64,000 bases of DNA from Polytrichum commune (taxonomy: Eukaryota; Streptophyta; Polytrichopsida; Polytrichales; Polytrichaceae): contig OX485809.1 in the NCBI GenBank assembly GCA_950295325.1, positions 27,714,001 through 27,778,000 on the forward strand, in the 5' to 3' direction. The notes under the pieces were generated by a model. It had not been told where the DNA came from. It saw only the letters and a program-made list of their open reading frames with translations, and made no database searches. Of this stretch, positions 1 through 64,000 are shown one piece after another. The position numbers and the translations under genes are program-made. Positions within the stretch are counted from its first letter, which is position 1; each line of letters begins with the position of its first letter.

Positions 1-1778
1 CATGCCTCTTGTGTTCTAGTAAAACAAAAAACTCAACCGGTTGTACGTTGTGATTTTTTGGGTTTTTATTTTATTAATTTGAGGTATTTCCACAAATTCT
101 TCTAGCGTGATTGGTATTTATTTTTATCTAAGGTCTTGAACTTTAACCCGTTGTTTCTTAAACTCAACTGCTTCAATTTGTAACTAGTGGTTGGTTCTCC
201 CCATTCATTGTCTATAACACACTTGACCATCATGGTTGCTCCCATGTATGCATGGCAATATCATGTGCATTAAAGGTACATCACCTAACTTAACAATATG
301 ATTTATAAAATTTGCATGTAAGTTGTGAATAGACTACAACTACGTTGATTATCCCAATTACTATGTGTGGTACTAATTCCCGAAACATGCACTATTTTGC
401 CAAGTCTTAATATTAATGAGGGCTAAATTTTTTACTAGGTGATACTAGATTCATGAATACATTCTCATTTACCATACATTTCAAAAAATTAGTCCATGCT
501 CTAAGGTGCTTGTAGAGTGATAAAACAAATCATATACAAATACATGCTTGTCAATGAATAATGCCGGTACTTTCAATGAATAGTATTGTTATTATGAATA
601 GTATTTTTTATGAACAATACTTCTTAGATCTTTTGATGGCACTAGTTTCATAGCATAAAGACATTTAGTGTCACCTTCACTTATTTCCCACATGCACTAC
701 TAACCCTCCGTCACTAATTGAGATAATCAGTGTAGTAATATGTGGTTTCAATATCCAATGCCCATGTCATATGATGTGGTGATACTGAAAGTGTGTGACT
801 TAGGGTAGGATAACATTTCTATCAACATATCGGTGTCATTGTCCCATGAAGGTTTAACACATGTGTAAAAAGTGAATTTAAAATCAGGTGGTTCCCTTTG
901 AAATTATATATGATATTATGCAATTTTACTCTCTCCTTGAAGTGTTTTGCAAAATTCAATTACTATAAGAATGATCTTATTTTGTGTTGCACGAACTCTA
1001 AAATTGCTTGGTTTTATCAAATCCAGCCCAAAGGCTTTATCGTAGGGTTGGGCCCGAACACTCACTCATCTCATGTGGTGTCCTATGTAGCACGATTTTG
1101 GCGCCAAACCTTTGGGCCGGCTTGAAGAAATGGGGGCGAGTTTTTCCTTGGCCCGAACACTCAACATGGGCCGGATTGGGCTCATCCATTGGATAATGAA
1201 CATCTCTACCGTCAACCCATAGAAGGTTAATTCTCTTTACTACAATCTACCCTCAAGAACATCGGGACCTAAAATCAAGCCTCATCACTTTACATGTGAC
1301 AAGGTTGGACCCACAAAAAGTTGATAAATTTGGGCGAGATTGAGGGCTTATTTGCACATGAATTGGGCCCGGTGCTTGGGCTGGCCCCAAACCATATATA
1401 AAATGCTACCAACACGTTCCCTTCACTGCATATATAACAATAATCTGTGTGGCCGTCACACTAAATACTCCAATTAACATGGATTACCATTTAGAGTTAC
1501 ATGTTGCTAAAACCAATTACCGAGATTATAAAGTGTTAACTCCTATAAGACAAACAACTACATGGATTGTGGTTAATATTGTCGACCACATTAATAATAA
1601 GGAGTCAACACCGAAGACATTGGGGATAATACTATGGGTGCACGTTAATATAACATTTTAGGTCCAAGAAACATATGATGATATTTCCTTCAATTTTTTC
1701 TTGTTTATTCACAAGCAAACAACCCATCTTGTAGAGTTTCTCATGTTCTTTCCAAAGACATCAAAATTAATTTCTAAC
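1..1778. other. AT-rich intergenic DNA, no gene seen
   Basis: I see no exon with splice signals, RNA gene or transposon end here. The open frames are short and lack recognisable motifs. A run with repeated GGCCCGAACACTCA-type phrases lies around 1051-1165, but it does not define an element. Confidence 0.5.
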
Positions 1779-1782
1779 CTTA

Positions 1783-2038
1783 ATCACTATATTCGTTAAT
1801 TGGAGACTTTTTCATGATTTGGAGACTAATCAAGGACTTCAAGTTTGATATCGTGTTTAGTCCATGTTTTGATTATGATATAGATACTTATTATATTTAG
1901 AAATATATATACTCCTCATGCACGAATATGTAGAAAGTTCATTACCAATGTTCCCCACGTTCACAATATTGCATCCCAAACTATGAGTAAAGTTTATTTT
2001 GAGACTTTCCAAAGTCTCCAATTAACGAATATAGTGAT
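1783..2038. mobile_element. 256-bp MITE with 28-bp terminal inverted repeats
   Basis: The left end (ATCACTATATTCGTTAATTG from 1783) reappears in inverted form ending at 2038. The arms match for about 28 bp. The 4-bp sequence CTTA flanks both ends (1779-1782 and 2039-2042) and is a candidate TSD. There is no coding capacity. The superfamily is not assigned. Confidence 0.6.
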
Positions 2039-2042
2039 CTTA

Positions 2043-3165
2043 GCTATTTGGTTGCATTGACCATCCAAAAATCAATTGCACATACCTTCAATGAACACCT
2101 TTATGTCAATTTTTAGACTTAGGAAGTGAGTATATGTTTTTTGGATCAACATGCTTAATTGCTTTCAATTAACACCTTGCCCATACCTAAAAATGGGGAA
2201 ATGAGAATATAGTGAGTGGTGGAAGATTAAAGTGTAACTAGCGTTGCAACTATTTTCATGCGCAATTATATATACTTTGGACCACACTATAGAGATACAA
2301 AGGGTAAGTCACATTACTATAGAAGGTTGTCTATTCCAACAACAAAAAAAATCCCCTCCAATTGTGCCATGTGTTATTCCTACATCGGTTGAGACCCAAC
2401 TTGAATTCCATGTGGATTTAATTTTCTGAAACTAGTTTAAATGAACTAGAACAGTCTCTCTAATATACATATACCCACAATATTTTACATAATCAGTGTA
2501 GTATGCCCTTCAAAGAACATGAAACAACTTACATAATTTTTATTTAAAAAAGAGATTTCCTTAAAAAAATGTTATAGCAATGTGTGACTTTAAATGATAA
2601 GTTGATAACCCACATTAATAGGTCTATTTAGTGTAGTTTGCATGTACCTACTACTTCACAATCTAACAGAATCAAATTGTGACCGAATTCGAGCAAGTTG
2701 GGCAACTTGCAAATTGAACACTAACGCAAACACATGATCTGCAAATGATGAGAACCTAAGTTAAGGGTCATGATCTCTTTAGGAATCTCGCTTTTGTTGC
2801 ACAACATATAAATTTCTTTCCAGCAAGGATAGAGACTCACCTGCCACTGGGAGGTTGAAATTGCAACACCTCCACGGGATTAGGACGGGAAAACTAGGCC
2901 GTTTTCAATTGGAAATCAGCCCTCTTTGGTGAGGAGATTCCTATGTTGTCAAAAGATTAAGATTTGGCACCTTCTTCGTTGCATCACACTTTAGAATATC
3001 TGGATTGTTGGTTTCTAAGATCTCCTCCAGTTCCAACCCAAATCAGGTGCATTATACCTGCACATGTCCACTTGAAATCACTCATGAATTGACAACACAT
3101 ATCACACATAAACCCAAAAGGTTTCAAATATAAATGAGAGAGAAGTTTACTCATTCAAAAATCTC
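2043..3165. other. Intergenic DNA, nothing recognised
   Basis: Only short frames are present, with no convincing exon, repeat boundary or RNA gene. Confidence 0.45.
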
Positions 3166-3413
3166 ATATTTTAAGCAATGAAGGCCACATGCATATATAC
3201 CATTCGGTTCACTTCAAGAGCACTAGAAGATGCTTCTACTGAAAACAAAGAGGAGTTCATAGTGAAATTTGACCCTAGTGTATGACTATTGCTATGGCTA
3301 TGGTTGAGTCTTGCATGCTCTACTTGAACCCAACATGTAGGGTCTTGAGTATCTTCAACAAATGAATCTTCTGGCCATAGAACGGGTGGGTGACCTCTAG
3401 AGTCTCCCAATGG

Positions 3414-4260
3414 TCATCTATCACTCATATTCTCATCCCACTCACCTTCACCAATTTCATCATCATGAGCATCCACATCAACAACTAAGTCATCACCCAC
3501 ATCTATATGGTTATATCTAGTATTAGGAGTAGTTGAGAGAATAGGAGGAGAAGGACGAATCAAAGGTTGGACAATATCGGTCTTAAAAGCAGTAGGTGAA
3601 GTCAAATCCAGTTCTTGCAACCTTCTTTTGAGTTTAAGGAGTTCTTCATCCCTTCTCAATCCATAGTGTTCACGAGCCATGGGATCGAAAATGTCAGCGA
3701 TGTTAATGCCAAATAGTTGTTGTTAAGTTGTTGTGTCTTGCAAGGTATGAGCTGTCAAACATGTAGCTCTAGCCATTCCCAAAGCTGCTTGGGCTTGAGC
3801 ATGTGAGGCTTCTTCATGTGTATTTACATTCCCTAAATCCTCTTTTCGTTGCTTGGTATTGGGAGGTCTCTTGATCTTGTTGGTTGAGGATGTATGGGGT
3901 TGGACTCTGTGTGGACTCCTCTGTAACCTCACTCTCCATCGCAAAATTGCTAGTGGCACCTAGAGCATTGGTGAGGGGCTTCCTCTTGAGACATTCAGGT
4001 GTCCTCATTGAATCGTTTCCGAGCTCCGCCCAAGGTGGCACCTCCCTCAATATGTGCCAACAATACTCAAAAAGAAAATCAACTTATTTGGGATGTTTCA
4101 ATTGACACAGAGCCAATGACTCATGTGATGTCTTTTTTAGAGTGATCACATTCAAATCCTTGACATTGTGATAAATGCCATGGAGTTTTGAGACATTATG
4201 CTTGATGCTTCCCATTGGTCTATAAACTTCTAGCCATCCTCACCACAATCAAATGTGGCC
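3414..4260 (-). pseudogene. PIF/Harbinger-type ORF1 remnant (Myb/NAM-associated protein)
   Basis: Read on the minus strand from about 4,260 downward, broken frames give a string resembling the NAM-associated/Myb-like ORF1 proteins of plant PIF/Harbinger transposons. Pieces include KLHGIYHNVKDLNV, then QLKHPK, an in-frame stop, FEYCWHILREVPPWAELGND, a proline/serine linker, and RRDEELLKLKRRLQELDL near 3,600-3,660. The F-x-Y/H-C-W-x-I-L-x-x-x-P-x-W signature is typical of that family as I remember it. The frames are interrupted by at least one stop and one frameshift (about 3,840), so the copy is dead. No transposase ORF2 was found nearby, and the N-terminal Myb region before 4,260 is too decayed to place. 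An unrelated plant gene remnant is possible. Confidence 0.45.
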
Positions 4261-6344
4261 ACATTCAATTCCAAATGCACTTTCACCCAACTTTTTTAAA
4301 ATAAATAAAACTACATATATATACATTGTTGAGTAGATGTAATTAAGTCTTGAGAAATGGCGAGATAAGATATGTAAAGGAGAGCCTCCTATGTTGCTAC
4401 AAAATTCTTTCCTTTCGACCTCCTGGTTGAAGCATTGCTCGAAGGCATGTCCAGTGACGTGGCAACGACTATAGTGGAAAACAAGGTCAATACATGTTGA
4501 TAAGGGGCCAAGTTGGCAGCTTGGGTAAAGGAATGGTAGCCTGCGTGGTCGGAAACCTGGCAGGTTGATGCAAGGGGTGTGACAAAGGTGGGGCCATCAA
4601 GCCTAGATTTGGTGCCAAGGACAAAGTTGTCAATTATTGACTATATATAAGGTTTTTGGATTGAGTTTTGTTTAACAAAACCACACAAGGCAGAGTAAAT
4701 AAGTGTCATATTGGACTCTAAGCATCATTATTAGGTTAATTAATAGACCACATGTTGTGAACCTCTCCATGAGGAGTGCCCGCAACACCATGGGCACAAG
4801 GGGGAACACCGGAGTGACACCTAGGACTTGTGGCACCATAGGTGAGAGGGCCCCAGGCGTTGAGAATGCCTTCAACCCACGGAGACTAGGAGTTACGAGG
4901 GTAGGGCCATGAGCATTGAGTAGCTTATGATGTCCATATTCTGGAATGCTCAAGAACACCCCAATCAGAGGTGTGAGGTGGGAGATATGGCAATTTGAGG
5001 GGGTGATGCCTAGAAACAACGCCCAGCCTTCTAGGGGGCATTGTAGTGGGACAACAGTGACTTGGGAGTGGCGCCCAAGATTGCCAAGATAAGAACAACC
5101 ATAACTCCTGCAATGTTTGGTCGAGTGGGGCAATTGAGGAGTCCATTGGCATCTACGTGAAGAGTAGATGGCGATGGATTGGTTGCTCGATGAAATCAAA
5201 TATTGAATGATGAAGTTATGAAGGTCTGAAGCTGTTTGGGGACTCCAAGCCCAACGACTAAGGGAAAATGTCTATATGGCCCCTACTCTTAGGAGAGAGA
5301 CGAAAGGTTATTTGACGGTGGGGTAGAGGCCCTGCCCAAAGTCCTAGAGGTTTATATGGGTGAGGCTGCGTTGCCAATTGACCCCACCCAAGGCAGAACA
5401 ACACAGCCTCCACGGACGTGGGCCCAGCGTGGGGGCATAGTTGCCAAGTATGCTTCGGGTTGTTATAGCCTTGCTCCGGCAACGCAATCATCAACTCAAG
5501 ATTGGACTTTCATGAATGGAATTCCACATCTAACCATTGGCTAACTACTAAGGGGAGAGTCCCAAATGCATTTGTAGGAGGGTTGGTCACCAAGTTATGA
5601 GCTTGGAGGTCCAAGGTATGAAGAGCTAACCATGCGTGGGGTTAGCGCTCGTGACACCTATTAGAGTTGAGAAATAATCAAGATAAGTTAAGGGGAGCTA
5701 GCAAGGGTCACGATACCACAATGACTTTAGGATCAGATTTGGGTACCAAACCTAGGTTAGACTTTCTTTCATGTGGTTGTTATAAAATTATGAGATTAAG
5801 GAGTGGATTATGAGGATCACTTAGTGCAATACATGCAATTGCACAGTCTCTCCCGTACAGCCAGCCATAGTCCAATAGTAACGACTTGCTATACCATGGA
5901 TTTTCAATGGAGGGAGTCACATCTCATCAATAGTTTTTTTGAGTAACCAATAACCACATACAATCAAGGCAAGGGCACCCCAATATGAACAATAGTCTCT
6001 TCTTAAATATTTGATGATTTGATGGATCATGAAATACTATAATAACTAGACCGATTTAAAAACTTCCTCCTTTGATTATCCAAAGTTGTAGGCCATAACA
6101 AGTTAGATAGTAGCAAATACCACGATCCCTTTTCAAAGTTTAGATGATTTTAGTTATCATTATGAGAAAACTTGGATGACTTGCAGGAGACGTAATTTCG
6201 GTTAGTATTGTAAGTTTGATACATGGTTTCATTCAATGATTTATTCATTTCCTTCATTAGTTAATTTATCTTTTTCTAAGTAATCAACAATTTAGGTTCA
6301 TAGATTCACGAAGTAATTAAGTATTTCTTGGTTCTTTAATAATA
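4261..6344. other. Intergenic DNA with one long unrecognised open frame
   Basis: A 175-residue open frame lies on the minus strand at 4672-5199, but it has no motif I know and its composition looks like chance. The stretch 4,400-5,560 is somewhat more GC-rich than its surroundings and may be an old retroelement. I found no LTR pair and no reverse transcriptase motif. Confidence 0.35.
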
Positions 6345-6355
6345 TATAAAATTCA

Positions 6356-6724
6356 CGGGCACTACGGGCCTTGGCTTGGTGGTTAGGGCTCATGGCCCCC
6401 AATGAGGAAGTTGTGGGTTCTATTCCCCATGCCGGTGTGGTGCTCACCACCTTAGTCCACCCAATTATGGTGGGGGGTCCTTGGACCTTGTTGTATGGGT
6501 ACCTCAAAGCCCTTTGGGGGGATACCATGTCCGGTATCTTCAAGGCACTAGTGGCTAGCTAGGAACTTGTATAGTCTGTCACTATAGTGTCCATCCTCGA
6601 AATGGGAGAGTAGTATTTGTCCCAATGTCCCCTTGTCCAGTGGGCATCGGGTCATTGGCATTACGAACGGACACTTTATTCACGCCGGCCCCTTGCTTGA
6701 AAGGGGTTGGAGTTTCTATCTATC
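6356..6724 (+). mobile_element. tRNA-derived SINE, copy 1, with TSD
   Basis: The head carries an A-box-like segment (TTGGCTTGGTGGTTAGGGCT near 6370) and, about 45 bp on, a B-box-like GGTTCTATTCC near 6417. This is the pol III promoter layout of tRNA-derived SINEs. The element ends in a short CTAT repeat. An 11-bp direct repeat TATAAAATTCA flanks it exactly (6345-6355 and 6725-6735), which marks target-primed insertion. The unit is 369 bp. A second copy lies at about 37,708-38,060. Confidence 0.8.
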
Positions 6725-6735
6725 TATAAAATTCA

Positions 6736-7945
6736 TAAGGCTATGGTCAACCTCTCATTGGCAATTGTCTATCTTAGCCCTCAATGACCCATGTACTTTC
6801 TTGTATCCAGTATGTAGCCTCGCCACTAGTATAGAGGTTTGCATGCTCCCCGGTCCATGGTCTTGCCACGCGTCCTAGTTGCCAAAGATTTGACTCCAAA
6901 GGGCAATGGTCTTGGAGCGTTTGGGACTTTCATCTCCCTCGGCTAAAGACCTCAATCATGGTTGTCTAATTGACAATGATATGTTGTATTGAATTACATG
7001 TCCTGATTTTAGAAGACTCATAACATTATTCAGATCCATAACAATGTTCTGTAAGATTGACAGACTGGATGTGAGAAATATCATGGAATATTCTGTGGAA
7101 TCAGTCCCATAAAACATTGTTGTAGATTTGAATATTTTTATGCTATGGTGTTAATACTTGACTCTTTAAGGATCGTGTTGTTCTCTTCCTGAGAGTCAAT
7201 CAATTATGGGGACCTTCTTCTCAAGCAACCGATGATGTCCACAAACTGATAAGAGGAGATTATCTCATGCACAACATGTGCCTCATACTAGACTATGGCC
7301 TTCTAATTCAGTTAAAACACTCGTCCATTCACAATCCTAATTCCCACAGACCATTAGCCTCTCAAATGACATCTCAATACTTATGAGAGTAGATGGCTCA
7401 AAGAATAAGGTTTTTATACACTCCATTTTGATTCAATCACTCCCTTCTCAAGGGTTCAAACAATTGTGTGGACAATTAAACTCAGACAGTTGCCACAGAT
7501 AGAGGTTAACATACGAAAACCAAGGTTCAATCCTTAAGAGCTATCTTTCAGACCATGGAAGAGGAAGAGAAGCTGGTAATACTTAGAGAAGAATGGGCTA
7601 TGAAGATGATTTTGCCAATAATGTAGTAGCACGGGTAAGGTGATAGAAGGGTAGTAATGCAAAATGGAGTTGGGTATGGTAAGAAGACCCAGTTCTACCA
7701 AGGGCAGATGAAAATATTCTTTAATAAGGATACTTCACCTTGATCATAGCCACAAGCTCAGTTGTGAACCCGATATGGGTTTACGGAGCAAGGCTATGAG
7801 ACAATTGCTACTGCCTCTTATCAAAGGTGGTCCCTATAAATAACCAAAGAAGAGAGGGGGGGGGGGAGAGAAAAATGTTGGAATTATTTATTGTTTTAGT
7901 GGCATGGTGATCGGTGTGTAGGGGTTTTGTATAGCTTGGTGTGTA
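6736..7945. other. Intergenic DNA, nothing recognised
   Basis: Short frames only. A run of G at about 7857-7866 is low complexity. Confidence 0.4.
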
Positions 7946-7949
7946 TATC

Positions 7950-8960
7950 GGGTGTAGGTGTTAGGATAGAAAATTTTATTGGTTGCTTATGTGGGGATTA
8001 TTGGTTGTTGTTGGTTTTTAAGTTTTTGTTTGTCAAGCATAAGAGAGTAAGGTATTTGATGGCTATCAAGTGGATTTGTTGCATGCATGCATGGATGGCA
8101 TTAGGGAGATGTAGCATTGTTCGAAGAGGTTGGTGATGATGTTTGGGTGGATGCCTTTTTTAGATAACTGCTAAGAGGACCACAAGTGTTACATACCATT
8201 TGGTATCCACCAGTGGTTGATATTTGAGTATTTTTTGCCTTTGGGATGTGGCGGTGGGATCAAAATCTTGGCAGAAGGCAAATTCAATGAATTGTAGCCT
8301 TGAGCTTTGGGTGGTGTAGCGTGTGGATTTATTTGGGGAGGTGGTGGTGATGATTAGGGTATTAAGTTTGAATTGCGCAAGGCATTGGCATGGTCTTCTG
8401 GTGTAGGTGCAAGGGTATGGCCATGTAGGGATGGTATTCTCTAGGGACCTCCTAGATGTATGCATGTGTAAATTAGGAACATGTCTTGTGTTGTGAGTGG
8501 GAGAGGAGTAGTTTATGTATATGCCATATTGCTTTGTTGTGTTTGGTTGTTTGGATGTTGTTGAGGGCGGGTGTTCATGCACGTGAAGAGGAGGTGGAGG
8601 CATGTGTCAGCTTCTTGTAGTGGGTAAAGGTTGCAGAGGGGGGAGGGAAATTGGGTGGGCCAGATTGTGTGTTCTCCTTGGTTCCTCATGTATTGTTTGT
8701 ATCGCGGTTTGAGGGTTTGCATGATTTGTGCATTTATGCATTGGGGTGAACACTAGTTGGAGATGGTAGAGTGGACTAGTGGATTGTTGAGCCATTTTGC
8801 TATGTATGGGTATTGGGGTAGTGTTGTGGTGTATTCCTTATGTATGTAGGATTTGATGTGGATTATGGGGGGTGTTGTGGGGGTGTTTTGCAAGTATTTT
8901 GGAGTGCCATATTGGAGTGGTATGGACACATGTATTTGAGTGGTGTATGATTAGGTGTGG
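7950..8960 (-). pseudogene. Non-LTR retrotransposon (LINE) remnant, C-terminal end
   Basis: The minus strand gives, across three frames, the tail typical of a green-lineage LINE protein. A zinc-binding-like segment DTCLHLLFTCMN lies near 8,590. It is followed by a helix with the KHNKAIWHIHKLLLSH pattern (about 8,520-8,570), then PCQCLAQFKLN near 8,380, then FIEFAFCQDF and KYQPLV near 8,220-8,290, and finally IAIKYLTLLCL near 8,050. The H-L-L-x-x-C and H-N-K-A signatures and their order match such elements as I remember them. Several frameshifts and stops show decay. The reverse transcriptase core is absent. The strong G/T bias of the plus strand here is the shadow of this C/A-rich coding strand. 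Confidence 0.55.
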
Positions 8961-9049
8961 ATCTAAAGGCTGCTTTACATAAGGATGAAGGTTTCTGACC
9001 ATAAAATCTAAAGGCCCTTGAAAATCACCCAAAAGTTGTATCATAAAAA

Positions 9050-11615
9050 TAGAAATCCAATTTTAATTGGGTCCTTTAGCTTATTGTAAAGTGAAAGTAA
9101 ACCATGTTGAGGGATTGCGACATATTTTTTGTACACTCCACAACAGTAGGTAGTCCATGTATGTATCTATTTTTTTTTCATTTTTACCTAATGAATTTTT
9201 TCTTTAAGAAAATGGATATACTTCAATAAAATTGTAAAAAATCCCTTTTCAATTTTTTGAAAAATGATTGCTCACAAGTATTTTTATATGTCATTTATTA
9301 CTACTAGTTTTTACATGAGAAAATTGGATTTCAGTTGCATACCCATCTACCCTTCCAAGACTTCTACTTTGATGAGGGACATCAACGGCTAATCCATGAA
9401 TTCATTCTTACATTAAGAAAACCACCAAAAAGTTTAACAATTGCATAATAAAGGCTTCAAAATGACATATTTACATCAGTTGACACGAATCATGGAAAAT
9501 TTACAAATTGACCCAAGAAGACTCCAAATAGGTTATGATATGGATTGTAAACAAGAAGTGGACATTTTGAAATGGGTTAACTTTGGGTTAACTACAACAA
9601 CGGCATTCATGCTCAATATGTGAGAAAGTGGCTTGGTGGTGCAACCCAAATCCTTTCTTTAGAGATAGGTAGTTGGGGGCCCTGAGGTCTTGGTTTGGTT
9701 GTGGGTCCCCACCCTGATAATACTATATTTCTAGGAGCCAATGGCAATTTCGTTGATTTCCACAACTCTTGGCTATGTATTAAACTCACTTCTTTTTTAT
9801 GGGCTTGATGCAATATCATGTAGACCTTGAAACATTACGCACTTAATGCCATGTAGGACGTCATTCAAATTTCTTTGGTCCCTCAAACCCTTCAAGGTCT
9901 GGTGTAGAGCAAACTTGGACCGTCTTCAACTTCTCGATCATCACATAATTTGTGAACTATTCTAGATTCAAAGATCCACATAATTGAAAAGACCTACACG
10001 GTTTAGGAAGAAGAAAGATAATATTTATGTCAATATAGAATACATTGATTTATATGAGCTCTAAAGTTATGGAGGGAAATGGCTATGGCTTTGATTTGAA
10101 TTTGCTACTCATTTCATAGTATTTGTATATATATGAGAATTGGAAATAGTAACCATTCATCAAGGGTCATGAGATTTGGCGCTAGACTTAAGGCCCATCC
10201 CCACATGGCTTTATCAAATAACCAAACTTTTTCCTAAAAACCGGGTAAAGCTCTATTGGTTATGGCAGAGACACTTGGCTATCCGGTGCACCTGCAAGAA
10301 CTTGCTCCGGAGATTTTCAAGTAGGTTTTAGTTAAGCAACTTTCACACACGTTCATTGTTCTATCTACCGAGCAAAGACATGTTGGATAGTTTTTGTACC
10401 AACCTCAAATGCCTTACCACTCATCCATCTTACCATCGGTTTTTGTTAATAGAGCTCCTTGAACCCTCATAGCTAAGACTAAAAGCAACCAATCACAAGG
10501 ACTAGAGGCATCACTTTAAAGGTCCTACATTCTTGCCTCATCTCTAGGTATTGATGGGAGGGTTAGTGCTTGAGGTTTAAAACCTCCATTTATAAATTAT
10601 GCCACATCCTTTGCCAACTAGGCTCAAGGCTAGATAATATCAATGGTGTGAAGGCCATGTTTTAAGAACGAACTTTTAGGCTATGCTAAAGTTAGGTGGA
10701 GAAGGGGCCATTAAGCCCTTTAAATGTCAAAATAAAATGACTGTGTATATAGGTTTTAGACATCGAAAAGGTATGTTCCCAAAATGCAAAGTACATAAAA
10801 TTTGTGATGGCATTGGAGACTTGTGGCACATATGTATTGCACTTTGATTTGTGCTAACTGATGAAAATCTCCACTGAATGAAATACTTGGACTTCGCTTA
10901 TCCATTCTTCTTCTTTTTCTTCTTCTTCTTTGGGGGGGGGGGGGGGGGAGGGGGGGGTCGGAGTATGTGAATGCAAGCTGGATGTTAAAGTCTACATAAA
11001 TTGATTCCTACATGGCATCAAATGGATCATGTTTCATGGTTACTTGGATTGTTTTCAAAACCCATCTCTTGGAGGTAGGCCTAACACAAAATAAGGAGAT
11101 CATGGTACTCCGAACACTCACGATCATTGATTTATTCTATTTTATCATGTGTGAGGATCCGCATGAAGAGAAATTCATTGAAATAGCATTTGGTTGAAGG
11201 CTCAGTCACATATGACTTCACACTACACTTGAGGGCCCATGACCACACTACATGATTTTGGAGGTGTGTTGCGAAGACGGCCTTTGGACACTTTCTTTTG
11301 GGCTCTCACAATTTCATGGTCATGGCTCTTGGCTCATGTGTGAACTTGTGAAGTGGCTCTCAATGTGATTTGTACATGATAAGAAATGTCAAAAGTTCAT
11401 GCTCGTCACATGACACTATAACTTATTTTTGGATCAAGTGAACTTAACTGCTAGACTATATTTGGGACACCTCAGACCAATCCAGACACCTCAAGTGGGA
11501 TTGGATAACATGTGGGCCACTTAAGGTCAGCTCCATTAATGGAGCCCAAATTAAGGGCACTTGCAATCAAAGCTCTCTATCAGTGGATATTCCTAAATTA
11601 GGAAGTAGGCAAAAA
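9050..11615. other. Intergenic DNA, nothing recognised
   Basis: No supported exon. A CTT-rich run and an interrupted G-run of about 25 bases (10,912-10,958) are low-complexity tracts. Confidence 0.4.
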
Positions 11616-11619
11616 CTTC

Positions 11620-12032
11620 TAACTTATTCAGTTCGTGTTTCATGTTCTCCAGCTTCTACTGATCCGGTTTACACAATGAAACTTGTGTTGTTTTTGCAAA
11701 TCTACGATGGAGTATCAGCAAATATCGGATTGAAATCGGACTTCACATAATGTAGGTGTGGTTATCGGAAGTGCATGTTTGTTTATTCACTTGGCGTTGG
11801 TTGTGTTGGCCTTCTGTCTCAAACAAAAAAACAAAAAAGAAGAAGAAGAAGAAGTGCATGTTTGTTGATTCCTTAACTAAATACAAAAGTCTTCCCAATC
11901 GTGTTCACTATTGAATGCGGAGTAGTTAACAAGTTTTGAAGATGTAGTCCAATCTCTTTTAAAAAGATATCTTTATAGTGTTTGTTCTTTGATTTGCAAC
12001 TACCCACACCCAAATATAGGTTTCCACTTGAG
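11620..12032. mobile_element. MITE, AAGGTA family, degenerate copy
   Basis: This shares long diverged stretches with the complete copies at 30451-30831 and 58055-58398. Examples are the phrase GATGTAGTCCAATCTCT near 11,940 and the end segment with CAAATATAGGT near 12,010. A GAA-rich low-complexity insertion lies at about 11,835-11,855. The ends are eroded, so the boundaries are approximate. Confidence 0.5.
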
Positions 12033-15000
12033 AATAGTAATTGAATGCCACCGACGTCACTTAGGGTCACTTTACACATCAGTCAAGAGCCGTGACCATG
12101 AAATTGTGAGCCCAAAAGAAGTGTCCAAAGACCGCCCTGAGACACTTCTAAAATCGTGCAATGTATTTCGAGTGTAGTATGAAGTCATATGTGATAGGTC
12201 CGAGATGACCATGGAGAGGTACCCATTTCCAAATGGATTGGTTGGCGGTTCAATTCTTGTTGTGAAATTTTCTCTCTACTTGACGGAAAAAACTAGCTAA
12301 GTAGGTAGGAAGCCAAGAGCCCACCCACCACAAGGTTATAAACCCCACCCTGCATCAAGAGGATTCTTGAGCATGGTAGGGCCTACATGCTCAAATTCAC
12401 GACATATTGCCTGACATTGATGTTTTATTTATTTATTTATTCATATGTGACCAGACCCTCAACCAAGTGTTGTTTCAATGAAATTTTATCCATGTTGGGT
12501 CCTCACATGATAGAATACAATAAATCAATGGTTGTGAATGGGGGATGGCTAAAAAGCATTCATTTTGTTAGCAAGATTCATGGGACATTGAGGCCGTGGA
12601 TAACAAGGTCGTTGTAGGTCTTTAGGGGTTAAAGTTCCACACTTTTTTTGGGTCAAAAGGTTCATAAGTATCCACTACCAACATTTGCCCATGGAGTTTG
12701 AACTGCTCAAACATCAAATACTTTCCTTCACTACAAAAATTAATATTGTTACATGAGCAAATAAGGTTATTAACCTTATTTTTTCTTGCTACTCTCCAAC
12801 ATATGATAGAGCCTGTTGTTTAAACTCATTGATTTAGTACACATCTCATCTTATTTTGATGAAATATAGACCTATTATCATTTTTGAAGGATAACATGAT
12901 AAAAATCATAGTTACCTTAATTTCAACCATATAGATGCAATCCATAAATCACCTTTAACAACTTCTCTTGTATGTCAACTCCAAACTAGGTCACCAAGCC
13001 ACACTAAATAACACATTTTGATGTTCATTTCTTGGGGGTGGACTCTTCATTGGAAACCTAAGTGATGTGCGTAAGTCATTATGAAATAAAACTTCCTATG
13101 TTCGAGAGGCTTACAGAGGAAAATAAACATTTATTCATACTAACTACATGCTAGAAAATGGATGCATGTATTTGTGCTAAGCTTTTCAACTTACTATGAT
13201 AAATGCCTCCACTATATAAATCATGATCTGAATACACATTTATCACATACAAATCCCCACAATATCATTGTTACTTTCCAATGAGAAATTCATTGAACAC
13301 ATTTTTCATCCATAACATGTAACCCGGCAATTGCATCAAACAAATAAAGCCAAAAGCATAATAATTTAGCGACACTATGGAGTGCAAAACTCAAGGGGGC
13401 CTTGAGCACTCCAAGAGCCTCTAGTTTGTAAACAATTAGAACCCAAACAAGAATGGATAGGGTAGTCATTGAGGACTATTACCATATGACAAGAGTGGAT
13501 GAAAACATGAATTGGATGAAACTTTAACACATCTATTGTCAAGTTTTTTCTTTAAATCTTAGGACCCCCTTTTGTGTGTCTACCTTTAATTCATATTTCT
13601 TACATGCCTTTCTGGATGTACACACTACAACATAGTAATACCTCTCCCCTATGTATACTATGTACACCAATAGCTGAAATAATACCCCTGCATACACTCA
13701 CATTAGTTTATAATTACAGGAAGAGTCCACCCCCCAGATGTCCATTATACCCCCATGTTTTAGGGCCTAATATAACCATGGCCTGAAAAATAGCATGAAT
13801 AGTCATTCCATTTCAAATACATAGCAGAGTTGGGGCCTTGGAACCTATATATTTGTTACACACAACACACAAGGTCTACCAACCTTGATTTTTTTTAAGA
13901 GTCTTAAGTATATATAGAGGGTACATGACAATTTGTATGAACACCCAACAAGTTTTGAAGTAATATTCTAGTATGTTCTATGATATTGACTTTGTATTAA
14001 ACACACATATGACAGAGAGGAATACACTAAGAAAAGTTATATGCAACAACAGTGATTAGAATTTATAACATCTATCTGAAAACAGGCCATTATAAGAGTC
14101 CAAATGTCACCACAGTTCATTTTACATAAAGGTATGGTATGATTGGAAGAATGCATTTGATGAAAGGAGTAATGCTACGTGGGCCACTTAAGAAACAAAA
14201 TGCTCCGTTTATGCCTTTCAACTCCTAACCATCTAATGAAATGAATTTCCCCATGCATAAAATCATGAGGCCTTATTCGAAGGATCTCTCTACAAAACCC
14301 CTATGAACGTTGCACGCGTCATGGCGGCGGGGGCAGCGGGTAGGGGCAACACCGAAAAAGCCAGAGCCTCGGCCCCTGACCCTGGCCTAACCCCCGGCCC
14401 TAGCCTAACACCCCAACCTTGGCCTAACCCTTGCATTCTTGAAGGCCGCTTGTCCATATGATCCATATTGAGTGCACTTCGTTTTCAAGGTCCAAAATCC
14501 AATATATATGTTCACTTTCATTAAGTAAATAAACAATTAATTGGGATTTCCTTTTCGAAGTGAAACCGTCAATAAAGCATGTAATTGACTTGGAAGTCTA
14601 AAACATTACAAAACCCTCATTAGCACTAAGGTTATAAATTTTATGACTTACCATTGAAAGGGTCTTTGTCATTCTAAAATGGAACTAAAATTAGTGTTTT
14701 ATTTTAAGTATGTTTGTTTTATAATATTTTAGTTAATACCTTCTACTTTCACAAAGTATTCATACACTATCAAACTAATTAAGTGTGATTAAATGTAATT
14801 AAGTCTAAATAATACTAACTAATAAAAATTAAGCCCAATTAAATCATAGATTAATCATTTAAAAATACTCTATTTTACTTATACTGCATTTTTTTCCCCT
14901 TATGCCTCAAGTAACCAATTTTTTTGACTTCATAGATCAAGCCAAATAACCTACAAAGTCATCCATCCAAGCCTTTTCAATAAAAAATTATCTCTTTTCA

Positions 15001-16498
15001 TCCACTAGCATAAACCCTACCCTAGACCCACTAAGCCTAGTAATTGTTTCCACGTTATTTCACATGTACTGACTAGATAAAAGAGGCCATTATATGTGAT
15101 GGTATTTTACATGTAAACATGTTTCACTATTTAAAAAACCCCTATATTATATGTATTTTTTTGCAAAATTTATCTACAATAAATATATTAGACCCTATAT
15201 TTTATCGCACGTTGCTTTTATGATTTTTGGCAGTGACCCCCCCAAGGACCCATGTATTCGACAAAATTTGGCATTGGGTGGCAACCAAAGAAGGTGACAT
15301 AGAACACTTGTTGTTACATAATAAGTCATGAAAGTCACACTAATTAACATGGCCCATCAATTTGAACAATACCCTAAATCAAATATATGGTGTAATCTAG
15401 AGTTATAACATAAGATTAAAATGTCAGTGTATACCTCAATGCGAGAAGATTCCTCTCGATTTTGTGTCACCCCCAAAAGTCCAACGCAAAGTGAACATAC
15501 AATAAGGTACATAATCCTTATGTGATCAATCTTCTTAATTGGGCACCTATGAGTATATGGTAAGGGTTTTAGTTAAAATCTAACCAAGAGATTTCATTTC
15601 TTTTGTATGAAATTAAATAGTGTTATGATGCAACTGGACTATGCACTCATAATATAGGCACCACTTCTTAGGTTTGGTGAGAAACATCATAATTGGGAGG
15701 ACCAATGTGATCACTTAAAGAAAAAAAAAATCTTTATTTTGACCTCCTATAACTTTTGCATCTCAACTGCAATTCTAAAACGTAAAATGACAATTTGTGT
15801 GTGGACGAGCAATTCCAATTTACTCCAAATGGTCAAACTTACACATGGAGTTAGAATTGCCCAATGCCCACAATAGGGCCACATACCTTAAGAGTTATAG
15901 TAAATCATTCCATTTCCCCTCATAATCACTTGAGTAGATTATAGAGTTGTATGCATTCTTGTGTCCAATGTAAATTTGCCCATTGTTGTTATTAAGGCAT
16001 GTTTACGCTAAAGGCATTAGGCCATGGCTCTTAAATGACCATGGTACCATGCTTTTGGACAAGAGCAGAGAGAAATACATGGACCATAACCCAAAGCCTT
16101 TTGGAGGCCACAAGCGTTTGGTGTAAACTCAAATTCCACCGCACAATCTGTGAGGCCTACCTTCAAGAGTTTCTCCCCCAAAAATCCCCTACAATCCCAG
16201 CCAACATTATCCATACTTGCCATGTGGGGTTCCATGTAGATTTTTCATTCATTGAAAACGTTATGGGTTGTAGTCCAAAATTGGCCTCATGTAAACCTCA
16301 AGCGGGTTTCCATGACATTCTCAACCAATAATAATTCAAGGATTCTCAAGAGCCATGGCCTAATGGTTTTCTTGTAAACATGCCCTAACATGGTGGAGTG
16401 AATTTCACAAGAGGTTCTCAAATCTTTCATTAGAGCATACGATGGCATGTGAGTAACTTAGCGCCATTGGTCTTCAACCATGCCCTCTTTAGTGACTT
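12033..16498. other. Intergenic DNA with a small GC-rich repeat
   Basis: Mostly AT-rich with no exon seen. At about 14,312-14,440 there is a GC-rich patch in which a phrase close to CTTGGCCTAACCC recurs three times; I do not recognise it. An A-run lies at 15,720-15,730. Confidence 0.4.
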
Positions 16499-17172
16499 AA
16501 GGTAGATGAGGCTAATTCAAATTAGCTTCCTTTATTGAACACCTATTTTTGGCTCCTAATTGGTAGTATAGTCGCTTTAGTTTGGTGGGTGAGTAATACA
16601 TGTTGATTTAGCCGCTGCCCTGATGATATTTGGGTTAGTCACTTTCTCAAAAATCAAACTACACCCACCATCCTCCATAACGAGGAGTGCTATCCATTGA
16701 GCTATAACACATTTGATTTTTTTATGGCCGAGGTGGGCAAATTAGGAGGCAGCAACTTGAGCAAATTAGGAGGTAGCATGTGGTGCATTGTAGGTATTTT
16801 CTATAATGCAAATACAATGCGGCAACATTTTATCTTACATGTGACCACTTTAGAGACATGCAACAACCAATATTGGCATTCAACTTGGTTTTCATTGGCA
16901 AATGACCCATGTAGAAGTCGCTAATGATGTTGTCCACTTACACAACATGGAACGGTAAAAAAAAAGTCCCCCCCTATAACACCACATTGGGAAGTAGAGA
17001 ATCTTTAATTCCGGAACCTAGATCAACGCCTTCCTCAACTCCGATTTCCTCAATTTAAAAAAATTTCGTCCCGATTCGCAAAGTGCTGCCGTGCTCAAGC
17101 TTCTAATGCTCAAATCCATTGGCTGGATGATTCCACAAAGTTGGAGGTGTCCACATTAGCCTCATCTACCTT
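16499..17172. mobile_element. 674-bp MITE, long member of the AAGGTAG family, copy 1
   Basis: The left end is AAGGTAGATGAGGCTAAT and the right end is its inverse ATTAGCCTCATCTACCTT. A second full copy of almost equal length lies at 57050-57722 in the same orientation and is alignable throughout. There is no coding capacity. A TSD is unclear because the flanks (TTA or TAA) merge with the palindromic ends. Confidence 0.8.
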
Positions 17173-17870
17173 CACACCCACATACCCTTACCTGTAAAGC
17201 TGCTTCACAAAACACACACAGGTGACAACCCTACGTGTTTTGTTCAGTTTGAGGGTTAACACAAGCCTCCAAAAGGAATATCCTCCACTGCAAGAAAGCG
17301 AGTTGCTATTACTTCCAGCCATATTCCAAGTTGTCAAGTGATAGTCCTGGCATCATGGATGACTGTATGAGACATCCATATGTTTACCATCCACCTCTTT
17401 CTGATTCTAGACATGTTGTATATTACTTCCTCAATACGATTTTGGACTCTTCAGGTAAGTGCTAACTAAGTTATTTAGGAGGCGTGAATGATGTATATTT
17501 CCAGGACCGATGTTACATCCAGGCCGGGGCGCTTGTAACAAAGCTGTGGCTGCGCTTCTAAACACTCCTGTGGGCTTGGAGCCTCACAAGATGTCTGAAA
17601 GAAGGCATCTGGAAAGGAGTCAGATATATCCACCATTTAATCACTTTGGATAATGCATGTGCACTTTAGTTTGCCAAAGTGCTTGCCTCCGTGTCCGGGC
17701 AGGTTTTCGGGCACAACTGGATGAGATCCTACTCGTTCCCAAGTCCAACTGGTTACATGTTGACGTCTTTTGGTTGCTCGTCATTAATTCGAGGCGTGTT
17801 CTCTAAATTCCTTCAAAGTGATTGGAATTTCCCAAAGGTCTTGAAGAATCTCAACTAGTTATGTCTCAAA
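17173..17870 (+). other. Coding-like segment, possible exons of an unknown gene
   Basis: A frame runs open from about 17,262 to a donor-like TTCAG/GTAAGT at 17,455-17,461 and includes HPYVYHPPLSDSRHVVYY. A matching-phase acceptor TTTCCAG at about 17,499-17,505 opens a second frame (GPMLHPGRGACNKAVAALL, later MSERRHLERSQIYPPFNHFG) ending in a stop at about 17,653. A third open stretch follows at 17,670-17,860 (FAKVLASVSGQVFGHNWMRS). I recognise no family. The segment lies exactly between two MITEs, so it may be the remains of a gene whose other parts were displaced. Phase agreement across the first intron is the main reason for listing it. Confidence 0.35.
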
Positions 17871-17881
17871 CTCGCCGTGTT

Positions 17882-18099
17882 CAATGAACACGGAGAACCA
17901 GCTGCTCGTCACAAATGAACTGGTGGAGGTTCAAAACTTCAGGAAAATTACCGGTCACTTACACACAGTAAGAGGCATCAACTGGAGAATATGCCTGAAA
18001 TTAATAAAGAAAAACCAAACGATGTCAGTGTGTAACTAGTTGGACTTGGAAACAACTAGGATCTTGACCGGTTGTGGCCGAAAATCTCCCCAGGCACTG
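17882..18099. mobile_element. hAT-type MITE (CAGTG ends), copy 1
   Basis: It starts CAATGAACACGGAGAACC and ends with the inverse-like AAAATCTCCCCAGGCACTG. It matches the element at 44779-44898, which has a perfect 8-bp TSD, and the outer parts of 49471-49932. A partial inverted copy of the same end abuts it at 18,112-18,145. Confidence 0.6.
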
Positions 18100-18612
18100 A
18101 ACTGCTTCACCTGTAACTATCGGTCACTTCTCCCCGTTCAGTGGCTTGGCGACTAGAATTTTTTAGCCACCAGTTGCAACACACGCTGCAAATCTCAACA
18201 GACACAACTACTCAAACTGAACGACGACCCAACGATTTTATATGGCCCAGCGAGTGTTTGTAGAATCACATCAGGACACTTTGTAAGAAGTTAGGGCAAC
18301 TACTTGGTACGGCAGTGAGATGGGGAAAAGGGAAGAGTATTTGTATATTCTGTAAAACGGCATATGTCAATAAACAACTTTCATTTCCACTGCCAACTTG
18401 TGACACTTGAGACCCTGTCCTGACTCTATCTCGCCACAAGCTCCTCCCCCAGAGCCCAAGGCAAACTACTGTAAAGTGTAAAAGGACCCAATAATCTTGA
18501 CACACCAATTTAAAGCTGCTTGCCACAGCAGATTCATTGAGCTCATCAGCTTGCCGGCAATGAAAGTTGACCTTGCAATTGGGGGCGCTCCACCTCAGCC
18601 ACAAGCAAGGAT

Positions 18613-18684
18613 GGCGCTCTCTTTATCCTGCTCAGTGAAAGCTCAATTTGCTGCTGGATTCGGACTCCGTCCGCCCTTCAAATG
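18613..18684 (+). CDS. Possible plastid transit-peptide exon, truncated by a MITE
   Basis: An ATG in good context (CAAGGATGGCG) opens MALSLSCSVKAQFAAGFGLR and stops after 24 codons, six bases before the MITE that begins at about 18,691. The composition (Ala/Ser-rich, basic, no acids) resembles the start of a chloroplast transit peptide. The preceding 400 bp is plausible leader sequence. If this was a gene start, the MITE or a deletion has cut it off. It is short and could be chance. Confidence 0.2.
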
Positions 18685-18690
18685 ACACTT

Positions 18691-19087
18691 AGGGCCGGTT
18701 CCACTCCATTGTAAAGTTGAACCACCACGTGTGAACACTTTTTACATGTAAAAAATCCTACTTCTTACATGAAAGCATCACCAAAATGGGTCAAACTATA
18801 TACACGGTACCTATTACATAGTAAAAAATGGTAACTAAATTTGATGATTTATTTTTAAAAATAAAACATACCATTTCTAACTAGAATGACGCAGAATTGA
18901 ACTAAAAAATTTACTACAAAAATGAGGATGACTAAAAATTCAAAAACATTATACAAAATATACTATCAATGGTTATGTACATGTAGGAAAAATATTATAA
19001 AATTTAAAATGATCTATGGCATGTAAAATAGGGGTAGCAGACTTTGTTCGCACGTGGTGTTCAACTTGACAATGAAGTAACCTCCCT
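18691..19087. mobile_element. MITE with about 44-bp TIR (GGGAGGTCACTC family), copy 1
   Basis: The left arm (CATTGTAAAGTTGAACCACC) and the right arm (its inverse, GTTCAACTTGACAATG) frame an AT-rich core. The whole aligns with 20757-21160 in the same orientation. There is no coding capacity. A G-run follows at 19,148-19,162. Confidence 0.75.
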
Positions 19088-20755
19088 GTGGCCGCTTTAC
19101 ACTAGGAGTCAAGGGCTTTTCTTTTTTCTTTTTATTTTTTATTTTTTTGGGGGGGGGGGGGGGTGGGGTTCTCATGAGCCTTGAATATGAGCTCTCCTGG
19201 GTGCAATTTTTGTTGAAAGTGTTCCCAACCATGTTTACACTTAGGGTGAGGCTAAGTTTTTCAATTGAATTTTTTATTTGGATTAGACATGACCCAACAA
19301 GGTATGAGTTCAAGCAAAGGAGTGCACCATACTTGGAAGGCCAATTCTTGGCCTCACAATCAATTTTATATTTACATATAAAATCTTATTTATCAGTGAC
19401 CATTACTTTTCAGTATTTATCATTAGGAAGGATTTTTTTTACTGTTAGGATTGTTTTTAATTTACCTTTAGAAGGTTCCGAGTTGTGATTAGGATAAGAT
19501 ATTGAACGATAGGCAAGGAGAGAAGCTCTTGGAAGCTTGTTGATTCGAATTGAGTGCTTAAGATGGAGACCAAGGTTTTGTAGTAGTATAGTTAAGTGAG
19601 TTTTTTTTGTGAAGACTTGCTGTTGAGTTTGAGGATTCTTGGTACTGTATACTCACGGTACTTGTATATTTTGCAATGACAAACCCATAATACAATGGAG
19701 GATCTTCTCTTTCGCTACCCTTGGTGTGTATGATTGTGGTTTGGCCTTACCCTCAATCTATGTTCACTACTCATTCTCAATACTTACTCACCCTTGACAT
19801 TAATATAAACATGTTAGGCCGTTTGATTGATTGGAAATTGTAAACGACTCCCTCCGTTCTCTCTTCCCTTCAAGACTTTATTCAATGGCCTCTATTCTTT
19901 GGCGTCAAGGTCATTAGACGTGGGAGAATTGGCCATTGTTACAATCTTATTTGAATGAGCACTTGGGACCGGCCTCAAGGCTAATTAGGACTGGAATCTC
20001 ATTTGAATTGGCCCCCAAAAAAATTGGTCTCAACCTCAAGTGTAAACCGGCCCCAATAGATGTTAATTAGGCAATTGATTCACAATTTTACTGGACTTTC
20101 TTGAATGATTTCCTTATCCAATTAAGTCAATTGTCATGTGGGAGGATCAAAACCACCATGCATTAATAGACACATTAAATTGAATTCATACGTATGCATT
20201 TGTTTACTATACGTATGCATTTGTTAGTACGTATACATTTGTTTTTCTACATGAACTTCTTGTACACTATATAGGGGGTTTGATTTCATAGTGACCCGCA
20301 CACATCATTTAGGTTTCCAATGAAGAGTCCACCCCCTGGGTCCATGTGGATAAGGATGAAGAAATTTTGCAAATATAAAAATACCCTTTATAGGTTGAAG
20401 GTTGATTCACTTTCGATCGGATCTCACTAGACTAATTTGGAACCTCTAATGTAATTTTTAAAGTCATCACATCTCAAAAATAAATAAAAAATTGTCAAAT
20501 ACATCAATTTAGCATTCACCTCTCAATCTATGAGTTTATGTAAACAACAAAAAAAATGGATGTTTGTGACACAAGGGCAACATGATGTATAGTTCACCCT
20601 TCATAACTAATTATGAAATGTTGTTTTTTTGAAAGTTGCCTTTGACCACAACCGTGCATCAAGTCCTTGTTGCACTACATAATTTTTCAAATGGGTTGAT
20701 ACCCAGAAATAGCCTTAGAGAACCTATGCTCCATTACTTTATTTATTTATTTCAC
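19088..20755. other. Intergenic DNA with a short ACGTAT tandem
   Basis: No gene seen. Three copies of a phrase near TACGTATGCATTTGTT occur at about 20,190-20,242. Confidence 0.4.
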
Positions 20756-20756
20756 A

Positions 20757-21160
20757 GGGAGGTCACTCTATTGTAAAGTTGAACAACCACGTGCGAACAC
20801 TTTACATGTAAAAAATCTTACTTTTCACATAAAGCATTACCAAAATGGGTCAAACTCTTATCAGTTCTTTCTCATGAGTACATATACATGGTACCTATTG
20901 CATAGAAAAAATGGTAACTATATTTGATGATTTTTTAATTTTTAAATTAAAAAAAAAACATGCCGTTTCTAACTTGGACTAAAAAATTTACTACAAAAAT
21001 GAAGATGAATAATTTAAAAAAAATATACAAAAGATTCTATCAATGATTATGTATATGTGAAAAAAATATCATAAATTCAAAAATTATCTATGGCATGTAA
21101 TATAGGGGTAGCAAACTTTGTTCGCACGTGGTGTTCAACTTGACAATGGAGTGACCTCCC
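20757..21160. mobile_element. MITE with about 44-bp TIR (GGGAGGTCACTC family), copy 2
   Basis: The ends GGGAGGTCACTC and GAGTGACCTCCC are inverse to each other, and the match continues inward to CACGTGCGAAC and GTTCGCACGTG. This is the better-preserved of the two copies. The flanks contain ATTTATTTATTT on both sides, so the TSD is ambiguous. Confidence 0.8.
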
Positions 21161-21560
21161 CATGATTTATTTATTTACTTCGGGACAGAAGGCAAATGCA
21201 AACTTCAATGAGTTCATACACAAAGAAGACGCATTGAGGTTTGCATTTGAGGGGAGGCATTGACTTAGTGATCCAATGCTCCATCACTTGGATGTATGAT
21301 GTGGATGATAGGGATTTTGAATGAATTTCAAGGCTTTGTACAGTTACCAAGCTTAGATATGAGGCTATCCCAAAGTGTGTGCAATGTGTACGATGAACCC
21401 TTATAGCAAAATTCGTAGAGTTTATGCCTCTTGGGAGAAGAAAACAAACTTGATTACGTAAGTGCCTGCAAGTACATACAGTTGAACGACACTATGTGGT
21501 CGATTCATTGGCTCGATTTTCGGCCTTCTGGATACAGTGCATTCCAACCCTAATTGATGA

Positions 21561-21922
21561 TACGGTATGCGGGTGTTAGTCAATCACTTTTCTTAATTGG
21601 GCACTTAAGTGTATATTTGATTCGTGTGTGCTTAAGTGAGTATCAAAGAACAAACATTATATAGATGCATGTGTTAGAAGAGACTGGATTACAAATTTAA
21701 CTAATTACACAATCAATAGTGAACACAATTTGATGGACTTGTGTATTAAATTCAAAAATCAATAAACAAACATTTTCAACAACTGTAAGTGAATCATGGG
21801 AGTTTGATTTTCAATGTGGTTGTTGTTGATGTTTCATCCTAGATTTGCAAATGCAACACACCATTGAAGCCGCAAATTTGATAAAAGGAAGATGGAGCAC
21901 AACAAAAACAAACCGAACAGAG
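21561..21922. mobile_element. MITE, AAGGTA family
   Basis: It begins GGTATGCGGGTGTTAG and ends near CAAACCGAACAGAG, aligning with the copies at 30451 and 58055. It is degenerate and non-coding. Confidence 0.55.
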
Positions 21923-22126
21923 AGGCCTTGGCTTGCTCTCTAGATTTCGTGACTAGCCTTGCAATGTCAAGTATTTGCTATGTACTTCAGAAGTGTGATT
22001 ATTTCAAAGGTTGTTGACATGTACATAAAAGTGGATCGAAGGTAGTCACTTGTTGCAAAAAGCCATCTTTCGCTTAGGGCTAACGAAATCAAATTCATGT
22101 TGGGCAAAAACATTGACGTTGTTTAT

Positions 22127-22162
<36 letters not shown>

Positions 22163-23483
22163 AATTCTTCTCTTTTCATTAGGTCACATGTTAAGTGGGC
22201 TCCAGAGGCAATCTTGGAATATTTTAGCAAGACTTCCTCCATGCGGTGTTGAATTCATATTGTTCTTTCTTAAGCAACCAATCTACGAATCATGAAAGCT
22301 ATCAAATTTCGTCATACTGAACACATGGGTACAACGCCTTTAAGAATGAAGAGCCCATCCTCTTTTAATTGGTGAAAGCTTGGTGTTTGAATACACATAG
22401 ACTTGTTTTGACATAGAAACACTCTATTTTACACACTCAGTTTCAAAACATCACAAAAATAAAGTCTTGTGGATTCCGGTCAAGAGAATCCATTGGCTCT
22501 CAACTTATAAGGAACTTTGACATGTTTGCCGAGTCCAAACTCCTTCACCTTTGGAGAGATTGTGTTGTACTCGAGCCCCTTCATCCCCACCACACCACAC
22601 CACACCAGTGGATGGGTTTCCTCTCCTCTCCTCTCGTAGACACCACGAACCTCTATCCAAATACATGCACTCAATACAAAGACAACGATACACATCATAA
22701 CACCCTACCTTTTACTTAAGTGCATGCCCGGCCACTCACCGGCCGTATAACGACCCAAGGAAGGGAATTGTAGCGTCGCGGCCCATCCCAGGTTGCCGAT
22801 GAATCTCCAACAACCTCCTCCGCTTTTCATCCCACTCGTACCACGGAGGGCGCATGGGTTGATTCCCCCCCCCCCCCCCCCTTTTCCTTCACTGTACTTA
22901 CCGGTACCTGCCGGGAAAATCAATTCCATTGTTCCCAAAATTGGTCTACTAGCTTCCTTCCCTTCCACGGGCCGCAGGGAAATTGGTTACTTTGTACTAC
23001 ATTGCACTGCACTGCACTGGCAGCTAGCTAGCGACATGGATGGATATGTGCAATTTGCTTGCCCCATGCATGCGAATAATATATAACATTCCACACTATT
23101 TCAAATGTTTATCATCACCGTGACAAAAAAAACACACATTATGATGTCGCTGTGGTTTTGGTAGTGTGGTTTTGGGCCCAAGGTACTTTGCATGGGTGGA
23201 AGAGGTAACTGGCCCATTCACGAAGTGGTGTGGTTTCCTAACCTACCAAAGGGTGATCGTAAAACCGACCTCTTCTAGGTCGGTTAATGATTCAACCCAC
23301 TTTGAGTTCACTACAGGAATTTGGGGTCTTTGAACTCAGTTTAGTGGTTATGTTCATCGTACAACCCTTGGGTTCTACCATGATAACCAACACTTTCATC
23401 CTGCCTTCCTCTCTCTCGCCTTCCCTCTCGATAAGTGTTGTGAACGTTCACCTTAATCGCACTTATCAGTGCACATATCCCCG
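21923..23483. other. Intergenic DNA with a GT microsatellite and a C-run
   Basis: (GT)n occupies about 22,127-22,160 and a C-run about 22,865-22,880. No exon is supported. Open frames here are created by these tracts. Confidence 0.4.
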
Positions 23484-23805
23484 TAAGGTAGACGTGCGTA
23501 ATTTAGTTACTTCTCTTAATTGGACACCTATATTTGATTGGTATGTGCATAGGTGTGGCGCCAAGAACGGACGCCAAAAAGACCATTTTATTTCCTTCTT
23601 GAAAGAGATTGGACGACGTTCTCAAAATATGATAAGCGTTCTAGGCTCACTAGCCAACCTGATTGGACGAACATGTGTAACATATGAGCTCCAAAAACCA
23701 TGAGGGAAGTGGCGGTGATTTGAATTTGCTAACCATCTTGTACTCCTCGTGTGGTTCATATGCTAAGAAGAAACGAGGTAGTTAGAAAGAGTACATCATT
23801 TAAGG
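23484..23805. mobile_element. MITE, AAGGTAG family, truncated on the right
   Basis: It starts TAAGGTAGACGTGCGTAA and continues with CACCTATATTTGATTGGTAT as in 53178-53554. The right TIR is missing where the hAT-like element at 23806 begins. Confidence 0.55.
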
Positions 23806-24160
23806 GCCGGTTCACACGGGTCTCACATCATGTGAGGTCAACCCATGTAATCTCAGCCATTGAGAGCATGGAGGTTGGGACTTACCACTTCCACACGGGG
23901 TCCCCAGTCCAAAGTCCCAAGTATGACATGGATGCCTGGCTTGGAACTTGTGCTGAGAACCTCAACACAAGTCCCACACATAGTGTTGCATCCGACTTCA
24001 ATGAGAATCAACCATATTTTTATTTTATTTTATATTAACGGTGTGTTGAGCCTCCAAAGTTGGGACTTTGGCTTGCCTCCATGTTGGGAGGGGAGGGGAG
24101 GGGCGTCGCTAATTAACAATGGGGGAGGGGGGGGGGGGGGGCTTGGGGACCCATGTGAAG
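23806..24160. mobile_element. GGCCGGTTCACA-type MITE, copy 1
   Basis: It begins GGGCCGGTTCACACGGGTC and ends near GGGGACCCATGTGAAGC, an inverse-like end. The interior phrases (AAGTCCCAAGTATGACATGG, CAACACAAGTCC) recur in the copy at 63451-63828. A G-rich tract of about 20 bases lies near 24,120-24,141. Confidence 0.55.
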
Positions 24161-24380
24161 CAGCGGCGTCACCGTAGGTAGCTAGGACCCATCATCTACG
24201 TTACTAGTCCCCCAGCCAGCCCACTGTGTTGTGTGTCTGGGAATCCTGAAGGGAAGAGGGTAGGGTCCGTATGGCATGGGGATTGGCCCCACAGGCAACC
24301 ACTTGGACTCAGCTACTCGCACCTGCCTGCCTGCCTGCCTTGCTTGCTTCCTCGCTTCAACCTCCCCCCGCTCCCTCCCG

Positions 24381-24390
24381 ATATAAGTCA
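24381..24390 (+). promoter_or_regulatory. Candidate TATA element of the bHLH gene
   Basis: GATATAAGTCA lies about 720 bp before the chosen start codon, in a GC-rich 5' region followed by TCCAT and CACA repeats typical of plant leaders. It is the best TATA-like match upstream. No transcript evidence is available. Confidence 0.25.
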
Positions 24391-24902
24391 CTCGCGCAGC
24401 CCCCCAGGCCGAAGACTTCCATTCCATTCCATTCCAACACAACACACCACAACACACATTCACTGCACTGCACAGCACAGCTGAACCCCATTCCACTCAT
24501 TCAACTATGTGCCAATCCCTCCCCCTCTCCCCACGGCTACTATTTCCTGCCTCCGGAAGATAATAGCTCATTCTCATCGCCCAACCTGCACAAACCGGCA
24601 GGCGGGCAGGCGGGCAGGCAGGCAGGCAGATAGGCATCATCAGCATTCGGAGACTTGACAGAGGAAGCAAAGAAAAAAGGGTTGGAGAGGCGTCCGGAAG
24701 TTGGAGAGAGAGAGAGAGAGAGTTGAGGGTTGGGGAGAATTGGAGGATTTGGGTAAAGGGTGTAGGGTGTTGGATGTTGGATGCGAGGAGGATGTTGGTG
24801 GGGGTGGTGGAGGTGATGGTGGGGGTGGTGGGTTAGCTAGCCAGGGGTGAGGAATTGGGCAGTGGAGCATTGATTGAATGATGGAATGAATGAGTGCGTA
24901 GT

Positions 24903-25031
24903 ATGATCAGCAGCAAGAAGAAGGAGGCGAGTCGGGTGTTCAAGCTGATTCCTGCCGAGGTCGAGTCGGTGGTGAGGGAAGGAGGAGGGGGGCAAGAGGG
25001 ATCAGAGTCTTCAGAAGTCCAGGATCAGTAG
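24903..25031 (+). promoter_or_regulatory. Candidate uORF of 42 codons in the bHLH leader
   Basis: An ATG at 24903 opens MISSKKKEASRVFKLIPAEV and runs to TAG at 25029-25031, 72 bp before the main start at 25104 and in the same frame. Its residues look like real protein rather than repeat translation. Two shorter ATG-initiated frames precede it at about 24,879-24,905. It could repress or tune translation, or mark an older N-terminus cut off by the stop. Confidence 0.35.
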
Positions 25032-25103
25032 TAGGGCGAGATTGTGGTGGTAGTAGTTGCAGTAGTAGTAGAGATCAGAGATCAAAGATCAAAGAGCAGG
25101 AGG

Positions 25104-28100
25104 ATGGCTTACATGGCAAGGGCACCGGACAAGGGGTTGTTGGGAGGGTTGAGGAGGAGTGTGAGCATTCCAACAGCAGCTGCAACGTCAGCTATGTCAC
25201 CCACAGACTCCATGAGCTCACTGTCAAGCCTGGAGAAGCTAATGGAGCCTGCAGGGATGAGCTCCAGCTGCTCCAGCCCCAATGCTGCTGCTGCCACTGC
25301 CACATTCTCATCTTCCCCAGGAGGGTGGCAGACAACACTGGACATGCAAATGTGCGGTGGTGGTGGAGGAGGAGGTCAAGCTGCTGGGTCCTTCGGAGAT
25401 TTGCTGGGAAGCATGCATTGTGGTTCTTCTGCCAACAATGACTGGCAACAGTACTTGGATGCCAAACCTCGCTACTCCACCACCAGCTGCAACTTGCCCC
25501 CTGTGTCAATGCCCATGTCGATGTCAACAACGGGGGGTTCAAGTTCCCGGGGCATGGTGATGATGATGGAGGGGGCTAGGATTCGAGAGAGCTTGGGTAA
25601 TGGTCATGGTAATGGAGGAATCGTTAGGTCGAAATGGTGTCCCATGGAGACAAGTGGGATCACCGTAGATCCTTCCAAGGGAGGGTTAGCCCTGCAGGGG
25701 GTGGGGCTCGCAACGTCACATTGCTTGGCACAGTTCACATCTGATCCTGGCTTCGCAGAGCGAGCAGCCAAATTCTCCAGCTTCGGGAGCGGAGCCTACC
25801 ACAACAATAACAGCAGCAGCAGCAGCAGCCTCCACAACTATCTGCACAGCTCGCAGATCGCACAACCGCTGCCTGTGCACGAAGGGGGTTCCAAGGGGCG
25901 AGCTGGCTCTCGATCCAGCGAAGTGAGTAGTGGCAAGCTCTCCAGGACCTCGAGCTGTCAAAACTCCGGGGCGGTGAAGAAGATGGGGATGGCTGTGGCA
26001 GCTGAGCTATTGGAGGCCAAAGTGAAGGAAGTTAGGGAGGTTGTTGGTGACGACAAGAGCCTGCCGGGGGCAGTTGAGTTGGAAGCCGTTGAGGGAGCAG
26101 CAGCAGCAGCAGCTACTTTGGCCCATGAGGTTGAAGACGTAGCAGCAGCAGCAGCAGCACAACAACAACAGGAGAATCATTCTTCCTGTGCGGAGGAGCA
26201 TCACCATGGTGCAGGATCACCCGCTGGGAGCCTCGACAGTGCTCCTCGCAAGCGGAAGAGTCCAGCAGCAGACAAGCACGACCGCCATGCCTGCAAGGTA
26301 CTCACTTAACCTACTTCTTCATTCTCGTTCCTGTTCTGTTCTCCCGAGGATTGAACTGCTGCTTGCTCAATGTCGATAAATGAGCCGAGGTTTTGATGAC
26401 ACCATTTTAAAGGAGACAATGTAGAGCTGCAGTAGATGCACACTCTTCTGGAGAACTTTGGAGAAAGTTGTACTCCGAGTCATTCTCTTTCTTTTCTCCC
26501 AAAGAAGAATGTGCTGCTTCAGAATGTTGATAAATGACCCGAGGTTTTGATGACACCAGTTTAAAGGAGACCACGTAGAGCTGCAGCAGATGTCACTCTT
26601 CTGAAAAACTTGGAGAAAGTCTAAGCCCCTTATTGTCGTTTCTGCTCTGCCAAAGAGGAATGAGGTGCTGCAAAATGTTGATAAATGACCTGAGGTTTTG
26701 ACAACATTTTAAGGAGACAATGTAGAGCAAAAGATGTCACTCTTTGGGAGAAGTTGGAGAGAGTCTACCTCTGAGGAATGCCATTCTCTCTTTCTGTGCT
26801 CCCAAAGAGGGATGTGCTGCTGCAGAGTGCTGATGAAATGACCTGAGGTTTTGATGACGCCATATTAAGGAGACAATGTGGAGCTGCAGCAGATTTCACT
26901 CTTTTGGAGAACTTGGGAGAAAGTGAACGCGTCTAATGTTTTGAGTTGGCAATCGATGGTGAAAGCAGGTGTCAGATGCGGGGGACTCCAAACCTAAGCG
27001 GTGTAAGGGAGAAGACAGTCGGATGATTGACAGGGACGATGCGAAACATTCTAAGGCGGAGAGGAGCTGTAGTGAGAACTCGGGTGACGAGTCGGGTAGC
27101 CCAAGAGGGCATCACCGAGAGAGCAACAAGTCCAAGGAGACGCTCTCCAAACAAGATTTCATTCATGTGCGTGCCCGCCGAGGCCAAGCCACTGATAGTC
27201 ACAGCCTTGCGGAAAGGGTAAGAAGCCTCCCACATCCAAACAGCAGCAATGATGCGTGATGCATCATCCCTTCATGTGATTTGCCTCCATACTGGGAATC
27301 GTCAGAAAAATTACACATCCATTAATCACCCGAAATGTCTGACCTTGGATATATTGCTTGTTACATTCACAGGTTCGTAGGGAGAAGATTAGTGAGAGGA
27401 TGAAGTACTTGCAGGACCTAGTCCCAGGCTGCAGTAAGGTTATAGGCAAAGCTGTCATGCTGGATGAGATTATCAACTACGTGCAATCCCTGCAGCGCCA
27501 AGTCGAGGTATCTACAATGTTGATCTCTCTCTCTTCATCATCACTATAAAAAATGTGGCCAACGAGCAATTTTGATATATTTTGGTGTGATTTCTGCTTG
27601 CGTCGGTGCTTGCAATCTCTGAAGCGTCTCGCTAAGATTCCTGTGGTTTTCCCTGCAGCACCTTTCAATGAAACTGGCTTCCGTCAACCCCGGGCGCCTG
27701 GACTTCAATCTGGAGAGTGCCTTGAACAACAAAGACTCAGTATGTTGCAATAATCCAAGCTCTTGTGGCACCTCTCCTATTTCACTTAGTGAGATCAGGG
27801 TGGCTTAAACCCATTGGATGGGTGACCTCCCTGGCACTTGAATTCCAGTGCACCCTACCACATATGCCCCACCCAATCATGGTGGGCTATCTGGCTGAAC
27901 ATTATATTTTTAATCAACCATATGGAAACCTAGGGACTTTCCCTCGGGAAAGATAGGAAAGATAGGTGCCGGCCCGCTTGTTTATGCCAGCTCGTTCAAG
28001 CTGTTTACCTTGGAAAGGAGGCAGTTCTATAGAGGCAGTAGTCGCGGGGGGCCTCTAATGTTTGTATGTAATGTCCATTTCAGGATTACATATAGACTTA

Positions 28101-28911
28101 GACCAACTCTAAAATGAAGCAAAAGCATAATTCATCCCGGTGACGACATCAGAGTCATTTTTTTCTTTCTTTCTAGTGTGATGATGTGTCGATATTTCTT
28201 TGTCTGCCCCACACGAGCAATGTCTGATGATGTGTTTCTTATGCCAGATGTTGCAGTCGAGGTTTCTGTCATCTATCTTAAATGGTCCAGAGATAAATGC
28301 CACATATGGGCTACCTCAGCATCAGCAGCACCAGCAACAACAAGGGCCCATGTTGGGTGGACCCTGTGGCTTGGACTTTCGGACAATGGGAAGCGCGGTA
28401 GACACCTACCTCCGCCGCACCACAAGTGCCCCCATCACTGGACTTTCTGGCATAACTAATTCCATGGACACATTCGGTGATGATGCCTCCCAGGTGACTA
28501 ACCTACCCTTTCCTTTGAAATTAATAATAATTGGAAGTTTGAATGGCTCATTTCCATACATGCGATGTGATGTGATGATGTGTTGACATGTCGTAGCTTC
28601 GGAAGGCAGGATCACCAATGATAACCTGGAGTCTAATCTTTTGGCTGGCTCTTCATTGCAGTCGATTGGATGGGATGGCGAATTGCAAAGCATTGTTCAG
28701 ACAGGTTTCGGTCGGCTTGGATCGTCAATTCTTGATTCCAACCATTGTAAGTCACCTCCACCAACCACAACAACTTCCTAGTAGGTAATTTCTTTTTGCA
28801 AAACTTGGCGAAGCATGAAGTTTTTGAATCTTGCTCTGCACGGATTTCTTATGGGGTTGGTTTGGGAATGCAGGTCAATTGCCAGTGGGTCACATGAAGA
28901 TGGAGCTTTGA
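25104..28911 (+). CDS. bHLH transcription factor, group XII (bHLH49/62/74/76/78/CIB-like)
   Basis: Seven exons join in phase: 25104-26297, 26969-27217, 27373-27507, 27659-27739, 28248-28493, 28662-28746, 28874-28911 (675 aa). The bHLH domain spans about residues 467-530. The basic region [20 protein letters not shown] carries His476, Glu480 and Arg484, the H-E-R set that reads G-box/E-box DNA. The helix-loop-helix follows ([20 protein letters not shown], then [16 protein letters not shown]). The family motif [15 protein letters not shown] lies near 214-228, a basic PRKRK patch (possible nuclear signal) near 380, and the C-terminus GHMKMEL matches the group. The N-terminal half has Gly, Ser, Ala and Gln runs. 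Members act in the nucleus as dimers in growth and light responses. The start at 25104 (GGATGGC) is preferred over an in-frame ATG at 25044, whose extension is a Val-rich repeat translation. All splice sites are GT-AG. Confidence 0.93.
26325..26930. repeat. Four-copy tandem repeat (about 150 bp unit) in bHLH intron 1
   Basis: The phrase TGATAAATGACC-GAGGTTTTGA recurs at about 26,375, 26,528, 26,680 and 26,833. Each copy is followed by AAGGAGACAATGTAGAGCTGCAG and CACTCTT-GGAGAA. The copies have diverged by small indels. The array fills most of the 671-bp intron. Confidence 0.8.
27798..28173 (+). mobile_element. 5S-rRNA-derived SINE, copy A (internal deletion)
   Basis: It begins GGGTGGCTTAAACCC, then jumps to ATTGGATGGGTGACCTCCCT, which is the 3' internal promoter region of plant 5S rRNA. 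About 75 bp of the 5S-like head is missing compared with copy B. The body (CCACCCAATCATGGTGGGCT, CCTTGGAAAGGA, ACATATAGACTTAGACCAAC) matches copy B closely. The tail is a T/C-rich run. Imperfect 11-bp repeats TAGTGAGATCA (27787-27797) and TAGTGTGATGA (28174-28184) are the likely TSD. It lies in intron 4 of the bHLH gene, and its tail ends about 75 bp before the exon 5 acceptor. Confidence 0.75.
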
Positions 28912-30077
28912 ACATGCTGGAAATGTTCTGAATCCATGTACCCGATGCCCTCTACACCTTTGGCAATTTTTATTGGGGTTTCAATTTTCCAGCCTTGTAA
29001 GACCAACGTATACAACTGAAGAGCGCCTAAGAAGTGGGAGGGTTAACTTCCACAAAGTGCACTAAGAGGCAAATTTGCGTGACATCAACCTGGAGAAAGA
29101 TGAATGTGCATAAAAGACCTGTACAAAGTGACTTCAAAGGTCTGTCACGGTACATTGACACGCCTCACCTCACCACCATTGACATCATAATATTGATTAC
29201 AACATTGCTACCAACGACGCCACTGCTGGGGAATTACCATTGCAGCTTCAACTTCAATCCCCTGAATGAATGTCCTGCTGAATCTGCACCTCCCCCAAAC
29301 TATTTTTTTTCCCCCCAAGATGTGGCTCCCAGCGGATACAGTAGACTGCAACAATGACCAACTTGGATATCAATTAGCCTCTTCGGTTAAGTACACCGTG
29401 CTAGCTAAGCTAACGGTGTCTCGGTGTTTGTATACTGAAGTAGTCAATTAGAGACACGCCGGTGTTGAACATCCTGCAGTTGTTCCGAGGTCGTTGAGTG
29501 TATTATCATGACCCAAAAAACAGACTTGACCTGACCATCCATTCATAATTCATTATTATTTATATTTTTAGCCTCACCATAGCCAGCCGACCTCGGTAAG
29601 AAGTATCAGCCCTAGTTTTAGTGCAGCTTAACCTTTTAGTGTACAGCCTTGCTGTACTTACTGTGGTTACTGTGGATGCGTGTAGGCGTAGCTCATCCCA
29701 TTCCCACTAATTCTTTGCAACACTCCAGAGCTCTTTGCGGCATAATTATTAAGAAGCTCCCGAAATTTGTCGACTACAAGTTTGAGCAGATTTATGTGTT
29801 GAAGCTAATTCTGCCCATTTACCTATCATGTTCTTCTCACACCATTTGCTGTACCACCATACCCTATCTGCCTGCCTTTGAATGACTTACACAAGAAATA
29901 GAAACATGAGTGCATTGAACGTTACCTGATGTATAGCTTCTTCAATGGACTAATTTTTTTGCAACTTCTGTTTGTCTCCTCAAAATAGTGGGAGAAGAGA
30001 GAATTGATGGTGTGACACACTTGTATGCTCACCAAGAGTGCTTCTGTCTTTCCTTCTGTGACCAAATGCTTTGCATG
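28912..30077. other. 3' flank of the bHLH gene
   Basis: This should hold the 3' UTR and poly(A) site of the bHLH gene. I see no separate gene. No unambiguous poly(A) signal could be chosen. Confidence 0.4.
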
Positions 30078-30363
30078 TAAGGTAGATGGGTCTTAAATGG
30101 CTACTTCTTCCAACTAGCCCACTTCTCATAGGATATGAATTCATTGTAAAGTGAAAATTCTTGTGCTCATTTAATAGTCATGCTCCGGTTATGTTGACTA
30201 TTGAGCTTAGAATGGTTATCACACTTTGAGCATGTAGACAAATCTCTTGTAAATACAAGTCATTTTGATATCATATCCATTCTCAAAGGCACACCCAACC
30301 ACTTACCACTCAAATAAAGGTGTTCGATTAATATAAGGATCTAAATTAGGCACATCTACCTCA
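30078..30363. mobile_element. MITE, AAGGTAG family, 286 bp
   Basis: The ends are TAAGGTAGATGGG and CACATCTACCTCA. The interior includes CACTTACCACTCAAATAAAG, the inverse of the CCTATATTTGAGTGGTA core seen at 53,220. It is non-coding. Confidence 0.65.
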
Positions 30364-30450
30364 AGTAAGTGATGTTTTCTCAAATGCTTGAGAAGATGGA
30401 ACTTTATGGTTGTATTACTGGTAGGTTGAAAACTGGAAACTTGTATATAA

Positions 30451-30831
30451 TAAGGTATGTGGGTGTTATTTGGTTTGTTTCTCATGTTCTCCAACTTCTA
30501 CCAATTAGAATTACACAATGAAACACGTGTTGCATTAACAAATATGCAATGAAGCATATATCAACAAAGATCAGGTTCCAAATCAAACCTCCCTTGATTT
30601 AGTTATGATTATCATGGTACTAGTTAATGGTTGGTTCCTTAATTGCATACACAAGTCCTCCCAATTGTGCTCATTGTTGAGGGAGTAGTTCATAAAATCT
30701 GAAGATGTAGTCCAATCTCTACTAAACATGTGTCTTTATTGTGGTAGTTCTTTGATTCTCACCTAACCACACACTAATCAAATATAGGTACCTTATTAAG
30801 AAAAATAACCAAACAACACCCGCATACCTTA
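30451..30831. mobile_element. MITE, AAGGTATG family, complete 381-bp copy
   Basis: The left end TAAGGTATGTGGGTGTTATT and right end inverse AACACCCGCATACCTTA give a TIR of about 27 bp with few mismatches. The GGTGTTATTTGGTT motif is like Tourist/PIF-Harbinger MITE ends. Flanks are A/T and the TSD may be TA or TAA. Confidence 0.75.
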
Positions 30832-31095
30832 GGGAGTATGCGCGTTGTTGCACCTGAAAGAAATTGAATCTGCTGGGTCTGCAGATGAATCGTCAAAGTA
30901 TCAACACAAGTTTCAAAACTTGAGCATTCTCCATTTGATGAGTGTTGGCCTGTTTCATCATCACCAGCAACAGTCTCCTGATTAAACTGGAGATTATTAG
31001 CCATATCCAGAACTGTTGATAGAGTATTAGGTCCAGTGTCCAAGAAGGATCTGCCACCCTTTGAATGAAGTGTCCCCACAGAGGGCAACACTTTT
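30832..31095 (-). CDS. Possible orphan exon of an unknown gene
   Basis: The minus strand is open for more than 85 codons from about 31,095 down to the MITE boundary. It reads VLPSVGTLHSKGGRSFLDTG through QTQQIQFLSGATTRILPK, with ordinary protein composition. An acceptor-like TTATTCAG lies at about 31,104-31,111, and a donor-like AAG/GTATGC falls on the MITE end at 30,826-30,830. I recognise no family and found no partner exons, so it may be a gene remnant. Confidence 0.3.
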
Positions 31096-31600
31096 TGTGC
31101 TGTCTGAATAACCTTAACTTACCTGCCTCTCTCATTGAATGCCATTTTCAACATCAATCAATCCACTCCTTGAATATACAATATGTATAATATATGATAT
31201 CATAATTCCCAGACTCTATTGGAATTTGAAACTGAAAGAATGTCCTGTGACAATTACACCAGTGAGTCAGTGGTAGGTGCATAAGTGAGTGTTTGGGAAA
31301 CGGGGAGCAATCTACCTGTGAGTTTGCATGATGTTGTGGAATCTCATGGCAAAAGGATGAAAATCCAACCAAATTCCCAGAAGATCAAGTTTCCCACAGT
31401 TATTGAAGGTAGCTTGGCAGGAGTGGTCCTCATCTTCTTGTCGGTTGAGAATCCTTTCATCAACTCCAAGAGTGTGAAAGAGGGGCAAATTACGATACAA
31501 CTATTTTATGAGTCCAATACACCTTAACCTCCGTAATGTTACCCTCTGATGTCACTCCCTCTCTTATACCCAAAACCTTAGGGTACAGATTTGGTTAGTT

Positions 31601-31860
31601 TAAATCTCCCTCCATGTTGTCACATGTCCCTCCCATACATCATAGGTATTGACATTAAAATAATCCACCAAAGAATTCAAATCACACGTTCGCATGCATC
31701 ACGTTGTCATCATTGTCAACATTTCACTGTTGACTTTGTGCTATTTCATGATGTCACATGCTCCACTAATTCTCTATTACCATGCATCCATACTTACATT
31801 GCAGACCTCCTTAATATCACGTGCATTTTGGTTGCCACATGCATGATATTAGGGAGGTTA
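31601..31860 (+). repeat. About 260-bp dispersed repeat with terminal hairpin, copy 1
   Basis: It starts AAATCTCCCTCCATGTTGTC and ends in a hairpin (ACCTCCTTAATATCACGTGC opposite GCATGATATTAGGGAGGT). A diverged inverted copy lies at 38364-38628. Confidence 0.6.
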
Positions 31861-32878
31861 GAGTGTATATACTATGAGATCTCGGAATGATGAATATATG
31901 AAGGGACAAGCTAGATTTGATGTGAAAGAACTTATGCAATTCCAAGATTGTGTACAGTGACTGTGCCAGCCAGCAACTGAAGGGTTTGACTGTCATGCCT
32001 TGGAAGGAGACCTTTTTAATTAAAAAGTGTAAGGGACATTACTTGCTTTGAACTTGGGCGTAGAAATACGTACAGTCGAAGTTTCTATAAGAGACACTCT
32101 GAACACTTGATACCCTTCACGTGCTGATGAAGTTACATAAAAAAGTTCATCATGTGATTTAGATATGATGAAAGAAGGTCGCGTTCTCTTTAAGATTTAC
32201 AATGGTTTCATATTAACGGACATTGTTAAGTGATATTGAGTTTTTTTGCTTCTTTCAACCAATGAGCTGTACTTGTGACCTTAGAACTGTATCATGAGTG
32301 TTCATCTTGAAGTACGTGATTGTCCACTTTGAGACAAGAAGTAGGGTGCCCAAAATGGAGCATTGATGAAATTGACCTCTTCTAAGGTAGAAATATCATA
32401 ACCCGTTAACCATCCTCTAGCCGTGCACTAGACCGCCATCATAATGGTGAAGTGCCATTTCTGAAACGGATCATGGCTCAACGGCAGCTTCAATGCATGT
32501 ACACTTAGTGTAGCCAATGGGAGTCAAGTGTTAATGTACTCCTGAAGTAACCGATTTAGACAATGTTCTGTATGGAAATGCGGATTACCATGTTCGGTGT
32601 AGGAAAAATCTAGTGAATGAGAAGGGGTCTGGACAACTTTCCAATTTGAAAAATTGTAGCATTTTTTGTATAAGACAAAAAAAATATGAAACAACTTGCA
32701 TTCTTCATGGATCCTTCTCGTCGATCTTGGAAAATTATCTCATGATTATGAGACCAGATCTTCAATGCGAATCACCTTATTTTCACGGGTTATGGTATTT
32801 CTACCTTACCTTTTCACAAAGTGCGGGTGTTGGCTTTCATAACGCAATAATTAGGTACTTCTATGTTCAGATGCGAGT
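31861..32878. other. Intergenic DNA, nothing recognised
   Basis: A 90-codon open frame at 32613-32885 has no motif and runs into the MULE target site; I do not call it a gene. Confidence 0.4.
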
Positions 32879-33246
32879 GCCTTAGGTGGATCTCCGTATT
32901 TTAGTGCTACGAGCGTTTGTAGGACGCCTCCCGCGGGCAGCCCGTTCCTGTCCTCCCGTCCCGATCCGTCCTCCCACCCCGACCCGTCTTACCTGCCCAA
33001 CTTGGCCTTCCTGCCCGACCCGGCCTTCCGTCCATCCGTCCACCCGTCCGTCCATCCGGTTGTCCATCCGTCATATCCGTCTCCACCACCCCCCCACACC
33101 GAACCCGAGCTCTGTCATTCTTCCTTGCTCACGCCACTGGATAACTCCGGAGCGAGTGAGGAAGCTGGGGAAAGGCTGTTGCATTGCTAGTTTAGGGTTT
33201 GGAAGAGTTGTAACTTTGATCGACGTTGTCCTAGTCGCTCGCCATG

Positions 33247-35089
33247 AAGGTGGACATTGTGGATCTGGGAGCGAAATATGTTTCTTACGAAGAAGGGTTT
33301 GATTTTGTAATATAGGAGGCCACGGAAGATCTACATGACGGACAGACACTAGTTTCAAATCTGGAAATTCCTGCAAGTACAATCGCCCACAAGGACACCA
33401 ATACGTGTTTGAAAGCTAGTGCACAATAAATGTTTAGGGTGCGGGATGTAACTCTCGAAAATCTGTGGGCGAGGTTGCAGATCCCACCCCCTGGGCCCTT
33501 TGACAGGACAAACATTTCTTGGGAGGAGAAAATCAACCAAGGACGGGGTAGGAGCAGGAATACATGCACAACCATAATTCCTTGGGACAGGCTCCAAGAT
33601 TTTGTTGTTGGTGAACAAAGTATGCGAGATTTTCCATGCGCATTCAATGAGGTTCACAAGTTAGGGCACAAGGAAGGTATTGCGGAGAATGCAAAAAAAA
33701 ATAGTTTCTTGCAAAAGATTAGGTAAGTTGCACCTTGTCTTCTCAATTAAGTAACTTGAAGTTTGCATTTTCATGACAAGGGTTTAGGGTTCTAGGGTTG
33801 AAGGACGATATTGGACTATTTTTGTGATATGTTCTCATGCATTTATGGTTTATGCAATAGATTCCATTGCGAGTACGGACCAATAGATAGGATAAGTGAG
33901 GCAAATAAGGAGGTGGACAAGATATTTGCGAGCGCTTTGAAGTCAAAGCTATCTACAAACCAAAAGAAAGCCAAGAAACGGGTTGAAAAGCAAAACAAGA
34001 AGGCCGACAAGGATTCTGTGAAGCAGACTGCCCTAGATGCCAGGACAGTGGAAAAACAAAATAGTACAAAAACACCTCTTGTTCCACCTTTAGTTGTCCC
34101 AGTTGTTTCTACAGCCTCTGACTCTGATACAAGCTATCCCAAAAGTATTACAGGGCGACCACTCCCAATAGGACAGACAAAGCAGAGGAGGGCAAGTAGA
34201 TTGCAAGCCGGTCTAACCTCTAAGCGAGGATGCCAATGCAATTTTGTGGCGAAGCAACTATATATGGACAACACTTTATGCGAAATTCAGTACCATGAAA
34301 TTAACCATTTCAACAAGGCCGGACAAGCATGTCATGGGAGTTCATTTGCTGGTTTCAGGCATTCACTAGGTGCCAGACTGTCCTGGCGAACAAGGGAGTG
34401 GAAAGACTGCAATGTGGGTAACCGGCAATCGAAATTTCCCTCATTGTGGACAAGACACCAATGCTGCCATAGAATCATATCATGCAAATTTGAAATCGAT
34501 CTTGAGAGAAAGTAGACAAAAATCGAATGGAAGACGCATGGATTGGCTTGTGTTTCACTTGATTGGGGATGTCCTGACCCATTATTGGTACGGTGTGCAA
34601 TGCAAGTTGTATGGTTTTGTGAAAAATTGAAAGCTTGAGGGGATTGTCGTTGGAGTTGTCCTGAGAGCTCGTGAGATTCCTAATAATTATGTTTTCATGT
34701 ATCCTGATGAGAAGGATGTGGCACTCGTCATATCCGTCAATAACTACCCCGCAGTTTGGATAGTGACTTGTCCAAATTCTATTTGGGCGCAGTGTGACTG
34801 TCCTATGGGAATGCGAGGCAACATTTGCAAACATCAGGTGAAGGTTTTTAAGCTACTTTATCCAAAAGTTGAAGACGCTTTCATAATAAGGCATGCCGGT
34901 ACATTGAAGGGTACCATGGAAGGGGGAACTAACAACTCTGTTATTGATGCTTTCCAAGGAGGAACAATGGTGAATACTGGAGATGATAGAAATATGCACA
35001 CTACTATATTTGCAGAGAAAAATAATCTAGACAACCAATTCCAAGTTTTTCTAGAGGGAATGCGCGAGATAGAATCCTTGGTCACTTAG
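33247..35089 (+). pseudogene. MULE transposase with SWIM zinc finger, catalytic core deleted
   Basis: The frame starts inside the left TIR (MKVDIVDLGAKYVSYEEGFD) and has a TAG at 33313-33315. A second block (33430-33722, with IIPWDRLQDFVVGE) splices in phase from AG/GTAAG at 33722 to 33861 (RFHCEYGPIDRISE). It continues through a basic linker to a DNA-binding-like block RGCQCNFVAKQLY. After HGSSFAGF (about 34,360) the frame shifts to TNAAIESYHANLKSILRESR, reads WLVFHLIGDVLTHYWYG, meets TAA at 34,628-34,630, and resumes to a SWIM motif (CDCPMGMRGNICKH, C-x-C-x8-C-x-H) near 34,795-34,836. The DDE core between the zinc block and TNAAIESYH is missing. This order matches plant MULE transposases as I know them. 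Confidence 0.75.
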
Positions 35090-35708
35090 GACAAGGCGTT
35101 GATACCATTTACCCTTGCCCATGTGAACAATGTGAAAGATAAAATATTTGACAGATAAGCCAAAGCCCAAGTAGGATTATTGCATCCATTATCGCAACCA
35201 CAGTTTGAGCCCGGTGAGTGCAACAATAACACGAGACGACATCCTAGTTTTTTGGAGCGTTCTAGGTACAAGATGGGCAATGTTGGCAAAAAACGAAAGA
35301 TTGGTACATCCAACTAGGATTTACATATGTTTTTAGAGGTTATGGGCCGAGTTTAGATTATGTTAGGACGACACTGAAAATAACGGATGTTGCATAGATT
35401 GATATATGACATTGATAGGATACATTATAATGTTACTGAATTCAATGAGGAAGGCATAAAGTCTTTCCAGGACATCAATGTTGTACCTGTCCTGTTATAT
35501 TTTACTAAACTGTTTGTTTTCTGAAAATTCCCAATTGCCGAAGTTTCACTTACATTCAAAATTCAACAAACAATGACACTTTATTGAAAATGGGTAGGGG
35601 CTAATGCATCAATACTCATGTGTCCTAAGTGGACGGGTTTAGGGTTTAGGGTTTGGGGTTATCGAAAGGCGCGTCATCTCTAAGGTCTGGTTTATTGGTC
35701 AGTACCTG

Positions 35709-36239
35709 TCATGCACCAATATTATCTAACTCTTGTCCTTCCAAGATAGCCAAATGAGAAGCGCCACTGTCTCTTCTACTCCATGCGCTCAGTTTGTCAC
35801 TGCAAAATTTCATGGAGGACCCATTCATGTCTTTCATTGCTTGAACCATATCTACTAGTAAAGTTGTCTAATCGCCTGTCCAATCCAACCACCCTAGTGC
35901 ATACTGAGTGTCAAAAGACTCTCTAAGTAGCATCACACGGCAGAACGACTCAAGTACTTCATTTCGTTTGTCCTTTGATGCGTCCAACCACATGACACGA
36001 AGATCATCCTCTTTGTCCATAGCCAACATATCCAAGCAGGCGTTCCAGAAACAAATCCTCATCCAGGACGAGGCCTCATCCTGCATGGCCTCAAACCCAT
36101 TGTTTGTCCTCATAACTTCCAAGTATGCCGCAAAATCCTGCGAACTAGTATCCATAGAAGGAAAGACATGCTGACCATGTCCGCTCCCAGATCCACAATG
36201 TCCACCTCCATGGCGAGCGACTAGGACAACGTCGATCAA
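35709..36239 (-). pseudogene. Second, convergent ORF of the MULE
   Basis: On the minus strand a frame entering from a duplicated piece of the right TIR reads DTSSQDFAAYLEVMRTNNGF, then WNACLDMLAMDKEDDLRVMW, and reaches TAG at 35868-35870. Read past that single stop, the same frame goes on to MVQAMKDMNGSSMKFCSDKL and ends with TGA at 35709-35711. One nonsense codon therefore seems to split an ORF of roughly 160-170 codons. A second gene facing the transposase recalls mudrB of maize MuDR, but I see no clear similarity, so captured host sequence is also possible. Confidence 0.5.
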
Positions 36240-36756
36240 AGTTACAACTCTTCAAAATTCTAAACTAGCAATGCAGCGGTGTCCTTGTGGACGATTGTAC
36301 CTGCAGGAATTTCCAGATCTGAAACTAGAGTCTGTCCATCCTGTAGATCTTCTATGGCCTCCTCTATGACAAAATCAAACCCTTCTTCGAAAGAGACATA
36401 TTTCGCTCCCAGATCCACAATGTCCACCTCCATGGCAAGCAACTAGGACAACGTCGATCAAAGTTACAACTCTTCCAAACCCTAAACTAGCAATGCAACA
36501 ACCTTTCCCCAGCTTCCTCACTCGCTCCGGAGTTGTCCAGTGGCGTGAGCAAAGAAGAATGACGGAGCTCGGGTTCGGTGTGGGGGGGGGGGGTGGTGGA
36601 GACGGATATGACGGATGGACGGACGGAAGGCCGGGACGGGCAGGTAAGACGGGTTGGGGCGGGAGGACATGAACGGGCTGCCCGAGCATGAACGCTGCCC
36701 GCGGGAGGCGTCCTACAAACGCTCGTAGCACTAAAATACGGAGATCCGCCTTAGGT

Positions 36757-37700
36757 GGTTATGGGACCCAAAAAGAATCATCAATCTGCATGAAGCCTCC
36801 TCCACCTTTTGTAGATAATACTACCTAGGTAGTTGGCCCATAAGTACATGGCTTGAGTTAAATATAGAAAGTAACCACAACTTGAGCATGCATGGTGAAG
36901 TTTGTCTGCAGTGGTGTGAATATTGTGTAAAATTTGTATTTTGTAGATAAGTACTATGTATAAGTTATATGTTAGTGTGAGTTAAGTAGTTTGTCCACTG
37001 TCTCAAAGTCTGTTTTGCTTGACCACAAGTCAACCAATTTGTCGACAACAAGAGCTTATAATCAAATAAGTGCCTACAGTACGGTTTATGAAACATGATT
37101 TATCAATGCTTCATGTCAGTAAACAAAGTCTATTTATGTGCAAACAAGAATGACCCCAAAAATTTCTAACTTTGATAAGGGTCCACCCGATTTACCTTTC
37201 CTCAAATGATTCACCTATCAACTTTGAACAAGTGTGCTCGATCACCACTCATCCTATTCTTCCAAAAATTATGTGACATTTTGAATCATGATACTCTCAC
37301 TAAGGTGAGTGCACCTACTTTGGACACATTTTGGATTTTTGCATGTGTAGATGTTTGAATCAAATAATAAAATATTGTGTGCACATTAACAAACCAATTA
37401 AATAAAATGAAAACTTGCTATGTTTGGAGGTAAGATGAATTAAATTTTGAATTTTTTACGTCAACTGTCATAGATGAATTATGATGAGTTTCATAGATGA
37501 ATGATGATGATTTTCTTTTAGATATGTACATTGCAGAGTTTGATATGTACCTAAATGTTTAAATTCATTGGAAAACACGGTTCGTCATACAATGGGTGCA
37601 CTCAATTATATTGCATTGATGATTAAAAGATTGCTAAAGATCTTTAGTGGTTTGACCTCTAGAATGATTTTACGGAGATGCCCAGGGCAATCATAGTTGT
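36757..37700. other. Intergenic DNA, nothing recognised
   Basis: AT-rich with short frames only. Confidence 0.45.
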
Positions 37701-37707
37701 CCTTTAG

Positions 37708-38060
37708 GCACCACGGGCTTGGCTTGGTGGTTAGGGCTCATGGCTCCCAATGAGGAGGTTGTGGGTTCTATTCCCCATGCCGGCGTGGTGCTCACCACCT
37801 TAGTCCACCCAACTATGGTGGGGGTCCTTGGACCTTGTTGTATGGGTACCTCAAAGCCCTTTGGGGGGATTCCATGTCCAGTATCCTCAAGGCACTTGTG
37901 GCTAGCTAGGAACTAGTATAGTGTGTCACTATAGTGCCCACCCCGAGAGGGGTTAGTAGTCCTGCACCACTGGTATTATGCCCTGAGGGTTTAATGCCAA
38001 GGGTGGGTCGAATAGGCATTCCAATCACGCTGATCACATGGTCAGCGTTTCTTCTTCTCC
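37708..38060 (+). mobile_element. tRNA-derived SINE, copy 2
   Basis: It carries the same A-box and B-box head as copy 1 (TTGGCTTGGTGGTTAGGGCT, GGTTCTATTCC) and is near-identical for about 240 bp, through GTGTCACTATAGTG. It diverges afterwards. The end is a T/C-rich run and the TSD is not clear. Confidence 0.7.
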
Positions 38061-38363
38061 TCAAGTCATTATACGTACAAAAAAAAATGCTTGAAAATTT
38101 ATTGTTGACAGTCATTACAACATTGGGCCTAAGCTTATTATCAATCTTATCATTCCTCCAATCTCTCATCCTACAAGCAACCTCTCTTTTCATTGCCTAA
38201 ATTACTATGAGACAAAACTAAACTCATTTAGACCTCAAAAAGGTCTAAAAAAGTGCACGGAATCACTTGTTTAACAAAAATCAATGTGCTAATAAATGTC
38301 GTTTCCAAACTAACTTTGGAGGAATAGATTACAATTCAGTAGCTTCTATCCTTATCACACTCA

Positions 38364-38628
38364 AACCCCCCTAATATCATGCATGCGGCAACCAAAGTGC
38401 ATGTGATATTAAGGAGGTCTATAGTGTTAACATGGATGCATGATAATAGGGAATCAGTGTAGCATGTGACATTATGAAATAACGTGAACTCAACATTGCA
38501 ATAATGACAATGATGACAACAATGTGATGTGTGTGGGCATGCGGTTTAAAATCTTTGGTGGATTATTTTAATGCCGAAACTTGTGATATATGAGAGGGAA
38601 GAGTGACCACAAGGAGGGAGATTCAAAT
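38364..38628 (-). repeat. About 265-bp dispersed repeat with terminal hairpin, copy 2
   Basis: Read on the minus strand it aligns with 31601-31860. The hairpin end (CTAATATCATGCATG opposite GTGATATTAAGGAGG) is on the left. Confidence 0.55.
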
Positions 38629-38647
38629 CGATCACCTCCGTTCCTTA

Positions 38648-39074
38648 GGGCGTCCCCAGCAGCCTCGCCATGGGGCATGCCAACGCCAAAAATGGGGCAT
38701 CCCGGGTTCTTAGGTGGCGGTACCGGCATAAATTGAGCCCCACCAATGTCCGGTCCGGCATAATTTAGAACCGGCCTGGGTATAGTAAAGGCCTTCCAAC
38801 ACCATAAATGGTTCATATGGCGACCCTCCTCCGGCCCGCCAAGAGATTACTTTAATATCAGATACTCCGATATCCTACTTTATCCCATGTCAGATAATAG
38901 GTGTCGTTGTCTTATTGATTGCTTCCTAATTATACCGGGGGTATGCCTAGGCTTTGGTGGGCTCTGACTCAAGATGAGCTGCCCCGCCCAAGATGGAGGG
39001 CTCCCCAAACACCCTAAACACCATATAATACATTATTTTTGGCGGGTTGCTTACTATCTCTCCTGGGCATGCCC
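38648..39074. mobile_element. 427-bp MITE, first copy of a head-to-tail dimer (TTA TSD)
   Basis: Flanked by TTA at 38645-38647 and 39075-39077. The ends GGGCGTCCCCAGCAG and the inverse of GGGCATGCCCAGGAG make an imperfect 15-bp TIR. TTA targets and these ends fit PIF/Harbinger-type MITEs. The middle TTA is shared with the next copy. Confidence 0.8.
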
Positions 39075-39784
39075 TTAGGGCGTCCGCAGCAGCCTCGCCA
39101 TAGGGCATGCCAACGCCAAAAATGGGGCATCCCGGGTTCTTAGGTGGCGGTACCGGCATAAATTGAGCCCCACCAATGTCCGGTCCGGCATAATTTAGAA
39201 CCGGCCCAGGTATAGTAAAGGCCTTCCAACGCCATAAATGGTTCATATGGCGGCCCTCCTCCGGCCCGCCAAGAGATTACTTTAATATCAGATACTCCGA
39301 TATCCTACTTTATCCCATGTCAGATAATAGGTGTCGTTGTCTTATTGGGTCTGTCTAAACCTCCTCTACGAGCGTAACACGGAGCCCTTTCGTGGCCAGG
39401 GGCAGCCCGTCGCTCCCCGACCCTCCCTCTCCCCGACCCTGGCCGTCCCGAGCCTTGGCCGTCAGCCCGCTCATCCACCGGAATGAACTTTCATCCCGTC
39501 GCGCTTACTCTCGGGTCTCGCGCTTACTCTCGGTGAGCCGACCCGACCACCAAGAGATCACACTCAAACAGAATAGGGGGTCGATCATTTCGCGGCGTGG
39601 AGATCGGGGCTTCGAGAGACGCATGGAGGTTGCGTTGCTTCTTTTGTTTCTGCAGAGCTCGAAGCCATCTTCAAGGAGGCGACCATCGCGATGATCAGGT
39701 TTGAGAACGAGCACCTGAACACGTAATCCGAGCTCAGGTCCGCGCTCTAGCGGCGATTCGCATCGAGCCCCACTCACGGGGTCA

Positions 39785-39966
39785 GTCAGAGAGATTGGCT
39801 CCGGGAACCATTTCGCGGTGTGGAGATCGGAGTGTTGTCGGGCTTACAGGGATCCCGGTCTCAACTTGGATTCGAGTCAGAGAGATTGGCTCCGGGAACC
39901 ATTTCGCGGTGTGGAGATCGGAGTGTTGTCGGGCTTACAGGGATCCCGGTCTCAACTTGGATTCGC
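39785..39966. repeat. 91-bp perfect tandem duplication inside the Pack-MULE
   Basis: The unit starts GTCAGAGAGATTGGCTCCGG and occurs twice (39785-39875, 39876-39966). It contains ATTTCGCGGTGTGGAGATCG, also found at the inner edge of both TIRs, so it is a subterminal repeat. Confidence 0.85.
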
Positions 39967-41959
39967 TAATCACCTCGCACTAATCAACCCAATTCAGCGG
40001 TTGAAAATGGCATGAATTTGAGGTGCTTTGAGTGTCAAGTTCACTGCAGAGTGTCAAGCTTCGATTGATTTTCACAGAAATCTTTATGTGAAGAAATCCT
40101 TCCTGGGGTTGCCAAGACAAAAAGGAACATTTTGTTTTCGAGCCAAGACCTTCACATAAGAGTGTTATCCGGGAGTGGCAATCGAAATGGCACTTTGATG
40201 CAAGGATTGCATCCAAAACCATGCAAGACAATATTGTGCAATTTCATTGAGCCATTCTGATTTGGTGAGAAACAGCATGTGTGAAGGCTTAAGTACAACT
40301 GAATATTTTAAGATAAGCTCATAAGAGGGTGAGGAGTAATAGGAACTCGCCTTTTGACTAGGCTCGCCATCTTTTCCTACAAATACACACCCTAACTCTT
40401 GGAGATTTGTTCCTCGAGTCTCAATAAAAAGGGAATGTTGAAAGTTTGTTTTGTTGAAAATTTGAATGCTGCAACAACCATCATAAACACGGGAATAGGT
40501 AGGTTGATTCTCTCTGACAAGAGACATATTTCTTCTTGAACCTGATCGATCGATTGCCTACCCAAATTATTTAGTTGACCATATGACATTTTCTGAGTGA
40601 TGTGAATGTGCTTGAAAGTGTGGTTCATCATATGAAACTTCAGGTGGAAAATATAATCTCTTCTGATTATAGTGATTATATTTTAAGGTGAAGAAATTGT
40701 GAATGCCTGCACAAACCATAAACAAGGGAGTACATATAGAGTCTCTCTGTGACACATTTCCCTTTGAAGTTGTCAATCTTGTAGGCAATTTCATTCAACC
40801 ATATGACATTTTCTGAGTGGTGAATGTGAGTAAAATCAAGTGAAACTGTGCACAACCATGCACTGAGCAATGTCCATACATTCTTTGTCAAGTGATGATT
40901 TTTGTTTTTTCAAAATCAAAATTTGATTTTTCCAATGACTTCTTCAATGTTGCCAGTTCTGTTGAAGTTTGTCATGTGGATACTCTTGTGGCAGTTGTAT
41001 CATTACGTAACGCAATGCAGGATACAACTGTTACATGCAAAACCTCTGCAGGGGTACTGTTTTTTAGCACGCAGTGACAATGAATATCAGGATATTAGCA
41101 CAATGGTTTGAAAGCTAGCCGTCCGTTCCGAACAAAGAAGGCAGAAAGAGCTGATATTGCGCATTACACATTGTTTATGTTAGAGGGAAATGTTGAATTT
41201 CTTGCACTGGTTGCTGAATATTTAGTGTCACCAATTCTAATTGTCTTGCTCAATATGAATTGTAAACTGCGGTGGAGTGCCACCAACACTAAATGTTAAC
41301 CCAACATTATTTGTCATTCGTTAGTAACTTATTTGGGGGATTTTAAATTTACAGTGTTGCAATTCCTGTCACTTACCCAATGATTTTCAACCATCCATGA
41401 CAATTATCATCCATACGTTGATGACAAGGTAGGGTTTTGGCCAATAGATGAACTTATCCATCATCCATGACAATATTTGTGAACTTATTCATAAGAAGTG
41501 TCATCCAACAGTTGCTATAGTGACATTAAATACTATATGACACTAAATATCATATTTAGTGTAGACGACCACCGTAATTGGACCAATGAAACCATAAGTC
41601 AATATTAGCCTTTCCCTCACAGAAGCTAGAGCACTGCACTACTATCTTCATGTACTTTTAGTCCTGTAAGCCTTTTGCATTCCCGGACTTTAAAATCAAC
41701 TTCATTTCATAATGCACCTATAGATATTTGAGGCATGAAATACCAGGTTTGTATAATATAAAGATTGCTGCTGGTACAGAGAAATGGTAATGAAATGCAT
41801 ATCAAACCTGTTGTGTAACATTCTTGGGTGCATTCAAATTGTGATTCATGGGTACTATATGCAAGCTACACATGCCTAAAAAATGGTCGAAATTTGGAAC
41901 CCCCTGCTCCTACATTCTTGATATTGGGATAACTTCAATCAGGCAATGCAAGAGTGTGG

Positions 41960-43446
41960 TCACTCTAGCATGTAGATGCGAGAGCCCACATCAGAAACTA
42001 GCCAATCAAAGCCAGCTAGGAGGCCCTCCCCAGACACTGCACTGCATCCAACAATTTTTCAGTGCCAGCTCTTGTCCATCACCTCCAGGTTCAACACCTG
42101 ACCAAAGAGAAAAAGAAATTAGGCTTAGAAAACCCTTCGTTCAAAGGTGGAGTTGCTATTCAATTTGCACAAAACTGACATAAGTTGCACACAGGGATAT
42201 GACGAAGTGATTGCAAACTATTAGTTATATACATAAACACTGACAGGGAAGGGTCATCAAGGATTGTCTTAAGTATCCATTGCTATGTAAGTAAAATCTG
42301 GACAGAATCTAGCACTCATTCATATACTTATGCTCCTTCAGAAAGATTGAGCGACATCATCCTAAATTGAAGAAAAGCTGGAATACAATGGAGGGGTCTT
42401 TGATACAATATTGTCAGTTTAGGAGTTGTAAGTAAGGATTTGGCGGATTATTTTAAAACTATTTACACTATAACATTGCTTTGTGCACAGTTTCAACCCA
42501 AATTCAGCATATCACATAATGGTCCTTCCAAGGTTAAAATGACACGATAAGTTCACCTTCGCAAGCTCTTCAGGTTGAAGTGCACCTTTGATATCTTGCT
42601 TATTGGCAAGGATCAACAACGACGCCCCTGTCAATTTCTAAGCATGCAACCAGGAAAATCAGTTTGGGTAAATAAAGCGCAAATATAAATCAACACATAA
42701 ATATGTAGCTGCTCGATAATTCGAGTGTTGTATGCAGACACTTTCAGAATTATAAAAGTGCGTGCGTGCGTGTATGTGTGTCTGTGTGTGCGTGCGTGCG
42801 TGTGTAAGTGCTTGCGTGCGTGTGTCAAATTCAGGATTCACAGGACACTCAAACTATGAACTCGGGGAAAACTACATGATGTTCACACTGAACGATTCAA
42901 GGTGAAACACTCGAATCCTTCAAAACGAGCTAATTGCTAAGACTACTGCTGTCGAAAACACTTGACAGATTTGGTTTAGGTGGAGATTGACCTAATTCAC
43001 CTCTTCTTTAAGAAGGCCATGAAGCTCATTTCGGCAGTCATCCAATCGTCGGTAGTCTGAGCAATCGACTACCCACACCATGCCATCGGTCTGTTCATAA
43101 TAATTTCTCCAATATGATCGCAACGTCTTTTGACCCCCGATGTCCCAAATGTTGAGGCGGAAGCTGCAATCCGCTCACATTTTGTCCTCACATCAGAGCA
43201 CATTTTCCAAACCTTCGAGTCCGAGGATGCATCATTATCACATCGTCACATCGTCGCATCATCATATGAGTAGCAAAAACAGGATGGAAAATGTCTGAAC
43301 CAAAAGCCTCATGACCACAAAGTTCGGACAAACCTATTGTACTGCATAGTTTTGATATTGAAACCAAGAGTGGGGCTGATTTTACTTGTGTCTTCGCCAT
43401 TGATGCGCTTCACGATCGTTGTCTTACCCGCATTGTCCAATCCTCT
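41960..43446 (-). pseudogene. ARL2: ADP-ribosylation factor-like 2 (ARL2/TITAN5) fragment captured by the Pack-MULE
   Basis: Four exons join in phase on the minus strand: 43334-43446, 43001-43163, 42557-42637, 41960-42097. They encode [20 protein letters not shown] (P-loop), [10 protein letters not shown] (switch I), [20 protein letters not shown] (WDxGGQ, switch II), LLILANKQDIKGAL (NKxD), then VLNLEVMDKSWH, and GCSAVSGEGLLAGFDWLV near the end, finishing SRIYMLE. ARL2 is a small GTPase acting with tubulin cofactors in tubulin folding. The first exon, with MGLL and the N-terminal helix, is missing because the transposon TIR starts at 43,501. The codon for Trp in the expected HWKIVGC is TGA (42059-42061). 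It is therefore a non-functional captured copy; a functional ARL2 should lie elsewhere in the genome. Confidence 0.88.
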
Positions 43447-43923
43447 CTGCCACCACACAAGAAAGTTACGCATTTGAATCATGCATTATCCTCGACATCC
43501 CTCTCGAAGCCCCGATCTCCACACCGCGAAATGATCGACCCCCTAATCTGTTTGAGTGTGATCTCCTGGTGGTCGGGTCGGCTCACCGAGAGTAAGCGCG
43601 ACGGGATGAAAGTTCATCCCGGTGGATGAGTGGGCGGGCGGCCAAGGCTCGGGACGGCCAGGGTCGGGGAGAGGGAGGGTCGGGGAGCGACGGGCTGCCC
43701 CTGCCCGCGAAAGGGCTCCGTGTTACGCTCGTAGAGGAGGTTTAGACAGACCCTGTCTTATTGATTGCTTCCTAATTATACCGGGGGTATGCCTAGGCTT
43801 TGGTGGGCTCTGACTCAAGATGAGCGGCCCCGCCCAAGATGGAGGGCTCCCCAAACACCCTAAACACCATATAATATATTATTTTTGGCGGGTTGCTTAC
43901 TATCTCTCCTGGGGATGCCCTTA

Positions 43924-44413
43924 GGGTTTGGGGATGTAAGAGAGGGATTGACATTACAAAGGGTAGGGTGCACCACTTCATTTGTAATAGGGGTTTGATA
44001 ATCACACGAGTATTTATAGACATGCATCCTTATTCCGAGATATCCTAATCATAAGGGGTGTCAGATTGGTTCCTGGTGTCATGGCTTGTGTCACTTGTGG
44101 CTTGTATGCATTTACTAAATATAATGACTCAAGCTCGGTCAGGGGCTAGACACCCCAGTGTGTATTTTTGACATTTGACACGCAAAATTTTGCCAAAAAC
44201 AAATATACGTCGATTGACACATTAGATATTGAAATGACATGTATTATTAGGCATGTGACATTGAGGTGACATTTTAGAAGAGGATGTAGATGTCAATTGA
44301 CATTCGGTTTTGTTGTTTTTGAAAATGTCACTTGACACTATGGATTTGAAGTTAAATGTCAAATGAAATTTGTCATACATGTACACATTATAGACACCCA
44401 CACACGTTTGAAA
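43924..44413. other. Intergenic DNA, nothing recognised
   Basis: No exon or element boundary is supported here. Confidence 0.4.
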
Positions 44414-44721
44414 CGCTAGTTTCAAATCGGAGTTTGGTAAGCCAAGGTGAAAGAATTTCGGCCTTGATATGTGCCTGACCTTCAAGGAGCTTGGTCTCAA
44501 GGTTGGTCCCTCTTTTTTTGGGTTGAAACCATCCTTTTCCAACTTTGATTGGAATTGGAGGATTTAAGCCTTGCAAACCGTCGTCTTAAATCGGAGTCAA
44601 TAGGGGTCATTTGTATGCAATAAAAGAGGGACCAACCTTGAAACCAAGCTCCTTAAAGTTAGGCATATGTGAAGGCTGAAATTATTTTATCTACCCTTAC
44701 CAAACTCTGTTTGAAACCGGC
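44414..44721. repeat. Long foldback (arms about 110 bp)
   Basis: The left arm (TTTCAAATCGGAGTTTGGTA, then AGGAGCTTGGTCTCAAGGTT, then GGTTGGTCCCTCTTTT) is repeated in inverse order in the right arm (AAAAGAGGGACCAACC, AACCTTGAAACCAAGCTCCT, CCAAACTCTGTTTGAAA). The loop is about 90 bp. It is either a foldback transposon or a hairpin-RNA source. Confidence 0.75.
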
Positions 44722-44765
44722 ATTTTTGAACATGTGTGGCCTCCACATGAGGTGGGTCCACTCTG

Positions 44766-45050
44766 GGCCGGTTCACATAAATGAACGGGGAGAACTAACC
44801 ACTAGTTACACATCAACTAATTGACTTTGAGAAAAAAATTGAAATGTGTGGGATAGAATGAAAACACTGGTTATGCCCAAAAATCTCCCCAGACACTGGT
44901 TCACATGGGGTCCAAGTCCCAAGTCCCACTCAAGTTGACAAGTCCCAACATGGAGAAAAGTCCCAACTTTAGAGTCTTAAGAAAACATTAAAATATGGTT
45001 AATTATCATTAAAGTCGGATCTCTATTCATTTATGCAAAGGGTTGGACAA
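44766..45050. mobile_element. GGCCGGTTCACA-type MITE, copy 2, with nested insertion
   Basis: GGGCCGGTTCACAT at 44765-44778 is interrupted by the 120-bp element at 44779-44898 and resumes as GTTCACATGGGGTCCAAGTC. The body matches 63451-63828. The right end is not clear. Confidence 0.5.
44779..44898. mobile_element. hAT MITE, 120 bp, perfect 8-bp TSD
   Basis: It begins AAATGAACGGGGAGAAC and ends AAAATCTCCCCAGACACTG (inverse CAGTGTCTGGGGAGA). GTTCACAT lies on both sides (44771-44778 and 44899-44906). The 8-bp duplication and the CAGTG end identify the hAT superfamily. Confidence 0.85.
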
Positions 45051-45534
45051 AAAGGTGGGTGTCTAGCCTTGACCCTCGATCTCGAGCTATCTTTATTTTG
45101 GAAAATCAAAACATCAAATAAAGAGAATTTTTTCTGCTTTCATTTTTATTTTTAATTAAAGGATGGAGTGAACAATGATTTATTGCCAAGAGGTAAAGTT
45201 ACAACCACTGCCATGGCCCCCAATCCCACCCCCGTGCCAATCTCAGAGGGAGGCACATGGAATAATAATAATAATAATAATAATAACTGCTGAAAATAAA
45301 GGGCGACCAAAGAGGTGCCAGAGCACGTCACAAGGACCACTAGGGAACATTCGATCACCTGGACAACATGCCTAGCTTTTATTTAAGAAAAAGAGTTAGT
45401 AAAATTGTCCCTTTCTAAAGTGTTGCACCATTTCGGGTATTTAGTGCCACATGCATAATAGTGTCATTTATCTTATTTTGAGGCATATGCTAGGTTACAC
45501 TAATGACTAGCAACTTCAACATAAGGACCGCTTT

Positions 45535-47046
45535 ACACTATAGTGGAGAAGTCCACCGCTCATGAATTTTAGGGGAATTTCTGAAATTCGATTGGCCGAG
45601 AGTGACACTCTTGTCCGGTGGTGATTTACACTACAGCCAAGAGTCCGTTGGTGGAGATTTTTGTACATGGATGAAAAAATGACATGGTTGCCAACATGGT
45701 GACACTTTTTTGAAGGGGACTTCTCCGGAGGTCAACTTTCTTGGGCAACCTCAAAGCCTCGGACAAGAAACTTGGCCTCAGGAGAACTCCAACTTGGAGA
45801 AAATATTTTTTCCTTAGAGAAATTTTTGCACTATTGTTCTCCCTCTTTAGTATGATATTTTTGGGAAACACAAAAAAAGTCGTATTATCGAGGTGTTGTC
45901 TTCTCATTAATATGACAAATGACGTAAAGTTGTCATATTATTGAGGGAATACAAAAACATAAGGAATATGAGCTTAAAATAATATACAATGAGCTTAAGC
46001 AATATAGATGGTATGAAAGAATAATCTGTAAATCCAAACAAATACAAATATTCTTAAGAACTCTTAAAATAAGAGTCCAAAGATCTTTGGTGTTGCCTAC
46101 CCAAGTTAGCAACTGTCATCTTATCTAAATTCCCATCTAACTTTTGGAAACTAATCATTTCATTAACACCAAAACATAAAGAGTTCTCCAATAAGAAACT
46201 AGACAATAATGATGCATGATGTTTAGCATCAAGATACCGGTGATACTATATCACCCGTGTACAAGGCAACATGCTAGGCAGGAGGCCACTCTCACCCTAA
46301 TCATGTCCATTCTACACTAGTAACCCTAATTACCATTAAGTTCCCTACAATAAGTGAAGTTCCCAAGTAGTTCCCAAGTGAAAATGGATGTATTTTAGAT
46401 GTACATAATATAGATGAAAGGAATTATAGCATTAACTACGTCTTTAATATGACAAAACGGAGACTCTAAATGTTGCATTATCGAGTGTTGTAGTTGTATA
46501 AAAGAGGGAGTTTTGAACTAAAAAGTTTGGTCTTGCAAAAATGTGTCGTAATATCGAGGGTGTCGTATAAACGAGTGTCGTATTAACGAAGTTAGATTGT
46601 ACCAACATGGAATTTCTTTTAAATCAATAAGAAGATAACGTTACCTACTTATTTTCCTTAATTTGGATGTATTATAGAGGTGGAATATTTTCAAATAAAT
46701 TCTTGTCATGAAAGAAGTTCTAAAACATTGCCATATACATTTAATTTTTTGATCAATATAAAACTTTTAAATATCAATACAATGGTCATTTAGGGGGTAA
46801 GGTTTCTACTATGGCCAGCTATGACCATTTTGTGAAGTTGTCATGTGGACTTCTCCTCTTGATGAAGTTGTCCAATACGCTTCTCCTCTAGGTGGTTACC
46901 TACCGCCGGTCAAGACTTCTTAAGGCATTTTTTAAATTGTTTTTTCATCTTCTCCAGCATACCATGCCTCGCCTCATATTACCATTGTCTTGGGCTAAAA
47001 TTCTTGACCGACCGGTGCACTTCTCCACTGTAGTGTAAAGCAGTCC
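45535..47046. mobile_element. Non-autonomous DNA element, about 1.5 kb
   Basis: The left end GGACCGCTTTACACTATAGT and right end (inverse GGACTGCTTTACACTACAGT) match over about 35 bp. TAA stands on both sides (45532-45534, 47047-47049) as a candidate TSD. There is no transposase. Phrases such as GTCGTATTATCGAGG and GTCGTATTAACGAAG recur inside (45,885-46,600), suggesting a nested repeat. Confidence 0.6.
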
Positions 47047-47049
47047 TAA

Positions 47050-47963
47050 GTGTCACCTCATGACACTTGGTGTTTAAGTGCGCTTACTAATTTCTTGGCT
47101 TGAGTATGTTCAATAGTGTTATGAGGTGCATGTCTATGTTACAGAATGGTCTACAAGTTGACTAAAGTGTCCACAAATGACACTTGCCATTAGTATGCTC
47201 AAGAATATCTTCCTCCTGCATACTAAGATGTAGACACATGACACTTGCCATCAGCACGCTTTAAAATATCTTCCCCTTGCATACTAAAACACAAAACTAT
47301 CATCTAAAGTATCCCAATGTGCTACTCTAAATGGCATAATGTAGATATTTTTCACTTAATGAAGTTACTTATGTTGTTGAATGGAATCATATTGGCAATT
47401 AGCAAGCTTGACACTTTGAGACCTCTACGCATCTAGTTTAGACCCTTCACAAGTAGTGTACGTGACACTAAATACCATAATGGGTGTAGTTGCACTTCAT
47501 GAGAACATACGGTGATTAGCATTGTAGCATCTACATCACACGTTTGAAGGTTGGGTGAGGGACGACCCAAACCCAAAGCATCTTGTCTCCTTTACATTTG
47601 CACAACAAGTGCCATTGTGGTTTTAGCTAGTCGATTTTATTTATTTATTTCTGGTTTTCATTCCTTATATTTATAAGATAGAAGGCCAATAACGAACACC
47701 AAAAATGAATGAAAAACCAAGAAGATGCGCCCACTTGGAGGGGAGGCGGAGACCAAGTGTCATAAGCTAATTGGTGTGTTTCACTTGTAAGTGACAAACT
47801 TAAAACTCACATGTATTGACAATGACTGCATTTATAGAGGGCGGAAAATTTAAAGGACCATAACACTTTTGGATGCCTCTACCATATACAATGTCTCAAC
47901 CAATGTGAGAATATGTGACACCTTGGAAGATTATTGTGTATCTTGTGATTAGGAAATAGTGAA
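47050..47963. other. Spacer, presumed 3' flank of the next gene
   Basis: It contains short repeats of the GACACTTG(CC)AT type (47,060-47,260) and no exon. Confidence 0.4.
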
Positions 47964-49421
47964 TTACGTCCACCGGGGCCGGGACATCTCGCCTAAGCTT
48001 GATTGCGGTCGAGATCTATTTGTAGCCATAATTCTTGCAGATCCACCATGGCTGCTTGATTTCGGACGCATTTGATCCAAAATTGCCGCCGAGGGAGACA
48101 TGGGAGGAGGCACAGACCTGGCAGCCACTCCTTGAAATGGACCTGACTCCCACTTGTTTTCTTTGAAGTAGTCATGAAGGGATTTTATAGCTCGCATGTG
48201 AAGAGCTTGTTGCTCCATGGCCGGTTTGTGTCTCACCTATATAGGTCAAAATCCGTCCACTGATATTATGGATCACAAAAAATCTAGAGAGGGACACCAC
48301 TTGTGAAATAAAGGATCCAAAAATACATCAATCATGTATTTGTTTATGAATGTAGATACTAAGTGTGCTTCTTGCATGGTAAAACAAATGTTAGAAAAGA
48401 ACCAATAGGATTTGTGACCACTTTACCAAGTTCCGAAATGCTACAAGTTGTTCATATTCTTCTTTGTATCGGGTCGTCCCATGGGTGTCACGTGGCGTTT
48501 GCTGAGCACTACTTTTAGGACTAGTTTTGTGGTCGGCTTTCAACGCTTTAATCACGTCTTTCACATTTTCTAAACAATTAATTCCACCCACACAGTCCAT
48601 TCCAACAAGTTTAATATTTTGGATGAAAACATACAAATTGAATCAATTGGTGGGCAAGGTGAGGCTTAGCATACCCAAGACTAAGTTCCTATAAGAAACA
48701 ACCATCATGATCTGTTCAATGTCTTACATTTGAAGCCCCAAGTTATGTGGTTTTGAGTACATGTACCCTTACAATACAACAACTTGACCTTCATTCCATG
48801 AGTTTCTTGAAGCAATATATTTTCTTAAATAGTTATTCCTTATGAATTGTTCATTTTCCTTACAATGTCCTACTATAACTTCAATCATCTTCAAAACCTA
48901 AACATTGTAAATTGATGACATAAATTTTTGTAGAGTGAGGTATCAAGAAAACCTCATTCCACCACTATGTATCATTGTCTGTACATTTGAAACCCCAAAA
49001 TGTATGATTATCATATAGAGTGTTGATTTTGGATACACATACGATTACAATATAACAACTTGACCTTCATTCCATGAGCTTCTTAGAGAATTACGTTTTC
49101 TTTAATGTTTATTCCTTATGAACTGCTCGTTTTTGTTACAGCTTTGCTGCTACATATAAATTTCATTGCCTTCAAAACCTAAACGGTGTAGATTGATGAT
49201 GTGTTTTTGGGAGAGGAAGGTATGAAAAGAACCTCGTTCCAAGGATGCTTCGGTAACTATTGGGGGCTCGGCTTGGGCGGTGGTGGGTTTGGGTTCATTG
49301 GCCTTGTCCCGGGCGGCTACCATGCTCGTGCGTTTCATGGACGCCCGCTCATGGATGTCGAATAACACATTCTTCACGTCCGCGTCCATGTGCTCCACCA
49401 CATAGGCCGGCAATGGAACGT
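47964..49421 (-). CDS. Unknown protein, three 3'-terminal exons
   Basis: Exons 49233-49421, 48427-48569 and 47964-48236 join with matching phase (1, 0) and GT-AG borders; the first acceptor has a strong pyrimidine tract. They encode a 200-residue C-terminal part. It reads VPLPAYVVEHMDADVKNVLF, then IHERASMKRTSMVAARDKA, a Pro/Thr stretch, NVKDVIKALKADHKTSPKSS, RYKEEYEQLVAFRNL, MEQQALHMRAIKSLHDYFKE, and a basic Ser/Pro-rich tail ending SRPRWT then TAA. The last exon is open for 91 codons. I recognise no family. The codon before the first exon must end in G, and no upstream exon supplying it was found. The exons may be the end of the EF-hand gene upstream on the same strand, with an exon missed among the transposons at 49.4-50.9 kb. 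Confidence 0.6.
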
Positions 49422-49470
49422 CTACAAGATGAGGGTAGGGGGGGAAAAAAAAAAAAAAAAGGAATTTATG

Positions 49471-49932
49471 AATGAACGGGGAGAGGAGAACCAACTGATA
49501 GCTAAAGATGAACTAGTTGAAGTTCAAGACTTCAGGAAAATTATCAATCATTTTAGAGGAGTTTAGAGAATATACCTCAAATCAATATAGGAAAACCAAA
49601 AAACGTCAACATGCACTAGTAGAAAATTATGCCCACAAAAACCGCAGTCGAAATCGGTTGCGGTTTTGTTGACGAGCTTGATCTATAGTCGTTAAACGAC
49701 TGCAAATTTGTTTTTTTGGTTTAGCGATTGAATTTTTAAGATTTTGGTCGCTAAACAAAATAATAATAAATCTACAGTTGTTTAGCGATTGCAAATTAGG
49801 CTGGTTAAAAAAATTATAGCCGATTTTGACTGCATTTTTTTTTGACGTAGTTTTCTACTAGTGATGTAACTAGTTGGATTTGGAGACTCTAGGGTCTCAA
49901 CCGATTATGCGTGAAAAACTCTCCGGACACTG
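49471..49932. mobile_element. hAT-type MITE, copy 3, with nested CACTA MITE
   Basis: It starts with GAATGAACGGGGAGA and ends CTCTCCGGACACTG. Its outer parts align with 17882-18099 (phrases GACTTCAGGAAAATTA and TAACTAGTTGGA-TTGGA). It is split by the element at 49614-49863. An A-run of about 17 bases precedes it (49,445-49,460). Confidence 0.65.
49614..49863. mobile_element. CACTA MITE, 250 bp, 3-bp TSD
   Basis: It begins CACTAGTAGAAAATTATG and ends with the inverse TTTTCTACTAGTG. ATG flanks both sides (49611-49613 and 49864-49866). CACTA termini with 3-bp duplication define the En/Spm superfamily. The uninterrupted sibling at about 18,020 confirms the empty site. Confidence 0.88.
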
Positions 49933-50297
49933 AAAAGGACAACATCAATGCTTTGCACTGCTATGAATAGGAGCATGTTGCTCTTAAATTGTTCACGTTT
50001 ATTGTAACTCCCAATGTAAACCGAATGAGAAGCCAAAAATCAATATGATTATGAGGGTTTCTTGAGTTACCAATGGGTGGTGGACAGAATCAAGTGATGT
50101 GATTTGCATATCATATGATTATGAAGGTTTAATGTTGTGTAGAAGAGTAGGTTTAGGGCATATGGTCCAATTCATGATTACACAATCATGAATTTTCTTT
50201 GAAACCACAGTATGTGCTTTAGCGAAATGAAATTAGATTGTGTTTAAAAAAATTTAAAGTCCAGGAAGCCAAAAGGCTTATAAGTTTAGAAGTACAT

Positions 50298-53200
50298 TTA
50301 GATGGAGTCAAACATGCTAAGAGTAGTAGATTGTAGAAGCTCCTGTGAGATAGATACCAACTTGATGGTTCAAATAGAAGAAAAACTTGGGACTCCCTAG
50401 TACTTCACTACATATTGTATTTAGTGTCATATAGCATTTTATATCACTGCGGTAACTTTTCTAATGACATTTCTTATGAATTAGTTTACAAATATTATCA
50501 TCCCAACTTCCTTTTAGTTCATGCAAATGCCAATTATTGAAAGAAAAAAATTGGATATATTTTGCATCCTAACAATTTTGTACTGAAAAATTGCCATCCA
50601 TGATTGAAATTTGGTTGAAAAATCACTTAGTAGGTGACAGTAATTACAACATGTAAAACCTATAATGCCCAAAAACGTTTACAAGGAACAACAAATAATG
50701 TTACGTTTACATTTAATGTTGGTGTCACTACACACGTGGTTTTACAATTAGTATTGAGCAAGACAAAATAGAATCGGTGACACTACATACAATATTTAGT
50801 GTGTAGTCATTGACGTCCAGTTAGTGAGGGAAAATTTTTAATGTACATCATATGATAGTTTTTGGTACCTCAAAATTAATGTGCATTAATTACAAAAAAA
50901 ATTAAAGAAATTGGGTCTTAGATTAGTTTGTAAAAAAAAGCTGTAGGTACTCACCAATAAGGAAGTTAAATTCACAAAGAGATGAGATATGATGATATTA
51001 GGAACATCCTCTTTTAGTAATTTTCTTAATACTTCATTTGTGAGATTGTTCTCACAGTATGCATAAAAAAGTGTGAAAGGGCTTGTCATTATGTTGCTAT
51101 GTTGATTGTCTATTTAGTATGACAGAAGGTTCTGTTTAAATACATATATGAGGAATTTCTTTTGAGGTTCACCAGTAACTAGAGTTCTCTTAAACTCATT
51201 CTTCTTTAATTTTGCAATCCTTCTGATTCTCTGCACATCAAAAAGTTCAAATTACTACAAGCATATGAGTCTTGAGCAACTGACTTGCGTCAATGGAAAC
51301 TTGTCTTATGTCAGTGGAAAATATGAAAATTTACTATAGTGGTAGGTTTACATTGTTTTTCCACTACTGTGGGAGAATTGCATAGAACACATGTTGGTAG
51401 TGAAACATGTATACGTTTATTCATACATAACACTGCTTTGCAATTTTGGGTACATGAGATTGAATTTGAAGAACAATAAAGAATGGACATGCTCCTTCCA
51501 TGACATTACTCAACGACATGGGCCCTCATAATATAACAGTGGGATGCTAAGAGTTCAGTCTTAATATGAGTCTCATGTGCAACCTTTCGAGCATCCCACT
51601 ATTATATTTTGAGGACCCACAAAACAAGAATTGCACGCTGAGTATTATTATGTCACGTATGAATCTCAAAAGGTGGCTTGTGAATGCCAACTTTAAGGTT
51701 CTCCATTGTGGTCTTAGCGTTGCAATCATGGTGATGATGTTAAGTTCGGTTTGTATATACCTGGCTTGATACACTGGTCAAAGCTTTTTGTTGTATTTTC
51801 TTGATGGCCTACATGACACATTCACAAACAAATAAGTGCTTGGTAAGATGCGATCCCCCCTCACATCTTCATTTACAGAAAGACAAGGAACATGAATGCC
51901 TATTGTCGAGCACCAAATTATGTAGCCAAGAATTACTCATCAAATTTATGTCTATGGTAGATGGGCCATAAGTGGTTACTATTTCTGATTATCCCACTTC
52001 TCCTAAAACATGGAACACGCAATTAGTACAAGATGGTTAGCAAACCCAAATCATGCCTTTCAAAACTTTCCTCATGATTTATGGAGCTCATATGAATATC
52101 TTCATTATCAAACTGAAGATTATTGTGCTCATTAAATGATCATATAGGTAAACCCCCCCCCCCCAACACCACCACCACCAAATTATGATGACTATTGAAC
52201 TTAAAATGCTTATATTATTTTGAACACACAGTCCAATCTCCTTCAAACACGTTGGTGTGGTATCCGTTCTTGGAGCACACCAACCTACATTTCACTCAAA
52301 TATAGATATCCTTGTAAATAAATAAAAGTAACCAAATAAGGATTTTCCAGGTTACCGCCATGACAATCTTCAATTTCTTTGCTACACTAAATGTTGTATT
52401 TAGTGTCACTTAGTATTTGAAATTACGCAATGCTATATTTTTTTAACGTATATCTCATATTTTACCAAAATGCCAAATTGGTTATTTGGACATTATATAA
52501 CAACTTTACTTGGTAAAAAATTACATCAATAGTAAACAGATATAGCACTGTGTAACTCCAAAAAGCCACTGACACTATGTATCATATTTAGGGTAGTGAC
52601 CCTGCTCAATGTCAGAAATCAATGGATTCTTCTCCCCAAATCTGCTAAATTGCGGAGACTAAGCAAATATATACTCAGAACACTCATCGAGTTATGTGAC
52701 GCCAATTGTATCTATTTCAATCTGCAAATGTCTCCAGAACCTAACCTAGATTCAGACTGAAGACCAAAGCATGCTGAGGGTATGTGCACTTCCATTTCTT
52801 ACCAAAAGGGTCATCCTCGACATTGCCGAAGAATGTCGTGACTTCAATTCAAGCTACGTATCTATACGTAACTCATATCTTGACTAATTTGTGTGAAAAG
52901 TTTCAACCTCTTTTTGGTTTGTAGCTTCATCAACCATTGCCCGGCGCTCTGCTTCTGCTGCATCTGCACGGGATTGCAGCCGTTCTTGTGTGGCTTTGTC
53001 GCCTCCCATCACAGCCTCTATCAACTGCACAACATCCCTCCCACACCCTTTTGTGTTTGCGCGTCATATGGGCTATCCTCATCTCCTCTACATAAGCAAA
53101 TAAGAACTGGAAGTGGCAGTCAAAAGTGCCAATCTCAAATTGCAAGTGACCATTCTTTAATGTCGAGTCGTTGTTGATAAGGTAGACGTGCCTAAATTGA

Positions 53201-55284
53201 ACACGACAATAATCTGGACACCTATATTTGAGTGGTATGTGGTTAGGTGTGGATCTAAGAACCAGCACCAAAAAGACATGTTTCTTAAAAGAGATTGGAT
53301 TACATGTCACAATATGTTAATCATTCTAAGCTCAATATTCAACATGATTGGGGGGCCTATATGACCACTTACTGAGCGGGAGAGTGTCCACTTTGATAAT
53401 GAGCAAGATATTCATATGACTTCTGAAAATTATGAGGCAAATGGCGACGGGCACAATTTAGATTTGCTAATCATCGTGCACTAATTGCATGCTTCATATC
53501 CTACGAGAAGTGGGTGCAGAGAGAAAAGTATCCATCTAAGGCCCACTTACCTTACATGCCCTGGAGGGTTTAAACTATTTTTGGTTCGTAACATTGGGTA
53601 TACAGCTTCTTGGGTCGGTTCTCCTTGAAAGAAAAGGAACAGGTTTAGATTTGTTGAGGATGTTTTGGGTATTCCGTTGTGTAAAGAAACTCAGATTCAG
53701 CACTGAATCTGAGTTCTTATGCAAAATTCTTGGACAGCTTCAAATATTAGTTTCACAGCCCCACTAACTAGCCTAAGAACCGGAACAATGTTATGAGTCC
53801 CACTCAGCCTTGAGCTAATGATTCAATGCAACAACATTGAATCAACTCATTTTAAATCAACTTCGTAGGTCTTGCGACTACAAGATACAGGAGCAAAAGA
53901 TTGCAATTGCAACCCTACATTTTGTGGGCTGCGTATCAATGCTGTAGTTTGATGTGATGGAACCAATGTGAAATCGTGTAAGCATTATCTGTGAATTCGG
54001 AGTGCATTGACGTATATATGAGATTCTGCAAAATGCCCAATCTTGAGAAGTTTGAGAACACTCACCTTTTTCCTCCTATACGCACGTGCCAACAAAGGAA
54101 ACGGCAGTGGCTGCTTGTTGGGTTTGACTGCAAATCACACCAAGTTATTTTACAATTACTCATGGGGCCTCGTGTGAAAATAATTTTTTATTGAAAAAGG
54201 CAGAAATTGTCAGTTGCGATCTGCATAACATTGCTAAGCTGGACATTCCACTTACCCTTCACAAGGAAATCATTTTGACAGGGTGCTTCCAAGCGGACGG
54301 CCTCAGCCTTATGTGGGAAGGACTCGATGACCATCCGGGAGTCAATTCGCAGGCCAGGGTTAAATCCATGCCCGGTGCCAGCCCTATATGGGAAAGGAGA
54401 GCCATGCTTATGCTTAGCGATGTTATGTGAATTCCATGCAAGTATCATTGGTTATATAGCATGCCTGGTTTAGGTCCAGCATACGCATTCTCTTCTTGTT
54501 GTTTGTCGAGTTTTGTGGTCATTATTTGTACAAATTCTGGATACTCTACCTGCCAGAAGCAGTTACAGTGACCTCAAATTCCAAGTGTCACCCACACATA
54601 GAAGATAAGCTAACATTAGTCAATGGCAAAGGAAATGTATATTATGCAGACAGTTGTGTTACTGCAATGTGGCACAAGTGGAATAGAATGTAATCAACTT
54701 TGACCCTTTGAAATGGTCGAAAGAATCTCCCACCTCGCCGGAGCCATCAGCATCCACCTCGCTCAACATAGCTTCCACCTCTGACTTTTTCACATGCATT
54801 CCCAACACATTGAACGCCGTCATCAATTCACATGCGTCAATCGCACCTGTGAAAGCCCACACCACTCGCGTGTCAACATCTTCATTGCAATTTTTGAAAG
54901 AAAATAGAAAGAAGGGATGGAGTCCCTCGTGCCAACTCAGTATGGAAGTGCATATGGAACATGGATAATGGCGCCAAGGTGAATACCAGATCCATCCGTG
55001 TCGATAAGCTCGAAGCATTCTTTGAGGTCTTGTCGTTGTTGCTTCGTCAACTCGGGCCGCACAAATTTGCCGTGGGCTCGTAACCAGCCTGCTATCGACA
55101 GCTTTTGCAACACCGCCTGCGTTACTCAATGCAAAGACACAACAATAACTCAACCAATCTTTCCCGTCTTATTGTTTGTGAAGGAATTTTAACAAAAGTA
55201 TTGTGTGTTTGAAGCTGGATGAAGGATGTGGAATGGAATTTGGTAACTCACATGTGCATCTCGTGTGGGCTCCCCTGCCATCAT
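50298..55284 (-). CDS. Multi-exon EF-hand protein, otherwise unknown
   Basis: Eight exons join in phase from an ATG: 55252-55284, 54987-55116, 54734-54846, 54485-54549, 54256-54383, 54066-54127, 52908-53024, 52803-52853. Two EF-hand loops are explicit: DTDGSGAIDACE, split by an intron, and DADGSGEVEYPE, split likewise. Each is preceded by a helix (LTKQQRQDLKECFELI; VKKSEVEAMLSEV). Acidic residues at loop positions 1, 3, 5 and 12 predict calcium binding. After the pair come HGFNPGLRIDSRMVIESFPH, PNKQPLPFPLLARAYRRKK, and a charged helix (DKATQERLQSRADAAEAERR) that may form a coiled coil. Further likely exons are 51761-51808 (AIKKIQQKALTSVSSQ), 51173-51230, 50955-51109 (MTSPFTLFYAYCENNLTNEV) and perhaps 50298-50342, which lies in a repeat. 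I do not know the family; an axonemal or cytoskeletal role is speculation. Confidence 0.75.
50403..50808. mobile_element. MITE, CACTACA-AAATAC family, copy 1
   Basis: Left CACTACATATTGTATTTAGT and right ACTACATACAATATTTAGTG are inverse-like ends. Related ends occur at 52381-52606 and about 41,520-41,570. It is non-coding and lies in an intron-sized gap of the minus-strand gene. Confidence 0.5.
51955..52340. mobile_element. MITE, AAGGTAG family, minus orientation
   Basis: It begins GGTAGATGGGCCATAAGTGG and contains, inverted, the core shared with 53178-53554. A C-run and CCA repeats lie at 52,150-52,181. Confidence 0.55.
52381..52606. mobile_element. MITE, CACTACA-AAATAC family, copy 2
   Basis: Left GCTACACTAAATGTTGTATT and right inverse ATCATATTTAGGGTAGTGAC. 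It abuts a possible exon (52,607-52,641, minus; SPQFSRFGEKNPLISDIEQ). Confidence 0.5.
53178..53554. mobile_element. MITE, AAGGTAG family, complete 377-bp copy
   Basis: Ends TAAGGTAGACGTGCC and CCCACTTACCTTA are inverse to each other. The core CACCTATATTTGAGTGGTAT is the family hallmark. It sits in the 1-kb intron between exons 6 and 7 of the EF-hand gene. Confidence 0.75.
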
Positions 55285-57049
55285 GAAGAATCACCGATTC
55301 AAGAAATCACCCAGAGCTTCATTTCTGGACCTAATACATGACCAACCCCCCATTATTATTGTACATTCCAATTCCTCAAGATAAAAAGATTATGGCATTT
55401 CTGCTCTTACAATGTAGTTGAAAATGGGCCTAAACTGAGGCATATTTTGTGATCATGGAGCGTCCCCTCTACCGCTCTGTTGAAAATAAGGTAGTTTGTC
55501 TATTTCAAAAATTTAGTAGTAGGTATTCTCAAGTCTTGCTTCCAATTGGATCATCAAGTTGATGCTAGCCTCTACTTCACGGAGGCACTTCACTACTCTA
55601 AGGAATTAGCTTCTTTGTCAACATCTTGATGTACTTTTAGCCCCATAAGCCTTTTGGCTTCCCGGACTTTGAAATCAATTTCATTCATTGCAAATGTTGG
55701 GTACAAGCCAAGTCTTTGCGCACAACATGAATCAAATATGAAGATTGGATGGTGCAACAGGGTACAAAGGACTACCCTTTTTTCAAATGTTGCTCAAACC
55801 ACCATAAATTTGATTCACAGAAGTAGAAATCCTATTATATCAATACAAATCAAATTCATGTCCACAATAACCTTGCCAGTGTGACAACTTAGTGGTTATA
55901 TCACTAGCAAATCCTTTTGGCAGAGTCCAACTTTGTCCACAAGATCTGAAAACAGGGGAATTTCAGTCGTTACAATTTGTCAAGCAGTTCATTTCTTCAC
56001 AAAATTCCAAGTATTTCGCAAATACTCAGAGTCAATGTTGCTATTGATTATTGAATAAGTTTTATCAAGTAATCAAATATACAGGAGGTGATATCATTCT
56101 CATAGTTGCTCAGTTTATATCATATTCATAAAGGGCAGTGAGGACAACTTTCGTCACAAGGGAATCGTATTTTGGTGAAGAGTTTGAAAGACTTGGTTGT
56201 TAGAATTTTGAGCCCATAATCAAGGATCTGCTCCAACCAGGGCATTGTGAAGACCTAAATTTCATGTATGTCCATAGACACTTTCTAAGAGGTATGAATC
56301 TTTCTGACACCATATATGCCTTACGGTTTGCATTGAGGACATGTCTTAAGGTTGCCAAGATTGGTCATAAACTTGTCTATATTGAACATGGTCATTGGTA
56401 GGGATTGGTGAACGGACATAGCATGTCAAATGTAAAAAACATTGACGGTTTTTTTTTTTTTTTTTTTACTTGTTCATTCTAAACACAAGTTACTGGTGAC
56501 AACCAACAAGTTTGTGTAAGTTTTTAATTTTGGATAGCTTTTTGACATTCTTCTATTTGTACATTAGAATCACTTCACATGTACATACCAAGTTAGATTC
56601 TCGTCTCTTCAATGACTTGTGATTTAGAGTAGTCATTCATGATAATCACATTGATATGTGCAATTTGGTCACCTCATGCTAATTTACCCATATTCCACAC
56701 TAATTGGAATATTTATCAATGCAGTAACAAAATACCAAAAAAAAAATCTTGTGGTTGCTATACACATAAATTTTAAATTTTAAATTTTAAAAATTAAAAG
56801 TTTGTGATTTGAATTTGACCCAAGGTAATTCGCATGAGTAAACATGGAACATATTCAAGTAGGTAACCCATTTGAACATACCAATGTAGAAGGCATGCAA
56901 GCCAATGCCAAGATGAAAACAATCAAATAACAAGTAACCAAGTTAAGCAACATTTCTCAAATTTGAGTGTTATTTTCATCTCCTCATAGTCTCTTTTATT
57001 GCTAACACTAGAATGGAGTCAAAATGGAGTTTCAAATCCACCTAAAGTT
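55285..57049. other. Intergenic DNA upstream of the EF-hand gene
   Basis: It holds the presumed promoter of the EF-hand gene. A repeat at 55,610-55,690 (AAGCCTTTTGGCTTCCCGGA) recurs at 41,655-41,700 and, inverted, at 50,250-50,300. A T-run lies at 56,449-56,468. No other gene seen. Confidence 0.4.
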
Positions 57050-57722
57050 AAGGTAGATGAGGATACTTCGGTTAGCTTCCTTATTCGGACACTTATTTTT
57101 GGCTCTAATGAATAATATAGTCACTTAATTCGGTGGGTGAGTAAATACATGATGATTTAGCCACGGCATTGATGATATTTGGGTTAGTCATCTTTGCAAA
57201 AATCAAACTACATCCACCATCCTACATAATGAGAAGTGCATACGATGTAGGATGGTGCACCACTTGATTTTTGTGTCCAACGTGGGACAAATTAGGAGGT
57301 GGCAACTTGGTCAAATTAGAAGGCGGCATGTGGCTGTGAGGTCCAGACCAACTTTTATTATGGGTATTCTATAATGAAAAAGTAGTTCAACAATATTTTA
57401 TCTTACATTTGACCACATTAGAGACATGACACAACCGATATTGGCATTCAACTTGGCTTTCATTCACAGATGGCTCATATAGAATATATTGATGTTGTCC
57501 ACTTACACAACATTGAACAATAAATGAGCTCTCCCTATGACACCATATTGGGAAGTAGAGAGTCTTTGATTCAGAAGTCTAGATCAACACCTTGATGACA
57601 ATGATTTCAAATTCTTTGGTCATGATTCGTAATTGCTAACATGCTAAAGCTTCTAATTCTCAAATCCATTGGCTGGATGATTCCACAGAGCTGGAGGTGT
57701 CCAGAATAGCCTCATCTACCTT
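57050..57722. mobile_element. 673-bp MITE, long member of the AAGGTAG family, copy 2
   Basis: Ends AAGGTAGATGAGGATAC and AGCCTCATCTACCTT. It aligns along its length with 16499-17172. Confidence 0.8.
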
Positions 57723-58054
57723 AATCAAACTACTAGAAATGAGAAAGCATCAGTGTTCAAGAAAAAATAAGTCGTCAAATACTGCCTCACTAGTAAAATA
57801 AAAGGGTCATGGTCATACATATCTTTAGTACATGATTTTCTCCAAACTTACAGAGCATAGAAATAGGAAGAGACATCATTGCCTACAACATGGACGTACT
57901 CAGTTTTTACGTCCTACATTCCTTTTCCAAACCTTTGACATTCTCAGAATATAGTATAATCCACATTCCATTAACAAATCCAATATACTTTCACACTCAT
58001 GTCCGACCAGAAGGTCTTAAAATGGGTGGAGGTAAATAGCCAAGTCAACTGCCA

Positions 58055-58398
58055 TAAGGTATGCAGGTTTTGTTCAGTACTTAATCAGACACCTATATTT
58101 GATCGGGGTGTGATTTGGCAAGGATCAAAGAACAAACATCATGAAGACACATGTTTAAAGGAAATCGGACTACGTCTTAACATACTCACAATTGGGAGGA
58201 CCATGGTATAACCTAGTTAAGAACCAACAAACATGCTATGCCAATAACCATAACTAAATCAGGGGAGGTCCAATTTTCATTCCAATTTTTGCTTGAGCTT
58301 CATCATAGATTTGCATATGAAACAAGTTTCATTGTGTAAATCTGATCAGTAAAAGTTAAAGAATACGAAAACAAACCGAACAACACCCACATACGTTA
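58055..58398. mobile_element. MITE, AAGGTATG family, 344 bp
   Basis: Ends TAAGGTATGCAGGTTTTGTT and AACACCCACATACGTTA. Internal CACCTATATTTGATCGG matches the family. Confidence 0.7.
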
Positions 58399-59138
58399 AA
58401 GCTGCATAAAGACATAAGGTCCCTCAATATTCACAACTAAAAGCTCAAGTTGGTGATGTTCAAGTGATGTGTAACCCAACAAAGTACAATAACAGTGCAA
58501 TTGGAAAGTTTCATATTCGCTTATAAACCGTTAGCTTGTGCTCTCAGCTACTATAACGTCAGAGCCAAAGGATCAAAAAAAAAGGATCAAAATGCCCATG
58601 GCAATACGTTACAGCTAATTACAATTGAGTTCACATCAGATCCCTGATACAATTTATCAGAGTGAAGCCTGCACAATTGCTTCTATCAATACCCCTTCCG
58701 AGCAAGCGCCTCTTTCACTGCTTACACAGATGGCACCTCAAAAACATGTCTGAAGCTCCTTCAGGTCACCTTGCTATCCATGAAATTTAATCCTTCATAA
58801 AACCTTCTTCAGGGCTCTGTTGATGAAAAGGTTGACGACCTATCCTTGTCCACCCCAGAACCGTGCTGCAAACCAGAAACTAAATTTTCCGTACAAGAGA
58901 GCTATCTAAGGATTGGTCACCCTTGTGAAACCACCCTCATAAAAGTGGTCAATTACAGTTGAAACTGTGCTAGAAATATTGAAGTTTACCCTGATAAAAC
59001 AGTTGCACAGAGAGAGTTCTTGTCTCGGGACAATACATGGAAATGTCATTTTGGGTAAAATAAGGATGAATATAATGTTGGTACATGGGGGGGAAATGAT
59101 GGATTGGATAAGACAGGTTAGTTTCAGTGCATGTAAAT

Positions 59139-62100
59139 TTACCAGGTGTACTTAGCAGCTAGAAGCACATCCTCATAAAGCTCTGCCGCATGATCCCAGC
59201 TCAAATCCTGAGTCATACCGCGCTGCTGAATGCCTTTCCAACTGAACTTAAAATCGCGGTAAGTCCACATCGCATTTCCAAGTGCGTGAATAAACGCATC
59301 AACATTCAATGTATCAAACGTCCACCCAAGCCCAGATTCATTGAACGGATTAAATGGTTGCACTGTGTCTCTTAATCCACCTACTGCGTGCACAACTGGA
59401 ACCGTTCCGTATCGCATAGCATACAATTGGTTCAACCCACATGGCTCAAACCGAGACGGCATCAAAAGAATATCGACTCCCGCGGTTATACGATGCGCAG
59501 TTTGCACTGAAAAACCCACCCATCCCCGCACTTTGTCTCGGTGAGCGCCCTCAAAATTTTGCAACATTTCTTCGTAATCCTTGCGTCCCGTGCCAAGGAG
59601 GACCAATTGGACGTCTTGGTCCATCAACCATGGCATGGCTTGTGCGATCACGTCAATTCCCTTTTGGGAATCAAGTCGCCCAATAAACCCTAAAAATGGC
59701 ACATCTGCACGAACAGGTAACCCGAGCTCCCTTTGAAGTGCCGCCTTGCACGCAGATTTACCACTATCGAGGGTTTCGACTGAGAAGTTGCTGTAGCCAT
59801 CACTCTTAAGATGCACATCAACCTCTGGGTTCCATTCCATGTCATCAATACCATTAACTACACCCCGCAGCTTCCAATTGTGATCCCGAATCACTCCATC
59901 CAAACCCCACCCTCCTTCTTGAGTTTGAACCTCCCAAGCATACCCGTGACTCACCGTCACAATTTGGTGTGCAGTGATTAGACCTGCCATGAAAATGTTG
60001 TTGTGTTCCCCTCCAATCTTATCGTACAGACGGAACTTGCTCATGTAATGATCTGGAAGCCCCAGTTTGCTAAAATCTGATATTGGCCCACGACCCTGCA
60101 TAAAAAAATCACTTATTTAAACCAGACTTACAAAAAGCTCCCTTCGTTGCATAACTTTCTATACACAATAGAGTTTACCTTTGATTCAACAGGGCTTTTT
60201 ATCGGGAGTTGGTGCCCTATGATTTTCTATTGGTTGTTTTTCATACAATAACAACAAGTTCTTTCCACTTGTAGTGATGCTTAGAGGTCGTATGAAGAGC
60301 AACCTATTTTGATTCATTGAGAAGCAAACTCATTTTAGCACCTCTTGACATGCCAAAATGAGTTTGCCCTCAATGTGCCAATATAGAATGTTCTTCATTC
60401 AAACCTCCACACAACTTCAAGGATGCACCAGGAACCTGCCAAACATGGACGTTATTGCATGCAAAAAAACCAACTCCCAACCAAAAGCCATGTTGAATTA
60501 AAAATATTCTAAGATCTCCTCCACATGTCTCACTCATGTAATTTCAAGGCTACAACAAAATGTTTAGAAATAAACAAACAGCCTCCCTTACAATGGTATC
60601 CTTCTCCCATATTAGCAAAATTTGTAGCCATCCCCAAGAAACACAGTACACAATATCAAAAATTTCCATCCATCCACTCGCAAAACAAATGAAACTTTCA
60701 TCAGTAACTCTTACCTACTTCTTATTGTCATCAGTGTGTCTGTTAATTTTACTCTGAAATGCTTAACCTATACTACACCCTTCACAAATCCCTTGTAGGG
60801 TTGATTCAAATATATAAAACAGAAACTGAAATTAAGCTGGAAGCCTGGTGATTGCTCCCATTTGGCATTTGTGGTAGTGATAAATTATTCACAATTAGAG
60901 CAAACTTTACAACATGGAAAGTGCCTAACCTGATGAGCCATATTGTGAATCACAAGAATAGATCTTGCAAAGTTCATGTATCCATTGTCTCTGTAGTAAG
61001 CCTGCAAGTACACAGGCACCAATGCAGTGTGCCAATCGTTGGCTACAAAAAGTAGATTGCCATCTCCATAGCACACACCCCCACAAGGAACATGCCATGG
61101 AATCTGCACATAACATACAGCCATTCCCACAATTTGAAATGATCGCAAGAGGAAAAATGTGACATCCATTTGAAGTAAAGGCGACATTACTTTACTTTGC
61201 AGAAATTTGAACCAAGATTGTCCCTCCCTTCCGAGAGATGATAACAGTCAACATCTCTGGAATAGGCAAAAGGTTGTCATACAGAGGTGTTTTTAGTCAT
61301 CATTTTCAAACTACAAGATAGAAATTTGAACCTGTAAGGTAAACATGTCTTCAGAGCTAGTTTTTGTTGTTTGCCATGATTCTCAACTTGGATCTCAAAG
61401 TTACGATTTCATTAGATCCGCGAATGTGATATGAGATTTTAGCAACAATCTGTGGAATTTTATGAGTTCCCATGTTGCTACTATGTTTTTTTGAAATCAA
61501 AAGTGTGGAACCATAAAGCAACCAAGTAGGCCCCCAATTGTGCTGACTTTGAGCCTAGAATGGTTAACAAAAATTTGAGCACATAGTCCAATATCTATGA
61601 ACCCAAAATACTGCCATTGACTGCGAAGCAGGCCATGCAGAAACCAGTCAATTGATCAAGGTTTGATGACCTGAAAAACCCAAAATGTCATGACAAATGA
61701 TGTGAAGGTGCAGGATACATGACAGACAACATCTCTATTTGACCATCTCTACCAATCAACCGATTTGCTTGGACAGGGAGTCAAAAAGTTACCTCCACAG
61801 CAGCCTTGCAGAACAGGATCATGCGGTTTAAGACCTCCTGCGAAAAAATCAGACAATTTCCTCTCATAAGCATCCAAATTTGCAATCAGCACTGTTTCGG
61901 TGTCAAGATGCATGCAGACCACAAAAAAGCAGTGTGACAGTTCAAAGGATTCTGGTACATATGAGAAGCAAAAACATCCATACCTCTCGGCTTCCACCAT
62001 AAATGTTGGATGCAACTGCATGGAACAAGGGCGAGTCAACAAAAACAAAATCAACACCATCTCTGTAACTATGGAAGTAACCAACCTCCATATCCTGCCA

Positions 62101-63304
62101 CATCCGCCAACAACGAATTAATAAATCAACTTGCAAGAAAAAAAAGCAGCAAACTGAACCCTTCCAAATTAAGAAAACCACTAGAAACCCTGACCAATTT
62201 TCAGACCACATTTTCTCACTTTCTTATCAGGTTATGGCTAAGACAACATATATCACAAGCAATAGGTGATTGAATCATCAGCAAAGGTCACTATTACAAT
62301 GAAGGATCTTCCACTTAGAATCAAACAAACTTCTAAAAGTTAGGACTTCCACAAGCAAGTAGATTCTTGTAAATTTTTGCTATACTACAAAGAATTTCAG
62401 AACCACCCCTGCTCACCCTGATGGCTAGAATCTAATCTGAAGTAGCTGCAAAGAAAGAAAAGAAAAAAAAGATGACTACAATGTTGCCACCAGCATGCAT
62501 TACAGTGTTGCTTCATTTTTGAGTTGGTCTAAGTCTATATGTGATCCCAAAACAAGCATGACAAAAACTAGAGCCCCCAAAAGACTGTTGCTTCCTTTCC
62601 AAGGTTAACACCTTGAACAGGCGCAAACAAGCCAACCGGCCCCTATCTCCCCCAAGGGCAAGCCCCTACGTTCCCACATGGTCAGTCAATAATTTCCAGT
62701 TCACCCAGATACCCCCACTATGATTGGGTGGACCACAGGCAGTAGGGTGCACCAGAAATCAAGTGCTTTGAAGGTCACCCATCCAAGTATTATACTGTCC
62801 TTATGCAGCTTAACCTTAGAGTTCCCATAGGATCCAGGTTGAGGCCTTGGGTTTAAGCCACCCTATAACTGGCTGCAATCTCAATCTCAGAGGCAATTCG
62901 AAGCATTAAGTGACCAAAATTATTGATAAGGACACATTTATTGTCCAAGAGGTAGTGGACAAACCTGTCCAGAAACATTGTAAATCCGCCGAACACCTGT
63001 TTCCCAAGCCTCTTCATAGTTGCTGTATCGGGGTGCCACAACCTGCATTCAGATGAAAATTAAACTCAAAACAGCAAAAGAAAACCAGCCACTTAGATCC
63101 TCAACCAACTGGGTGTCATCCTGAAACAGGTGACTTTTAATAGCCCTATCCCAATATTGGCAAATGCTCTCATGCTCACAATATAAATCGCAATAGAGAC
63201 TTGCAATACTGTAATTTGCCAAGGTGGTGAATGATGTACCATGACACGATGTCCTCGTCGTGCCAATGCCTTTGGCAACGCTCCAACCACATCACCAAGA
63301 CCCC
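59139..63304 (-). CDS. SS2: Starch synthase 2, plastid (5' exons outside the window)
   Basis: Six exons join in phase: 63240-63304, 62965-63042, 61984-62094, 61793-61837, 60930-61103, 59139-60095 (475 residues, then TAA). This is a GT5 glycosyltransferase that adds glucose from ADP-glucose to the non-reducing ends of amylopectin chains in the plastid stroma. Visible motifs are [14 protein letters not shown] (ADP-glucose site, its Lys one exon upstream), [72 protein letters not shown] with [12 protein letters not shown] (second nucleotide-sugar site), and the C-terminus [24 protein letters not shown] and the ending AKYTW point to class II rather than class I or GBSS. The transit peptide, N-terminal arm and K-x-GGL lysine are missing because the gene runs off the right edge. 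Introns carry a 5S-SINE and MITE fragments, but no exon is damaged. Confidence 0.95.
61505..61612. mobile_element. MITE fragment, AAGGTAG family, in an SS2 intron
   Basis: CCCCCAATTGTGCTGACTTT through ATAGTCCAATATCTATGAA matches the right half of the copies at 30,650-30,720. Both ends are missing. Confidence 0.4.
62452..62863 (-). mobile_element. 5S-rRNA-derived SINE, copy B (full head)
   Basis: On the minus strand it starts GGGTGGCTTAAACCC and continues with GGATCCTATGGGAACTCTAA, GGTTAAGC, AGTATAATACTTGGATGGGT and GACC. These follow the order and spacing of plant 5S rRNA (GGATCCCATCAGAACTC, GTTAAGC, AGTAGTACTAGGATGGGTGA). The head is about 120 nt, then a non-5S body shared with copy A, then a T/C-rich tail. 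Imperfect repeats (AAGTAGCTGCAA at 62440-62451, AACTGGCTGCAA at 62867-62878) are the likely TSD. It lies in the SS2 intron between the exons at 61984-62094 and 62965-63042. Confidence 0.8.
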
Positions 63305-63377
63305 CTTCAGCAAACAGAAAGAAGTAGAATATATTAAGTACCATTGTAGAAAGAGGAACGCAAGTCTTTTGTTAAAA

Positions 63378-64000
63378 TAAGGTAAGCAGGCTAATTTGTT
63401 TACATATCTTGATCAGACACCTATATTTGAGTGGTGCTTCGTGAGGTGCAGATCCAAAGGCCGAGTCCCAAGTCCCACTCACGTTAGCAAGCCTCAACAT
63501 GGAGGCAAGTTCCAACTTTTGAGCCTCAAGACACCATTAAAATATGCTCAGTTATCCTTAAAGTTGGATCTTAATTATTTTATAAAAATATATTTGAAGG
63601 ACTTGTGTTGAGAGTTGGGTCTAGCTTTTGCTCAACCCAACTCTCAACACAAGTCCCAAGCCCCACCTCCAAAAAGTGTTGCCGTGTAGGCATCCATGTC
63701 ATACTTGGGACCCCGTGTGAAGTGGTATTCCATGCTCTCAATAGATTTGTTCTTAGGGCTGAGGTTGCACAGATTGACCTCAAGTGACTTGAGACCTAGG
63801 ACTTGGGACCCATGTGAACCCGCCCTAAGAACAAACACCAAAAAGACTTGTGTTTTAAAGAGATCGGACTCAACGCTCAAAATTTGCAAAACATTCTAGA
63901 CTCAATAGTCAACATAATTGAGGACCTATGTGGCCTTCTCATGGCTCACTGTCAGTGAACTTCGATGATTCGTAACAATTTGAGATTTGCTCCCAAACTA
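63378..64000. mobile_element. MITE, AAGGTAG family, split by another MITE and by the window edge
   Basis: It starts TAAGGTAAGCAGGC and runs through CACCTATATTTGAGTGGTGC to 63,450, then resumes at about 63,829 with AACAAACACCAAAAAGACTT. The right end is not in the window. Confidence 0.6.
63451..63828 (-). mobile_element. GGCCGGTTCACA-type MITE, copy 3
   Basis: On the minus strand it begins GGGCGGGTTCACATGGGTCC and ends near GTGGGACTTGGGACTCGG. It contains a perfect 20-bp inverted repeat (ACTTGTGTTGAGAGTTGGGT at 63,601-63,620 and its inverse at 63,635-63,654). It is inserted in the MITE at 63378-64000. Confidence 0.6.

Follow-up and report, generated by a model that had tools for sequence, protein, structure and literature searches.

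A 5S rRNA-derived SINE family in a plant genome that also contains fusions of 5S rRNA to the tails of other SINEs

SINEs with a head derived from 5S rRNA have been described from fishes, mammals, insects and Aspergillus (including PMC3747384, PMC3272025 and PMC8010984) and are thought to have several origins (PMC10886601). They include SINE3 of zebrafish and other vertebrates (Kapitonov and Jurka 2003), and the moth element HaSE3, for which template switching to 5S rRNA has been proposed (PMC3272025). The literature describes SINEs of plants as tRNA-derived; the plant element that has a 5S promoter is Cassandra, which is of the LTR type. To our knowledge, 5S-derived SINEs have been known only from animals and a fungus, and a literature search that stopped short of Repbase and most subscription journals returned no report of a plant 5S SINE. 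The family described here is probably the first 5S-derived SINE from a plant, and its presence in a land plant, probably a seedless one, means that plants too can make such elements.

Copies in the window and across the genome

We analyzed a window of 64,000 nucleotides (C7:27714001-27778000) in an assembly of 407.8 Mb in 64 contigs, of which ~406 Mb is made up of seven large contigs. An earlier note on this window had proposed a 5S-headed SINE at 62452-62863. The genome search and an alignment of 40 copies place the element there, on the minus strand, with its 5S end at 62863 on the high-coordinate side, and we regard it as almost certainly a 5S-derived SINE. The 5S rRNA-like head, with the region of box A, the intermediate element (IE) and box C, occupies 62744-62863 on the minus strand (87.5% in a BLAST of the consensus head). 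It has a weak match to Rfam RF00001 at 62747-62877 on the minus strand, which at 19.4 bits falls under the gathering score; at gathering threshold Rfam gave no match in the whole window, the divergence of the head from the 5S model being too great. The non-5S body and T/C-rich tail that the note had seen proved to be a constant body and a (TTTC)n-type tail. In this copy the body lies at 62570-62743 and the 3' module at 62465-62569, both on the minus strand, the module holding a partly decayed hairpin (about 62478-62493) and then the tail, whose pyrimidine repeat is read from the sequence at 62452-62471 (minus strand). Comparison of the flanks gave imperfect target-site duplications (TSDs) on the minus strand, TTGCAGCCA on the 5' side (62870-62878) and TTGCAGCTA on the 3' side (62443-62451).

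The copy is 84.8% identical to the CpG-restored consensus. A starch-synthase-like gene carries it within an intron, in the sense orientation, and the exons on either side translate to starch synthase. The second copy that had been reported in the window is at 27798-28174 on the plus strand and lacks ~60 bp within its head; its TSDs, AGTGAGATCA at 27788-27797 and AGTGTGATGA at 28175-28184 (plus strand), are also imperfect, with 8/10 identical bases. The note's reading of the genome as that of a plant is borne out by these starch synthase exons and by genes with a NAM domain, which we take to be that of the plant-specific NAC proteins. All 28 NAM candidates were scored and all are matches; each half of the domain accounts for 14 of them, which suggests about 14 NAC genes. 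This is few for a land plant with a genome of 408 Mb, and in flowering plants the number is far higher. Taken together with n = 7, the count suggests that the host is a bryophyte or another seedless plant, perhaps a moss such as the Polytrichum group, and probably not a flowering plant.

A genome search with the 412-base unit, as the note had advised, revealed a dispersed family. Of 2135 first-look candidates 40 were scored; one of these is the window copy itself and the others match at 77-81% identity over nearly the full length. Aligning those 40 copies, each with 1-kb flanks, gave a CpG-restored consensus of 408 bp, from which the copies diverge by 9-18% overall and by 6-13% outside CpG. 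Judged by its sequence divergence (about 10% outside CpG), the family is old, and it is probably no longer active. Three separate 35-base patterns, searched genome-wide with at most 3 mismatches, were found at 275 (body), 232 (tail) and 356 (head-body junction) sites, while the reversed-pattern control gave 0 sites for each. At the 10-13% divergence of the copies, between one third and two thirds of them escape such patterns, and the counts taken with this missed share therefore put the true copy number probably at 700-2,000. Copies are single and dispersed over all seven chromosomes. Two loci show other arrangements: at L045:325-531 a full copy has beside it a short, diverged variant that consists of the 5S head and the tail and has no body, and at L050:119-250 two partial copies of a sequence related to the 5S SINE tail, but diverged from it, stand in tandem, perhaps from another family or the end of a LINE.

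The boundaries of the family are sharp. Across the 40 copies, column identity is at background (~30-35%) upstream of the head, rises to 80-90% at GGGTGGCTTAAACCC, stays high to ...GGCAACATYGGAGTCGTCTTTCTTTC and then declines through the variable pyrimidine tail. Probable TSDs, noted earlier at the window copies, were examined by setting the 25 bases upstream of each copy against the 110 bases downstream: 12/40 copies had a strong TSD (score at least 9) vs 0.26% of mismatched pairs. TSD length is variable, about 7-14 bp, and clean TSDs are 9-14 bp (for example TTTCAGAGCTGACG, TCCAGAAAGCAAA and TGGTACAGCAAC).

These features bear on two other readings of the element. One holds that it is a Cassandra-type TRIM or a solo LTR, with the 5S segment contained in an LTR of a small retrotransposon, and Cassandra is indeed a known plant element with a 5S promoter, present in monocots, dicots and ferns (PMC10853983). 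However, the 40 copies have no sequence in common upstream of the head, they begin and end as GGGTGG...(TTTC)n rather than TG...CA, with a pyrimidine-repeat tail, and no LTR-like pairs flank them, the direct repeats there being mostly low-identity and local. The duplications of Cassandra are 5 bp, outside the range of those seen here. The note had named shared upstream sequence or paired LTRs as signs of a Cassandra-type element, and the 40 copies show neither. We therefore classify the element as a SINE and not an LTR element on its sharp ends, variable TSDs and absence of LTR pairs and TG...CA termini; Cassandra or a solo LTR was rejected on boundaries, TSDs and the absence of pairs, and we hold it to be highly improbable. 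Just as improbable is the reading that the copies are 5S pseudogenes (retropseudogenes) whose flanks are common by chance, such as a segmental or tandem repeat unit that carries a 5S gene. Dispersed near-intact 5S copies do exist in the genome, but here hundreds of dispersed single copies have the same 408-bp unit, sharp ends and TSDs, and plain 5S pseudogenes were rejected because the unit also includes a body and a tail that stay constant.

The 5S head, the tRNA-like SINEs and the chimeras

The 5S rRNA of this genome is 119 bp long. The first ~124 bp of the SINE consensus align with it end to end, the element edge GGGTGG falling on 5S base 1, with a local score of 78 as opposed to a maximum of 26 in 500 shuffles. 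The best-aligned part, 5S positions 28-96 (~83% identity), is where boxes A, IE and C lie, in that order, as the note had stated from the window copy. We base the homology of the head on this comparison with the genome's own 5S because the Rfam 5S model scores single SINE copies weakly (19-35 bits). Several weak genome-wide matches of the 5S covariance model adjoin SINE pattern sites; that at C4:13464134-13464247 adjoins the junction pattern at C4:13464245, and that at C2:69383621 adjoins a tail pattern. Two further loci, C2:59433593-59433888 and C7:14288127-14288425, carry paired diverged 5S-like segments on the same strand, 182-183 bp apart. These pairs are too closely spaced for a typical Cassandra and are perhaps another 5S-derived repeat.

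Near-intact 5S is scarce in the assembly: only 17 copies differ at no more than 3 of the central 34 bases, and these are dispersed over the chromosomes. Several of them have a common upstream stretch with a TATA-like CCAATATAA. The near-identical 5S genes (L074-L090) occur singly, with no tandem 5S array in the assembly; on contig C22 a 5.8S gene is present and no 5S match is listed.

The window also contains SINEs of another family. The one at 6358-6724 (plus strand) has a TSD TATAAAATTCA, a 3' hairpin similar to that of the 5S SINE and a block, described below, after its head. Its best-matching copies are 95-98% identical to it, clear TSDs (TATAAAATTCA, GCGAAACTCAAA and TGCACTCCATATT) are found in this young SINE, and the subfamily was probably active recently. 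We call its head tRNA-like because ARAGORN found no tRNA in the young SINE and Rfam gave only a weak tRNA-Sec match. A second tRNA-like subfamily, at 37707-38058 (plus strand), has a different 3' end, which also folds into a hairpin. At L070:1353-2102 a young tRNA-like SINE is inserted within a 5S SINE, which orders both insertions in time.

The tRNA-like and 5S SINEs have a block of 32 bp in common, ACCACCTTAGTCCACCCAACTATGGTGGGGG directly after the tRNA-like head and ACCACCTATGGTCCACCCAATCATAGTGGGGG directly after the 5S head, where it forms the first ~32 bp of the body. The similarity score of the block is 35, and the maximum in 1000 shuffles is 29. No similarity to the tRNA-like SINE was detected in the rest of the 5S SINE body. 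The tails have ATTCACGCCGG in common, 30/1000 shuffles score as well, and the sequence similarity of the tails, taken alone, is weak.

Three or four independent insertions among the 17 near-intact 5S copies join 5S to the tail of another SINE, mostly inside TSDs. In one case (L083/L084) a complete 5S is followed by TCTTTTCCT and then by the 3'-terminal ~60 bp of the tRNA-like SINE, within a TSD TGTTTTCGTAGA. These are the same loci as L058/L057, and because the flanks are common to both they are probably one insertion that was duplicated later. L090 has 5S and a related tail, separated by ~70 bp of another sequence, with TSD GATAGTC, and L086 has 5S and a short hairpin tail, with an imperfect TSD (ATATTGTGGA / ATATTGTAGA). 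At L087, 5S is followed by GTCTTTT and an entire tRNA-like SINE; no 8-bp TSD was found around it and none is clear. A complete 5S and a SINE tail within one TSD pair are the expected trace of template switching from SINE RNA to 5S rRNA. The tails of the chimeras belong to other SINE families, so that what is seen is the process and not the birth of the 5S SINE family. In these chimeras of 5S rRNA with SINE tails, nature has recorded how SINEs exchange their promoter head.

The same tail fold is predicted for the 5S SINE, the tRNA-like SINE, L058 and L086: a hairpin stem and, at its base, a 1x1 loop (a single unpaired base on each side) closed by AC and GU, with stem letters that differ. The tRNA-like SINE, the second subfamily and L086 have tails that fold significantly better than shuffles; the fold is not better than shuffles for the 5S SINE alone (z -0.71) or for L058 (z -0.08). 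Variation within the 5S SINE family is mostly CpG-type decay. From the comparison between families, a shared 3' hairpin is predicted with moderate confidence.

Proposed origin of the family

In the mechanism that we propose, RNA polymerase III would have transcribed the 5S SINE from the 5S internal promoter, the boxes of which can be read in the sequence. An L1-type LINE recognizing the 3' hairpin and the short tail repeat may then have copied the transcript by target-primed reverse transcription. Recognition of such hairpins has been described for a plant L1 lineage and for maize and sorghum SINEs (PMC3747384). The genome has 141 matches to L1-type zf-RVT domains, with open frames of up to 1845 aa and some above 1000 aa; the long open frames in the fetched loci, read by eye, showed no obvious LINE, the Pfam scan covering a few window frames. 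The family would have been born when a reverse transcriptase that was copying tRNA-like SINE RNA switched to 5S rRNA as its template, the 5S head thereby replacing the tRNA-like one.

We consider it likely that the family arose by such a template switch, given the present-day chimeras and the shared block. A genuine 5S SINE could also have been born by direct fusion of a 5S gene with a LINE tail, the tRNA-like head never having been replaced and the block having been acquired separately. This would fit a body of which only the 32 bp are clearly common with the tRNA-like SINE, the rest being dissimilar as far as could be detected, but in both SINE families the block stands directly after the Pol III head, and the present-day chimeras join 5S to SINE RNA. 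Direct fusion is therefore rather doubtful in our view. We lean, on balance, towards the wider reading that this is the first plant 5S-derived SINE lineage described, in a genome where SINE reverse transcription repeatedly captures 5S rRNA, so that several chimeras, independent and still young, let such a birth be followed.

Comparison with known 5S-derived and plant elements

The plant element differs from each known system in part of its structure. Cassandra TRIMs are likewise plant elements that use a 5S-type Pol III promoter, but they are LTR retrotransposons with the 5S inside the LTRs. A SINE3 ancestor has been postulated to have supplied Cassandra with its 5S segment (PMC10886601), and the 5S SINE is an element of that kind, the likeness being one of type. 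SINE3 and the DeuSINEs AmnSINE1 and OS-SINE1 have, as here, a 5S promoter at the 5' end, together with a LINE-type tail such as is predicted for the plant family (PMC3747384); the likeness is one of description and not of sequence, and their tails are of the CR1/RSg-1 LINE type and they have a Deu body domain, unlike the plant family. ZmSINE2/3, with LINE1-1_ZM, resemble it in a similar 3' hairpin with compensatory changes and in T-type tails, and have an L1-clade partner such as is proposed here (PMC3747384), but their head is tRNA and their partner LINE has been demonstrated.

The closest known case is the insect HaSE3. This element of Helicoverpa armigera, like its lepidopteran relatives PxSE4/PxSE5, has boxes A, IE and C in a head derived from 5S (PMC3272025, PMC8010984), and PxSE4/PxSE5 are, at 389 bp, similar in length to the plant element (PMC8010984). 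The hosts are insects, and the likeness is again drawn from description rather than from body sequence. HaSE3 has its body and tail in common with a tRNA-derived SINE, whereas the plant family has only the short block and a similar hairpin in common with the tRNA-like SINE. In contrast to these insect elements, chimeras with near-intact 5S are directly visible in the plant genome.
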